Shown here piece by piece: positions 1 through 46,930 of a stretch of 46,930 nucleotides of DNA. Made by a program: the position numbers and the translations under genes. The notes beneath the pieces were generated by a model that was not told where the DNA came from, did no database searches, and saw nothing but the letters and a program-made list of their open reading frames with translations. The stretch comes from Clostridia bacterium (GTDB lineage Bacteria; Bacillota; Clostridia; UMGS1883), in the NCBI GenBank assembly GCA_017505525.1, contig JAFVPB010000013.1:1-46930 (forward strand), written 5' to 3'. Numbering within the stretch: the first letter of the stretch is position 1; every line of letters begins with the position of its first letter.

Positions 1-540
1 GAGGAAGAAATCCTGAATACTAAAATGCGGGTTCACGATGAAATGGGCAGATGCCTTATCGCTGCACAAAAGTATCTTAAAGAAGGAAATACTGACAGTA
101 TTCCCGCAAGCCTCGCAACATCGTGGCAAAGAGCTGTATCAATGATTAAATACAACAATGATACACCGGATGAAGATATGCTTTTACAAATTCGTAAAAC
201 CTGTGAGTTCGTAAAGCTTGATTTCATTAAAACCGGAGAACTGCCGAAATCGGAAAAGGTCGCCTATATTCTCACTTGTGCTGTTCGTGAATGTGTAACC
301 AATGCAGTTCGCTATGCTGAAGCGACAGAGCTTTATGCAGAATTTTCTGAAACTGAAACCGAAGCAAGTGTTACCTTAACCAATAACGGAAAGCTGCCTG
401 AAGGAGAGATTGCAGAAGGCGGCGGACTGTCATCGCTCCGAAAACGAGTTGAGCGTGCAGGCGGACAGATGATTGTAGAATCACTTCCGGTATTCAGATT
501 AACCGTTACAGTACCCAAAGGAAAGGAGGACATAATGTGA
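1..540 (+). CDS. Sensor histidine kinase, C-terminal part (partial)
   Basis: This is the C-terminal part of a sensor histidine kinase; its sensor region and start lie left of the window, and the frame is open from base 1. The autophosphorylation motif R-V-H-D-E-M-G is at bases 28-48 (His codon 34-36), as in HisKA_3/HPK7-type kinases that partner LuxR-type regulators. A HATPase_c domain follows, with an N-box (ECVTNAVRYA, bases 289-318) and a glycine-rich G-box near the end (AEGGGLSSLRKR). The gene overlaps the next one by four bases, so kinase and regulator are translationally coupled. The signal cannot be inferred because the sensor is missing. Confidence 0.9.
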   Translation, partial: EEEILNTKMRVHDEMGRCLIAAQKYLKEGNTDSIPASLATSWQRAVSMIKYNNDTPDEDMLLQIRKTCEFVKLDFIKTGELPKSEKVAYILTCAVRECVTNAVRYAEATELYAEFSETETEASVTLTNNGKLPEGEIAEGGGLSSLRKRVERAGGQMIVESLPVFRLTVTVPKGKEDIM

Positions 541-1187
541 ACAAAGTATTGATTGTAGAAGATCAGAAAATGGCACAGGAAAATATGGAAGCCATCATAG
601 ATTCCAGTGAGAATTACAGTCTTTCCGGCATAATTCCAAATGCCGCGGATGCAGAGCTGTTTTGTATGCGTGAAAAAATTGACCTTATATTGATGGATGT
701 TTGCACAATGCGTGACGAAAGCGGTATTGAAGCTACTGCTATTATCAAAAAGAAGTTCCCGAAGATTAAAATTGTCATTGTAACTTCTATGGCAGAACAT
801 ACATTTATTGAAAAGGCAAAAAAAGCAAGGGCTGATAGCTTTTGGTATAAGGATGCAAGCCACGGCGATCTGCTCTCTGTTATGGATAGAACTATGGAGG
901 GTGAGCATATATTCCCTGATAAAACTCCGGAAGTTAAGCTGGGGCTTTCCACAAGCTATGAGCTTACGGATTCTGAGCTGAATGTCCTTCGTGCTATTAT
1001 GCAAAGTACAAGCGATGAGGATGCAGCAGAAATGCTTGGTTGCAGTAAAGCCAATGTTCGCTGGCATATCGGCAAAATTTTGGATAAGACAGGCTATCGT
1101 ACACGAATGGAGCTTTTAATTGCAGTTGCACAGAAAAACCTTATTATTGTTTCGCCTGATAAGGCGTTGGATGAAGATAATTACTAA
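537..1187 (+). CDS. LuxR/NarL-family response regulator
   Basis: This 216-residue response regulator is the likely partner of the kinase encoded just upstream. The receiver domain fills about residues 1-120, with the acidic pair E8-D9, phospho-acceptor D54 (ILMDV), T83 and K105 all in place. A LuxR-type helix-turn-helix covers about residues 142-205. The start is GTG at 537, preceded by AAAGGAGG at a good distance; the ATG two bases earlier runs straight into a stop. Phosphorylation by the kinase should switch on DNA binding. The target is unknown; the lipoprotein just downstream and the long operon from 2153 are the obvious candidates. Confidence 0.93.
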   Translation: MNKVLIVEDQKMAQENMEAIIDSSENYSLSGIIPNAADAELFCMREKIDLILMDVCTMRDESGIEATAIIKKKFPKIKIVIVTSMAEHTFIEKAKKARADSFWYKDASHGDLLSVMDRTMEGEHIFPDKTPEVKLGLSTSYELTDSELNVLRAIMQSTSDEDAAEMLGCSKANVRWHIGKILDKTGYRTRMELLIAVAQKNLIIVSPDKALDEDNY

Positions 1188-1206
1188 GTATTATTTCGGA
1201 GGGATT

Positions 1207-1971
1207 ATGAAAAAATATTTTATTTCCCTTATGTTTCTTTTGATTTTATCTGTGTTTTCCGGTTGTGATTATTATGACGATGTTGATATTAACATTAAAC
1301 TGACCGAACCCGATTCGCTTGGTCTTGTTGAATATAACGCCGGAGTCAGCACGAAAGAAAATGCCGCAAGACTTAATTTATTAAGATATGAGCTTGATGT
1401 GATTGATGACGGTCAGATAAAAATTACATTTCCTGAAAAAATTAAAGATGATTCAGGAACGGAATTTGCTATCGACTCGTTTGGCGGAGCGATCGGACCT
1501 AACGCACCCTTGCAGAAATTTGATTTAATAATCAATGTTCAGGAAAAGGCAAATACAGACAATCCGATAACGCTTACAATCGATGCAGGCTCGTTGCCCT
1601 TAAATACGAGTAATTGGAATGATATACAGATTTCTTATCTTACAGATGATACAGTAACCGTAATTCCTTTGGAAGAGCTTGTTTTCGTTGGGGATGAGCC
1701 CTTTGTTTATTCTTTGTATTTGAAGGAAAAAGACAAAAGTGGCTCAACATCGGATGCCACAAACTCCGACAAATGGTACGAAATCCCCGAAACACAATGC
1801 ACAGGCGGAGAAAAAGTAATTGTCAAAGTCAAGCATCCCGGTGAAAACACCAAAAGAAGCTTAAATATGGGAAACAAGCCTTTAGAACCCGTAACAGTTA
1901 AAAGTGAGTATGCTCAATATGAGTTCATTATGCCGTATCATAATGTTTCACTCACTATTGTAGATAAATAA
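1207..1971 (+). CDS. Putative lipoprotein
   Basis: The 254-residue product begins with a short positive N-terminus, a hydrophobic stretch and a lipobox (LSVFSGC), so it should be lipidated and anchored outside the cytoplasmic membrane. I recognise no domain. The mature part looks beta-rich and ends in a segment (KVKHPGENTKRS, then YEFIMPYHNVSLTIV) resembling the repeat-like all-beta endings of secreted Clostridia proteins. The start is ATG 1207 after CGGAGGG. An upstream in-frame ATG at 1120 lies inside the regulator gene and lacks a ribosome site. The gene follows the two-component pair by 19 bases and is closed by a terminator, so the three genes form one unit; the lipoprotein may be a signal input or an output of the kinase. 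Confidence 0.75.
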   Translation: MKKYFISLMFLLILSVFSGCDYYDDVDINIKLTEPDSLGLVEYNAGVSTKENAARLNLLRYELDVIDDGQIKITFPEKIKDDSGTEFAIDSFGGAIGPNAPLQKFDLIINVQEKANTDNPITLTIDAGSLPLNTSNWNDIQISYLTDDTVTVIPLEELVFVGDEPFVYSLYLKEKDKSGSTSDATNSDKWYEIPETQCTGGEKVIVKVKHPGENTKRSLNMGNKPLEPVTVKSEYAQYEFIMPYHNVSLTIVDK

Positions 1972-1985
1972 AACTAAACTCTTAT

Positions 1986-2020
1986 GACCGTTTACCGATT
2001 TTGGTAGACGGTCTTTTTTT
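1986..2020 (+). terminator. Rho-independent terminator after the two-component/lipoprotein unit
   Basis: The arms GACCGT-t-TACC and GGTA-g-ACGGTC pair around a short loop (1986-2013) and are followed by seven T. It lies 15 bases after the lipoprotein stop and separates this unit from the long operon that begins at 2153. Confidence 0.88.
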
Positions 2021-2099
2021 GAAAAAATTTTCAAGAAATTTTCGAATACTATTACTTGTGCTAGTGACTTATTCTGAAAAAAATCTTAAAATTATATAC

Positions 2100-2119
2100 G
2101 GGTAAGGGAATTTATACCC
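2100..2119. promoter_or_regulatory. Inverted repeat upstream of the long operon
   Basis: GGGTA (2100-2104) and TACCC (2115-2119) form an inverted repeat 33 bases before the first start codon of the long operon, next to an AT-rich TTATATA stretch that could be a -10 region. Two direct AAATTTTC copies lie at about 2026-2043. These are plausible operator or leader elements for the LuxR-type regulator at 537-1187, but no binding site of that regulator is known. I found no clear -35 box. Confidence 0.3.
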
Positions 2120-2152
2120 ATCTATTATTCTCTTATGAAAGAAGGTGACGCT

Positions 2153-2536
2153 ATGAGACGGATTGTAATCAATATGCAAAATTCATTGTTCTGTAACGCT
2201 ATTTCCGAAACGCTTAAGAACTCCGGAAATGAATTTGATACATATACGGTTGATTCCCCCGACAAAGTAATCGACGACTGCAAATGGATTGAACCGTATG
2301 CACTTTTGATGGAAGTTACAGGATATGTCCCCTGGAGACTGTGCGAAAGAATGAAAATCCGAGATGCCGTAAAAGCACAGCACCCTGAATGCAAGATCGT
2401 TCTCATTGTAGATGAAAAAGCGGAAAAAGAGGTTGCACAAAAGGTAAAGACGGCAAAAAAAGAAGGCGTCATAGATCAGTTTATTTACGGCTCAATCTCT
2501 GCAACCTATCTTGCAGACATTGTAGATAGCTTGTGA
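2153..2536 (+). CDS. Stand-alone degenerate receiver-domain protein
   Basis: The 127-residue product has the size and hydrophobic pattern of a single response-regulator receiver domain with no output domain. Aligned by eye with the regulator at 537, the strand that carries D54 (LILMDV) reads ALLMEV here, giving Glu54. The acidic pair E8-D9 is Q9-N10, and the conserved Lys region (WYKDAS) reads IYGSIS. It therefore should not be phosphorylated; Glu at that position often mimics the phosphorylated state. The start is ATG 2153 after GAAGGTGA; the in-frame ATG at 2135 has no ribosome site. It is the first gene of the long operon, so it may regulate the system by protein contact. Confidence 0.65.
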   Translation: MRRIVINMQNSLFCNAISETLKNSGNEFDTYTVDSPDKVIDDCKWIEPYALLMEVTGYVPWRLCERMKIRDAVKAQHPECKIVLIVDEKAEKEVAQKVKTAKKEGVIDQFIYGSISATYLADIVDSL

Positions 2537-2601
2537 GTGTTAGTGTAATAAAATGCTATCAAAATTCAAATCCACATATTCGAATAAAGGAGGTAAACTT
2601 T

Positions 2602-3681
2602 ATGGACACAATCAACAGCTACAAATGCCCATGTTGCGGTGCTCCACTCGTATTTTCAGGTAACGAGCTGCACTGCGACTCCTGCGACAACACATTCCCG
2701 GTTGAGACGATGCAGCAAATGAATGAAGGAATGGAAGCCGCAGGCGGTGAATCCAAGTACGATTGGGAACATTACGAACCAAGAAGCTACGAGGACACAA
2801 GCGAGATAAATCTTGCAAATTACTCCTGTCCATCCTGCGGAGCGCAAATTTCAGGCGACGACACATTGGGTTCAACGGTTTGTCCTTACTGCGGACAGTC
2901 AACCATTGTGAAAGGTCAGTTTGAAGGAACACTCAGACCTGACTACATCATTCCATTCAAGGTTGACAAGAAAGCGGCTATGGCAGCATTTGAAGGAGAT
3001 TTCAAAAATGCACCGTTCTTGCCTGATGAATTTAAGAGCAAAAAGAAAATCGAAGAAATGGCAGGCGTTTATGTTCCGTTTTGGATGTTCGACTGCGACT
3101 GCAATGCGGCAATTACATACAATGCAGAACGTATTACAAAATGGAGCGATTCAAACTATAATTACACAAAAACCGATTACTTTAAGTTATTCAGAGCCGG
3201 AAGCGTTGGCTTTGCAAATATTCCGGTTGACGGCTCAAAAAAAGCAGACGACACTTATATGGAAGCTGTTGAGCCTTATAATTACGAAGATGCGGTTGAT
3301 TTTAACGGTGCTTACCTCTCAGGCTATCTTGCAGATAAGTATGATGTATCTGCCGAGGAAAGCATTGTGAGAGCAAATGAGAGAGTTCAGAACTCAACGG
3401 TTGCCGCTTTCAATGATACAACGGGTACATATATGGCGGTTTACCCCGAATACACGAACATAAACTTTGAAAACGGTAAAATCAGATATTCACTCCTTCC
3501 TGTATGGATGCTGAACATTAAATACCTTGATAAGATGTATCAGTTCGCAATCAACGGTCAGACCGGTAAGGTAGTCGGCGAATATCCGGTAGACAAAGGT
3601 AAAAAGTGGAAGTATTTCGCCAAAATTGCAGGTATATGCTACGCTGTGGCAGCAGTTGTCGGCTACTTCCTGCTCGGTTAA
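2602..3681 (+). CDS. TFIIB-type zinc-ribbon membrane protein (YdjG-like)
   Basis: The 359-residue protein opens with a zinc ribbon (CPCCGAP, then CDSCDNTF) and has a second one at about residues 75-105 (CPSCGAQ, CPYCGQS). A long conserved region follows (IIPFKVDKKAA, then YVPFWMFD) and a single C-terminal membrane helix (about 338-358). This is the layout of clostridial TFIIB-type zinc-ribbon proteins and, from memory, of B. subtilis YdjG, which is encoded with PspA, YdjH and YdjI and acts in membrane-stress resistance. The start is ATG 2602 after AAAGGAGG. The next gene, 12 bases on, is a TPM-domain protein like YdjH, which supports the assignment. Its biochemical role is unknown. Confidence 0.82.
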   Translation: MDTINSYKCPCCGAPLVFSGNELHCDSCDNTFPVETMQQMNEGMEAAGGESKYDWEHYEPRSYEDTSEINLANYSCPSCGAQISGDDTLGSTVCPYCGQSTIVKGQFEGTLRPDYIIPFKVDKKAAMAAFEGDFKNAPFLPDEFKSKKKIEEMAGVYVPFWMFDCDCNAAITYNAERITKWSDSNYNYTKTDYFKLFRAGSVGFANIPVDGSKKADDTYMEAVEPYNYEDAVDFNGAYLSGYLADKYDVSAEESIVRANERVQNSTVAAFNDTTGTYMAVYPEYTNINFENGKIRYSLLPVWMLNIKYLDKMYQFAINGQTGKVVGEYPVDKGKKWKYFAKIAGICYAVAAVVGYFLLG

Positions 3682-3693
3682 GGGGGTGATGAT

Positions 3694-4476
3694 ATGAAAA
3701 AAGTAATTTCATTGTTATTTGTAAGTTTAATCTGCATAACCCTTATTCTTCCCTGTTATGCGGCTGAATTTGAAAATCCACCGATTGTAGATACGGCGGA
3801 GATTTTAAGTGAAAGCCAGCTTGAAGAATTAACCGAAAAAGCCGAAGAGGTTCGTCAGAAATATAATTTCGAGGTTGCAATCGTAACTGAAACCGAAATG
3901 TCCGGCTATGATGCAATGGCAACAGCTGATGATATTTATGATTACGAAGGATACGGTGCAGGCGAAAATGATGATGGCATCCTCCTTTATATTTCGGAAA
4001 TTCCGAGAGAATATTGGATTACCACTCACGCATACGGGCTGACAGTTTTCAACGATAACGGCATCGCTTATATGAAAAAGCAGATTCTTCCTCATCTTGA
4101 AGATAACAACTATTATCTTGCAATGGAAGCCTTTATCGAAAATGCCGATGAGCTTTTAGAAATGGCAGAAAACGGTGAGCCGTTTAACAAAAAGCAGTAT
4201 GATACAAAAACCTTACTAATTATAATTGGTTGTTTAATACTTGTTCCTCTTATCATCGCATGGTTTATGATGAACGGAAAGCTTGCAAAGATGAAAACGG
4301 CAGTAGAAAACGACTACGCAGCAAACTATGTAAAGCCCGGCAGTAAACGACTTGATGTATCAAGAGATATTTTCCTTTACAGTCGAGTAACAAAAACGGA
4401 AAAACCAAAGAACAATTCAGGCAGCCATAGGTCATCGTCGGGCAGAACCCACGGTGGCGGCGGCGGAAGTTACTAA
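3694..4476 (+). CDS. TPM-domain membrane protein (YgcG/YdjH-like)
   Basis: The 260-residue product has a signal peptide (about 1-23), a TPM domain at about 28-155 (PPIVDTAEILS at its start, then DDGILLYIS and YWITTHAYG), one membrane helix at about 174-192 (LLIIIGCLILVPLIIAWF) and a glycine-rich tail ending GGGGGSY, typical of YgcG-family proteins. The TPM domain should face outside. Family members occur with PspA-like and SPFH membrane-stress proteins. The gene sits 12 bases after the YdjG-like gene, has an AAGGGGGTGAT ribosome site and is followed 19 bases later by an SLH surface protein. In Bacillus the order is ydjG-ydjH-ydjI; here the ydjI-like gene lies about 6 kb further on. Confidence 0.88.
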   Translation: MKKVISLLFVSLICITLILPCYAAEFENPPIVDTAEILSESQLEELTEKAEEVRQKYNFEVAIVTETEMSGYDAMATADDIYDYEGYGAGENDDGILLYISEIPREYWITTHAYGLTVFNDNGIAYMKKQILPHLEDNNYYLAMEAFIENADELLEMAENGEPFNKKQYDTKTLLIIIGCLILVPLIIAWFMMNGKLAKMKTAVENDYAANYVKPGSKRLDVSRDIFLYSRVTKTEKPKNNSGSHRSSSGRTHGGGGGSY

Positions 4477-4495
4477 GTAAAAGGAGGTTTTTGAA

Positions 4496-6724
4496 ATGAA
4501 AAGAATTTTATCACTATTACTGGCACTTACAATGTGCATCAGTATGACGGCAACAGTTTTTGCCGCAGAAATGAAATTCACAGATGTGAAGACAAGCGAT
4601 TGGTTCTATAATGATGTGAAAAGTGCAGTTGAAATGGGACTTATAAATGGTAAATCTACCACAACATATGCACCGAACGATAACCTTACCTATGCAGAAG
4701 CAATCAAGCTTGCAGCTTGTATGAATCAGCTCTACAATGAAGGTGCAATATCTCTTGCGAGCGGAAACCCCTGGTATAAGCCTTATGTGGACTACTGCAT
4801 AGACGAGGAAATCATTGATAAAGAGTATAACTACGAAGACTTTGCAACAAGAGCAGGTTATATGGGAATCTTTGCAAAGGCACTTCCAGATGAAGGCTTA
4901 GAGGCTGTTAACAATGTTCCCGACAACTCTATCCCCGATGTTCCGTCATCCCGTGCATATGCTGCAGGTGTTTACAAGCTTTACAGAGCGGGCATACTTC
5001 AGGGTGTTGACGATGCTCACAACTGCAATCCTTTAGCTAATATCACAAGAGCAGAGGTTGCGGCAATCCTTACCCGTATGATGAACGAATCAAAAAGAAT
5101 CAAATTCAGCATGGGAGCTGATTCGGGTTCAGGCTCAGGTTCTGGCTCGGGCTCCGGTTCAGGATCTGGTGAATCAACAACTCCCGAGACAGAACCCCTT
5201 ACCATAAAAACTCAGCCTGCAGGCTCAACTGTTGAGCTTGGTGCAAAAGCAGAAACAAGCATCAAAGCTGCAGGAGGCAAAAAGCCGTATAAATATCAGT
5301 GGCAAATCTTGGCAGTAGCTCCCGGCGGAGTTGAAACATGGTTTAACATTTCGGATAACCCCAATTTCTCCGGTGAAACATCAGACACACTCTATAGCGG
5401 TATAACAACTGCAGGCGAAAAGAAAGTTCGCTGTCTCGTTACAGATGCAAATGGCGATAAAGTCATCTCCAAAGAAGCTACACTTGTATTTACTGAGGAA
5501 GAAGTTCCTTTGACGATCAGTGTTTCAGAAAAAGACCTGACTGTTGAAGCGGGCAGCTCTGCCACACTCACAGTCAAGGGAGAAGGCGGAAAAGCTCCTT
5601 ATACCTATCAGTGGGAAATAGCAACAACAGACGGTAAATGGACAGAAATTTCAGACAATCCTTTCTTTAGCGGAGCAACAAATTCTTCAATGAAAGTTGC
5701 ATTGACCGAAGAAACCACCGAAAAATTCCGTTGTGTAATAACAGATGCAAAGGGCAAAGAAGCCATCAGCGAAGAAATAACCTTGAATGTAAAAGAAATT
5801 CCGGCTCAGCCTCTTTCGATTACTGCTCAGCCTGCTAACATAACAGATGCTGCTCTTGGTGATTATGTAAGCTTCACATTTTCGGTATCCGGCGGAAAAG
5901 CACCCATCAAATATCAGTGGCAACAAAAAATTTCAAGTGCTTCCGATTTTAAAAATCTTACAGCCGAGTCCACAGGCACAATGGCAAATGAAGGCTTTGA
6001 TACAAGCACTCTTACCGTGAAAGTAACAAATGTTGGTTCAGACAGATATCAGTACCGTTGCATAGTTACCGATGCAGATGGTAATTCGGTAACCACAAAC
6101 GCTGCCTCATATAAGATCGGAAGTACTGTGAAAGCCCTTGCGGTAAAGACTCAGCCAACCGCAATAGAAATCGCAGTTGGTGAATCCGGAACCCTTTCTG
6201 TTGAGGCAGAAGGTGGCAGTGCACCGTACACATATCAGTGGCAGTTAAGTGCCGGAGGAACCACATATCAGAATGTCGGCGATAATGCGTACATAAGCGG
6301 TGTAAAGACAAACACAATTACACTTCAGGAAAGCAAACCCCTGCGGGCATATTTCCGTTGCGTAATTACCGACGCGAACGGAGACACGGTTACAAGTCAG
6401 GGAGTAACGGTAACCGTTGTCGAGGCAGTAGTACCTCTTCAGATTAAAACAAACCCCACCGGTGGTACCGGAAAGGTAGCATTTAATGCTAAACTTACTG
6501 CGGAAGCAACCGGCGGAAAGACACCCTATACCTATCAGTGGCAGACCAAAATCGGCACAAGATGGGAAAACATTTCTGACAATGCCATGCTCAGTGGCAC
6601 ACAGAGCAAGACTTTAACTTTTAAACCGTTAAGTACAGGTACCGTTGAATTCCGTTGCGTTATAACCGATGCAAATGGAAACTCGGTTACAAGTAAACCC
6701 GCGACGGTAGTTGTTGTAAACTAA
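4496..6724 (+). CDS. SLH-domain surface protein with five Ig-like repeats
   Basis: This 742-residue secreted protein has a signal peptide (about 1-23) and SLH segments in the first 200 residues (KFTDVKTSDWFYNDVKSAVE; FEDAIKLAA-like repeats follow), which bind secondary cell-wall polymers. A Gly-Ser linker of about eight GS units follows (about 208-224). Five tandem beta-sandwich repeats of about 95-100 residues come next, each starting like PLTIKTQP and containing GGKAPYTYQWQ and FRCVITDANG. SLH at the N-terminus with repeats outward suggests a wall-anchored stalk or adhesin. It lies in the long operon between the TPM protein and a zinc-finger protein, with AAAGGAGG upstream. Ligand unknown. 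Confidence 0.87.
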   Translation: MKRILSLLLALTMCISMTATVFAAEMKFTDVKTSDWFYNDVKSAVEMGLINGKSTTTYAPNDNLTYAEAIKLAACMNQLYNEGAISLASGNPWYKPYVDYCIDEEIIDKEYNYEDFATRAGYMGIFAKALPDEGLEAVNNVPDNSIPDVPSSRAYAAGVYKLYRAGILQGVDDAHNCNPLANITRAEVAAILTRMMNESKRIKFSMGADSGSGSGSGSGSGSGSGESTTPETEPLTIKTQPAGSTVELGAKAETSIKAAGGKKPYKYQWQILAVAPGGVETWFNISDNPNFSGETSDTLYSGITTAGEKKVRCLVTDANGDKVISKEATLVFTEEEVPLTISVSEKDLTVEAGSSATLTVKGEGGKAPYTYQWEIATTDGKWTEISDNPFFSGATNSSMKVALTEETTEKFRCVITDAKGKEAISEEITLNVKEIPAQPLSITAQPANITDAALGDYVSFTFSVSGGKAPIKYQWQQKISSASDFKNLTAESTGTMANEGFDTSTLTVKVTNVGSDRYQYRCIVTDADGNSVTTNAASYKIGSTVKALAVKTQPTAIEIAVGESGTLSVEAEGGSAPYTYQWQLSAGGTTYQNVGDNAYISGVKTNTITLQESKPLRAYFRCVITDANGDTVTSQGVTVTVVEAVVPLQIKTNPTGGTGKVAFNAKLTAEATGGKTPYTYQWQTKIGTRWENISDNAMLSGTQSKTLTFKPLSTGTVEFRCVITDANGNSVTSKPATVVVVN

Positions 6725-6753
6725 ATATAGTCAGATTTTAGGAGGATTTGATT

Positions 6754-7644
6754 ATGGGATTTTTCGATTTTTTTAAAAATATGTTTAAAAAGCAGACTTG
6801 TGCATTTTGCGGCGGCGAATGCGGCGTTATGAGCAGAACTAAAATCAAGGGCGATGAATACATCTGCTCCACCTGCGATGATATGTGCTCACGTTTTATC
6901 CGCAAAGGCAGATTTACAAAAGATGAACTCCTCGGTCACATGGAATATATGAAACGCTGCGACAGAATTTATAAAGAAGTTATAGAGCCGAATGACAAGA
7001 GCACTATCAACGATATTCTTCCTCATCCTACAAAGGTAGAGGGTATTCACTTCTTCGATGATTACGGAATGTTCAGAATATGTCACGCATCCCGTGACAG
7101 AAAGCCTGAATATCCGGTTGAGCTTTTCCGTTACGACCAGGTGGCAGGCTATGAGCCTTATCTGGAAGAAAGAGAGGCATCCGAACCCGGAAAACCGATG
7201 GAATTCAGAGAATGCGGTCTTAAGCTTACATTAGTTGGCGGACTTGACGTTCCTAACGAAATCAGAAAAGGCGCTACAGGTCATCCGTACATCACCGATC
7301 CGATTAAAGTTCCGTATGCAAAGAGTGCTTACGATAAGGAAAATGCTATGCACGAATTAGAAAGAACAGTGATTCACTTTGACAATATCTTCGGTGTTCA
7401 CGACGATAGAACGGCATTGTTCAGCTTTGGAATGAGCAAAAAAGAAAAGCGTGACCTTATGGGTGCAGTCGGCTTTGCGAAAACTGCAATGGAAGCAGTC
7501 AAGGTTGCTAAAGCAGGCGGAGAAATGTCTGAAGAGCAGATTGCCCAAGTTCAGAAAAATATGGACGCAATAAACGATGCACAGACCGGTGGACTTTCTG
7601 TTTACACAAGACGTGCAGACGAAGCAGAGGCAAAAATAAAGTAA
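6754..7644 (+). CDS. DUF4428-type zinc-finger protein
   Basis: The 296-residue protein has an N-terminal four-cysteine finger at about residues 13-45 (CAFCGGECG, then CSTCDDMC) like that of DUF4428-family proteins, and no signal peptide, so it should be cytosolic. A middle region (about 88-220) has mixed alpha/beta character; the C-terminal 60 residues look helical (KEKRDLMGAVGFAKTAMEAV; QIAQVQKNMDAI). The start is ATG 6754 after AGGAGG; a TTG two codons earlier would leave no spacing. Function is unknown. A second DUF4428-like finger occurs in the same operon at 17398, so zinc-dependent protein contacts seem central to this system. Confidence 0.7.
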   Translation: MGFFDFFKNMFKKQTCAFCGGECGVMSRTKIKGDEYICSTCDDMCSRFIRKGRFTKDELLGHMEYMKRCDRIYKEVIEPNDKSTINDILPHPTKVEGIHFFDDYGMFRICHASRDRKPEYPVELFRYDQVAGYEPYLEEREASEPGKPMEFRECGLKLTLVGGLDVPNEIRKGATGHPYITDPIKVPYAKSAYDKENAMHELERTVIHFDNIFGVHDDRTALFSFGMSKKEKRDLMGAVGFAKTAMEAVKVAKAGGEMSEEQIAQVQKNMDAINDAQTGGLSVYTRRADEAEAKIK

Positions 7645-7674
7645 GTAAAAATCAAATTTAGGAGGATTTTCATT

Positions 7675-8898
7675 ATGAAAAAGCTATTATCAGTTATTTT
7701 AGCAGGTTTAATGGTTCTTTCACTCGCAGCTTGCGGCGGCGAAAAAACGAATAATAATGAAAACACCCAAAATCAGACTGAAGCTGCACAGTCGGGTGAT
7801 TTTGAAAAACTCAAGACGGAGTTTCAGAAAAAGACAGCAGAAGATCTTGTAAAAGAATGTTTCGCAGATAAAGCAAATCCTACAGCTCAAGAATTTGCAA
7901 AGCTTTATGAAAACTATGCATTTTTAGATGTAAACGAAGAATATGACTTTGATAGCCAAAATGTAATTGCCGATGCTGTTAAACTTATCAAAGATGGCGG
8001 TGCAAAGACTGTAAATGCAGCTAATCCCGAAGTAATAAGCTACCTTATCAACAGTAAGTATGACGGTGCAAGAGTATACGCGTACAGACAGCAGTCCAGC
8101 AACAATATTGACGCAAGTGCATCAATTTACGCTCCGCTTCTGGAAAAGGCACTTTCCGAAACAGAGCCTGCTGTGGTATACGGTGTGCTCAGAGGTCTTC
8201 CTCAGTCATACGGCAATAACGAAGCATTCTGGAACTTTGCCATTTCTCATGCAAAGAGCGAAGATGCCAATATCAGAAGAGCCGTTGCTATTGCTTTTGA
8301 CAGATTTGAACTTGAAAACAAAGATGCAGCCGTTGAAGCGGCTATTGCCCTGATGAATGATGCAGATAAGAGCGTTAAGCAACACGCTTTGAATTATGCA
8401 GGCAACATCGGTGATGACAGAGTCGTGGATACATACAGAGCTGTTCTTATGGACGAAGCACAGGCAAAAGATTATCACGGCAATGCACTTATGGGTCTTG
8501 TTAAGCTTTGGTATGGCTATCCCACACACAAGAATACATCTGAAGCAGGTTACAAACTGACAATGGAATACCTGACTATGGAAACAACAAATCCTGATAT
8601 TCCTTCCTGGAACGGCATGACTGCCTTTAAGATGAAAGGTGCACAGAAGTCATATGATGAATGGAGAGCTGCTGCAACATATTTTAATGAAAGAGAAGTT
8701 GTTGCTGCTATGCTGAAAATTGTAAGTGATGCAGAAGCTTCTAGGCTTGTTAAAACCAGTGCAATCGACATGATTGCCGCATGGGGTACAGTTGAGGATG
8801 CACAGGCAGCTAAAGCAGCGGTAGAAGCTTTACCGGATGACAACAAAGATAAAAGCAGTCTTATGAGCAAGTGTGATAGTGCGATAGCAAAATTCTAA
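7675..8898 (+). CDS. HEAT-repeat-like lipoprotein
   Basis: The 407-residue product has a lipoprotein signal (VLSLAACGG) and a low-complexity N/Q/E linker. From about residue 100 onward it has helical pairs typical of HEAT repeats (VISYLINSKYDGARVYAYRQ; DANIRRAVAIAFDRFE; DKSVKQHALNYAGNIGDDRVV; RLVKTSAIDMIAAWG). It is probably a membrane-anchored extracytoplasmic scaffold. It follows the zinc-finger gene by 30 bases with an AGGAGG ribosome site. No catalytic motif is visible. HEAT assignment is by pattern of repeated alpha-helical pairs with conserved Ala, Arg and Asp positions, not by profile search. Confidence 0.72.
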   Translation: MKKLLSVILAGLMVLSLAACGGEKTNNNENTQNQTEAAQSGDFEKLKTEFQKKTAEDLVKECFADKANPTAQEFAKLYENYAFLDVNEEYDFDSQNVIADAVKLIKDGGAKTVNAANPEVISYLINSKYDGARVYAYRQQSSNNIDASASIYAPLLEKALSETEPAVVYGVLRGLPQSYGNNEAFWNFAISHAKSEDANIRRAVAIAFDRFELENKDAAVEAAIALMNDADKSVKQHALNYAGNIGDDRVVDTYRAVLMDEAQAKDYHGNALMGLVKLWYGYPTHKNTSEAGYKLTMEYLTMETTNPDIPSWNGMTAFKMKGAQKSYDEWRAAATYFNEREVVAAMLKIVSDAEASRLVKTSAIDMIAAWGTVEDAQAAKAAVEALPDDNKDKSSLMSKCDSAIAKF

Positions 8899-8907
8899 AA
8901 CAAGCAT

Positions 8908-8935
8908 GGCGTACGGGAGTTATCTCCCGTATGCC
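8908..8935 (+). other. Intergenic stem-loop without T-tract
   Basis: The arms GGCGTACGGGAG and CTCCCGTATGCC form a 12-bp stem with one G-T pair around TTAT in the 66-base gap between the HEAT lipoprotein and the LRR-SLH gene. No run of T follows on either strand, so it is not an ordinary terminator. It may protect upstream mRNA ends or mark a processing site within the operon. Confidence 0.6.
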
Positions 8936-8964
8936 GCCTGAAACCAAATGAGGAGGTGTTAAAT

Positions 8965-10137
8965 TTGAAACGGATTATTTCTCTTTTACTTACGCTTATT
9001 GTTCTTTTTGCCTCTGTATGCACCGCTTTTGCCGAGCTGATACCGCCTATAGAATATACCGTTACCGAGGATGGCGTAATAACCGAATATTTCGGCGAAG
9101 GTTATGTCAATGTTCCGGCGGTAATCGGTGATACCGAAATTCAAAAAATCGGCGACATGGTATTTTTTGATTTAGGGATAGAAGCTGTATATATGGAAGA
9201 AGGTATAAAGGAAATCGGCACAAGTGCCTTTGAAGGCTCTAACATAAGGACTGTCGATATTCCGGGAAGCGTACATACAATAGGAAAATCTGCTTTTATG
9301 AATTGTGATAGTCTTTCTTATGTTCACATACACTCAACAGACGGTAATGTTTTATTTAAGCCCGATGCGTTCTATAATACACCTCATATTTCTCTTAATA
9401 TCTATTGCACCGCAGATGCGGAAGTTCTCAAAGAAAAATTCGCTCTTGCAAAGGGCGATGACAACTTTGATATAGTCGTAGGACACAGAGGAATGGCAGA
9501 TGGAATTGAACAGGTGGGAAAAGCTGAATTTCCGATTTCAAGATGCATTGACTGCGGATATTTCACTCTCTCATTCCCAGGCATAATGGGGCATCCGTTT
9601 ACTGATGTCGATAATGCTGCGTGGTACGCCGAAGCGGTTGATGCGGCATATAATACCGGCATTATAAACGGAAAGACAGAAAATACCTTTGAACCCGATG
9701 CGACAATGACATGTAGCGAAGCGGCAAAAATTGCAGCAAGCATTCACGCACTAAAGAACGGAAACAATGTGTCAAAGCCTGAATCGGATGCGTGGTATGT
9801 ACCATTTGTAGACTACTGCTACAATTACGAAATCTTTGAAGAGCATATTGAGTTTGACTGGAACGCACCAATCACCCGTGCACAGATGGCATATATGTTC
9901 TCAAGAGCAGATGCGTCTTGTGATTATATCAATGATGTTCCGTTTATCGACATTCCCGACGTTGAAGAAACAACGACCTTTGCTTATGAAATACTTGATT
10001 TGTACGACAAAGGCATTGCTGTCGGTGATGAATCAATGAGCTTCCACCCCGACGATAATATCAAACGAAGCGAAGCTGCTGCAATCATATCAAGAATTCT
10101 TTTCTACGATATGAGAATAGAGCTTGCGAAAGGATGA
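8965..10137 (+). CDS. Secreted protein with BspA-type leucine-rich repeats and C-terminal SLH domains
   Basis: The 390-residue product starts with a signal peptide ending near CTAFA. It has a short BspA/LRR_5 block at about 25-150 (VNVPAVIGDTEIQKIGDMVF; IKEIGTSAFEGSNIRTVDIP; HTIGKSAFMNCDSL) and about three SLH segments from residue 210 (HPFTDVDNAAWYAEAVDAAY; NDVPFIDIPDVEE). It should be anchored to the wall with the LRR block exposed. The likely start is TTG 8965, six bases after AGGAGGTG; GTG at 8956 lies inside the ribosome site. Unlike the SLH protein at 4496, its SLH domains are at the C-terminus. Confidence 0.83.
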   Translation: MKRIISLLLTLIVLFASVCTAFAELIPPIEYTVTEDGVITEYFGEGYVNVPAVIGDTEIQKIGDMVFFDLGIEAVYMEEGIKEIGTSAFEGSNIRTVDIPGSVHTIGKSAFMNCDSLSYVHIHSTDGNVLFKPDAFYNTPHISLNIYCTADAEVLKEKFALAKGDDNFDIVVGHRGMADGIEQVGKAEFPISRCIDCGYFTLSFPGIMGHPFTDVDNAAWYAEAVDAAYNTGIINGKTENTFEPDATMTCSEAAKIAASIHALKNGNNVSKPESDAWYVPFVDYCYNYEIFEEHIEFDWNAPITRAQMAYMFSRADASCDYINDVPFIDIPDVEETTTFAYEILDLYDKGIAVGDESMSFHPDDNIKRSEAAAIISRILFYDMRIELAKG

Positions 10138-10152
10138 TTGAAGGTGAGGCTG

Positions 10153-10689
10153 ATGAAGATTATGGCAATACTCGCAATCCTTGCATCGTTGTTTGGTTGC
10201 GGTAAGCATGATCCGTATATTCTTGACGGTCCGGGAATGGTATATGTCGACAGCGAATACAGAAACGAATATGCCAACTGCCTTCCCTTTGAAAACGTAC
10301 AAGGTTCACCATATTTGGCAATCGCCTATCTTGGTAAGGGTGAAGACGGTAAGGCAAACAAAGATGTTTACATAAATAAGATTTTTGAAAGCCTTGATGA
10401 CGAAATAATCAGTCATATTAAAACATTTGAATTTGATGGTGATGATTGGTTTCTTGTTATTCCGAAATACAGAAACTTTGTTTCTCTCATAAAAGACGAT
10501 GCGGAGCTTGCTCAGGCGGCTCACACCGGTGAGGCATTTGCTTTAAGATGCAGTCAGGATGTAATCGTAAACATTTTTGAGACTAAAGAAATAAACTATT
10601 TACTCTCCGTTACCGAAGCCGGAGAACTTCAAGGCACAGACGAAAATGTGTGGGACATCACAAACATAGACGAAATTTTGAAAAAGTAA
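10153..10689 (+). CDS. Putative lipoprotein, paralogue of the one at 20609
   Basis: The 178-residue product has a short lipoprotein signal with lipobox SLFGC. Its body aligns by eye with the first half of the lipoprotein at 20609-21580: PYLAIAYLG against LIGVAYLG, WFLVIPKYRN against RMYAIVPADN, and EAFALRCSQDVIVN against EPILVRGNISDTIPN. No known domain is evident. The start is uncertain: ATG 10153 follows GAAGGTGAGG at good distance, while an in-frame TTG at 10138 after GAAAGGA would add five residues. The gene follows the LRR-SLH gene almost directly and precedes the SPFH gene by 24 bases. Confidence 0.68.
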   Translation: MKIMAILAILASLFGCGKHDPYILDGPGMVYVDSEYRNEYANCLPFENVQGSPYLAIAYLGKGEDGKANKDVYINKIFESLDDEIISHIKTFEFDGDDWFLVIPKYRNFVSLIKDDAELAQAAHTGEAFALRCSQDVIVNIFETKEINYLLSVTEAGELQGTDENVWDITNIDEILKK

Positions 10690-10713
10690 TTAAAACCCGA
10701 AAGGAGAATCATT

Positions 10714-12039
10714 ATGGGATTATTAAAAGCAGGTTTAGGTGCTATGGGCGGCGTTTTGGCTGACCAGTGGCGTGATTATTTCTATTGCGACAGCTTAGAT
10801 GCAGACGTCCTTGTTCAGAAGGGCGAAAAAAGAGTCGGAGGACGCTCTTCCAACAAGAAAGGAACCGATGACGTTATTTCAAACGGTTCAATTATCAATG
10901 TAAATGATGGTCAGTGTATGATTATCGTTGAAAGCGGCAAGGTAGTTGAAATCTGCGCTGAACCGGGCGAATTTGTATATGACACAGGCACAGAGCCGAG
11001 TATTTTCTACGGAAACCTTGGTGAGAACATCAAAAAGAGCTTTGCTGAGGTTGGCAAGCGTTTTGCTTTCGGCGGTGAGCCTGCAAAGAATCAGAGAGTT
11101 TATTACTTTAACACAAAGGAAATTATGGGAAACAAGTACGGTACACCTGCTCCTATTCCTTTCAGAATTATGGATGAAGCTATCGGATTCCCGATTGATG
11201 TTTCAATCCGCTGTCACGGTGAGTATTCTTACAGAATCACAAATCCGCTTTTATTCTACACCAATGTTTGCACAAATGTAGCAGACAGCTTTACCCGTGA
11301 CGAAATTGATAGTCAGTTGAAATCTGAACTGTTATCAGCTCTTCAGCCTGCAATGTTCAAAATTTCGCAGAACAACATCTACTATGCGGCTATTCCTGCA
11401 TACACAATGCAGCTTGCAGACGAACTCAACGAAATTCTTTCTTCCAAGTGGAGAGACAGACGAGGCGTTGAAATCGTAGAATTCGGTGTATCGTCCGTCA
11501 GTGCAAGCGAAGAAGACGAAGCAAGAATTCAGGAATATCAGCGTTCTACTGCTATGGGCAGAGATGCAAATATGCTTCGTGGTCATATGGCGGGTGCAAC
11601 AGCTCAGGCTATGGGAACTGCTGCTGCTAATCCTAACGGTGCTATGGCAGGCTTTATGGGAATGAATATGGCAGGTAATATGATGGGTGGTATGTCAGGC
11701 TTTATGCAGGGCGCAAACAATAGCCAGAACACTATGGTTAATCAGCAAGTAGGCGGCGGTGCACCAAGTCAGGGTGGCTGGAAATGCGAATGCGGTACGG
11801 AGAACACAGGTAAGTTCTGCCCAAGCTGCGGTAAACCGCAGCCTGCACCGGCGGTAGGTTGGACTTGTGAGTGCGGTACAACCAATCAGGGAAAATTCTG
11901 TCAGAATTGCGGTAAGCCAAAGCCTGCAGGCGCACCACTCTATAAGTGCGACAAATGCGGATGGACTCCTGAAGATCCTCAGAATCCTCCGAAGTTCTGT
12001 CCGGAATGCGGCGACATTTTTGACGAAAACGATAGATAA
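10714..12039 (+). CDS. SPFH-domain protein with C-terminal zinc ribbons (YdjI-like)
   Basis: The 441-residue protein belongs to the SPFH/virion-core-like family (opening QWRDYFYCDSL, then VLVQKGEKRV). The SPFH region covers about 30-260. A Gly/Ala/Met-rich linker follows (about 290-345), then three zinc ribbons (WKCECGTENTGKFCPSCG; WTCECGTTNQGKFCQNCG; YKCDKCGW followed by FCPECG). This is the architecture I know from B. subtilis YdjI, which is encoded with PspA, YdjG and YdjH. There is no signal peptide, so it should bind the membrane from the cytosol and form oligomers. In Bacillus it is recruited together with YdjG/YdjH. Here no pspA is visible; other membrane genes surround it. Confidence 0.85.
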   Translation: MGLLKAGLGAMGGVLADQWRDYFYCDSLDADVLVQKGEKRVGGRSSNKKGTDDVISNGSIINVNDGQCMIIVESGKVVEICAEPGEFVYDTGTEPSIFYGNLGENIKKSFAEVGKRFAFGGEPAKNQRVYYFNTKEIMGNKYGTPAPIPFRIMDEAIGFPIDVSIRCHGEYSYRITNPLLFYTNVCTNVADSFTRDEIDSQLKSELLSALQPAMFKISQNNIYYAAIPAYTMQLADELNEILSSKWRDRRGVEIVEFGVSSVSASEEDEARIQEYQRSTAMGRDANMLRGHMAGATAQAMGTAAANPNGAMAGFMGMNMAGNMMGGMSGFMQGANNSQNTMVNQQVGGGAPSQGGWKCECGTENTGKFCPSCGKPQPAPAVGWTCECGTTNQGKFCQNCGKPKPAGAPLYKCDKCGWTPEDPQNPPKFCPECGDIFDENDR

Positions 12040-12074
12040 TTAAAAACATATTAAAAAGGAAGGCGAATATTATT

Positions 12075-13346
12075 ATGAAAAAGAAAATCTTTGCGTTGTT
12101 ATTGGCTGTAACTATGATGGGTACATTGGTGAGCGGAGTATTTGCAAACTCTGTGAAAATTGATACGGATATTCCTATGATAGATGTAACAGAGCTTACA
12201 AGCGACTTAAAAAAAGACCAGAAATTTACTTTGGCAGACCCGGCTCCATGGGATTTAGATGAATTAAAGCAAGTTGTAAACATCAAAGACCCAAGAAGCG
12301 TTGCAGCATATTTTGTATGGGCTGTAACACGTCTGGTAGATAACTATGATGATGGTATGGAAATGATGAAATATCTCTTTGCTGATATCGAACCATATGG
12401 AAGCGGCTATACAGAAGGCGGAATGAGCGGAAAAGCAGGATGGGATACATATATGAACGAACGTCTCAAAAGCAATGACTATAAATGGCTTCCAAGAGCA
12501 TATTTTGAAGGCGGCACAGGCGATAATGGTTTTCAGCCTACAAGACCACTTACATTAGAATTATATTATAATAGCACAAATACAGAAACAATCAATGCTC
12601 AGACATTTGACCAGTTTGGAAGATTAAATATTGTTTACTGGGTAAAGAGTCATGCGGCAGGTAATCAGGTAAACATTACAGTGAGCAGATTTGACGGTTC
12701 TGACAGATGGTATGTAACAAGTGGAACAACTTCTGCGGCTTTATTCTATGACCAGAGAGGTGGTATAAATAACACTGCAAAAAACCTCTTAAAAACTGCG
12801 CCTAATGACACAAGTACAGAAGCAGAGCATAAAAAAGTTTATGGCGGAACTGAACCCCTTCCGTTTACAGATGTTAAGGATACAGATTATTTTGCAAATG
12901 CTGTTGCATGGGCATATAATAATAATGTAACAACAGGAACTAGCGAAACAACATTTGGTTCTTTTGATAACTGCACAAGAGGTCAGGTTGTAACATTCTT
13001 GTGGCGTGCAGCGGGAAATCCTGAACCGACAAGCACAAATAATCCGTTTACAGATGTAAATTCAAGTAATTACTTCTACAAACCGATACTCTGGGCTGTT
13101 GAAAAGGGAATCACAGCAGGAACATCAGCAGATAAGTTCTCGCCAAATGCAACTTGTTCAAGTGCTCATATTATCACATTCCTTTACAGGGCGGCAGGAA
13201 TCGGTGAAAATGGTTGGTATGAAGATGCTAAAAACTGGGCAAGCGAAGCAGGTTTGTTAAATGGAACAAATATATCTGTAGCTCCTGATGAAAACTGTCC
13301 GCGTGGAGCAGTAGTAACATTCCTTGAAAGAATGTATAACAAATAA
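12075..13346 (+). CDS. Secreted protein: DUF6935-like domain plus three SLH domains
   Basis: The 423-residue product has a signal peptide (about 1-25, ending GVFA) and an N-terminal domain at about 50-235, then three SLH segments (PFTDVKDTDYFANAVAWAY; PFTDVNSSNYFYKPILWAVE; GWYEDAKNWASEAGLL). The N-terminal domain matches the whole cytosolic protein at 19979: KWLPRAYFEGGTGDNGFQPT against DYVPRSYFVGATPDNNYEPS, and SRFDGSDRWYV against TKPSTGEWFLW. From memory this family is DUF6935; its function is not known. The start follows AAAAAGGAAGG. The same domain is therefore displayed outside the wall here and kept inside the cell downstream. Confidence 0.83.
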   Translation: MKKKIFALLLAVTMMGTLVSGVFANSVKIDTDIPMIDVTELTSDLKKDQKFTLADPAPWDLDELKQVVNIKDPRSVAAYFVWAVTRLVDNYDDGMEMMKYLFADIEPYGSGYTEGGMSGKAGWDTYMNERLKSNDYKWLPRAYFEGGTGDNGFQPTRPLTLELYYNSTNTETINAQTFDQFGRLNIVYWVKSHAAGNQVNITVSRFDGSDRWYVTSGTTSAALFYDQRGGINNTAKNLLKTAPNDTSTEAEHKKVYGGTEPLPFTDVKDTDYFANAVAWAYNNNVTTGTSETTFGSFDNCTRGQVVTFLWRAAGNPEPTSTNNPFTDVNSSNYFYKPILWAVEKGITAGTSADKFSPNATCSSAHIITFLYRAAGIGENGWYEDAKNWASEAGLLNGTNISVAPDENCPRGAVVTFLERMYNK

Positions 13347-13360
13347 TATATAAAGATATC

Positions 13361-13401
13361 GCAAATAGAACTGAACTTTTCAAAAGATCAGTTCTATTTG
13401 C
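13361..13401 (+). other. Long intergenic hairpin without T-tract
   Basis: GCAAATAGAACTGA (13361-13374) pairs perfectly with TCAGTTCTATTTGC (13388-13401); CTTTT and AAAAG inside extend the stem past an A-A mismatch. It sits between the SLH gene and the TMEM43-like gene. The + strand continues TAAAAAAG and the - strand lacks a T-run, so it is not a standard terminator. It may stabilise the upstream mRNA segment or tune expression within the operon. Confidence 0.62.
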
Positions 13402-13425
13402 TAAAAAAGCGGAGGTGCTTAGCTT

Positions 13426-14286
13426 ATGAATAAGAAAAGTATTATTTTTATAGTAATAGCAATCATTCTTGCAATTGTAGGTTTTTCATCTACAAACACA
13501 TCAAAACAGACTGATGTTATTTCTAAGGCGGTTTATGTAGAAGACGGTAAGGTTCTTCCCGAAAACGAAGGTAAAATTGTTATCGTTCCCGGTAAGCTTG
13601 AAGCAGCAACTCCTTTAGTGGATAAAATTACCGGCGTAGAACTTCCCGGTGTAATTGCAAAAAGAACCGTTGAGCGTTACGAAAAGGTTCAGAATTCAGA
13701 CGAAGATAACGGAATATATTACACATTGGAATGGAAAAACACGATACTCGGCAAAGATAATGAGTTTAGTGATATAGTGTCATCTTCTCTTATAGCAGAA
13801 GCTAAAATAGGTGAATTTACCATTGACAACAACGCACTTCATCATGTAGCTGTAGGAAAACCGTTTAAGGATTTCGATTATCAGGAAGTGAATCAAAGGG
13901 GTTATAATGTGCATCCGACCACAAGCGTTACATACATAAGCAAGATGACGTTTATGCCTGCCGGCAAGCAGAATTATAACTCTACCATGCAGTATAACGG
14001 CAAAAAAGTTTATTACATGGATTATGAGAATATGCCTCGTATCAGCTATGTAACCCAGAGAGATGAATCAGGCGAATATACATTTATCGGAAAACAACAG
14101 AACGGTAAGATTATGTATGACAAAGACCTCGGTATGCAGGCGGCTTTTGATGGTCTGCAAAATCCCACCGAGCTTGCAGAAAGAGTTGAAAGCGGCGGAA
14201 TGACCGGCGCGATTGTTGCATGGGCACTCGCTGCGTTCTTTGTATTGCTTGCTGTTCTTGGTATGAGAAAGAAAAAGGAAAACTAA
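13426..14286 (+). CDS. TMEM43/DUF1625-like membrane protein
   Basis: The 286-residue protein has an N-terminal membrane helix (about 5-22) and a C-terminal one (about 259-279). The large middle part carries TMEM43-family hallmarks: ENEGKIVIVPGKL at about 43-55, then RTVERYEKVQ and a Trp-containing ILE-like strand (YTLEWKNTI). In the family, this region lies outside the cytosol or in a lumen and is linked to membrane organisation. It follows the hairpin at 13361 with a GCGGAGGTG ribosome site and precedes a small membrane protein. In this operon it adds another membrane component next to the SPFH protein. Confidence 0.72.
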   Translation: MNKKSIIFIVIAIILAIVGFSSTNTSKQTDVISKAVYVEDGKVLPENEGKIVIVPGKLEAATPLVDKITGVELPGVIAKRTVERYEKVQNSDEDNGIYYTLEWKNTILGKDNEFSDIVSSSLIAEAKIGEFTIDNNALHHVAVGKPFKDFDYQEVNQRGYNVHPTTSVTYISKMTFMPAGKQNYNSTMQYNGKKVYYMDYENMPRISYVTQRDESGEYTFIGKQQNGKIMYDKDLGMQAAFDGLQNPTELAERVESGGMTGAIVAWALAAFFVLLAVLGMRKKKEN

Positions 14287-14322
14287 TCTGAATCCATTAA
14301 AATATATGAGGGGCGTGATGAT

Positions 14323-14613
14323 ATGAAAGGCTTTTTGCTATCGTTTTTGTTTAACCTGATATTCAATGCAGAGCTTTTAGTTTTGGCTGTTATTGCGCTC
14401 CTGCTCCATATATTTTTGAATTTTCCCATAGCTATCGCATATGTGCTTTTGGGATTATGGATTTTATGGGCGTTACTTATTACAGCGGGGCTTGGTGTGC
14501 TCTCGAGGGGCACGCCACCCCCGCCATTTCAAAAAAATGTGAACCCTTATTCAAAGACAACAAAAGACTTTACGGACAACTCTCAAAATAATGATAAAGA
14601 ATCAGAATCATAA
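14323..14613 (+). CDS. Small membrane protein
   Basis: The 96-residue protein has two hydrophobic segments (about 2-33 and 35-60) and a polar tail with PPPPF and many Asn, Asp, Lys and Ser residues. I recognise no family. The ribosome site GAGGGGCGTGAT and the operon position, 36 bases after the TMEM43-like gene, support it as real. It may be an accessory subunit of the neighbouring membrane protein. Confidence 0.6.
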   Translation: MKGFLLSFLFNLIFNAELLVLAVIALLLHIFLNFPIAIAYVLLGLWILWALLITAGLGVLSRGTPPPPFQKNVNPYSKTTKDFTDNSQNNDKESES

Positions 14614-14669
14614 AACCGCAGATGTGTGTTATTGATACAGTCTGCCTGAAGAAAAGGAGGCAGGTAAAA

Positions 14670-16229
14670 ATGAAAAAAAGAATATTAGCACTTATATTAA
14701 GTGTTTTGACGATAATGAGCTTTACAGCGTGCAAGAAGGCAGAGTTTGCGGTTAAGCCTGAAATCGGCACGCAGCACGATGCAAACGATGGTATTAAAAC
14801 CATTCAGATTATTACCGGAGAAGGATATAAAGAAGAATATGATGAGGATAGTTATGACACGATTATCAAGGTAGCTTATCCGGTGGTAATGCTTTACTAT
14901 GGAGATGAAAACAATTACTCCGGGCTTTCAAAAGCTTTGGAGAATAACAATAAATCGGATAAAGAATATCTGCTGAACTTCCTGGATGAAAACAAGGATT
15001 ATGCAACTGAGTGTTATCTTGAAGGAAATGAATATTTTTCACCCTTTGAATCATCTGTAACATCTTATGTCAGAAGAGCTGACACCCAAGTTACAAGTAT
15101 TTTGTACTTTGGGTATGAATATACGGGCGGAGTACACGGCAATTACTATTATCACGGCAAAAACTATGATACAAAGTCAGGCAAAGAGCTTGTACTGTCA
15201 GATGTTATAAATGATAAAGATAAGCTTGCTAAAGCCGTTTCCGAGCAGCTTGACAAGCATTGGAGCGATATAGAGTTTAATGAATCCTTTGATATTGCAG
15301 AAATTATAAATGACGAAACAACGATTTCCTGGACACTTGATTATAACGGAATAACAATCTATTTTATGCCGTATTCCATAGCAAGCTATGCATCCGGCGT
15401 ACAGATTGTAACCATTTCAAACGAGGAATATCCTGATGTTTTGAAAGCAGAATATAAGAACACTCCTTCCTCTTACGGCATCGAGCTTTCGTCGGATACA
15501 CCTTTTTACTATGATGTAACCGGAGATGGTGTCATAGATGAAATTTTTGCAGGTGGATATGAAAGCAATGAAGGAGATTCAGGGTGTATAGATATTACCG
15601 TTAACGGAGAATCATTCGAGGAAGAAGAATGGTTCTATGGCTATGATGCTACCTTCGTTCATACGGCTGATGACAAAAACTATATTTACTACGAAATTTT
15701 AAGAGAGAACGACTACAGAGAAACGGTTTGCTATGACCTTTCCTATGGCGTTAAAAAGGCAGGAAGTGTTGACGGCGGACTTCGCAGAATTTTCCACGAA
15801 GGCGGAGACTTTTTAACCACGCAGGATGCTTTGACAAATCCCGAAGGCTTTTACCTGAAGCAAACAACGCAGAAACTCTCAACTGTCTCAGGCTACAAAG
15901 AGTACCGCACAGGTGATGACGGAATACCTGTAACCGACGATACCTACTTTACATTCGATGAAGAAAGCACATTTACTTTCACGCTCCTTCAAGACCTTGA
16001 AGCTGAAGTATATGATGAGAAGAAAAACACGGTAAACGGCAATAAAACACTCAAGGCAGGTGACGAAGTGCTTTATTACAGCACCGATAACGAAAGATTT
16101 GCTCTTTTGAAATGCTCTGACGGTACAATCTGCCGTGTTGAAGCAGTATATGATTCTGATTTAGGTTATATAGCTATTGACGGAGTTAATATTGAAGAAA
16201 TATTTGATGGCATAATATTTGCCGGATAA
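14670..16229 (+). CDS. Lipoprotein with PdaC/RsiV-type (DUF4163-DUF3298) domain
   Basis: The 519-residue product has a lipobox (SFTAC). Residues about 45-260 form a DUF4163 plus DUF3298 pair: KVAYPVVMLYYG, then the telling YTGGVHGNYYYHGKNYDTKSGKELVLSDVI, split here only for description, and YFMPYSIASYASG. These domains occur in RsiV, which binds lysozyme, and in peptidoglycan deacetylase PdaC, so a cell-wall-sensing role is plausible. The rest (about 270-519) contains DVTGDGVIDEI, a calcium-like repeat, and a C-terminal SH3-like stretch. The start is ATG 14670 after AAAGGAGG. The next lipoprotein gene starts 10 bases after its stop. Confidence 0.75.
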   Translation: MKKRILALILSVLTIMSFTACKKAEFAVKPEIGTQHDANDGIKTIQIITGEGYKEEYDEDSYDTIIKVAYPVVMLYYGDENNYSGLSKALENNNKSDKEYLLNFLDENKDYATECYLEGNEYFSPFESSVTSYVRRADTQVTSILYFGYEYTGGVHGNYYYHGKNYDTKSGKELVLSDVINDKDKLAKAVSEQLDKHWSDIEFNESFDIAEIINDETTISWTLDYNGITIYFMPYSIASYASGVQIVTISNEEYPDVLKAEYKNTPSSYGIELSSDTPFYYDVTGDGVIDEIFAGGYESNEGDSGCIDITVNGESFEEEEWFYGYDATFVHTADDKNYIYYEILRENDYRETVCYDLSYGVKKAGSVDGGLRRIFHEGGDFLTTQDALTNPEGFYLKQTTQKLSTVSGYKEYRTGDDGIPVTDDTYFTFDEESTFTFTLLQDLEAEVYDEKKNTVNGNKTLKAGDEVLYYSTDNERFALLKCSDGTICRVEAVYDSDLGYIAIDGVNIEEIFDGIIFAG

Positions 16230-16239
16230 GGAGCAGCCT

Positions 16240-17376
16240 ATGAAAAAAAGATTACTTATATTCTCACTTTTGTTATGTGTTATGTTGACTGCTTGCAGAA
16301 AAACAAATGTTAATATACCTGACAATGCAGGCGACAAGACTGATGCAGAAACAAAGGTTGACTATGCCCTAAAATATGAAGATGTACTTGCAAAGACTTA
16401 CGAGTTCATTAAAAACATTGATAGTAAGGTTGGTCCCGATGACGGGATGGCAGGAATATGGGATGCGGCGCTTGCTTTAGAAGATGAAGCTCTGAATGAA
16501 ATTGGTTATACCTTTAAGGATTTAAACGGTGACGATGTATCCGAACTTTTAATAGGTTCATTTAACAACGCAGATGATGCTTTTGTAAACAATGAGATTT
16601 ATATGATTTATACGCTCAAAAATGATACTCCTGAATTTCTTTTAGAAGGTATGAGTCGTAATATGTATTCATTAAAGGATGACGGCAGCTTATTCAATAT
16701 GGGTTCAAACGGTGCGGCATACAGTATTATCGGAACTTACCACATTTCAAAGGATAACGAAGTTGTGTGTGATGATTACTACTTTACATACCCTGACGAC
16801 AACGATCCTTCGATAATTGAGATTTATCATAATAACACAGGCATTTATGTCCGGGATGATTCCGAAAAGCTTGATATAACTCTTGATGATTTCTGGACAC
16901 TTCAGGAAGATGCCGCAAAAGGAACCGTAAAACTCACGGCAACACCCTTTGCAAAGCTTGATAAAGCTATTATAGAAAAAGCAATGGCGGTTCCACCTGC
17001 CCCCGATGTATCACTTTTAGACGGAGAATGGGTTTTTGCTTACGGAGAAACCGATGGCTATGAATTTACTGCTGAAGAAGAAGGTATTGAAAGTGGAATT
17101 TCAATCAATATTTCAGATTCTACTGCAAAGTATTATAGCAAAACTGAATTTACAGATGAAAAGTTTGATGCAGAGCTTGAAATTATAGAAGAGCCTGTTT
17201 ATGAAGGCTGCGGCAATGATGAGTGGAAAGTAAAGTTCAATACATATAACAGTACATTTGGTGAAGACGAGGAATTTTATGCAACCTTGATTGACGAAAA
17301 CACCTTGTTGCTTCGACACTTATTCCCATTTGACGGCACGCAAGGTGTAAGCCATCAGACTTATACACGCAAATAA
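16240..17376 (+). CDS. Putative lipoprotein
   Basis: The 378-residue product has a lipobox (VMLTAC). Its first half contains FKDLNGDDVSELLIGSF, a motif seen in EF-hand/FG-GAP-like domains of clostridial lipoproteins, and its second half (about 265-378, starting LLDGEWVFAYGE) looks like a lipocalin-type beta-barrel. I assign no function. The start is ATG 16240 after AAGGAG; the frame extends upstream only by overlapping the previous gene. It is another envelope component of the long operon. Confidence 0.68.
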   Translation: MKKRLLIFSLLLCVMLTACRKTNVNIPDNAGDKTDAETKVDYALKYEDVLAKTYEFIKNIDSKVGPDDGMAGIWDAALALEDEALNEIGYTFKDLNGDDVSELLIGSFNNADDAFVNNEIYMIYTLKNDTPEFLLEGMSRNMYSLKDDGSLFNMGSNGAAYSIIGTYHISKDNEVVCDDYYFTYPDDNDPSIIEIYHNNTGIYVRDDSEKLDITLDDFWTLQEDAAKGTVKLTATPFAKLDKAIIEKAMAVPPAPDVSLLDGEWVFAYGETDGYEFTAEEEGIESGISINISDSTAKYYSKTEFTDEKFDAELEIIEEPVYEGCGNDEWKVKFNTYNSTFGEDEEFYATLIDENTLLLRHLFPFDGTQGVSHQTYTRK

Positions 17377-17397
17377 TTAAGCAAAGGAGGCATGGTT

Positions 17398-18129
17398 ATG
17401 GGAAAACTAACAAGAAAATACGTTGAATGTATTGAAGAATGTAAATATATTGAACGCGGTACGCTTTGTGGAGTCTGCGGCAGGAAATTAGGATACTTTT
17501 ACGACGGCTTCTGGAGCGTTAACTCAAAAGACAGACATTTAATTGACGGTGTTTTATGCGGAAAATGTCATAAGCATTTTAAGGATTTGATTGAGGACAA
17601 AAAATGGGCAAGCAAGGAAGTAAGGAAAGAGCCACAGTGGGAAAAATTTACCTCTCTTATTTCCGAAAGCTATACGGCTGAAGATATTAAATGGTTTTTC
17701 GAGCAGAAAGAAAATTCGGATAAAGAAAATCTTTCAGCTTACGGAAGCGAAGCCTGCGGGCTTTTCAGAATCAAAGTTCCCTTTGAAATTGAACCTCATC
17801 CCCTTCAGGTAGGAATTGTAAGAGCAAGAAAGCTAAAGAACAAAATGGTGGTTTTCGGCAAGGTTGAGGAGGGAATTTTCAGGAAAAACGATAAAGTCAA
17901 GCTTGATATGGGCGGAAATATAATTGAAACAACAGTCCTCGAGGCGTTTGTTTTTGATCCGGATGCTTTTATAAAGCGTGATATGTATGCAGATTTCAAC
18001 GATACGATTGCCGCCAATTTGAGATATACAAGAAAAATCAAAGAAAACAGGCTGGGCTGGCTGATACTTGATGTAGGACTTTTAGGCGTTTTGGAAGGCG
18101 ACCTTGTTATAAAGACTGGAGGAAAATAA
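17398..18129 (+). CDS. DUF4428-like zinc finger joined to an EF-Tu-domain-2-like barrel
   Basis: The 243-residue protein has a four-cysteine finger at about 23-62 (CGVCGRKLG, then CGKCHKHF) resembling that of the protein at 6754. Residues about 125-240 resemble the beta-barrel of translation factors: KNKMVVFGKVEEGIFRKND, then a C-terminal GVLEGDLVIKTGG. There is no GTPase domain, so it is not a translation factor; the barrel may serve as a binding module. The start is ATG 17398, seven bases after AAAGGAGG; an ATG at 17392 is too close to the site. It precedes the TelA gene by two bases, so the two are probably translated together. Confidence 0.62.
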   Translation: MGKLTRKYVECIEECKYIERGTLCGVCGRKLGYFYDGFWSVNSKDRHLIDGVLCGKCHKHFKDLIEDKKWASKEVRKEPQWEKFTSLISESYTAEDIKWFFEQKENSDKENLSAYGSEACGLFRIKVPFEIEPHPLQVGIVRARKLKNKMVVFGKVEEGIFRKNDKVKLDMGGNIIETTVLEAFVFDPDAFIKRDMYADFNDTIAANLRYTRKIKENRLGWLILDVGLLGVLEGDLVIKTGGK

Positions 18130-18131
18130 CC

Positions 18132-19274
18132 ATGAATGAAAACGGAATAAATTTGGAACTCGGAACTCCCGAACTCACTCTTGAATCTCAGGCGCAGGCT
18201 CCCGTTATTCCCGAACAGAAGGATATCACGGAGCATTATCTCGAAGAACAAAAGTTATCCCCCGAAGAACAGGCACAGGTTGACTCTTTTTCAGAGAAAA
18301 TTGACCTGAATGATTCAGTCATTATTCTCCAGTACGGAGCAGTTTGTCAAAAGAAGATTGCCGCATTTTCGGATACGGCACTGGAGGGTGTACGCACAAA
18401 GGATTTGGGCGAAACCGGAGATATGATTGCAGACCTCGTTACAGAGCTGAAGGGTTTTTCTGTCGATGAAGAAGATGACGGCGGATTTTTGGGATTCTTC
18501 AAAAAAGCAGGAAATAAAATTGCAAAGTTAAAGGCTCGCTACGATAAAGCCGAGATAAACATTGATAAAATTGTGGCAGAGCTTGAAGGACATCAGAATC
18601 AGCTTTTGAAGGATATTATAATGCTTGATAAGATGTATGCCGCCAATCTTACATATTTCAAAGAATTGACTATGTATATTCTGGCAGGCAAAAAGAAGCT
18701 TGAAGCAGAGCGTGCGGTAACAATTCCGGAGTTAAAGCGAAAAGCAGAAGCCTCCGGCGAAGCGAATGATGCACAGGCGGCAAATGACTATGCTCAGATG
18801 TGTGAGCGTTTTGAAAAGAAGCTTTATGACCTTGAGCTTACCCGAACCATCAGCATACAGATGGCTCCGCAGATAAGACTTATTCAGAACAACAACACGC
18901 TTATGAGCGAGAAAATCCAGTCCACCATCAACAACACTATTCCCCTGTGGAAAAATCAGATGGTGCTTGCACTGGGGATGGCTCATTCAAAGGAAGCAAT
19001 GGAAGCCCAGCGTGCAGTTACGGATATGACAAATGAATTGCTTAAAAAGAATGCGGACGCATTAAAGCAAGGAACTGTTGATATTGCAAGAGAAAGCGAA
19101 AGAGGTATTGTTGACCTTGAAACCGTTCAGCACACAAATCAGCAGCTTATCTCTACTCTTGACGAGGTTCTTAAAATTCAGGATGAATGCCGTGCGAAAC
19201 GCCGTGCGGCAGAAACCGAGCTTGTCCGCATTGAATCCGAGCTGAAAGCAAAATTACTTGAAATCAGAGAATAA
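18132..19274 (+). CDS. TelA/KlaA-family (toxic anion resistance-like) protein
   Basis: The 380-residue, mostly helical protein belongs to the TelA family (B. subtilis YaaN type). Typical stretches are FFKKAGNKIAKLKARYDKAE, then LLKDIIMLDKMYAANLTYF and IPLWKNQMVLALG. It lacks signal and membrane segments and should act at the inner face of the membrane. Although first named for tellurite resistance, the family is now linked more broadly to envelope stress. It is followed 19 bases later by an XpaC homologue, matching the yaaN-xpaC pairing in Bacillus. The start follows GGAGGAAAATAACC. Confidence 0.88.
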   Translation: MNENGINLELGTPELTLESQAQAPVIPEQKDITEHYLEEQKLSPEEQAQVDSFSEKIDLNDSVIILQYGAVCQKKIAAFSDTALEGVRTKDLGETGDMIADLVTELKGFSVDEEDDGGFLGFFKKAGNKIAKLKARYDKAEINIDKIVAELEGHQNQLLKDIIMLDKMYAANLTYFKELTMYILAGKKKLEAERAVTIPELKRKAEASGEANDAQAANDYAQMCERFEKKLYDLELTRTISIQMAPQIRLIQNNNTLMSEKIQSTINNTIPLWKNQMVLALGMAHSKEAMEAQRAVTDMTNELLKKNADALKQGTVDIARESERGIVDLETVQHTNQQLISTLDEVLKIQDECRAKRRAAETELVRIESELKAKLLEIRE

Positions 19275-19293
19275 ATAAAGGAAGTGATAACTT

Positions 19294-19965
19294 ATGAGTA
19301 ACAATAATTCTTCATCCGGCATAGGCGGACTGCTTGGCATCGTTGCTTGTATCGCTGCATTTTTTGTCGCCCGTAAGTTTTTTCCTTCTCTTGGTAAGCT
19401 TCTGCTTATAGCCGGAATTGTTTTGGTTGTTTTAATCGTGGCAATCGTTATAATCGTTATAGCGTGTTCAAAAAGCACGGCAAAGGACAAAAAGAAAACC
19501 GGTTTATCGGATGAAGCGAGTGCCGTTCTCTCCAAAGGACGCACGCAACTTATGGATTTAAGACGGAACGGTATGTGTATTAAAAATCAGCTGATACGCA
19601 CCGAGAGCGAAGTAATCTGTAAAAGCGTGGATAAAATTTTAAGAACGCTCAGAGAACAGCCCGAAGACATACCGGAGGCAAGACAGTTTTTCAACTATTA
19701 TCTTCCTACCTTCGGGAAAATAATTTCAAAGTATTTGATGCTTGAAAAAAGCGGCATCCCGGCACAGAATGTTACGGACAGCACAATAAGCTGCCTTGCA
19801 GACATTAAGACGGCTCTGGAAAAGCAGCACGCAAATCTTTTTGAGGATGATATGCTTGACCTTTCCGTTGAAATGGAAGCCTTGAAGGTAAACTGCAAGC
19901 GTGACGGTCTTCTTGCCGATGAAGATTTCAATACAAGTGAAGAAACAATACCATTAACTTTATAA
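19294..19965 (+). CDS. xpaC: XpaC-family membrane protein
   Basis: The 223-residue product has two N-terminal membrane helices (about 10-27 and 34-58) and a cytosolic helical domain that matches the XpaC family (named for 5-bromo-4-chloroindolyl phosphate hydrolysis): ARQFFNYYLPTFGKIISKY, then YLMLEKSG. The family regularly neighbours TelA, as here. XpaC is unlikely to be a true phosphatase; no catalytic motif is evident. Ribosome site GGAAGTGAT lies just before ATG 19294. The pair probably works as a membrane-bound complex. Confidence 0.85.
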   Translation: MSNNNSSSGIGGLLGIVACIAAFFVARKFFPSLGKLLLIAGIVLVVLIVAIVIIVIACSKSTAKDKKKTGLSDEASAVLSKGRTQLMDLRRNGMCIKNQLIRTESEVICKSVDKILRTLREQPEDIPEARQFFNYYLPTFGKIISKYLMLEKSGIPAQNVTDSTISCLADIKTALEKQHANLFEDDMLDLSVEMEALKVNCKRDGLLADEDFNTSEETIPLTL

Positions 19966-19978
19966 GGAGGAAAAGAAA

Positions 19979-20596
19979 ATGGCATTTTTCGATATGTTGA
20001 AAAACAAAGCTACTCAGGCAGCTCAGGTCGCATGTGCAAAGGCAGTAAACAATTTTGGGCAGGCTACAAAACAAGCAGTGGCAAACGTAGGTAACAAAAC
20101 CTATACAGTAACTTTATCCGGCATTCCTGCAAATCTTGCAGAGCTGAAGGCAATGCCTGAAGGTGCATTAAAAGAACCTCAGCACGCAGCGGCACTTACA
20201 GTTGCGGCACTGTGTATGTATCCCGTGGATAAGGAAGCCTCTTTTGAAATGCTGAACTATCTTCACGGTCCCCGTGGTTTGTCGGTAAGTGATAAACAGT
20301 TTATTCAAGACAGATTCAGAGATAAAGATTATGTTCCCCGTTCATACTTTGTAGGTGCTACACCTGATAACAACTATGAACCAAGCGAGCCTTATACAAT
20401 TAAATTTTTTGAAAATCCATATGCAAGACAGAATATTGATGAAGGTTACCTCACATTGCAGGTTGAGTCCGGCGGTGCAGATTCTCCCCGTCAGATAAGA
20501 CTTCGCACAAAGCCGTCAACCGGAGAATGGTTCTTGTGGGAGCAGTTTATATTATCGGATATCAGACCTCCAAAGTCTGCTGATCCGTGGGCATAA
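19979..20596 (+). CDS. Cytosolic DUF6935-like protein
   Basis: The 205-residue protein has no signal peptide. Residues about 40-200 match the N-terminal domain of the SLH protein at 12075: DYVPRSYFVGATPDNNYEPS aligns with KWLPRAYFEGGTGDNGFQPT, and the preceding AALTVAALCMYPVDKEASFE with AAYFVWAVTRLVDNYDDGME. The first 35 residues (MAFFDMLKNKATQAAQVA) could form an amphipathic helix that touches the membrane. From memory the family is DUF6935 with unknown function. It lies 13 bases after xpaC with a TAAGGAGG site. It is the cytosolic counterpart of a surface domain in the same operon. Confidence 0.78.
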   Translation: MAFFDMLKNKATQAAQVACAKAVNNFGQATKQAVANVGNKTYTVTLSGIPANLAELKAMPEGALKEPQHAAALTVAALCMYPVDKEASFEMLNYLHGPRGLSVSDKQFIQDRFRDKDYVPRSYFVGATPDNNYEPSEPYTIKFFENPYARQNIDEGYLTLQVESGGADSPRQIRLRTKPSTGEWFLWEQFILSDIRPPKSADPWA

Positions 20597-20608
20597 GGAG
20601 GATTACAT

Positions 20609-21580
20609 ATGAAAAGATTTATTTTATTACTTCTTGCCTTTGTGCTTGTATTAGGATTGGCAGGCTGTAAAGAGAAACCCGCTTTAGGCGGTGAAACCAA
20701 TAAGCCTGAAGTTCAAACAGAATCGAAAGAGCTTACAGAATTAAAAGATAGAATTAAAGCCGATGGCAAGCTTATTGGTGTTGCGTATCTTGGCTGGATT
20801 GAGGGTGATGCCGAAACTGCAAAAGCAGAGCTTTCAAAGCTTGATTATGTCGAAGATATTTCGTTTATCAAGGATATAGAAAAATATGCTGAAAACGAAG
20901 GTTACAGAATGTATGCAATCGTTCCGGCAGATAATCAGGTAACAATTACCGTATGTAAATGTGAATTTGGCGAAGAATATTTGCCTTATGACGGCGAAGA
21001 GCTTATTGAAGCAAACGAACCAATTCTTGTAAGAGGCAATATCAGCGACACAATTCCTAACCTTTATGTAATAGCCAAAAAAGGCTCTGAAAAGATTGAG
21101 TACACTCCGGTGCAATCAGGTATGGACGGAAGGTTAGAAAACAACGAAAACAAAGTTTATGATTTCACGCCGTATGATTTTATGGCTGAGTTTTCTGCCT
21201 ATGACAGAGTTCCCGATGTGGTGTTCTGCGGAAGCTGGATAGCTTTTGAAAACGATGGTAACGGTGAGGAAAGAGCATTGGGGCTTGAACTAAACCCTGA
21301 CGGAACGGTGAGCTATGTCTATGGAATTGGGAACAGTGAGGTTTTGGAACAGTTTGAAGGAACATGGACACTTGATGAAAATGACATTCTCAAATTAGAG
21401 CTTGTTGGTGGTCCGCCTGAAAGTGTTGAAAATCCGGTTGTAGCCGAACCTTACGATTGCAACCCGTCATTTGAATGGGAAATGACAGCAGAAGGCTTAA
21501 GCCTTACACACATAGACGGCGATGAAATTCTCTACGGAACCAAAGGAAACACATTTGAGTTTTATATAAATGAGTATTAA
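20609..21580 (+). CDS. Two-part putative lipoprotein
   Basis: The 323-residue product has a lipobox (LGLAGC). Residues about 45-185 match the lipoprotein at 10153 (VAYLG; AIVPADNQ; EPILVRGN). The C-terminal part, about 200-323, opens FCGSWIAFENDG and contains FEGTWTLDENDILKLEL, a lipocalin-like barrel pattern also seen at the end of the lipoprotein at 16240. It is the last gene of the long operon and is followed at once by a strong terminator. Function unknown. The start follows AAGGAGG. Confidence 0.72.
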   Translation: MKRFILLLLAFVLVLGLAGCKEKPALGGETNKPEVQTESKELTELKDRIKADGKLIGVAYLGWIEGDAETAKAELSKLDYVEDISFIKDIEKYAENEGYRMYAIVPADNQVTITVCKCEFGEEYLPYDGEELIEANEPILVRGNISDTIPNLYVIAKKGSEKIEYTPVQSGMDGRLENNENKVYDFTPYDFMAEFSAYDRVPDVVFCGSWIAFENDGNGEERALGLELNPDGTVSYVYGIGNSEVLEQFEGTWTLDENDILKLELVGGPPESVENPVVAEPYDCNPSFEWEMTAEGLSLTHIDGDEILYGTKGNTFEFYINEY

Positions 21581-21589
21581 AATGTATTA

Positions 21590-21630
21590 AAAAGTGGCAT
21601 AGCCTGTTTTGTATAGGTTATGCCACTTTT
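21590..21630. terminator. Bidirectional terminator at the end of the long operon
   Basis: AAAAGTGGCATA (21590-21601) pairs with TATGCCACTTTT (21619-21630), and GCCT/AGGT extend the stem to 16 bp. T-runs occur on both strands, so it can end the operon from the left and the converging gene remnant from the right. Confidence 0.87.
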
Positions 21631-21633
21631 GTG

Positions 21634-21986
21634 CTATGATAGAATTAATTTTCTTGCAAGTATAAATAAGCTGTTATCAACTGATGGAATATCTCTTGAA
21701 AGAGGATCTTTCATATATTCAACATTGGGATTGAATGATGGATTTACAGATTGATAGATTTTCACACGGGCATCAAATTCCGCTTTGACATAAGTAATTT
21801 TACCGGCATATCCCAACCCGTTCTGCACTTCGGTTAAAATATCACCGATAAAACTTTCAACAACGGTAATTGCTTCATTTGTAGCGTTGCAGGGTGCCGA
21901 TTCTCTCGTTACCTCTGCAGCGCTTACAGAAAAGAACTTATTAAAACTGATACGATTGATATGATGGATATGATTGATTTTTTCAT
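21634..21986 (-). pseudogene. Small secreted protein, frameshifted in the signal peptide
   Basis: From ATG at 21986, after a perfect AGGAGG, the frame reads MKKSIISIISIVSVLISSFL and then meets TAA. The next frame continues without a break as SVSAAEVTRESAPCNATNEA to a TAG at 21634-21636. Joined, they make a classic signal peptide with an A-x-A-type cleavage site (VSAAE) and a mature part of about 95 residues. So one base appears lost or gained near 21930. The mature part has no family I recognise. Either this is a decayed gene, a sequencing error, or (less likely) recoding. It lies just downstream of, and overlaps the stop of, a transposon-protein remnant. Confidence 0.65.
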
Positions 21987-22147
21987 TTTGAAATACCTCC
22001 TGCATAAACAATGTCCTCAAACACAAATTCTTCTGCTGCATGGCGAATGTTATTCATAGCACCAACCCAAGCCATTTGGTCTTTTGCTTTGAGTTCTTCT
22101 GTGATACCTTGCTTGACTGCCATATCTTTTATAAGCCTATCAACCAT
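21983..22147 (-). pseudogene. TnpV-like transposon protein, 5'-truncated remnant
   Basis: The - strand from 22147 encodes about 54 residues that match the C-terminal half of TnpV, a small protein of clostridial mobile elements: EMVDRLIKDMAVKQGITEEL, then the signature DQMAWVGAMNNIR and EDIVYA. The N-terminal half of the usual roughly 120-residue protein is missing; homology stops at about 22155, where the sequence turns into a tRNA-3'-end-like piece. Its TGA stop overlaps the ATG of the next remnant (ATGA). This is a scar of a deleted or decayed mobile element. Confidence 0.7.
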
Positions 22148-22159
22148 TTCCTTTGCGTT

Positions 22160-22190
22160 TGTGCCGGGTGGACTCGAACCCCGAGGGGGC
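22160..22190 (-). other. tRNA-3'-end-like fragment, possible attachment-site scar
   Basis: On the - strand the piece contains GGGGTTCGAGTCCACC, the T-loop signature of a tRNA, and ends CGGCACA, close to an acceptor end. No anticodon or D arm precedes it, so it is not a tRNA gene. It borders the broken tnpV. Integrative elements often use tRNA 3' ends as attachment sites, so this may be the trace of one. Confidence 0.4.
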
Positions 22191-22272
22191 AGCGAGCGTA
22201 AATAAAACGATGAATTCAGATGACGTATTTTATTTTTTTTTTGATATGAAGAAAATACTTTATCTTAACCTA

Positions 22273-22301
22273 TTGAAAAAGCTTTTAAAAAGTGATATAA
22301 T
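22273..22301 (+). promoter_or_regulatory. Sigma-A promoter of the thiamin operon
   Basis: TTGAAA (22273-22278) and TATAAT (22296-22301) are separated by 17 bases. The start point should fall at about 22308, just ahead of the TPP riboswitch. Confidence 0.8.
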
Positions 22302-22317
22302 ACTTTCAAACTTAATA

Positions 22318-22402
22318 AACGGGAGCTTGTATTACAGGCTGAGAGGAAGGTGCGACCTTCGACCGAGAACCTGATTTGGATAATGCCAACGTAGGGATGC
22401 CT
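22318..22402 (+). promoter_or_regulatory. TPP riboswitch (THI element)
   Basis: The aptamer shows the conserved CTGAGAGGA segment (about 22338-22348), which binds the pyrimidine of thiamin pyrophosphate, and the segment ACCTGATTTGGATAATGCCA followed by CGTAGGGA (about 22369-22396), which binds the diphosphate. GGGAGC at the left end pairs with the right-hand end. Genes downstream are thiM, thiE and thiD, which fits exactly. A terminator 35 bases downstream supplies the off state. Confidence 0.96.
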
Positions 22403-22436
22403 GATACATAGTGTTAGGAGGAACAAAGAATTTTTA

Positions 22437-22468
22437 GGAAGTTACCAAGTCGGTAACTTCCTTTTTTG
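22437..22468 (+). terminator. Riboswitch-controlled terminator
   Basis: GGAAGTTACC (22437-22446) and GGTAACTTCC (22452-22461) form a 10-bp stem followed by six T. Placed between the TPP aptamer and thiM, it should form when TPP is bound and end transcription. Confidence 0.9.
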
Positions 22469-22530
22469 TTTGGCAAGGTTTGTTGTTAAGTTAATAAATA
22501 GCCGATGATTACGGCAGAAAGAGGTAAATT

Positions 22531-23352
22531 ATGTTAGGAAAATGTCTTGAAAATGTGAAAGAGAAAACACCGCTTATTCACAACATCACAAACTATGTTA
22601 CGGTTAATGATGTTGCAAATGCACTGCTTGCATCAGGCGGAAGCCCCATTATGTCAGATGAGCCGGATGATGTTTCTGATATTACATCTATCTGCGGAGG
22701 ACTTAACATCAATATCGGAACATTGAACAAAAATAGCATAGAGGCTATGTTTATTTCCGGTAAGAAATCCAAAGAACTTGGTCATATTGTTCTTCTTGAT
22801 CCCGTAGGTGCAGGCGCAAGCAAGCTTAGAACAGAAACTGCACTTAAAATTATGGAAGAAATTAAGCCCCATATTATAAGAGGAAATGTATCGGAAATTA
22901 AAACTCTTGCCCTTGGAAGCGGAACAACCAAGGGGGTAGATGCAGATGCCGCAGATGTTGTAACAGAAGAAAATCTTGATTCAATGGTTGAGTTTGCAAA
23001 AACGTTTTCCAAAAAGTTGGGAGCGGTTATAGCGATAACCGGTGCTATAGATTTAGTAGCAGACAGTGAAAGGTGCTATGTAATTCGAAATGGCTCACCT
23101 ATAATGAGCCGTATAACAGGAACTGGGTGCATGCTTTCGGGCTTATCTACTGCGTACGCAGTCGCAAATCCTGATAATATAACCGAAGCAGTTGCAGCAT
23201 CTGTGTGTCTTATGGGGCTTGCCGGCGAAATAGGTGTATCAAATATGAAAGACGGTGAAGGGAATTCAAGTCTTCGTAATCACATTATAGATGCAATATA
23301 TACTATGGACGCAGAAAAACTGATTGAAGGAGCAAAATATGAAGTGCGATAA
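22531..23352 (+). CDS. thiM: Hydroxyethylthiazole kinase
   Basis: ThiM phosphorylates 4-methyl-5-(2-hydroxyethyl)thiazole, a salvage step in thiamin synthesis. The 273-residue length is typical. Signatures include PLIHNITNYVTVNDVANALL near the N-terminus, SGGSPIMSDEPDDV, LLDPVGAGAS in the nucleotide-binding region and the anion-hole motif GTGCMLSG with the catalytic Cys at about residue 200. It is the first gene after the TPP riboswitch, with AGAGGT upstream of ATG. The gene overlaps thiE by 14 bases. The presence of thiM rather than thiG/thiH here points to scavenging of thiazole. Confidence 0.96.
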   Translation: MLGKCLENVKEKTPLIHNITNYVTVNDVANALLASGGSPIMSDEPDDVSDITSICGGLNINIGTLNKNSIEAMFISGKKSKELGHIVLLDPVGAGASKLRTETALKIMEEIKPHIIRGNVSEIKTLALGSGTTKGVDADAADVVTEENLDSMVEFAKTFSKKLGAVIAITGAIDLVADSERCYVIRNGSPIMSRITGTGCMLSGLSTAYAVANPDNITEAVAASVCLMGLAGEIGVSNMKDGEGNSSLRNHIIDAIYTMDAEKLIEGAKYEVR

Positions 23353-23983
23353 AAAATCATTACTTTTATATGCGGTAACTGATCGCGCATGGCTTAACAA
23401 TGAAACATTATATGAGCAGGTTGAGAAAGCAATAAAAGGTGGAGTGACATTAGTTCAGCTTCGCGAGAAAAACCTTGATGAAGAAAGTTTTCTGAATGAA
23501 GCTTTGGAAATACACAAACTCTGTAGAAAGTACAATATCCCTTTTATTATTAATGACAATGTTGAAATTGCAAAAAAGATAAATGCTGATGGTATTCATG
23601 TGGGACAGAGCGATATGAAAGCCGGAAATGTGAGGGCAATTCTTGGTAAAGATAAGATACTTGGCGTATCGGTTCAAACTGTAGAACAGGCAGTGCTTGC
23701 TGAAAAGGAAGGCGCAGATTATCTTGGGGTAGGTGCAATATTCCCGACAGGTTCAAAGGCAGATGCAGATGATGTAAGCATAGAAACACTTAAAGCAATA
23801 TGTGAAGCTGTAAGTGTTCCCGTTGTTGCTATCGGCGGCATTGGAGCAGAAAATATTTTAGAACTAACAGGCACCGGAATATGCGGCGTTGCTGTTATCA
23901 GTGCTATATTTGCTGCAGGCAACATTCAAAAAGCTGCTACAGAATTAAAAAAACTGGCAAAGCAGGTGGTGTGTAATGATTAA
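23339..23983 (+). CDS. thiE: Thiamine-phosphate synthase
   Basis: ThiE joins HMP pyrophosphate and thiazole phosphate to form thiamin phosphate. The 214-residue TIM-barrel shows LYAVTDRAW at the start, TLVQLREK (substrate-binding), INADGIHVGQSD, DYLGVGAIFPTGSK and VVAIGGIGAEN (phosphate-binding). The chosen start, ATG 23339, follows GAAGGAG inside thiM and gives the normal family N-terminus; a TTG five codons upstream has no site. It overlaps the next gene by eight bases, so thiM, thiE and the fused thiD gene are translationally coupled. Confidence 0.95.
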   Translation: MKCDKKSLLLYAVTDRAWLNNETLYEQVEKAIKGGVTLVQLREKNLDEESFLNEALEIHKLCRKYNIPFIINDNVEIAKKINADGIHVGQSDMKAGNVRAILGKDKILGVSVQTVEQAVLAEKEGADYLGVGAIFPTGSKADADDVSIETLKAICEAVSVPVVAIGGIGAENILELTGTGICGVAVISAIFAAGNIQKAATELKKLAKQVVCND

Positions 23984-25409
23984 GGGAGCAATATTTGATT
24001 TAGACGGAACCATTCTTGATTCTATGTTTATCTGGGACACTATTCCGGAAGATTATCTTCGCTCTCTTGGGAAAGAACCAAAAGAAAACCTTGCCGAAGT
24101 TTTCAAGGCCTTTACACTTGAACAAGCTGCAGAACATTATCGGAAAAATTATGGCATTAAACTATCGATACACGAAATTATAGAAGATATAAATGATATG
24201 GTGGCGGAAATATATAAGACAAAAGTAGTTCTTAAACCGGGCGTTAGTGATTTCTTAAAAAGATTGCAGAACATGGGTGTAAAGATGTGTGTTGCGACTG
24301 TTACAGACAGATCTATTGCGGAAGATGTTCTGAAACGATTGGGTGTTCGTGATTGCTTCTCTGAAATATTTACCTGTGCAGAAGTTGGTTTTAGCAAAGA
24401 AAATTCTGAAATTTACAGACAAGCTCTAAAGCATCTGGGAACGAAAAAAACTGAAACAATAGTTTTTGAAGATGTTCTTCACGCACTAAAAACTGCTAAA
24501 GATGATGGCTTTATGGTTGCGGCGGTTTATGATTTGCACGAAACAAAACAAAAAGAAATAAAAGAAATCTCAGACTACTATATAAGTGATTTCGGAAGTT
24601 TTTGCTTTAAAACGAAAATGAAAACCGCACTCTCTATTGCAGGTAGTGATTCAAGTGGAGGTGCAGGTATTCAGGCAGATATTAAAACTATGACAATGAA
24701 TGGTGTTTATGCTATGAGTGCAATTACGGCACTTACTGCTCAGAATACTCTTGGCGTACGGGCAATTTTAGATTCAACACCTGAATTCTTAAAAGAACAA
24801 ATTGATGCAGTGTTTGAAGATATATTCCCTGACAGCGTAAAAATTGGTATGGTATCATCATGCGAGTTAATAGATGTTATTGCAGACCGTTTGAAATTTT
24901 ATAACGCAAAAAACATTGTTGTAGATCCCGTAATGGTTGCAACAAGTGGCTCTGCTCTTATAAAGACAGATGCGATAAAAGCATTGGCTACAAAGCTACT
25001 GCCCCTTGCAACGCTTGTAACACCAAACATTCCCGAAGCAGAAGTGCTATCGGGTATGATTATCAAGAACAAGGACGATATGATAAAAGCAGCGGAATTA
25101 ATTGAGAAAAGCTATGGCTGCAGTGTTTTGTTAAAAGGAGGTCATAGTATAAACGACGCAAATGACCTTTTGTGTGAAAATGGCAGATTTGTGTGGTTCG
25201 ATGGGAAAAGAATTGATAATCCTAACACTCACGGAACGGGATGTACCTTATCAAGCGCTATTTCATCAAATCTTGCCAAAGGATTTAGCCTTTCAGAAGC
25301 TATAAAGAGAGCAAAGGAATATATCTGTGGTGCACTTGCTGCGGGTCTTGACTTAGGAAATGGTTCAGGGCCAATGAAACATAATTTTATAATTGACCGT
25401 ATCATATAA
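23976..25409 (+). CDS. thiD: Fusion: HAD-family phosphatase and hydroxymethylpyrimidine (phosphate) kinase
   Basis: The 477-residue product has two enzymes. Residues about 1-215 form a HAD phosphatase of the beta-phosphoglucomutase-like group: FDLDGTILDS (nucleophile D8, acid D10), ATVTDRS and IVFEDVLHAL. Residues about 216-477 are ThiD: TALSIAGSDSSGGAGIQADI, VDPVMVATSG, VTPNIPEAE and NTHGTGCTLSSAIS with the catalytic Cys. ThiD phosphorylates HMP and HMP-phosphate, supplying ThiE. The HAD part may dephosphorylate thiamin phosphate or another pyrimidine phosphate; this is inference. There is no internal start signal, so it is one polypeptide. A terminator follows 22 bases later. Confidence 0.92.
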   Translation: MIKGAIFDLDGTILDSMFIWDTIPEDYLRSLGKEPKENLAEVFKAFTLEQAAEHYRKNYGIKLSIHEIIEDINDMVAEIYKTKVVLKPGVSDFLKRLQNMGVKMCVATVTDRSIAEDVLKRLGVRDCFSEIFTCAEVGFSKENSEIYRQALKHLGTKKTETIVFEDVLHALKTAKDDGFMVAAVYDLHETKQKEIKEISDYYISDFGSFCFKTKMKTALSIAGSDSSGGAGIQADIKTMTMNGVYAMSAITALTAQNTLGVRAILDSTPEFLKEQIDAVFEDIFPDSVKIGMVSSCELIDVIADRLKFYNAKNIVVDPVMVATSGSALIKTDAIKALATKLLPLATLVTPNIPEAEVLSGMIIKNKDDMIKAAELIEKSYGCSVLLKGGHSINDANDLLCENGRFVWFDGKRIDNPNTHGTGCTLSSAISSNLAKGFSLSEAIKRAKEYICGALAAGLDLGNGSGPMKHNFIIDRII

Positions 25410-25430
25410 AACATTAAGCTCTTCCAAAAT

Positions 25431-25462
25431 AAAAAAAGCACTTCGTTGAAGTGCTTTTTTAT
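25431..25462. terminator. Bidirectional terminator after the thiamin operon
   Basis: AAAAAAAGCACTTC and GAAGTGCTTTTTT pair around GTT. T-runs on both strands serve the thiamin operon and the converging XRE gene. A 24-base piece of this hairpin recurs exactly at 26150-26173. Confidence 0.9.
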
Positions 25463-25477
25463 TTTCTCTGATTAATT

Positions 25478-25717
25478 TCAATCAAATAAATCCTCAATAG
25501 CAACATTAAGAATTTTTGAAATAACAAAAATCTCTTTATCCGTTGCACTGCGCAGTTGCCCTTCAAGTTTTGAGTAGCTTGTAGGGTTCATATCGCATCC
25601 CATAACCTGAATCTGCGCAATGAAATCTTTTTGCTTAAATCCTTGTTCTTTTCGCAAACGTTCAATGTTTTTACCTACAATATTTTTATTTCCGTATGAT
25701 TGCTTTCTTGTTTTCAT
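25478..25717 (-). CDS. Small XRE-family transcriptional regulator
   Basis: The 79-residue protein is almost entirely a helix-turn-helix domain of the Cro/C1 type (about 14-78): IERLRKEQGFKQKDFIAQIQ, then SYSKLEGQLRSATDKEIFVI and ILNVAIEDLF. Small XRE proteins like this repress neighbouring promoters. A divergent consensus promoter and an 8-base palindrome lie between its start and 25800, making self and divergent repression likely. The ORF it would control (25844) appears truncated, so the module may be a degenerate mobile or toxin-antitoxin-like unit. Confidence 0.83.
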   Translation of the reverse strand: MKTRKQSYGNKNIVGKNIERLRKEQGFKQKDFIAQIQVMGCDMNPTSYSKLEGQLRSATDKEIFVISKILNVAIEDLFD

Positions 25718-25734
25718 AAAGCATATTTCCTTTT

Positions 25735-25761
25735 TAGAATATTTAATGTTAGTATATTCTA
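25735..25761. promoter_or_regulatory. Operator-like palindrome between the XRE gene and a divergent promoter
   Basis: TAGAATAT (25735-25742) and ATATTCTA (25754-25761) are perfect inverted copies with 11 bases between them, just upstream of the XRE start codon and nine bases before the -35 box of the divergent promoter. Position and symmetry suit a dimeric repressor. Confidence 0.55.
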
Positions 25762-25769
25762 AAATTCGC

Positions 25770-25798
25770 TTGACATTATTCCAAAACAGAATTATAAT
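25770..25798 (+). promoter_or_regulatory. Consensus sigma-A promoter
   Basis: TTGACA (25770-25775) and TATAAT (25793-25798) are exact consensus boxes at 17-base spacing. The promoter drives the short ORF at 25844. Confidence 0.85.
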
Positions 25799-25843
25799 TA
25801 AAGATAATTCCGATTTGAAATTAAAAATCAGAGAGGAGAAAAC

Positions 25844-26104
25844 ATGAATATAAAACTTGAATTATTAAAGGGATATATATCTGATTTTATAAACAGCAAC
25901 TTAAAAGATTTCGAGATTGATGCAACAGAGATATGCAATACAAACTCGTCGGCGTACAATGGTACGGTAGAGATTGTATTGAACAGAAGCAAGCAAAAGC
26001 CCCTGAAAACTTGGTTTTCAGGGGCTTTCTTAACTTTTAATTTTTTTGATGAAAATTATATTGTTAACGGTTCGTCGAGGACGCCAAACCCTACAAATTT
26101 ATAA
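25844..26104 (+). pseudogene. Truncated ORF of unknown family
   Basis: The frame encodes 86 residues and begins MNIKLELLKGYISDFINSNL after a good GAGAGGAG site and a consensus promoter. From about codon 50 onward the coding sequence is the arm of a perfect terminator-like hairpin (25996-26028), so the last 35 residues look like non-coding sequence read through. I infer a gene cut after its first roughly 49 codons. The intact part is acidic and alpha/beta-like; I do not recognise it. Confidence 0.45.
25996..26030 (+). terminator. Terminator-like hairpin inside the truncated ORF
   Basis: AAAGCCCCTGAAAAC (25996-26010) and GTTTTCAGGGGCTTT (26014-26028) form a perfect 15-bp stem with loop TTG. 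The T-run after the stem is short, but the arm itself ends in TTT. It would end transcription from the promoter at 25770. Confidence 0.65.
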
Positions 26105-26149
26105 AATTATAATTTTTCTTGTGGTTGACCGACTTTTACGACGGTCTGA

Positions 26150-26173
26150 AAGCACTTCGTTGAAGTGCTTTTT
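26150..26173. terminator. Second copy of the GCACTTC terminator hairpin
   Basis: The 24 bases are identical to 25436-25459: the stem AAGCACTTC/GAAGTGCTT with loop GTT and a T-run on the + strand. It touches the stop codon of the AraC-type gene on the - strand and may serve as its transcript end as well. Confidence 0.72.
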
Positions 26174-27005
26174 ACTTTCCCTTGTGGTGAAGCTTTTTAT
26201 ACTGAAGCGGGGAATTTCCCATATGTGCCTTAAAGGTTTTGCTGAAATACGAGGCGCTTGAAAAACCAACCGACTGAGAAATTTCCTCAATTGATAAGCC
26301 ACCTTTTTCGATTAGCTTGATAGATTTTTCAATCCTTTTTCTCTTTATATATTCGCTTACGGTGCAGTTAAACTTTTCGTGGAAATATTTATAAAGAACA
26401 GATTTTGAAACGTTTGTGCTTGCCGAAATTTCCTTTATTGATAAATCGCGTTCAATGTTTTTGTCGATAAAATCTATGGCAACACGGAAACCATCGTTTA
26501 ATGCAGGTTTAAGCATTTTTTCAAGAAGGATATGTTTAACAAGCATAGATGCAAGATTTGTTATGCTTTCAATCTTGTTGGGTTTAAAAAGTAAAAGATT
26601 GGAGTAGCATTCCTCCATTTTATCTGTGTCAAGTCCAAGGTCCTTTATATAATCCTTAAGAACAGAAAAATCGGTGTCGGTTTTTATTTGCCCGAATATG
26701 ATGTAGCCTATAATTGTATTGTCGTATAAAACGGGAGTTGCAATATCAACTAAACCTGCATGGCAGATATGAACCTGTGTTTTTTTTGTTGCCTTACACT
26801 TTTCAAGAAGTTTTGTATCAGACCAGATGCATATGCTTTTGCCGCGTGAGCACGATTGAATAGCCAAGCAATAATCGCAAATTTCGTGTTGATTGGAAGT
26901 TATGGGAGAGAAATCGTCTTTAAGCAAATCAATTCTGATGCCGATAGCATTATAAAAGTCTGAAAGTGCTTTGTCAATCTTTTTTATATCGTAATCAATC
27001 GTCAT
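26172..27005 (-). CDS. AraC-family regulator with PocR sensory domain
   Basis: The 277-residue protein has a PocR domain at about 5-160, with ICDYCLAIQSCSRGKSICIW and the signature HICHAGLVDIATPV, and an AraC-type DNA-binding domain at about 175-270 (LSIKEISASTNVSKSVLYKY; LSIEEISQSVGFSSASYFSK, FKAHMGNSPLQYKK). PocR domains bind small organic ligands such as diols. The start, ATG 27005, lies eight bases after GGAGG; ORF extension upstream has no better site. It is transcribed away from the DegT-type aminotransferase, its probable target. Confidence 0.9.
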   Translation of the reverse strand: MTIDYDIKKIDKALSDFYNAIGIRIDLLKDDFSPITSNQHEICDYCLAIQSCSRGKSICIWSDTKLLEKCKATKKTQVHICHAGLVDIATPVLYDNTIIGYIIFGQIKTDTDFSVLKDYIKDLGLDTDKMEECYSNLLLFKPNKIESITNLASMLVKHILLEKMLKPALNDGFRVAIDFIDKNIERDLSIKEISASTNVSKSVLYKYFHEKFNCTVSEYIKRKRIEKSIKLIEKGGLSIEEISQSVGFSSASYFSKTFKAHMGNSPLQYKKLHHKGK

Positions 27006-27025
27006 TTTCATTCCTCCATGAATGC

Positions 27026-27054
27026 ATTTTAGCATTAGAAATAAAAAATGTCAA
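27026..27054 (-). promoter_or_regulatory. Sigma-A promoter of the AraC-type gene
   Basis: On the - strand TTGACA (27054-27049) and TAAAAT (27031-27026) are 17 bases apart. The start point would fall near 27019, leaving only enough leader for the ribosome site. Confidence 0.72.
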
Positions 27055-27176
27055 TAATTGCGTGGAAAAAGGAATATATTACAAAAAATAAGGAAGATAC
27101 TCTCTTTTTTTTTATCTAACTTTCTGCTAAAATTAAATAAAGAGCCATACTAATAAAATAGCAAAGGAGAATAAAT

Positions 27177-28484
27177 ATGGGTAAATCAACCGATTTCAGA
27201 TATAATACAGGAGCGACACGTGTTCCGTGGGCAGCGGTAGGCGAAAACTACAACGTGCAGGACCTTATGGAAATCATCCGCTTTTTAATGCAAGGTGAAG
27301 GAAAAGAATATGACGAGGCGCTCGAGGCGGTGTGGCAGCAGGTTAAAAAGCTTGATAGCTTAGCAACTCCTCCGGGAAAGCTTTCACTTGGAAGCAAGGT
27401 TGAAGAAGCTGAAAATCTTTGTAATGAATACCTCGGCACGGAAACATCAACATTTGTTACAAATGCAACCGCAGGTTTTGAAATTGCATATAAGTATGCA
27501 AACTTAAAGCCCGGCGATGAAGTTATCGTTCCTGCAATCACATTTGTTGCTACAATGGCTTATCCTCTCGCTGTGGGTGCAAAGCTTGTTTTTGCAGATG
27601 TAGACCCCAAAACAATCAATATGGACCCCAAAGATGTTGAAAGAAAAATTACAGATAAAACAAAGATGATTGTTCCTGTACATATTGGCGGTTACCCTGT
27701 TGATATGGACCCGATTATGGAGCTTGCAAAAAAGCACAATATCCTTGTTCTTGAAGATGCGGCGCACGCATTTGGTGCAATGTATAAGGGCAAAAAGATT
27801 GGAACAATCGGTGATTTTGCGGCATTCAGTATGCACGAGGTTAAAAATATCACTTCGTTTGGCGAGGGTGGTATTGCAACAACTAATATCCCCGGATTTG
27901 GACCTGAAATGAAAAGAGCACGTTTCCTTGGCCTTGATTTCACTTGCCCTATAAAGGATTGGCTTTATAATATCACACCGATTCAGGGTAAGTATGCACC
28001 CTTTGTTCCGGGTAACGCATCTACCACAGAAATTCAGGGACTTGGTTTAACACTTCAGATTGCGCGTAACGAAGAAATTATTGAAGCAAGAAGACGTGCA
28101 GCAGCATATCTTACAGAAAGATTCCAGGAAAATGATGCAATTATTCCTCAGGATATCGGCAATGATGAAATTAAGCCAACTTTCCATTTGTATCTTCTTC
28201 AGATAGATCCCGCTAAGGCAGGTGGAAATATTCAGGTTCTTAAAAAGAAGCTTGAGGAAAGAGGCGTTACACAGATTGCACACTTCGGTCCTTTATACAG
28301 GTTTAAGATTGTTGAAGAAATGGGCTACAATCCCGAAGAAATTGCAAAACAGTGCCCGAATTGTGAAGAAGTATTCTATAAGAGGTTCACACATTTGCCC
28401 CTCTATGGCTTAAGCGACGAACAGCTTAAGTATATGGCTGATTCAGTGCTTGAAGCTGTTGGAGAAATGCAACAGGGCAAGTAA
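27177..28484 (+). CDS. DegT/DnrJ/EryC1/StrS-family aminotransferase
   Basis: This 435-residue PLP enzyme belongs to the family that aminates keto-sugars or makes related amino compounds. It shows EVIVPAITFVATM, LVFADVDPKTINMD, VHIGGYPVDMDPI, LEDAAHAFGAMYKGKKIG and the Lys-containing HEVKNITSFGEGGI, where Lys at about 224 should bind PLP. The N-terminal 40 residues (TGATRVPWAAVGENYN) are as in long-form members. There are no sugar-biosynthesis neighbours, so the substrate is open; the divergent PocR/AraC regulator suggests induction by a small ligand. ATG follows AAAGGAG. Confidence 0.88.
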   Translation: MGKSTDFRYNTGATRVPWAAVGENYNVQDLMEIIRFLMQGEGKEYDEALEAVWQQVKKLDSLATPPGKLSLGSKVEEAENLCNEYLGTETSTFVTNATAGFEIAYKYANLKPGDEVIVPAITFVATMAYPLAVGAKLVFADVDPKTINMDPKDVERKITDKTKMIVPVHIGGYPVDMDPIMELAKKHNILVLEDAAHAFGAMYKGKKIGTIGDFAAFSMHEVKNITSFGEGGIATTNIPGFGPEMKRARFLGLDFTCPIKDWLYNITPIQGKYAPFVPGNASTTEIQGLGLTLQIARNEEIIEARRRAAAYLTERFQENDAIIPQDIGNDEIKPTFHLYLLQIDPAKAGGNIQVLKKKLEERGVTQIAHFGPLYRFKIVEEMGYNPEEIAKQCPNCEEVFYKRFTHLPLYGLSDEQLKYMADSVLEAVGEMQQGK

Positions 28485-28529
28485 TATAAATTAACAATCT
28501 CCTCATTTTTGTTCATAAATAAAGGGTAG

Positions 28530-28553
28530 GCGGCAGCTTCGGCTGTCGCTTTT
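28530..28553 (+). terminator. Terminator after the aminotransferase gene
   Basis: GCGGCAGC (28530-28537) and GCTGTCGC (28542-28549) pair around TTCG, with one G-T pair, and four T follow. Confidence 0.72.
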
Positions 28554-28571
28554 CCTTTGTATAAATAAAAC

Positions 28572-28600
28572 TTGAAAAAGAAGCGCGAAAGAGGTATAAT
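28572..28600 (+). promoter_or_regulatory. Sigma-A promoter of the subtilase gene
   Basis: TTGAAA (28572-28577) and TATAAT (28595-28600) at 17-base spacing lie 41 bases before the subtilase start codon. Confidence 0.78.
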
Positions 28601-28641
28601 AAGCTTAAATTCTTATAAAATTTTTTTAAGAGGTAGTTTAT

Positions 28642-31476
28642 ATGAAAAAAATAATAAGTCTTCTCATATGCATAATATTTACTGCAAGCTCGGCATTTGC
28701 CTACACAGATATTTTTGTTGAAAGGGAATATCTTGGTAAAATGAGCGAAGAAAAGCAAGAAGAAGTATCCTTTATTGTAGAACTTGAGGGCGGTGGATTG
28801 CTTTCAAGGAAGCAAAGCTCTTTTTATGGGGCAAGCGTTGAAAATTTTGAGGAAAATATTCTTTGTTCAATGGAAGAAGAGGCGCAAAATCCAATAGCAG
28901 AGGCAGAGAAGATTACGGGTGAGGAGATAACGGTGCGATACACCCATCTTTTAAACGGCTTCAGCATAGAGGGGGATATATCTCTTAAAGATGAACTTGA
29001 AAAAATCGACGGAGTTAAGCACGTTGGTATTTCGCAAACATTATATTTTGAAGCAACAAACGAGAATAACCTTATTACGTCTCCCGACCATGCAAAGCAG
29101 GACTTAAGAATCGGTCTTACAGAGGAACTGAGGGGGAAATATACGGGCGACGGAATTGTTATCGGTGTGATAGATTCCGAGCTTTGCACCGACCACGAGG
29201 CCTTCAACACCGCACCAAAAACTATTGCTTTAACAAAAGAGAAGATCGCGCAGATTTTAGATTCTGAAAACCTTATAGCAGAAACTAAGATTGAGGGTCT
29301 TAATGCAGAAGATGTTTATAAAAACAACGGCAAGGTGCCCTTCGTTTTTGACTATGCTGAAAATGATGCAGACCCAACGAGCTCATCAAGCAATATTCAC
29401 GGGACACATGTTAGTGCCATAGCTGCCGGAAACAGTGAAAACTTTAAAGGCGTTGCACCTGATTCGCAGATTGTTTTTATGAAGGTTGCAAAAGATGGAG
29501 CATCTTCTGTGAATGAGATATATATAATTGCTGCACTCGAAGACATGGTGAAGCTTAAGGTGGACGTAATCAATCTCAGTATAGGTATCCCCGCAGGGTT
29601 TACAGGGTTATCAAATTACAACAATGTTTTTGAACTTATCCGTAATGAGGGCATTGTGGTTTCAATGTCGGCAGGAAACAATGGCAGATTTGGAGAAAAA
29701 CGCGTAACGTTTGCACCTATGGCAGATTTCCCCGATTATGGTATGATTTCAATCCCGGCGGCATATGAATATCCCACTGCTGTTGCATCGGTGAATGTAA
29801 GTGAGGCGGAAGAAGAAAGCAAAATGTCTTCTTTTTCAAGCTGGGGAGTGGCATATGATTTAAGGCTTAAACCCGAAATTACTGCAGCGGGAGGTAATAT
29901 TGTTTCGGCAGGCCTTAATGGGAAATATATGTATATGAACGGAACTTCTATGGCAACACCTCAATATGCAGGCTCGGCAGGAGTTATGCTTCAGTATTTA
30001 AAAGAAGATGTTAATTCAGCATACCCGAAAGCAACTGCACAAAGCATAGCACAACGGCTTTTAGCTTCAACGGCAGATATAGAATATGATGAATCAAAGC
30101 CTGTGTCTCCAAGAAAACAGGGGGCAGGAGTAATTAATCTTACAAAGGCAACAAACGATTTAACTTTGATTTATAACGGAGATAAAACGAAAATAGAACT
30201 CGGAGAAATAACAAATGATGCTGATGGATTAAAAACAGCAAAGCCTTTCACATTCACAATACAAAATTTATCGGCAGAAACGGTTGATTACAATTTAAGC
30301 GCAGTTGTTATGACGGATGCTTATGAAAAGAACTCTTCCAACGTGAATATAGTTAAGGATGCAAAAGTTCTTGAAAATTCTGAGTTGGCTTTTAAAATTG
30401 ATGGAGTAATTGTTTCGGAAATTTCACTTGAACCATTTGCTTCAAAGGAAATAACGGCAGAAGTGTTGCTTGATGAAAACGAGATAGCTGAGCTTACACA
30501 AGTTTTTAAAAACGGTTTTTATATCGAAGGCTTTATTACTGCGGAAAACGATGCAAAAGCAGTTTCAATTCCATATATGGGTTTTTACGGAGATTGGGGA
30601 AAAATACCTGTGTTTAACGGAGATGTAACCGAAAGTAAACCAGGATACGTTGGACACACGGGGCTTTATTCAAAAGATAATAAAAACAACATAGGATTTT
30701 TAAACTATAGTCTCAATACTGATAATTTATATTATAGCCCCAACGGAGGAGAAGATCTGATACTTTTCAGCGATAATATGCGAAATCTGGAAAGACTTAA
30801 TATAGTTATAAAAGATAAAGATGATAAAACCGTTTTCAGTGGCGGAAAAAGCTATGTTTACAAAAATTACGAATTGGTTGTGAAAAATTCGCAGGGAACA
30901 TATGAGAGAAGCCTTAGCCTTGATAATTCAGTTGTTCTTGCGGATAAGGAAACACAGCTTTCCGACGGAGTTTATAATGTTACATACACAGGCATCCTTC
31001 CCGATGGCATAAACACAGAAAGCGGAAGCTTTAATCTTTGTGTGGACAGCGTATATCCATATATTAAGGATGCGTATTACAAAATTGAAAACGGTAAGGC
31101 ATATTTGTATGTTCTTGGCAAGGATAACGCTGTTAACCCGCTTGCGTATATAATAGATGGTAACAACAACAGAATTGACTATGCTTCAATAGATGAAAAC
31201 GGTTATTTTATTTTTGATATGACGGGTTATTCTATGCCTTCGTGCAAAATTGCTGTGGCGGATGCTGCAGGAAACGGCAGAGCTTATAATATTTTACCTG
31301 CAAACGGATATGCAGCGGCATATATGGGAAATGCACTCAGCAGAGTAAATAAATTTTCGGCTTTAGTAAGCGGAGGATTAATATTAAATAAGCCCGTCTT
31401 TACGCCAGAAGAGGGCGAAAGAGTAAGATTTTTCGCGTGGAATAACAAGTTGATGCCTTTAACTTCAGGCAATTAA
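28642..31476 (+). CDS. Secreted S8-family (subtilisin-like) cell-envelope protease
   Basis: The 944-residue protein has a signal peptide (about 1-20), an inhibitor-I9-like propeptide (about 30-140) and a subtilase domain with the catalytic triad D178 (GVIDSEL), H253 (IHGTHVSAIAAG) and S436 (NGTSMATPQYAG). After the catalytic domain come beta-rich segments: an Fn3-like domain as in lactocepin/C5a-peptidase types (about 510-650) and further beta domains to the end. There is no LPXTG or SLH anchor, so it may be released. The gene has its own promoter and terminator and stands alone; it probably digests extracellular protein. Confidence 0.92.
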   Translation: MKKIISLLICIIFTASSAFAYTDIFVEREYLGKMSEEKQEEVSFIVELEGGGLLSRKQSSFYGASVENFEENILCSMEEEAQNPIAEAEKITGEEITVRYTHLLNGFSIEGDISLKDELEKIDGVKHVGISQTLYFEATNENNLITSPDHAKQDLRIGLTEELRGKYTGDGIVIGVIDSELCTDHEAFNTAPKTIALTKEKIAQILDSENLIAETKIEGLNAEDVYKNNGKVPFVFDYAENDADPTSSSSNIHGTHVSAIAAGNSENFKGVAPDSQIVFMKVAKDGASSVNEIYIIAALEDMVKLKVDVINLSIGIPAGFTGLSNYNNVFELIRNEGIVVSMSAGNNGRFGEKRVTFAPMADFPDYGMISIPAAYEYPTAVASVNVSEAEEESKMSSFSSWGVAYDLRLKPEITAAGGNIVSAGLNGKYMYMNGTSMATPQYAGSAGVMLQYLKEDVNSAYPKATAQSIAQRLLASTADIEYDESKPVSPRKQGAGVINLTKATNDLTLIYNGDKTKIELGEITNDADGLKTAKPFTFTIQNLSAETVDYNLSAVVMTDAYEKNSSNVNIVKDAKVLENSELAFKIDGVIVSEISLEPFASKEITAEVLLDENEIAELTQVFKNGFYIEGFITAENDAKAVSIPYMGFYGDWGKIPVFNGDVTESKPGYVGHTGLYSKDNKNNIGFLNYSLNTDNLYYSPNGGEDLILFSDNMRNLERLNIVIKDKDDKTVFSGGKSYVYKNYELVVKNSQGTYERSLSLDNSVVLADKETQLSDGVYNVTYTGILPDGINTESGSFNLCVDSVYPYIKDAYYKIENGKAYLYVLGKDNAVNPLAYIIDGNNNRIDYASIDENGYFIFDMTGYSMPSCKIAVADAAGNGRAYNILPANGYAAAYMGNALSRVNKFSALVSGGLILNKPVFTPEEGERVRFFAWNNKLMPLTSGN

Positions 31477-31481
31477 TTCAA

Positions 31482-31521
31482 ACAGAGGGAAATTTGGTTT
31501 CACAAATTTTCCTCTGTTTTT
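31482..31521 (+). terminator. Terminator after the subtilase gene
   Basis: ACAGAGGGAAATTTG and CAAATTTTCCTCTGT pair around GTTTCA and are followed by TTTT. It lies five bases after the stop. Confidence 0.88.
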
Positions 31522-31532
31522 ATGTTTTTGTC

Positions 31533-31561
31533 TTGACAGTTTGCATAAAAAATAATATAAT
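31533..31561 (+). promoter_or_regulatory. Consensus promoter of rny
   Basis: TTGACA (31533-31538) and TATAAT (31556-31561) are exact consensus with 17-base spacing. About 60 bases of leader follow, containing a small inverted repeat (TTACATCACAAGATGTAGTG). Confidence 0.87.
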
Positions 31562-31629
31562 ATATGTGTGTTTTTTGCACCGTTACATCACAAGATGTAG
31601 TGTAAAAAATTTAATATATAGGAGGTGTC

Positions 31630-33186
31630 ATGATGGAATTGGTTATTGCTGCTGTAGTTGCGGTAGTTCTTGCAGTTGCCTCCGGTGCGATTTGCTTTCG
31701 TTTCGGAATATCTTACAGAAAAAAGATAGCAGAAGCAGAAATCACAAGTGCAGAAGCCGAAGCGAAGCGTATTGTTGATGAAGCAATCAAGGTTGCTGAA
31801 AATAAAAAGCGTGAAGCTTTAATCGGAGCTAAAGAAGAGATTATTAAATCAAGAAACGAAGCTGAAAAAGAGCTTAAGGAAAGAAGAGGAGAAATCTCTC
31901 GTCAAGAACGTAGACTACAGCAAAAAGAAGAAGCCCTTGACAAAAAGACGGAATCTTTAGAAAAGAAAGATGAAATTCTTACAAGAAAACTCAAGGAAGC
32001 AGATGAAGAAAAGGAAAAAATTGCAGGCATCCACAAGGCGCAGATAGAAATACTTGAGCGTCTTTCGGGGTTGACAGCGGAGGAAGCAAAGGAATATTTA
32101 CTTCGTAATATTGAAGATGAGGTTCGTCACGAAGCTGCAATGCTCATCAAAGAAATTGAAACTCAGACGAAAGAAGAGTCTGACAAGAAGGCAAGAAATA
32201 TTATAAGCGCTGCTATTCAGCGCTGTGCAGCAGACCATGTTGCAGAAACAACTGTATCGGTAGTTTCTCTCCCGAACGACGAGATGAAGGGAAGAATTAT
32301 CGGTCGAGAGGGAAGAAATATAAGAACTCTGGAAACACTTACAGGTATCGATCTTATTATCGACGATACTCCCGAAGCAGTTATCCTTTCGGGATTTGAC
32401 CCAATCAGGCGTGAAGTTGCAAGAGTTGCACTTGAAAAACTCATCACAGACGGCAGAATTCATCCATCAAGAATTGAAGAGATGGTTGAGCGTGCTAAGA
32501 AAGAGGTTGATGCAACTATTAAGCAGGAGGGTGAACAGGCTACATTCGACACAGGCGTTCACGGACTTCATCCTGAAATCATCAAGCTTTTAGGTAAGCT
32601 CAGATTCAGAACAAGCTATGGTCAGAATGTGTTAAAGCATTCTATCGAGGTTGCTCACGTAGCAGGTATTATGGCAGGCGAGCTTGGTGTTGATGTTACA
32701 CTTGCTAAGCGTGCAGGTCTTCTTCACGATATCGGCAAGGCAGTTGACCACGAAATCGAAGGAAGCCATATATCAATTGGTGTTGATATTGCTAAGAAAT
32801 ACAACGAAAATCCTGAAGTAATTCATGCAATAGAGGCGCATCACGGTGATGTTGAAGCAAAAACGGTTATAGCTTGTATTGTACAGGCTGCCGATGCAAT
32901 CAGTGCTGCAAGACCTGGTGCAAGAAGAGAGAATATCGAATCTTACATAAAGCGTTTGCAGCAGCTTGAAGAAATTACCACATCGTTCACAGGCGTTGAA
33001 AAATCATATGCTATTCAGGCTGGCCGCGAGGTTAGAATTATGGTTAAACCTGAAGAAATCGGCGATGGCGATATGGAATTTGTTGCAAGAGAAATTGTTA
33101 AGAAGATTGAAAGTGAACTTGAATATCCCGGTCAGATTAAGATAAATCTTATCCGCGAAACAAGAACAACGGATTATGCTAAATAA
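31630..33186 (+). CDS. rny: Ribonuclease Y
   Basis: RNase Y is the membrane-tethered endonuclease that starts mRNA decay in many Firmicutes. The 518-residue product has an N-terminal membrane helix (about 3-23), a long charged coiled coil (about 30-190), a KH domain (about 205-270, with [15 protein letters not shown]) and an HD domain (about 335-430) with the metal-binding H366-D367 in LLHDIGK. The length is typical. The start may be ATG 31630 or the adjacent ATG 31633; both follow GGAGGTG. A terminator separates it from ymdB, its usual neighbour and regulator. Confidence 0.97.
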
Positions 33187-33209
33187 TCAATTTTCTTAAA
33201 TGATAACAA

Positions 33210-33246
33210 AAAAAGTCTGTAATACTAAATGTATTATGGACTTTTT
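33210..33246 (+). terminator. Terminator between rny and ymdB
   Basis: AAAAAGTCTGTAATAC and GTATTATGGACTTTTT form a 16-bp stem with two G-T pairs around TAAAT; the second arm supplies the T-run. ymdB, 36 bases on, has no obvious own promoter, so read-through probably occurs. Confidence 0.75.
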
Positions 33247-33282
33247 GTTCCTAAAGGTATAAAAGTTTATGGGAGCTTTATA

Positions 33283-34077
33283 ATGAACATTTTATTTATT
33301 GGCGATATTATGGGAAGATGCGGTCGTGATGCAGTGTTTGAACTGCTTTATGAGGTTAAAGAAAAATATAATATTGACTATACGATTGCGAATGGGGAAA
33401 ATTCCTCGGGTGGTCTTGGAATGAATGCAAATTCATATAGCGAGCTTTGCCGCGCGGGAGTTGATTTTTTCACTATGGGAAATCACACCTATTCTAAAAA
33501 AGAGATTATCTCGCTCTTTGAACAGGGCGAAAATATTATAAGACCTGCAAATTATAAAGAGGATTTGCCCGGTGAAGGTATGGCAATAGTAAATCTTTCG
33601 GGCGGAGTGAAAATTGCAATTATAAACCTTATAGGAAGAGTTTATATTGATGATGAAAATAATTCACCTTTTCTTGTGGCTGATGATATGATTAAAAAAG
33701 CGAATGAGAAAACGCCCATTACCATTATAGATTTTCATGCTGAAGCAACGAGTGAAAAAGAAGCTTTGGGATACTATCTCGACGGACGTGCCACTGCAGT
33801 TTTAGGTACTCATACTCATGTTCAAACGGCAGATGAAAGAATTCTTCCCCACGGAACTGCATATATTACAGATGTGGGCAGAACGGGCGCAATCGATAGC
33901 GTTTTAGGACTTGATATAAATGCCTCTCTGGCAAGATTTATTGAAGACCCTACAAAGAAAAAACCACCCTTTAACGTGGCTAAAGGAAGGCATCAGCTTT
34001 GCGCCGTTTGCATTACAATTAATGAAGAAAGCGGTAGAGCGGAGGATATAAAAAGAATATGTGTTTATCAGAAATAA
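33283..34077 (+). CDS. ymdB: YmdB-family metallophosphoesterase
   Basis: The 264-residue protein belongs to the YmdB (TIGR00282) family of metal-dependent phosphodiesterases that cleave cyclic nucleotides; in B. subtilis it affects motility and biofilm genes. Metal-binding motifs are visible: LFIGDIMGRCGR, NGENSSGG, FTMGNHTYSKKE, FHAEATSE and GTHTHVQTADE. The start, ATG 33283, follows GGGAGC and gives the normal N-terminus; the open frame upstream is read through the terminator. It follows rny, as in many Firmicutes, and overlaps pgeF by 19 bases. Confidence 0.94.
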   Translation: MNILFIGDIMGRCGRDAVFELLYEVKEKYNIDYTIANGENSSGGLGMNANSYSELCRAGVDFFTMGNHTYSKKEIISLFEQGENIIRPANYKEDLPGEGMAIVNLSGGVKIAIINLIGRVYIDDENNSPFLVADDMIKKANEKTPITIIDFHAEATSEKEALGYYLDGRATAVLGTHTHVQTADERILPHGTAYITDVGRTGAIDSVLGLDINASLARFIEDPTKKKPPFNVAKGRHQLCAVCITINEESGRAEDIKRICVYQK

Positions 34078-34841
34078 ACGGAATACATTTAAATCAAAGT
34101 GAAGTTCTTTTAAAATTTAAATCACTTGTTCATGGATTTACAGCAAGAACTGGCGGCGTAAGTGAGGGCGAATACAAAAGTCTTTCTTTAAGTCCGCACC
34201 GCGGGGACGATATAGAATGTGTAAGAGAAAATGAAAAGATTTTATGTAAGGCTCTTGGTTTCGACCATAAGAGGCTTACATCAACTTGTCAGGAGCATAC
34301 TGATAATATTAAAATCATTGAAAAAGAGCACATCGGATATGGTATAAGTTCTTTGTGGGATGAAGGCGTAGACGGAATTATAACTCAGCTTAAAGAGGTG
34401 CCCCTTATTTGCTACAGTGCCGATTGTGTGCCGATTCTTTTCTTCGCTTCTGATATAGAGGCGATAGGTGCCGTTCATTCGGGTTGGCGCGGAACAGATA
34501 AGAGAATAGCCGAAAAAACAGTGAAAAAAATTATAGATATGGGAGCAGATGCCCGAAATATTTATGCTGCTATCGGGCCATGTATCGGCATTTGTTGCTA
34601 TGAAGTAAGCGAAGATGTTGCAAAAAACTTTGAAAGGGTGTATTATAAAGAAAAGACAGGCGGAAAATATATGCTCGATTTAGGGAAAATAAATTTCGAT
34701 TTGATAAATAAATGCGGCGTTCCAAAGGATAATATTTCTCTTTCGGGGATATGCACAAAGTGCAGAAACGATATCTTCTTTTCCCACAGAGCACAAAACG
34801 GGAAAAGCGGAACGCTTGGCGGAATTATTTGTATGAGGTAG
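34059..34841 (+). CDS. pgeF: PgeF/YlmD-family multicopper-like nucleoside enzyme
   Basis: This 260-residue member of the laccase-domain (DUF152) family, called polyphenol oxidase, YfiH, YlmD or PgeF, is thought to edit peptidoglycan precursors or act on purine nucleosides. Conserved metal-site stretches are visible: HGFTARTGGVSEGEY, TCQEHTDNI, ADCVPILFF, AVHSGWRGT and AIGPCIGICCYEV, then GICTKCRNDIFFSHRA. The start overlaps ymdB by 19 bases, with GGAGG slightly far upstream. The next gene starts only 5 bases after the stop. Confidence 0.94.
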   Translation: MCLSEINGIHLNQSEVLLKFKSLVHGFTARTGGVSEGEYKSLSLSPHRGDDIECVRENEKILCKALGFDHKRLTSTCQEHTDNIKIIEKEHIGYGISSLWDEGVDGIITQLKEVPLICYSADCVPILFFASDIEAIGAVHSGWRGTDKRIAEKTVKKIIDMGADARNIYAAIGPCIGICCYEVSEDVAKNFERVYYKEKTGGKYMLDLGKINFDLINKCGVPKDNISLSGICTKCRNDIFFSHRAQNGKSGTLGGIICMR

Positions 34842-34846
34842 AACAA

Positions 34847-36373
34847 ATGAAGAAAATATGTTTTGCTTTAATTATCTCTGTTGCATTATTGTTGTGTGGT
34901 TGCGGAGATGATAAAGCCAAAAAACAAAATATAAGTGAATCAGACATAATTAATCTGCAAATGGGAATGCCCGATAACCTTAACCCTTTAAAAGCACAAA
35001 AGCAAAGTGTGCGCGATGCAATGCTTCTTTGCTATGAGCCTTTGTTTGAGGTTGATGAAAAAATAGAGATAAGCGGAGTGCTTGCCGAAGACTGTAAGAT
35101 TTCAGACGATTCTTTTTCTGCTGTTATTAAGCTTAAAGATTCAGTGCTTTGGCACGATGGGAAAAAATTCACCTCGGGCGATGTTTGTTATACCATAGAT
35201 TATCTGAAAAACAATCCCGATTCACCGTATGCTTTTTGCGTGGAATATATTGAATCGGTAACTGCTATTGATTCGCTGATGTTGAGACTTAAGCTTTCAC
35301 GTCCGTATGCGCAGATTGCACATTCGCTTTATTTCCCCATAATTCCTGCACATATCGAAAATATCGATAAGAAAATAGTGGGAACAGGGCCGTATATCTA
35401 TAAAAATTATATAGAGGCAAGTTCGCTTGAACTTGCAGGGAATGAAAATTGGCATGGCGGCGAGGTTAAAACAAAGAAAATAAAATGCTCAGTTGTAAGG
35501 GATAACATTGCATCGGCAACGGCGTTTAATACAGGCATAATTGATGCCGTTACAAAAGATTATTTCGATCTTTCAAATAATGTTATAAAATCAAATATGC
35601 GAAGTGTGAGATTTCCTTCTTCAAAATTTGAATTTATGGTGTTTAATCACAATTCACCGCTTCTTAAATCTTCGGCACTGAGAGTTGCAATATCGCTTGC
35701 ACTTAACAGAGCAGAAATAGTGGAAGACGCATATGGCTCAAATGCTGTTGCGGCAAATGTGCCAATACATCCCGAGTCGGAGATTGCATCGGCACTCACT
35801 TCAACCGAGTATAACTTAAATAATGCACTCGAAATGTTTTTCCTGGAAGGATATTCTAAAAACGAGAAAACAGGCCTGCTTCAGAATTCAAGGGGAGAAA
35901 AGCTCAAATTTACTATTAAGGTTAACGAGGAAAACTCACAAAGAGTGAAATGTGCCGAGCTTATTAAACAGCAGCTTTTAAAGGCGGGCATAGAGGTAAG
36001 AATAGTAACTTTAAGCTTTGAAGAATATCAAAAGGCCATAGAAAGTGGGCAGTTTGAAGCGTATATAGGTGGCGTGAAGTCGGCTAATATATATGATTTT
36101 GAGTATCTGCTTTCCAAAAACGGCACTCTTAACACATTTGGTTACGACAGTAAGTATATGGAACTTAGCTTATCGGCGATTGCAAATGCACCGTCTGTAG
36201 ATTCACTTGAAAATGCACTTATGAATTTTGACGAGGTATACACCCGCGAACAGCCAATTTGCACGATAGCATATTTGTCCGATGTTTTAATAACTAACGA
36301 CAAGGTAATGGGTAAGCTTCTTCCAAGGCTTAACAGCCCTTATGCAAACATTAAAAACTGGTCGGTAAAATAG
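34847..36373 (+). CDS. Peptide-type ABC transporter substrate-binding lipoprotein (orphan)
   Basis: The 508-residue protein has a lipobox ending at C19 (LLLCGC) and a family-5 solute-binding fold: LQMGMPDNLNPLKAQ, LLCYEPLFEVDE, LKDSVLWHDGKKFTSGDVCY and IVGTGPYIYK, with the late signature EEYQKAIESGQFEAYIGG. Such proteins usually deliver peptides to Opp/Dpp permeases, but none is encoded here, so it may share a permease elsewhere or act as a receptor. The start is ATG 34847 after GAGGTAGAAC; an earlier in-frame ATG lies in pgeF. It sits upstream of dpaAB. Confidence 0.88.
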   Translation: MKKICFALIISVALLLCGCGDDKAKKQNISESDIINLQMGMPDNLNPLKAQKQSVRDAMLLCYEPLFEVDEKIEISGVLAEDCKISDDSFSAVIKLKDSVLWHDGKKFTSGDVCYTIDYLKNNPDSPYAFCVEYIESVTAIDSLMLRLKLSRPYAQIAHSLYFPIIPAHIENIDKKIVGTGPYIYKNYIEASSLELAGNENWHGGEVKTKKIKCSVVRDNIASATAFNTGIIDAVTKDYFDLSNNVIKSNMRSVRFPSSKFEFMVFNHNSPLLKSSALRVAISLALNRAEIVEDAYGSNAVAANVPIHPESEIASALTSTEYNLNNALEMFFLEGYSKNEKTGLLQNSRGEKLKFTIKVNEENSQRVKCAELIKQQLLKAGIEVRIVTLSFEEYQKAIESGQFEAYIGGVKSANIYDFEYLLSKNGTLNTFGYDSKYMELSLSAIANAPSVDSLENALMNFDEVYTREQPICTIAYLSDVLITNDKVMGKLLPRLNSPYANIKNWSVK

Positions 36374-36430
36374 AGAAAAAAAGCACCTTTTTATGTATTA
36401 ATTAATAATATATAGAGAGGTGTTTTCATT

Positions 36431-37264
36431 ATGGATATTAATATTCTTATTATTGGCGGAGATTCAAGAATCGATTATTTGATGCATCAACTTGTATGTG
36501 ATGGATATAAAGTGAAAAAGTTTTCAGACAGTGATACACTGAAAGGAGCTCTTGATAATTGCGATGTGGTTCTTTTGGGACTGCCTGCAAGCCGCGATGA
36601 TAAGACGGTGGATGCTCCAAATCTTAAAGAAAGTGTGCTTATTAAAGATTTAATGCGCCTGATGGGAGAAAATAAGCTTTTGCTTGCGGGGAAAATGTCG
36701 GAAAGAATGAAGGCCGTTGCAGATGTGTTTTCCGTGAAATGGGTTGATTATTTTATGCGTGAAGAACTTGAAATTTTAAATGCTATCCCAACGTGTGAGG
36801 GCGCAATCCAAATTGCTATGGAGGAACTTCCCGTAACAATTCATTCGTCGAAAGCTATTATAACGGGGTATGGAAGAATAGGCAAAATTCTGGCGAGAGA
36901 ACTTAGTTGCCTTGGCGCAGATGTAGTGGTTTGTGCCAGAAAGATTTCGGCAAGAGCTCAGGCACGTGCTGATGGGTTTAAAGCCATCGATTTTAGCGAG
37001 CTTAAAGAAAATATAGCCGACAGCACAGTTCTTTTTAACACGGTTCCTCATATGGTCATCGACAGAAGCATATTACTCGAGGCTAAAGGCACTTTAATTA
37101 TTGATTTGGCATCAAAACCGGGAGGAGTGGATATGGAAGCTGCCCGAGACGCAGGAGTTGATGTTGTGTGGGCACTTGGACTTCCGGGGAAGGTTGCTCC
37201 TGTAACTGCCGCAAATATCATAAAGGAAACCATCTACAATATATTCAATGAATTAGGTGAGTAG
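36431..37264 (+). CDS. dpaA: Dipicolinate synthase subunit A
   Basis: DpaA with DpaB turns dihydroxytetrahydrodipicolinate into dipicolinic acid, the spore-core calcium chelator; it acts in the mother cell. The 277-residue protein has an N-terminal Rossmann-like segment (NILIIGGDSRIDYLM) and an NAD(P)-binding motif at about 141-155 (AIITGYGRIGKILA). The end, VVWALGLPGKVAPVTAA, is typical. The ribosome site is AGAGAGGTG. The gene overlaps its partner closely: dpaB starts two bases after the dpaA stop. The pair marks this organism as a spore former. Confidence 0.96.
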   Translation: MDINILIIGGDSRIDYLMHQLVCDGYKVKKFSDSDTLKGALDNCDVVLLGLPASRDDKTVDAPNLKESVLIKDLMRLMGENKLLLAGKMSERMKAVADVFSVKWVDYFMREELEILNAIPTCEGAIQIAMEELPVTIHSSKAIITGYGRIGKILARELSCLGADVVVCARKISARAQARADGFKAIDFSELKENIADSTVLFNTVPHMVIDRSILLEAKGTLIIDLASKPGGVDMEAARDAGVDVVWALGLPGKVAPVTAANIIKETIYNIFNELGE

Positions 37265-37265
37265 T

Positions 37266-37844
37266 ATGGATGTAGAAAAAATACGGCTTGGATTTGCTTT
37301 TACAGGCTCTTTCTGTACGCTCAGAAGTGTAACAGATATACTGTATAAAGTAAAAGAGTGTGGCTATCAGATTGTGCCGATTATGAGCGAAATGGTATAC
37401 TCTACCGATACGCGCTTCGGGACTTGCAGAAGTTATATAGAAGAAATTGAAAGCCTGTGCGGAAGAAAGATAATTTCAACCATTAAAGAGGCAGAGCCAA
37501 TCGGCCCGAAAAATCTTTTGGATGCCCTTGTGATTGCTCCCTGTACGGGCAATACTTTGGGTAAGCTTGCTTCAGGAATAAACGATGGCTGTGTGCCGCT
37601 TGCATCAAAGGCAACATTGAGAAACAACCGCCCTGTAATTATTGCACCGTCGACAAACGATGGTCTTGGAGCAAGTGCAAAAAACATAGGACTTTTACTT
37701 AACACAAAAAATATTTATTTTGTACCTTTTGGTCAGGATGCACCGTTTGATAAGAATAATTCGCTTGTTGCAAAGTGGGAAATGCTGATTCCTGCAATTG
37801 AAGCAGCACTTTGCGGAAGGCAGCTTCAGCCTGTATTACAATAG
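37266..37844 (+). CDS. dpaB: Dipicolinate synthase subunit B (flavoprotein)
   Basis: The 192-residue flavoprotein-type subunit shows GFAFTGSFCTLRSV (FMN-binding-like), STDTRFGTC, IAPCTGNTLGKLA and NRPVIIAPSTNDGLGASA, as expected for DpaB/SpoVFB. It works with DpaA. The start, ATG 37266, follows AGGTGA; a GTG at 37257 would add three residues. A very stable terminator follows 42 bases later, so dpaA and dpaB form the end of their transcript. Confidence 0.95.
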   Translation: MDVEKIRLGFAFTGSFCTLRSVTDILYKVKECGYQIVPIMSEMVYSTDTRFGTCRSYIEEIESLCGRKIISTIKEAEPIGPKNLLDALVIAPCTGNTLGKLASGINDGCVPLASKATLRNNRPVIIAPSTNDGLGASAKNIGLLLNTKNIYFVPFGQDAPFDKNNSLVAKWEMLIPAIEAALCGRQLQPVLQ

Positions 37845-37885
37845 GCGAAGTTATCTGCTTTGAAAAATTTCTCCTATTCCCTGAA

Positions 37886-37934
37886 AAAGAGAGAAGGACT
37901 TAAAAACTTTGTGTTTTTAAGTCCTTCTCTCTTT
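37886..37934 (+). terminator. Very stable terminator after dpaB
   Basis: Two 22-base arms, 37886-37907 and 37913-37934, are perfect complements around TTTGT; the stem ends in AAA/TTT. There is no mismatch in 22 bp, much longer than the other terminators here. It also blocks transcription coming from the converging relic. Confidence 0.85.
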
Positions 37935-37975
37935 AGGAATTAGAACATGGAAAACGATATATAGTTACATATAAC

Positions 37976-38200
37976 TTATATGTTTTCAACTTTAATAATA
38001 TTGGTGTTTCCCACTTTGCCGTTTACAGTGCCTGCCGTCATTACTATACTGTTGCCTTTTTTGAACTTAAGGTGTTCACTGTGCGTGCCGTGGGAAAAAA
38101 TAAGCCTTGCCACATTAAGACCTGAAAGGCACATGCGCGTGAAAACCGCCTCGTCGAAGCTAGCGGGGCCGATTGTTCATACTATTTTTGTTTTACGCAT
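37976..38200 (-). pseudogene. Pyruvate kinase relic with internal deletion and nonsense codon
   Basis: The - strand reads MRKTKIV, a TGA, then TIGPASFDEA, MCLSGLNVARLIFSHGTHSE, which is the pyruvate kinase N-terminus (the usual sequence is KIVCTIGPAS and NVARLNFSHGTHEEH). After about 45 codons it jumps to GNSIVMTAGTVNGKVGNTNI and ends IKVENI, the normal pyruvate kinase C-terminus (VTAG, GNTN-IKV). About 400 codons of the usual 470 or more are missing, the Cys codon at position 8 is TGA, and the active-region Asn is Ile. It follows ireB by 11 bases. This is a decayed gene, not a functional protein. Confidence 0.82.
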
Positions 38201-38211
38201 AAAAACTTTCT

Positions 38212-38466
38212 TTACTTATCAGAAAGATATTTTCTGAAAACTACTTCTAAAATTTCGTCGCGTTCTACCTTTGTGATAAGGCTGCGGGCACCCTTATGAC
38301 CTGTGATATAGGTTGGATCACCCGACATAATGTAGCCCACAAGCTGGCTGATGGGATCGTACCCTTTTTCAATAAGCGCAGCGTGAACACGGCATATTAT
38401 CGCATCAATTTCAGTGTCGCGTGTTTTACAAATATCAATATGATGAGTTTGCTTTCTGTCTTCCAT
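38212..38466 (-). CDS. ireB: IreB-family regulatory phosphoprotein
   Basis: This 84-residue protein belongs to the IreB (DUF965/UPF0297) family; in enterococci IreB is phosphorylated by the PASTA kinase IreK and affects cephalosporin resistance. Typical stretches are [36 protein letters not shown] and [16 protein letters not shown]. The N-terminus carries TRDTE, near the Thr residues phosphorylated in the family. Usual neighbours (alaS, ruvX) are absent. The ribosome site is AAAGGTAGAGAG. The gene is followed by the pyruvate kinase relic and is divergent from the dnaD-like gene. Confidence 0.92.
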
Positions 38467-38590
38467 ATGCTCTCTACCTTTCAGAAAATTGCAAATTTAC
38501 TTTTCTGATTATATATTACACTATAAACAGTAAGATTACAATAGTGGTAACAAAAACGTAATATTATCTTTACCAAACCTTAATGCTGTA

Positions 38591-38619
38591 TTGACTTTTT
38601 TCTTGTGTGATGCTATAAT
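38591..38619 (+). promoter_or_regulatory. Sigma-A promoter of the dnaD/dnaC-like operon
   Basis: TTGACT (38591-38596) and TATAAT (38614-38619) at 17-base spacing lie 55 bases before the first start codon. Confidence 0.82.
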
Positions 38620-38674
38620 TACGTTGGCTTATATTCTGTATTTTTAATTATTTTAAAAGAAAAAGGTGCTCAAA

Positions 38675-39646
38675 ATGGCAAGCTTTTCCCATATCCAGAA
38701 ATCAATACCGATACCAATGGAATTTATAAATAAATATATGATAAATGCAAACGCCACATATGTTAAGGTGTATTTATACGGGCTTTTAAAGTGCTATGAA
38801 GAATGCGAAGTTACAAATGCCGAAATAGCTGAGGCTCTTGATATACTTGAAACCGATGTAAATAAGGCATGGCGCTACTGGAAAAAGGTGGGCCTTGTTC
38901 ATTCCGAAAAGAAGGGAAGCCTTGTTTTTGATATTATTCCCGCGGAAGAGGTTAGTTTATCCAAAAAAGAAGAAAAGCAGGAAGATCTTCCAAAGGAAGA
39001 GAAAACTCAGCAGGTTTCAATGAAAGATATTTCGCAGTCTATGGCAATTAATCCTTCAATCAAGGAAACGATAACAACTGCTGAAAAGCTTCTTAAGAAA
39101 ACACTCACTCAGCGCGAAATCACAGCAATATATAATTTTATGGACTGGTACGCTATGACGGGCGAAATGGTGCTTGTGCTTTTAGAATACTGTATAAATA
39201 TCGAAAAAACAAGCTTCGCTTATATTGAAAAGGTTGCTGCTAGCTGGAACGAGCAGGGAATAAACACTCTCGATGCTGCAGTGAAGGTGTTGAACCGTCA
39301 GATAAAGGAAAATAAAATCCAGAATAAGTGCAAGAAGATGTTTGGCATCGACAGGTCGCTTTCGGGGACTGAGGCAAAATACATATCATCGTGGGTTTTT
39401 GAATGCTCGATGAGTGAATCGATGATTAAAGCGGCATATGAAAGAACAGTTAATAATACAGGAAAGCTTTCTTTTCCATATATGAACACCATAATAAAGG
39501 CATGGTTTGAAAAGGGAATTAAAACTGTTTCACAGATAGAACAAAAAGATGTGAAGAAGATCGTGAAGAAAAACAATGCCGACTATGAGGCTGACGAGAT
39601 GGCGGCAATAGAAAGAAAGCTTAGATTAGAGCGTCATAAACGCTGA
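38675..39646 (+). CDS. DnaD-domain replication protein
   Basis: The 323-residue protein has a winged-helix N-terminal part (about 15-80; YVKVYLYGLLKCYEECEVTN and ETDVNKAWRYWKKVGLV) and two C-terminal DnaD/DnaB_2 domains (about 125-205 and 210-290; the second has SYISSWVF-like and YMNTIIKAWFEKGI). DnaD-type proteins help load the replicative helicase. The next gene is a DnaC-like ATPase 14 bases on, the usual clostridial pair. The start is ATG 38675 after AAAGGTG; a GTG three codons earlier is less likely. Confidence 0.9.
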   Translation: MASFSHIQKSIPIPMEFINKYMINANATYVKVYLYGLLKCYEECEVTNAEIAEALDILETDVNKAWRYWKKVGLVHSEKKGSLVFDIIPAEEVSLSKKEEKQEDLPKEEKTQQVSMKDISQSMAINPSIKETITTAEKLLKKTLTQREITAIYNFMDWYAMTGEMVLVLLEYCINIEKTSFAYIEKVAASWNEQGINTLDAAVKVLNRQIKENKIQNKCKKMFGIDRSLSGTEAKYISSWVFECSMSESMIKAAYERTVNNTGKLSFPYMNTIIKAWFEKGIKTVSQIEQKDVKKIVKKNNADYEADEMAAIERKLRLERHKR

Positions 39647-39660
39647 CAGAGGTGGAAAAA

Positions 39661-40659
39661 ATGGCTGAATCTATATACGATAAGGCTTCGAAAATTATAA
39701 ACAGCAGAAAAAGGTCGCGTGAAGCAGAGCTTGAAAGAAGACGTACGGAAGTATTTGGCAAGGTTCCGCGCCTTAAAGAAATCGAGCTTGAACTCGATCG
39801 CTACGGAATTCGTATGCTTAATCTTATAGCAGCGGGCGAGTGCGATGAAGAGAGCGCCGTAGCAGGAATTATGAAAGAGAATAAGGCATATATAGAAGAA
39901 AGAAATGCTCTTCTTATAAAAAACGGATACGGAAGCGATTATCTTAGTTTGCCCTTTGTTTGTAAAGATTGCCACGATACGGGCTTTATAGGTGGAAGTA
40001 TGTGTAAATGCCTTGAAAAAGAAATCCTTTCGTGTGCATTAAGCGATGCCAATCTTTCGGAAAAAATGGCAGACCAGACGTTTGAAAATTTTAAACTTTC
40101 TTACTACAGCGACGAATACGACCAGAATTTTGGTTGCTCACCAAGAAAAAATATGGAAGCGATACTCTCAGACTGTATTGATTATGCTGAAAACTTTGAA
40201 AGAAGTTGTGAGAATCTGCTTTTCTGCGGAGGGTGCGGGCTTGGTAAAACATATCTTTCTTCAGCAATTGCCAATGCCCTTATAAAAAAGGGAACAGATG
40301 TGCTTTATGTAAGCAGTAACGCACTTTTCCCCATCCTTGAGGATATGCATTTCGGGCGCGATGTTAGTGAAAGGGCAACATATATTGTTAAAAAAATTAA
40401 CGAGTGCGACCTTTTGATATTAGATGATTTGGGAAGCGAATTTGTAACACAGTTTACCTGTGCCGAGCTTTTCAGAATTATAAACAATCGTCTTCTTAGT
40501 GGAAGTAAGATGATTATATCAACAAATTTAAACAGAGACGGGCTTTCTGAACTGTATACACAGAGAATTGCTTCAAGAATATCGGGCTCGTTCAGTATTT
40601 TTGAATTTTTCGGCTCTGATATTCGAAGAATTAAAAAGCTTGAAAACAAATGTGGGTAA
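39661..40659 (+). CDS. DnaC/IstB-type ATP-binding helicase loader
   Basis: The 332-residue AAA+ protein has an N-terminal helical and zinc-like segment (CKDCHDTGFIGGSMCKC at about 104-120) and an ATPase core: Walker A GGCGLGKTY at about 185-193, Walker B LLILDDLGSE at about 255 and sensor STNLNRD. The end (GSFSIFEFFGSDIRRIK) matches DnaC/DnaI-type loaders. It should work with the DnaD-domain protein encoded just upstream. The start is ATG 39661 after GAGGTGG. Transposon-borne IstB is unlikely because no istA transposase is near. Confidence 0.91.
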   Translation: MAESIYDKASKIINSRKRSREAELERRRTEVFGKVPRLKEIELELDRYGIRMLNLIAAGECDEESAVAGIMKENKAYIEERNALLIKNGYGSDYLSLPFVCKDCHDTGFIGGSMCKCLEKEILSCALSDANLSEKMADQTFENFKLSYYSDEYDQNFGCSPRKNMEAILSDCIDYAENFERSCENLLFCGGCGLGKTYLSSAIANALIKKGTDVLYVSSNALFPILEDMHFGRDVSERATYIVKKINECDLLILDDLGSEFVTQFTCAELFRIINNRLLSGSKMIISTNLNRDGLSELYTQRIASRISGSFSIFEFFGSDIRRIKKLENKCG

Positions 40660-40671
40660 AGTGAGGCAAAA

Positions 40672-40944
40672 ATGAAAGAAGAACTTAAAAAACATATATC
40701 GCAGCTTGAGGAAATACTTATTGAGTTTAGAATCAGCGAAGAAAAAGCGCAATCACTGCTTGCCGATTTTCTGGGAGAACTTAAAAATGAAAAAACAGAC
40801 AGTGAAAGTGCTTATGGAGTTTGCATCTATAATGTGCTCGCAACAATCAATTCGGTTCCGTGCCTTACAAAGAAAAGCGCTCAGCTTATGAATGCTTTGA
40901 TGGAGGCAAAGGAAGAAATGAGTATAATTAGCGAAATATTGTAG
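40672..40944 (+). CDS. Small helical protein of unknown function
   Basis: The 90-residue product is predicted helical (KEELKKHISQLEEILIEFRI; LMNALMEAKEEMSIISEIL). It follows the helicase-loader gene by 12 bases with GTGAGG upstream of ATG, so it is probably cotranscribed. I recognise no family. A promoter for the next operon starts 40 bases after its stop. Confidence 0.62.
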   Translation: MKEELKKHISQLEEILIEFRISEEKAQSLLADFLGELKNEKTDSESAYGVCIYNVLATINSVPCLTKKSAQLMNALMEAKEEMSIISEIL

Positions 40945-40983
40945 AAAACTGCCGAAAAATTTGTAAAACGGCCGTATTTTCGG

Positions 40984-41012
40984 TTGACAAAAAAGCGCTA
41001 TAGTATTATAAT
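40984..41012 (+). promoter_or_regulatory. Consensus promoter of the branched-chain amino-acid operon
   Basis: TTGACA (40984-40989) and TATAAT (41007-41012) are exact consensus with 17-base spacing. The start should fall near 41019, giving a leader of about 215 bases before ilvE. Confidence 0.9.
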
Positions 41013-41034
41013 TAGATAAATAGAGGTGTACGTT

Positions 41035-41145
41035 ATGATTATGGCAACTTTTAATGCAGTTATAATACTTGGCATTAGCGCTATTATTATTCTAAATGTG
41101 GTTTCAGAATCAGGTAGCGTTTGTTGTCGTGCAGAGGTATATTAA
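41035..41145 (+). CDS. Branched-chain amino-acid leader peptide (attenuator ORF)
   Basis: The 36-codon ORF starts at ATG 41035 after AGAGGTG, about 16 bases into the predicted transcript. Its product contains seven Ile, five Val and two Leu, with the dense run AVIILGISAIIILNVV (codons 8-23). The ORF is followed by a terminator hairpin and then ilvE. Its own sequence CAGGTA (41111-41116) can pair with the first arm of that terminator. This is the arrangement of classical translation-coupled attenuation: ribosome stalling on Ile/Val/Leu codons when charged tRNA is scarce allows the alternative pairing. A small membrane protein is the alternative reading, but the position strongly favours a leader. 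Confidence 0.75.
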   Translation: MIMATFNAVIILGISAIIILNVVSESGSVCCRAEVY

Positions 41146-41170
41146 TTAGCAACATGATTATTGTTACCTG
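41111..41170 (+). promoter_or_regulatory. Possible antiterminator pairing
   Basis: CAGGTA (41111-41116), just after the Ile/Val-rich codons, is complementary to TACCTG (41165-41170), which is the left arm of the attenuator terminator. The two pairings exclude each other. A ribosome held on codons 17-23 would leave the first segment free. Confidence 0.6.
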
Positions 41171-41195
41171 CGGCAATGCGCCTCAGGTAATTTTT
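41164..41195 (+). terminator. Attenuator terminator before ilvE
   Basis: TTACCTG (41164-41170) and CAGGTAA (41184-41190) pair, with inner GGC/GCC, and five T follow. It lies between the leader peptide stop and ilvE, 40 bases before the ilvE start, so transcription must escape it to reach the operon. Confidence 0.87.
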
Positions 41196-41234
41196 ATTTA
41201 GCTTATAAACAATAATTGAAAGGAAGTAATATAA

Positions 41235-42302
41235 ATGTTAAACATCAAAATCGAAAGAACTCAGGCTCCTAAGGAAAAGCCTGCAAAAGGCACAAAGCTT
41301 GGCTTTGGTAAAATCTTTACAGACCATATGTTTGTAATGGACTACACAGAGGGTAAGGGCTGGCACGATGCAAGAATCATCCCTTTCCAGGACCTTGTAA
41401 TGTCGCCTGCGGCAATGGTATTCCACTATGGTCAGGAAATGTTTGAAGGCCTTAAGGCATACAAGGGCGTTGACGGAAAGGTAAGACTTTTCCGCCCCGA
41501 TATGAATGCAAAAAGAACTAACGATACTAACGACCGTCTTTGCATTCCCAATCTTCCTGTAGAAGATTTTGTTGAGGCTGTTAAGGCAGTTGTTAAGGTT
41601 GATGAAGACTGGATTCCCACAGAAGACGGCACATCTCTCTACATCCGTCCGTTCATTATTGCAACAGACGAATTTTTAGGTGTTGCTCCTTCAAAAACAT
41701 ATAAGTTTATAATTATTCTTGCTCCAAGCGGTGCTTACTACGAAAGCGGTCTTGCTCCTGTAGGTATCTGGATTGAGGATGAATATGTAAGAGCAGTTAA
41801 AGGCGGTATGGGCTTTGCTAAAACAGGCGGTAACTATGCTGCAAGTCTTATTGCTCAGGTTAAGGCACACGACGATGGCTACTCACAGGTATTGTGGCTC
41901 GATGGCGTTGAAAGAAAATATATTGAAGAAGTTGGCGCTATGAACATCTTCTTTAAGATTGACGGAAAGATTGTTACTCCAATGCTCAACGGCAGCATTC
42001 TTCCGGGTGTTACACGTAACAGCGTAATTGCACTTTGCAAAAAGATGGGTTACGAAGTTGAAGAAAGAAGAATAAGCGCACAGGAGCTTATCGATGCACA
42101 GAAATCAGGCAAGCTTGAAGAATGCTTCGGCACAGGTACAGCGGCTGTTATTTCTCCTGTTGGAAAGCTTCGCTATATTGACGATGTTATGATTATCAAC
42201 AATAACGAAATCGGCGAAGTAAGCCAGAAGCTCTACGATACTCTTACAGGTATTCAGTGGGGTAAGCGTGAGGATGATATGGGATGGACAGTAGAAGTAT
42301 AA
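41235..42302 (+). CDS. ilvE: Branched-chain amino-acid aminotransferase
   Basis: This class-IV PLP aminotransferase interconverts Val, Leu, Ile and their 2-oxoacids. The 355-residue length and sequence fit the long BCAT group: GWHDARIIPFQ, VFHYGQEMFEGLKAY, FRPDMNAKRTNDTNDRLCIP, PLP-binding Lys196 (FAKTGGNYAAS), YIEEVGAMNIFF and GSILPGVTRNSVI, with FGTGTAAVISPVG near the end. The gene follows the attenuator and begins the operon with the oxoacid:ferredoxin oxidoreductase. Its ribosome site is AAAGGAAG. The next gene overlaps its end by 19 bases. Confidence 0.96.
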   Translation: MLNIKIERTQAPKEKPAKGTKLGFGKIFTDHMFVMDYTEGKGWHDARIIPFQDLVMSPAAMVFHYGQEMFEGLKAYKGVDGKVRLFRPDMNAKRTNDTNDRLCIPNLPVEDFVEAVKAVVKVDEDWIPTEDGTSLYIRPFIIATDEFLGVAPSKTYKFIIILAPSGAYYESGLAPVGIWIEDEYVRAVKGGMGFAKTGGNYAASLIAQVKAHDDGYSQVLWLDGVERKYIEEVGAMNIFFKIDGKIVTPMLNGSILPGVTRNSVIALCKKMGYEVEERRISAQELIDAQKSGKLEECFGTGTAAVISPVGKLRYIDDVMIINNNEIGEVSQKLYDTLTGIQWGKREDDMGWTVEV

Positions 42303-42976
42303 AACGCATCACGATTTTCAGCGGTCATTACGGCAGCGGAAAAACAAACGTTGCCGTAAACTACGCCCTATGGCTTAAAACAATGAAAGAGAATGTTTCT
42401 ATTGCTGACCTCGACATTGTAAACCCGTATTTCAGAACAAAGGATTCTATGGCGGTTCTTAGCGAAAACGGAGTTAATTTAATTTCATCTGAATATGCAA
42501 ACAGTAACGTGGATGTTCCTGCGCTTCCTGCAGAAACCTACGGTGTGCTTCAGAATAAGGAAATATATGCCGTAATCGACGTGGGCGGCGACGACAGAGG
42601 GGCACTCGCACTCGGGCGCTACAGTGAGGGAATAATTGAAGACGGAGATTACGAGCTTTTGTTTGTAATCAATAAATTCCGCCCCCTTACAAGAAACGCG
42701 GATATGACGCTTGAAATTATGGCAGAGATTGAAAAGGCGTGCCATATGAAATTTACCCAGATAGTAAACGATTCAAACCTTGGCGACGACACTAAAGCAG
42801 AAGATGTTTTATCATCAGTTGCCTATGCAAAAGAGGTTTCCGAAAAATCGGGTATTCCCATAAAAATGACCACTGTAAAAAGTGAACTTTATGATGAATT
42901 AAAGGATAAAATTGATAATTTAATGCCCATCGAACTATATGTCAGACAAAGCTGGGCAGAAAGGAATGATATATAA
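42284..42976 (+). CDS. P-loop ATPase of the MinD/CooC-like group
   Basis: The 230-residue protein has a P-loop at about residues 13-22 (GHYGSGKTN), a switch region (DLDIVNPYFRTKD), IDVGGDDRGALALGRY and LLFVINKFRPLT. It resembles ParA/MinD/CooC-type NTPases that help insert metal or cluster cofactors, and similar genes often precede 2-oxoacid:ferredoxin oxidoreductase genes in Clostridia. A role in maturing the iron-sulfur enzyme is plausible but not shown. The start overlaps ilvE by 19 bases and its stop overlaps the start of the ferredoxin gene (TAATG). Confidence 0.78.
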   Translation: MDSRSIKRITIFSGHYGSGKTNVAVNYALWLKTMKENVSIADLDIVNPYFRTKDSMAVLSENGVNLISSEYANSNVDVPALPAETYGVLQNKEIYAVIDVGGDDRGALALGRYSEGIIEDGDYELLFVINKFRPLTRNADMTLEIMAEIEKACHMKFTQIVNDSNLGDDTKAEDVLSSVAYAKEVSEKSGIPIKMTTVKSELYDELKDKIDNLMPIELYVRQSWAERNDI

Positions 42977-43179
42977 TGGCAAAGGTTACCTTTAACAAGG
43001 ATTTGTGTAAGGGTTGCGGACTGTGTGTAACAGCTTGCCCCAAAAAGATTGTTCATCTTTCAGATGACCTTAACAAGCGCGGTTATCATCCCGCACAGGT
43101 TACAGAGCTGGATAAGTGCATCGGTTGTGCTTTCTGTGCAACAATGTGCCCCGACTGCGTAATCACAGTAGAGAAATAA
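42976..43179 (+). CDS. 2[4Fe-4S] ferredoxin subunit of the oxoacid oxidoreductase (delta)
   Basis: The 67-residue protein has two cluster motifs, CKGCGLCVTACPKK and CIGCAFCATMCPDC, each C-x2-C-x2-C-x3-C, so it binds two 4Fe-4S clusters. It is the electron-transfer subunit of the four-subunit 2-oxoacid:ferredoxin oxidoreductases (KorD/VorD type). It lies between the P-loop gene and the alpha subunit. The stop of the upstream gene overlaps its ATG. Confidence 0.93.
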   Translation: MAKVTFNKDLCKGCGLCVTACPKKIVHLSDDLNKRGYHPAQVTELDKCIGCAFCATMCPDCVITVEK

Positions 43180-43197
43180 GGAAAGGAATGAAAATAA

Positions 43198-44262
43198 ATG
43201 GCTGATAAAGTTTTGATGAAAGGTAACGAAGCTTTAGCAGAAGCTGCTATAATGGCAGGCTGTAAGCACTACTTCGGTTATCCTATTACTCCGCAAACAG
43301 AGGTTGCGGCATATATGGCAAAGAAAATGCCTAAAACAGAGGGCGGCGTTTTCCTTCAGGCTGAAAGTGAAATAGCAGCTATCAATATGGTTATTGGTGT
43401 TGCTTCAACAGGTAAAAGAGTTATGACTTCTTCTTCAAGCCCGGGAATAAGCCTTAAGAGTGAGGGTATCAGCTACCTTGCAGGTTGCGACCTTCCAGCT
43501 CTTATAATTAACGTGCAGCGCGGAGGCCCCGGTCTTGGTGGCATTCAGCCCTCACAGTCAGACTATTTCCAGGCTACAAAGGGCGGCGGACACGGCGATT
43601 TCCATCTTCTTGTTCTTGCTCCAAACAGCGTTCAGGAAATGGTTGATATGGTGTTTAAGGGATTCGACCTTGCTGAAAAATACAGAATGCCCGCAATGAT
43701 TCTTTCTGATGGTACTATGGGCCAGATGATGGAACCTGTAAGCCTTGAAAAGGGCATTATCAACGAATACGATAAGTCTTGGGCACTCACAGGTACTAAG
43801 GGCGAAAGAAAGCCTAATATTGTTAACTCTCTCTACATAGCTCCCGAAGAACTTGAAAAGCTTAATTTCGAGCGTTACGAGCGATATAAGAAGATTGAAG
43901 AAACAGAAGCAATGTATGAAGAATACCTTATGGACGATGCTGAAATCTGTATCGTAGCATACGGTGTAGCTTCAAGAGTAGCAAAGAATGCTATCGACAC
44001 TGCAAGAAAAGAAGGCATCAAGGTTGGCATGATTCGTCCCATCACTCTCTGGCCGTTCCCGAAAAAAGCTCTTAATGAGGCTGCTGATAAAGTTAAGAAA
44101 TTCATCAGCGTTGAGCTTTCAATGGGTCAGATGATTGAGGATATCGAGCTTGCAATCCGTTGCAAAAAGGAAGTTCTTCTTTGCAACCGTACAGGCGGTA
44201 TGATTACAACAACTCAGGATGTTTTAAATAAGATTTATGAAGCGAACGGAGGTAAACAATAA
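43198..44262 (+). CDS. vorB: 2-oxoacid:ferredoxin oxidoreductase alpha subunit, VorB-type
   Basis: The 354-residue alpha subunit shows GNEALAEAAIMAGCKHYFGY, PITPQTEVAAYMAK, FLQAESEIAAINMVIGVAST, TSSSSPGISLKSEGISYLAG and VNVQRGGPGLGG-like (INVQRGGPGLGGIQPS), then ILSDGTMGQMMEPV. This is the family annotated as VorB or KorA: it oxidises branched 2-oxoacids or 2-oxoglutarate with CoA and ferredoxin, reversibly. Which substrate cannot be read directly; ilvE and the attenuator point to 2-oxoisovalerate and relatives. Its stop overlaps the beta ATG. GGAAAGGAATG precedes the start. Confidence 0.92.
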   Translation: MADKVLMKGNEALAEAAIMAGCKHYFGYPITPQTEVAAYMAKKMPKTEGGVFLQAESEIAAINMVIGVASTGKRVMTSSSSPGISLKSEGISYLAGCDLPALIINVQRGGPGLGGIQPSQSDYFQATKGGGHGDFHLLVLAPNSVQEMVDMVFKGFDLAEKYRMPAMILSDGTMGQMMEPVSLEKGIINEYDKSWALTGTKGERKPNIVNSLYIAPEELEKLNFERYERYKKIEETEAMYEEYLMDDAEICIVAYGVASRVAKNAIDTARKEGIKVGMIRPITLWPFPKKALNEAADKVKKFISVELSMGQMIEDIELAIRCKKEVLLCNRTGGMITTTQDVLNKIYEANGGKQ

Positions 44263-45008
44263 TGGTAGTATTTGATAAACCCAATGCACTCACAGAAAAC
44301 ACACTGCATTATTGCCCCGGTTGCACACACGGTATTATTCACCGCTTAGTTGCAGAAAGCCTCGATGAACTTGGAGTAACAGGCAGAACAATCGGTGTTG
44401 CATCGGTAGGCTGCAGCGTATTTACCTATAACTATTTTAATTGCGATATGGTTCAGGCGGCTCACGGCCGTGCTCCCGCTGTTGCAACAGGCGTTAAGAG
44501 AAGCGATAAAAACAATATCGTATTCACTTATCAGGGCGACGGCGACTTAGCTGCTATCGGTACAGCTGAAACAGTTCACAGCGCTGCTCGTGGCGAAAAC
44601 ATCACAGTAATTTTCGTAAACAATGCAATTTATGGTATGACAGGCGGACAGATGGCTCCCACAACACTTCCCGGGCAGAAAACACAAACATCTCCCTACG
44701 GACGTGATGTTGAAGCAGTTGGCTATCCTGTAAAGGTTTGCGAAATGCTTTCTCAGGTTGATGGTGCAACATACCTTGAAAGAGTTGCAGTTAATAACGT
44801 AGCTAATGTTAAAAAGGCTAAAGCCGCTATTAAAAAGGCTTTCCAGAACCAGATTGAAGGCAAAGGCTTCTCACTTGTAGAAGTGCTTTCAACCTGCCCC
44901 ACAAACTGGGGATTAGCACCCGACAAGGCTATCGGCTGGCTTGAAGAAAATATGCTTCCCTACTATCCTTTGGGAGTATATAAAGATAAGTACGCGGAGG
45001 AGAAATAA
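44262..45008 (+). CDS. 2-oxoacid:ferredoxin oxidoreductase beta subunit (TPP-binding)
   Basis: The 248-residue subunit binds thiamin pyrophosphate. Signatures are YCPGCTHGIIHRL (cluster or TPP contact Cys), VASVGCSVFTYN, AHGRAPAVATGVK, TYQGDGDLAAIG with the GDGD motif, and the NN segment in VIFVNNAIYGMTGGQMAPT. It is the catalytic partner of the alpha subunit and equals KorB/VorA. TPP need links the operon biochemically to the thiamin operon at 22318, though not by shared control. ATG overlaps the alpha stop, and GGAGGTAAAC precedes it. Confidence 0.93.
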   Translation: MVVFDKPNALTENTLHYCPGCTHGIIHRLVAESLDELGVTGRTIGVASVGCSVFTYNYFNCDMVQAAHGRAPAVATGVKRSDKNNIVFTYQGDGDLAAIGTAETVHSAARGENITVIFVNNAIYGMTGGQMAPTTLPGQKTQTSPYGRDVEAVGYPVKVCEMLSQVDGATYLERVAVNNVANVKKAKAAIKKAFQNQIEGKGFSLVEVLSTCPTNWGLAPDKAIGWLEENMLPYYPLGVYKDKYAEEK

Positions 45009-45010
45009 TC

Positions 45011-45541
45011 ATGAATAAAGAAATATTGATTGCCGGTTTCGGCGGACAGGGAATTCTCTTCTCGGGAAAATTTCTTGCATATGAAGGTCTTATTGATGGT
45101 AAAGAGGTAAGCTGGCTTCCCTCTTACGGTCCTGAAATGCGCGGAGGTACAGCAAACTGCAGTATCATCATCAGCGACAGTGCGGTTGGTTCTCCCATAG
45201 TATCTAACCCCGATATTCTGATTGCGATGAATCTTCCATCGCTTGATAAATACGAAAAAGAAACAAAGGCAGGCGGACAGATTTTTGTGGATAGCTCTCT
45301 TATCGACAGAAAGGTAGAGCGCACAGATGTGGAAACCTACTACATCCCCGCTACAAAAATGGCTTCCGACGAAGGACTTACAGGACTTGCAAATATGATT
45401 ATCATTGGTCATATGATTGCAAAGAGCGGTATTGTTCCCGAGGAAAATATTGAAAAAGCAATGCACAAGGTTGTTCCTGCTACAAAGCAGAATATGTTCG
45501 ATCTTAATATGAAGGCAGTAAAATTAGGCTTTGAATATTGA
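45011..45541 (+). CDS. 2-oxoacid:ferredoxin oxidoreductase gamma subunit
   Basis: The 176-residue gamma subunit starts EILIAGFGGQGILFSGKFLA, a typical family opening, with WLPSYGPEMRGGTANC and SIIISDSAVGSPIV, then PATKMASDEGLTGLANMIII. It completes the four-subunit enzyme. The ribosome site is GCGGAGGAG at the end of the beta gene, two bases downstream. A 38-base palindrome with T-run follows and ends the operon. Confidence 0.93.
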   Translation: MNKEILIAGFGGQGILFSGKFLAYEGLIDGKEVSWLPSYGPEMRGGTANCSIIISDSAVGSPIVSNPDILIAMNLPSLDKYEKETKAGGQIFVDSSLIDRKVERTDVETYYIPATKMASDEGLTGLANMIIIGHMIAKSGIVPEENIEKAMHKVVPATKQNMFDLNMKAVKLGFEY

Positions 45542-45542
45542 T

Positions 45543-45580
45543 AATTTAAGAAAAGGCTTTTTAAAGCCTTTTCTTAAATT
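45543..45580. terminator. Palindromic terminator after the oxoacid oxidoreductase operon
   Basis: An 18-base arm, 45543-45560, pairs perfectly with 45563-45580 around TT. Runs of A and T in the arms suit intrinsic termination. Confidence 0.75.
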
Positions 45581-45607
45581 ATATAAATTTTAAAAGGAAG
45601 CAACTTT

Positions 45608-46486
45608 ATGATTGAATATACTATTTCCAAAAACGATTCAAACATAAGAATAGATAAATTTTTGTTTAAGGCAACTACTGCCCCAAGCTCGCTTATCTAT
45701 AAAACATTCAGGAAAAAAGATGTTAAAGTAAACGGAAAATGGGTGCGAGAGGATTATCTTCTTTCGGAAAACGATGTTGTAAGAATTTTTATATCGGAGG
45801 AATTTAAGGCGAAAAAGAAGTATAGCCTGTGCCCACTTGAAGCTAAGATTGAATATGAGGATGAAAATATAATTGTATTTAATAAAGGTGCAAATCTTCC
45901 TTGTCAGCCCGATGCCAAGCATAAAAACGGCACTCTTTCTGATATGCTTAAAAGCTATTTATACGAAAAAGGAGAATACGATTTTGAAAATGAAAATTCT
46001 TTTTCTCCTGCGCTATGCAACCGTATAGATACAAACACAACAGGACTTGTGATAGGTGCAAAAAATGCCGCAGCACTTCGCGAAATGAATTTTCTTATTA
46101 AAACAAGACAGGTAAGTAAATACTATAAATGCCGCGTTGAGGGGAAAGTTTTAAAAGATCACGATGATATAAAAGCATTTATCGTTAAAGATGAAAAAAC
46201 AAATATAAGTAAAATTGAGAGCGATGGGAAGCCTGTTTCAATGAAATATTGGGTAACGGGTTTTTTTGAAAAAGAAACCGAACTTGAAATTTTACTCAAC
46301 ACAGGAAGAAGCCACCAGATAAGGGCATATTTCGCGTCGATAGGCCATCCGCTTGTGGGTGATAAAAAATACGGTGCACAAAAAGGCGGCGGACAAATTC
46401 TTTGTTCCTACAGACTTGTTTTTGATTTTAATGATGATTACAGAGGGATTCTTTCGTACTTAAATGGAAAAGAAATAAAAATTTAA
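45608..46486 (+). CDS. RluA-family pseudouridine synthase
   Basis: The 292-residue enzyme has an N-terminal S4 RNA-binding domain (about 12-70; IRIDKFLFKATTAPSSLIYK) and an RluA/RsuA-type catalytic domain: VFNKGANLPCQPD, NRIDTNTTGLVIGAKN with the catalytic Asp, VSKYYKCRVEGK and GRSHQIRAYFASIGHPLVG. It converts a uridine in 23S rRNA or tRNA to pseudouridine. The closest match by feel is RluC/RluD; which site it modifies is not visible. The start follows AAAGGAAG. Confidence 0.92.
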   Translation: MIEYTISKNDSNIRIDKFLFKATTAPSSLIYKTFRKKDVKVNGKWVREDYLLSENDVVRIFISEEFKAKKKYSLCPLEAKIEYEDENIIVFNKGANLPCQPDAKHKNGTLSDMLKSYLYEKGEYDFENENSFSPALCNRIDTNTTGLVIGAKNAAALREMNFLIKTRQVSKYYKCRVEGKVLKDHDDIKAFIVKDEKTNISKIESDGKPVSMKYWVTGFFEKETELEILLNTGRSHQIRAYFASIGHPLVGDKKYGAQKGGGQILCSYRLVFDFNDDYRGILSYLNGKEIKI

Positions 46487-46521
46487 GTATTATTTTCGTT
46501 CATACGGACACAATAATTAAA

Positions 46522-46590
46522 GCAAATCGATCAGCAAAGCTTGCAGCTTTGTCGGTAAACGGCAAAAGCAAACGATGCCGACGGATTTGC
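46522..46590 (+). ncRNA. Foldable leader upstream of an Asn-rich micropeptide
   Basis: GCAAATC (46522-46528) pairs with GATTTGC (46584-46590) and closes a region with two inner hairpins: CAAAGC/GCTTTG (46535-46551) and GTCGG/CCGAC (46551-46582). This gives a possible three-way junction. It ends about 30 bases before the peptide's ribosome site. I compared it with c-di-GMP, TPP, purine, ZTP and THF riboswitches from memory and found no match. Confidence 0.4.
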
Positions 46591-46627
46591 AAGCTTAATA
46601 AAGAAACGCCAAGCGGAGGTGACTGTA

Positions 46628-46732
46628 ATGAGCGAAAATAACAAGAACAACAACCAGAAGAACAACCAGCAGGATCAGAACAACAAGGATAACAATAAGA
46701 ATAACAACCAGAAAAACAATCAGAACAACTAA
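46628..46732 (+). CDS. Asn/Gln/Lys-rich micropeptide, 34 residues
   Basis: The ORF starts at ATG 46628 after a strong GCGGAGGTGACT site and encodes 34 residues, of which 18 are Asn, six Gln and five Lys. It begins MSENNKNNNQKNN. There is no signal or membrane segment. Strong ribosome site, own terminator 26 bases after the stop and a foldable leader argue that it is expressed. The low complexity and charge recall spore or coat-associated small proteins, but this is inference. Confidence 0.6.
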   Translation: MSENNKNNNQKNNQQDQNNKDNNKNNNQKNNQNN

Positions 46733-46757
46733 TTGTTCGGATAGTGTTTGATTAAAA

Positions 46758-46793
46758 GGAGATGCAGAATTTATTCTGCATCTCCTTTTATTT
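46758..46793 (+). terminator. Terminator after the micropeptide
   Basis: GGAGATGCAGAAT and ATTCTGCATCTCC form a perfect 13-bp stem around TT, followed by TTTTATTT. Confidence 0.92.
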
Positions 46794-46803
46794 GTATAAC
46801 GAA

Positions 46804-46826
46804 AACCACGCGATAGTCGCGTGGTT
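46804..46826. other. Perfect hairpin at the right edge
   Basis: AACCACGCGA and TCGCGTGGTT form a 10-bp stem around TAG. There is no T-run on the + strand. The GGTTAACC palindrome follows at 46834-46841. It could be a mobile-element end or part of an RNA. Confidence 0.45.
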
Positions 46827-46868
46827 CAAAAAAGGTTAACCGATGAGCAGATAACGAAGTACAAGATA

Positions 46869-46926
46869 TTCCAAAAAGCAAATTATTATTGTAATATTGC
46901 AGTATAGCACAAATAATTTGTTGGAA
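46869..46926. repeat. Two-block inverted repeat at the right edge
   Basis: TTCCAA (46869-46874) and CAAATTATT (46879-46887) are mirrored as AATAATTTG (46912-46920) and TTGGAA (46921-46926). The left blocks are four bases apart and the right ones adjoin. The window ends four bases later, so its full extent is unknown. Confidence 0.5.
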
Positions 46927-46930
46927 AGCC

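Follow-up and report, generated by a model that had tools for sequence, protein, structure and literature searches.

In the 46,930-nt stretch of clostridial DNA analysed here (the window), ilvE, which encodes a class II branched-chain aminotransferase (41235-42302; TIGR01123, E 1e-122) and is the putative regulated gene, is preceded on the same forward strand by a promoter, TTGACA-17-TATAAT (40984-41012), that matches the consensus at 12/12 positions, by a leader ORF of 36 codons plus TAA (41035-41145) and by an intrinsic terminator (41163-41199). Read from the ATG at 41035 to the TAA at 41145, the ORF translates as MIMATFNAVIILGISAIIILNVVSESGSVCCRAEVY, and its frame is kept in relatives. Ile, Val and Leu account for 14 of the 36 codons (seven, five and two, respectively), with I14, I17-I19, L20 and V22-V23 as the putative control codons. 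The terminator consists of a hairpin (41163-41191) followed by the T-rich tail TTTTTATTT, its region (41147-41200) folding at -15.8 kcal/mol (z -3.1). The tail is ~35 bases from ilvE, so that the gene needs read-through of the terminator, unless it is transcribed from upstream. An internal mismatch interrupts the 3:4 stem of the window, which at -15.3 is weaker than those of its congeners (-20.6 to -23.8); this mismatch is probably the reason that a motif-pattern scan did not list the terminator, which folding does show and which is also present in the other members examined. An earlier note on this DNA had described a consensus promoter, a 36-codon ORF with 14 branched-chain residues, a terminator and then ilvE, and each of these was found in its place. 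Elsewhere in the window, a TPP riboswitch (RF00059, 61.2 bits; 22309-22414) precedes apparent thiamine genes.

Comparison within the genus covered seven genomes, that of the window and six congeners, and the leader was found in 6/6 of the latter. It is more than a chance arrangement: a covariance model made from the leaders of the six congeners alone picks out that of the window at E=1.5e-7, the next best match in the 46.9-kb window having E=1.3. Three blocks are conserved in the congener alignment, namely the Ile codons (CGCTATTATTATTCT), a core near the end of the ORF (AATAGCGCTnTTTGTCGTG) and the terminator (CCTGCGGCAA...GCCGCAGG). The first half of the core pairs back onto the Ile codons (helix 1:2) and the second half pairs with GCGGCAA (helix 2b:3). 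In the window, segment 1 (AGCGCTATT; 41077-41085), inside the Ile codons, forms 9/9 pairs with segment 2a (GGTAGCGTT; 41113-41121), and segment 2b (TGTTGTCGTG; 41122-41131), near the ORF end, forms 10/10 pairs with segment 3 (TGCGGCAATG; 41169-41178), which is common to the antiterminator and the 5' arm of the terminator. The conserved antiterminator predicted from this alignment is the pairing of UUGUCGUG (41124-41131, at the ORF end) with UGCGGCAA in the terminator 5' arm. The stop codon lies 2-11 nt past the core in the leaders of this genus, and a 90-aa ORF at 40672-40944 of the window, with no family match, is kept just 5' of the leader in congeners.

The genes that follow the leader differ within the genus. 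In G001, G002, G004, G005 and G006 it stands at an equivalent place, after a dnaC-like ATPase gene and a small ORF, with three genes downstream: a leuA-like one (HMGL-like plus LeuA_dimer), one for an 820-aa TIM-barrel/acyl-CoA-ligase fusion, and ilvE. In G003 the operon is split between two contigs, one with the leader and the beginning of the leuA-like gene and one with what remains. In the window's genome the leader directly precedes ilvE alone, and the designation of the earlier note, an attenuator before ilvE, holds for this genome and fails as a label for the family. The leuA-like and ligase genes of the window's genome are on contig C69 (LeuA-like protein 68% identical), behind a T-box (RF00230, 129.8 bits; L247:6703-6941, minus strand) with the specifier, read by eye, CUC (Leu), after GAA in the specifier loop. 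A second T-box on C69 (2479-2717, minus strand), with UUA as the specifier by eye, precedes an XRE plus AMP-ligase-like gene, and both T-boxes look Leu-specific. The leuA-like operon thus follows the leader in congeners and a T-box in the window's genome, which points to an exchange of attenuator and T-box within one genus, and the remark in the earlier note that many Firmicutes use T-boxes for such genes has proved apt. Around segment 1, the window leader reads LGISAIIILNV (2 Leu, 4 Ile, 1 Val) and the congeners mostly LLLIAIIILAI (3-5 Leu); fewer Leu codons in the window, in what is a single case, would fit a shift from leuA to ilvE. Downstream of ilvE and a ParA-like ATPase gene, ferredoxin-type, VorB-like, PorB/KorB-like and PorC/KorC-like subunits are encoded at 42976-45541. 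Taken with the acyl-CoA ligase encoded in the congeners' operon, these subunits suggest a route in which reductive carboxylation may turn branched fatty acids into branched-chain amino acids.

More distant members in the Clostridia were reached with covariance model R1 and the core pattern, and their gene names rest on profile matches. A congener-only model from which the window was left out also finds the distant leaders L055 (4.8e-6), L057 (6.8e-6), L056 (1e-5) and L103 (2e-5). Family leaders carry a Shine-Dalgarno sequence and I/L/V-rich codons, and a promoter-like TTGAC[AG] site with ~17-nt spacing is present at the equivalent place in 24/25 members, G337, whose leader stops early, not being scored. 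The leader precedes leuA-like genes in G388 and G337, and ilvE in an Anaerotignum MAG (L103) and, reached through the family of L103, in G413 and G445-G448. The terminator of L103 does not overlap segment 3, so that the switch of this leader would need another step. In the G337 leader (L057:1501-1638) an in-frame TAG stands one codon before an intact core, as it does in the near-identical L094. A leader with Met codons (MISNAFFIVNMMCAVMLLKKGMHKSADCRVK), the sole one of its kind, precedes an O-acetylhomoserine sulfhydrylase gene in G322 (TIGR01326, E 1.9e-173), and a shorter related leader precedes an L-lactate-dehydrogenase-type gene in G405, G408 and G409. In G152 (L058), a Tyr-rich leader (MKQFSANFAYNYYYYYHNER) precedes a gene that by its sequence is DAHP-synthase-like; the segment order is kept, the pairing sequences are its own, 2:3 folds at -14.0 kcal/mol and R3 gives E 8.7e-4, and membership of the family is probable. 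Leaders also precede lctP-type permeases (G415, G417, G419, G423, G425 and G427-G430). In the Anaerotignum family, branched-chain-rich leaders (L142-L145, L199, L204 and L206-L208) stand before such permeases, suggesting a role for these permeases, or for their operons, with branched-chain 2-hydroxy or 2-oxo acids.

The family is patchy, the leader being missing from most of the class genomes sampled, and in R2 searches 19-20 of ~390 genomes matched at E<=0.1, several of them by chance. A search of 391 class genomes for AATAGCGCTnTTTGTCGTG with <=2 mismatches gave mostly chance matches in genes, in numbers like those of the backward control. Eight of 18 exact AATAGCGCTnTTTGTCGTG-type core matches in genome contigs (Saccharibacteria, Gammaproteobacteria, Anaerolineaceae and others) were inside genes or leaderless, and the weak R1/R2 matches L051-L054, L212, L221-L226 and L233 had no terminator or matching ORF, or were within genes; all of these were rejected.

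Helix 2b:3 was evaluated in 25 leaders, which give 20 distinct rows and come from the window's genus as well as from more distant Clostridia. It was paired in 86.5% of cells compared with 78.9% after shuffling (0/500 shuffles). Segments 1 and 3 had been located by eye in every leader before the count, a bias towards pairing that the shuffle and slide controls do not wholly correct. In 19 cells both sides had changed (0/500 shuffles), a count that overstates independent events since close kin were counted separately, and slid registers were only 28-53% paired. Column 8-17 is G-C in 13, A-U in 7 and unpaired in none, a G8/A8 change that may represent one or few events, and the A8 strands form a duplex of -10.8 kcal/mol with their own kind of partner vs -4.7 kcal/mol with the G8 kind. 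Within the window, positions 1-2 of segment 2b have changed from GU to UG, and their partners are altered to match. The competing hairpin over the Ile codons, helix 1:2, was 88.8% paired in 20 leaders, with GC in 9, AU in 5 and GU in 5 at column 8-58. Both helices covary beyond shuffles and slid registers, 2b:3 more clearly than 1:2. The spacing from segment 1 to the core is 21, 24, 27, 30, 33 or 39 nt, a multiple of 3 in 20/20 leaders measured. Moreover, the third positions of the core TGT and CGT/CAT are T in 25/25 leaders while the encoded residues vary (R/H; V/I/F/D/N/L/M), which is expected under selection on the RNA; distant leaders were found partly via the core, the conservation of which among them is partly due to selection of the sample. 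Segment 3 lies outside the core pattern, although the terminator is part of model R1.

These data make it very probable that the window leader is a ribosome-mediated transcription attenuator sensing the charging of Ile (also Leu/Val) tRNA. Computation gave the anatomy, the covarying helices 1:2 and 2b:3 and the conserved frame, and from these we infer stalling, termination and the amino acids sensed. RNA polymerase would start near 41019 and a ribosome would translate the leader. With Ile (also Leu/Val) tRNAs charged, the ribosome would reach the stop at 41143 and cover segment 2b, leaving segment 3 to form the terminator, and ilvE would not be transcribed. With the tRNAs uncharged, the ribosome would stall on the Ile codons and cover segment 1, freeing segment 2 from the 1:2 hairpin, whereupon 2b could pair with segment 3, block the terminator and allow ilvE to be read. 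In the absence of translation 1:2 would form, and termination would be the default. The parts expected of an attenuator are present: a short ORF, predicted to be translated, rich in codons of the pathway and kept in frame in 20/20 leaders; an intrinsic terminator between ORF and first gene, in the window and relatives; and a covarying antiterminator that overlaps the terminator, the 5' strand of which would be freed from the competing helix 1:2 on stalling. Stalling-based attenuation, as put forward in the earlier note, is supported by relatives that keep the promoter, the ORF frame, the branched-chain codons, the terminator and, through compensatory changes, both competing helices. In constrained folds of the window leader, a ribosome at Ile17 gives the antiterminator and one at the stop gives the terminator; with one at Ile19 the terminator has the lowest energy, in a fold whose 5' RNA, however, pairs across the ribosome.

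The earlier note had assigned the antiterminator to CAGGTA (41111-41116) and TACCTG (41165-41170), which can indeed form six perfect pairs in the window, in a fold just 1.8 kcal/mol less stable than the conserved one (-14.9 vs -16.7). This pairing is, however, found in 0/6 congeners, in which at most 2/6 positions pair, and could coexist with the conserved helix only as a pseudoknot, making attenuation by this route very improbable. Attenuation through helix 2b:3 also has to be weighed against the view that the ORF is the gene of a small membrane protein with a function of its own, the terminator merely parting it from ilvE. Conservation of the peptide with loss of the pairing had been named in advance as the sign of such a protein, and across relatives the outcome is the opposite, pairing being kept while residues change. 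Its hydrophobicity speaks for a protein, as does the end of the peptide, NSAxCR, which distant Clostridia have in common, but the N-terminal half differs among groups, core residues change (R/H, V/I/F/D/N/L) while several synonymous positions stay, and these changes have their match in the non-coding arm of the terminator. In addition, the stop in G337 precedes the core, the DNA of which is nevertheless kept. A small-protein function is therefore very unlikely.

The same residues could be imagined to act as a ribosome-arresting peptide like TnaC, the nascent chain sensing a signal instead of tRNA charging, and they are common to leaders for different amino acids. We consider this highly doubtful, since the residues vary where pairing stays and the control codons track the downstream pathway (Ile/Leu for ilvE/leuA, Met for the sulfhydrylase). 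An RNA-binding protein or a ligand (riboswitch) as the reader of the leader is just as doubtful: the core is strongly conserved in sequence, but the conserved letters are the pairing letters, and the reading frame holds through both segments. The leader matched no Rfam family at the gathering score, and the T-box model RF00230 (T-box sequence, specifier stem) gave no match in the window. Ribosome-mediated attenuation by way of helix 2b:3 remains the preferred reading.

Attenuation by leader peptides is well documented in Proteobacteria and Actinobacteria and is known from a few Firmicutes. In the ilvGMEDA, ilvBN and leu attenuators of enterobacteria (E. coli, Salmonella), an Ile/Val/Leu-rich leader peptide is combined with competing segments and a terminator, and the position of the ribosome decides between them. 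The clostridial leaders share this organisation, but differ in having one homologous core for different genes and, apparently, different amino acids; to our knowledge, classical attenuators share no sequence with each other. Among Firmicutes, Rli60, the leader of ilvD in Listeria monocytogenes, is an experimentally demonstrated ribosome-mediated attenuator with overlapping terminator and antiterminator (PMC5864092); as described there, it resembles the window leader in this overlap and in its branched-chain codons, and differs in its 13-codon peptide and its place before ilvD. A Leu-rich attenuator peptide, again of branched-chain type, precedes ilvD in Staphylococcus aureus where B. subtilis has a T-box (PMC5794164), but the antiterminator proposed there sequesters the poly-U tail, whereas the clostridial one takes the 5' arm of the terminator. 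T-box leaders (RF00230), which likewise antiterminate on sensing uncharged tRNA, stand at the leuA-like operon in the window's genome. His leader peptides before hisS/hisZ in bacilli exchange with T-boxes across species (PMC2965389); they too are Firmicutes leader peptides that swap with T-boxes, differing in gene, amino acid and lineage.

A published account of the clostridial attenuator family was not found in a limited literature search, and on this and the Rfam search the mechanism is known and the family, which stands before several amino-acid genes of gut Clostridia, previously uncatalogued. On balance, we lean towards a single chassis, made up of the segment 2 core, the in-frame hairpin and the terminator and homologous across several Clostridia families. 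Swapped control codons (Ile/Leu/Val, Met, perhaps Tyr) would have re-specified this attenuator for different genes, a lactate-permease-type transporter among them, and within one genus it would be exchangeable with a T-box at the same operon. Their recognisable common core makes these clostridial attenuators searchable, so that their re-specification can be traced. Within a single genus, moreover, there is a natural comparison: six species have the same leuA-like genes under the attenuator and a seventh has them behind a T-box, so that the mutual replacement of attenuator and T-box, both sensors of tRNA charging, is directly testable.
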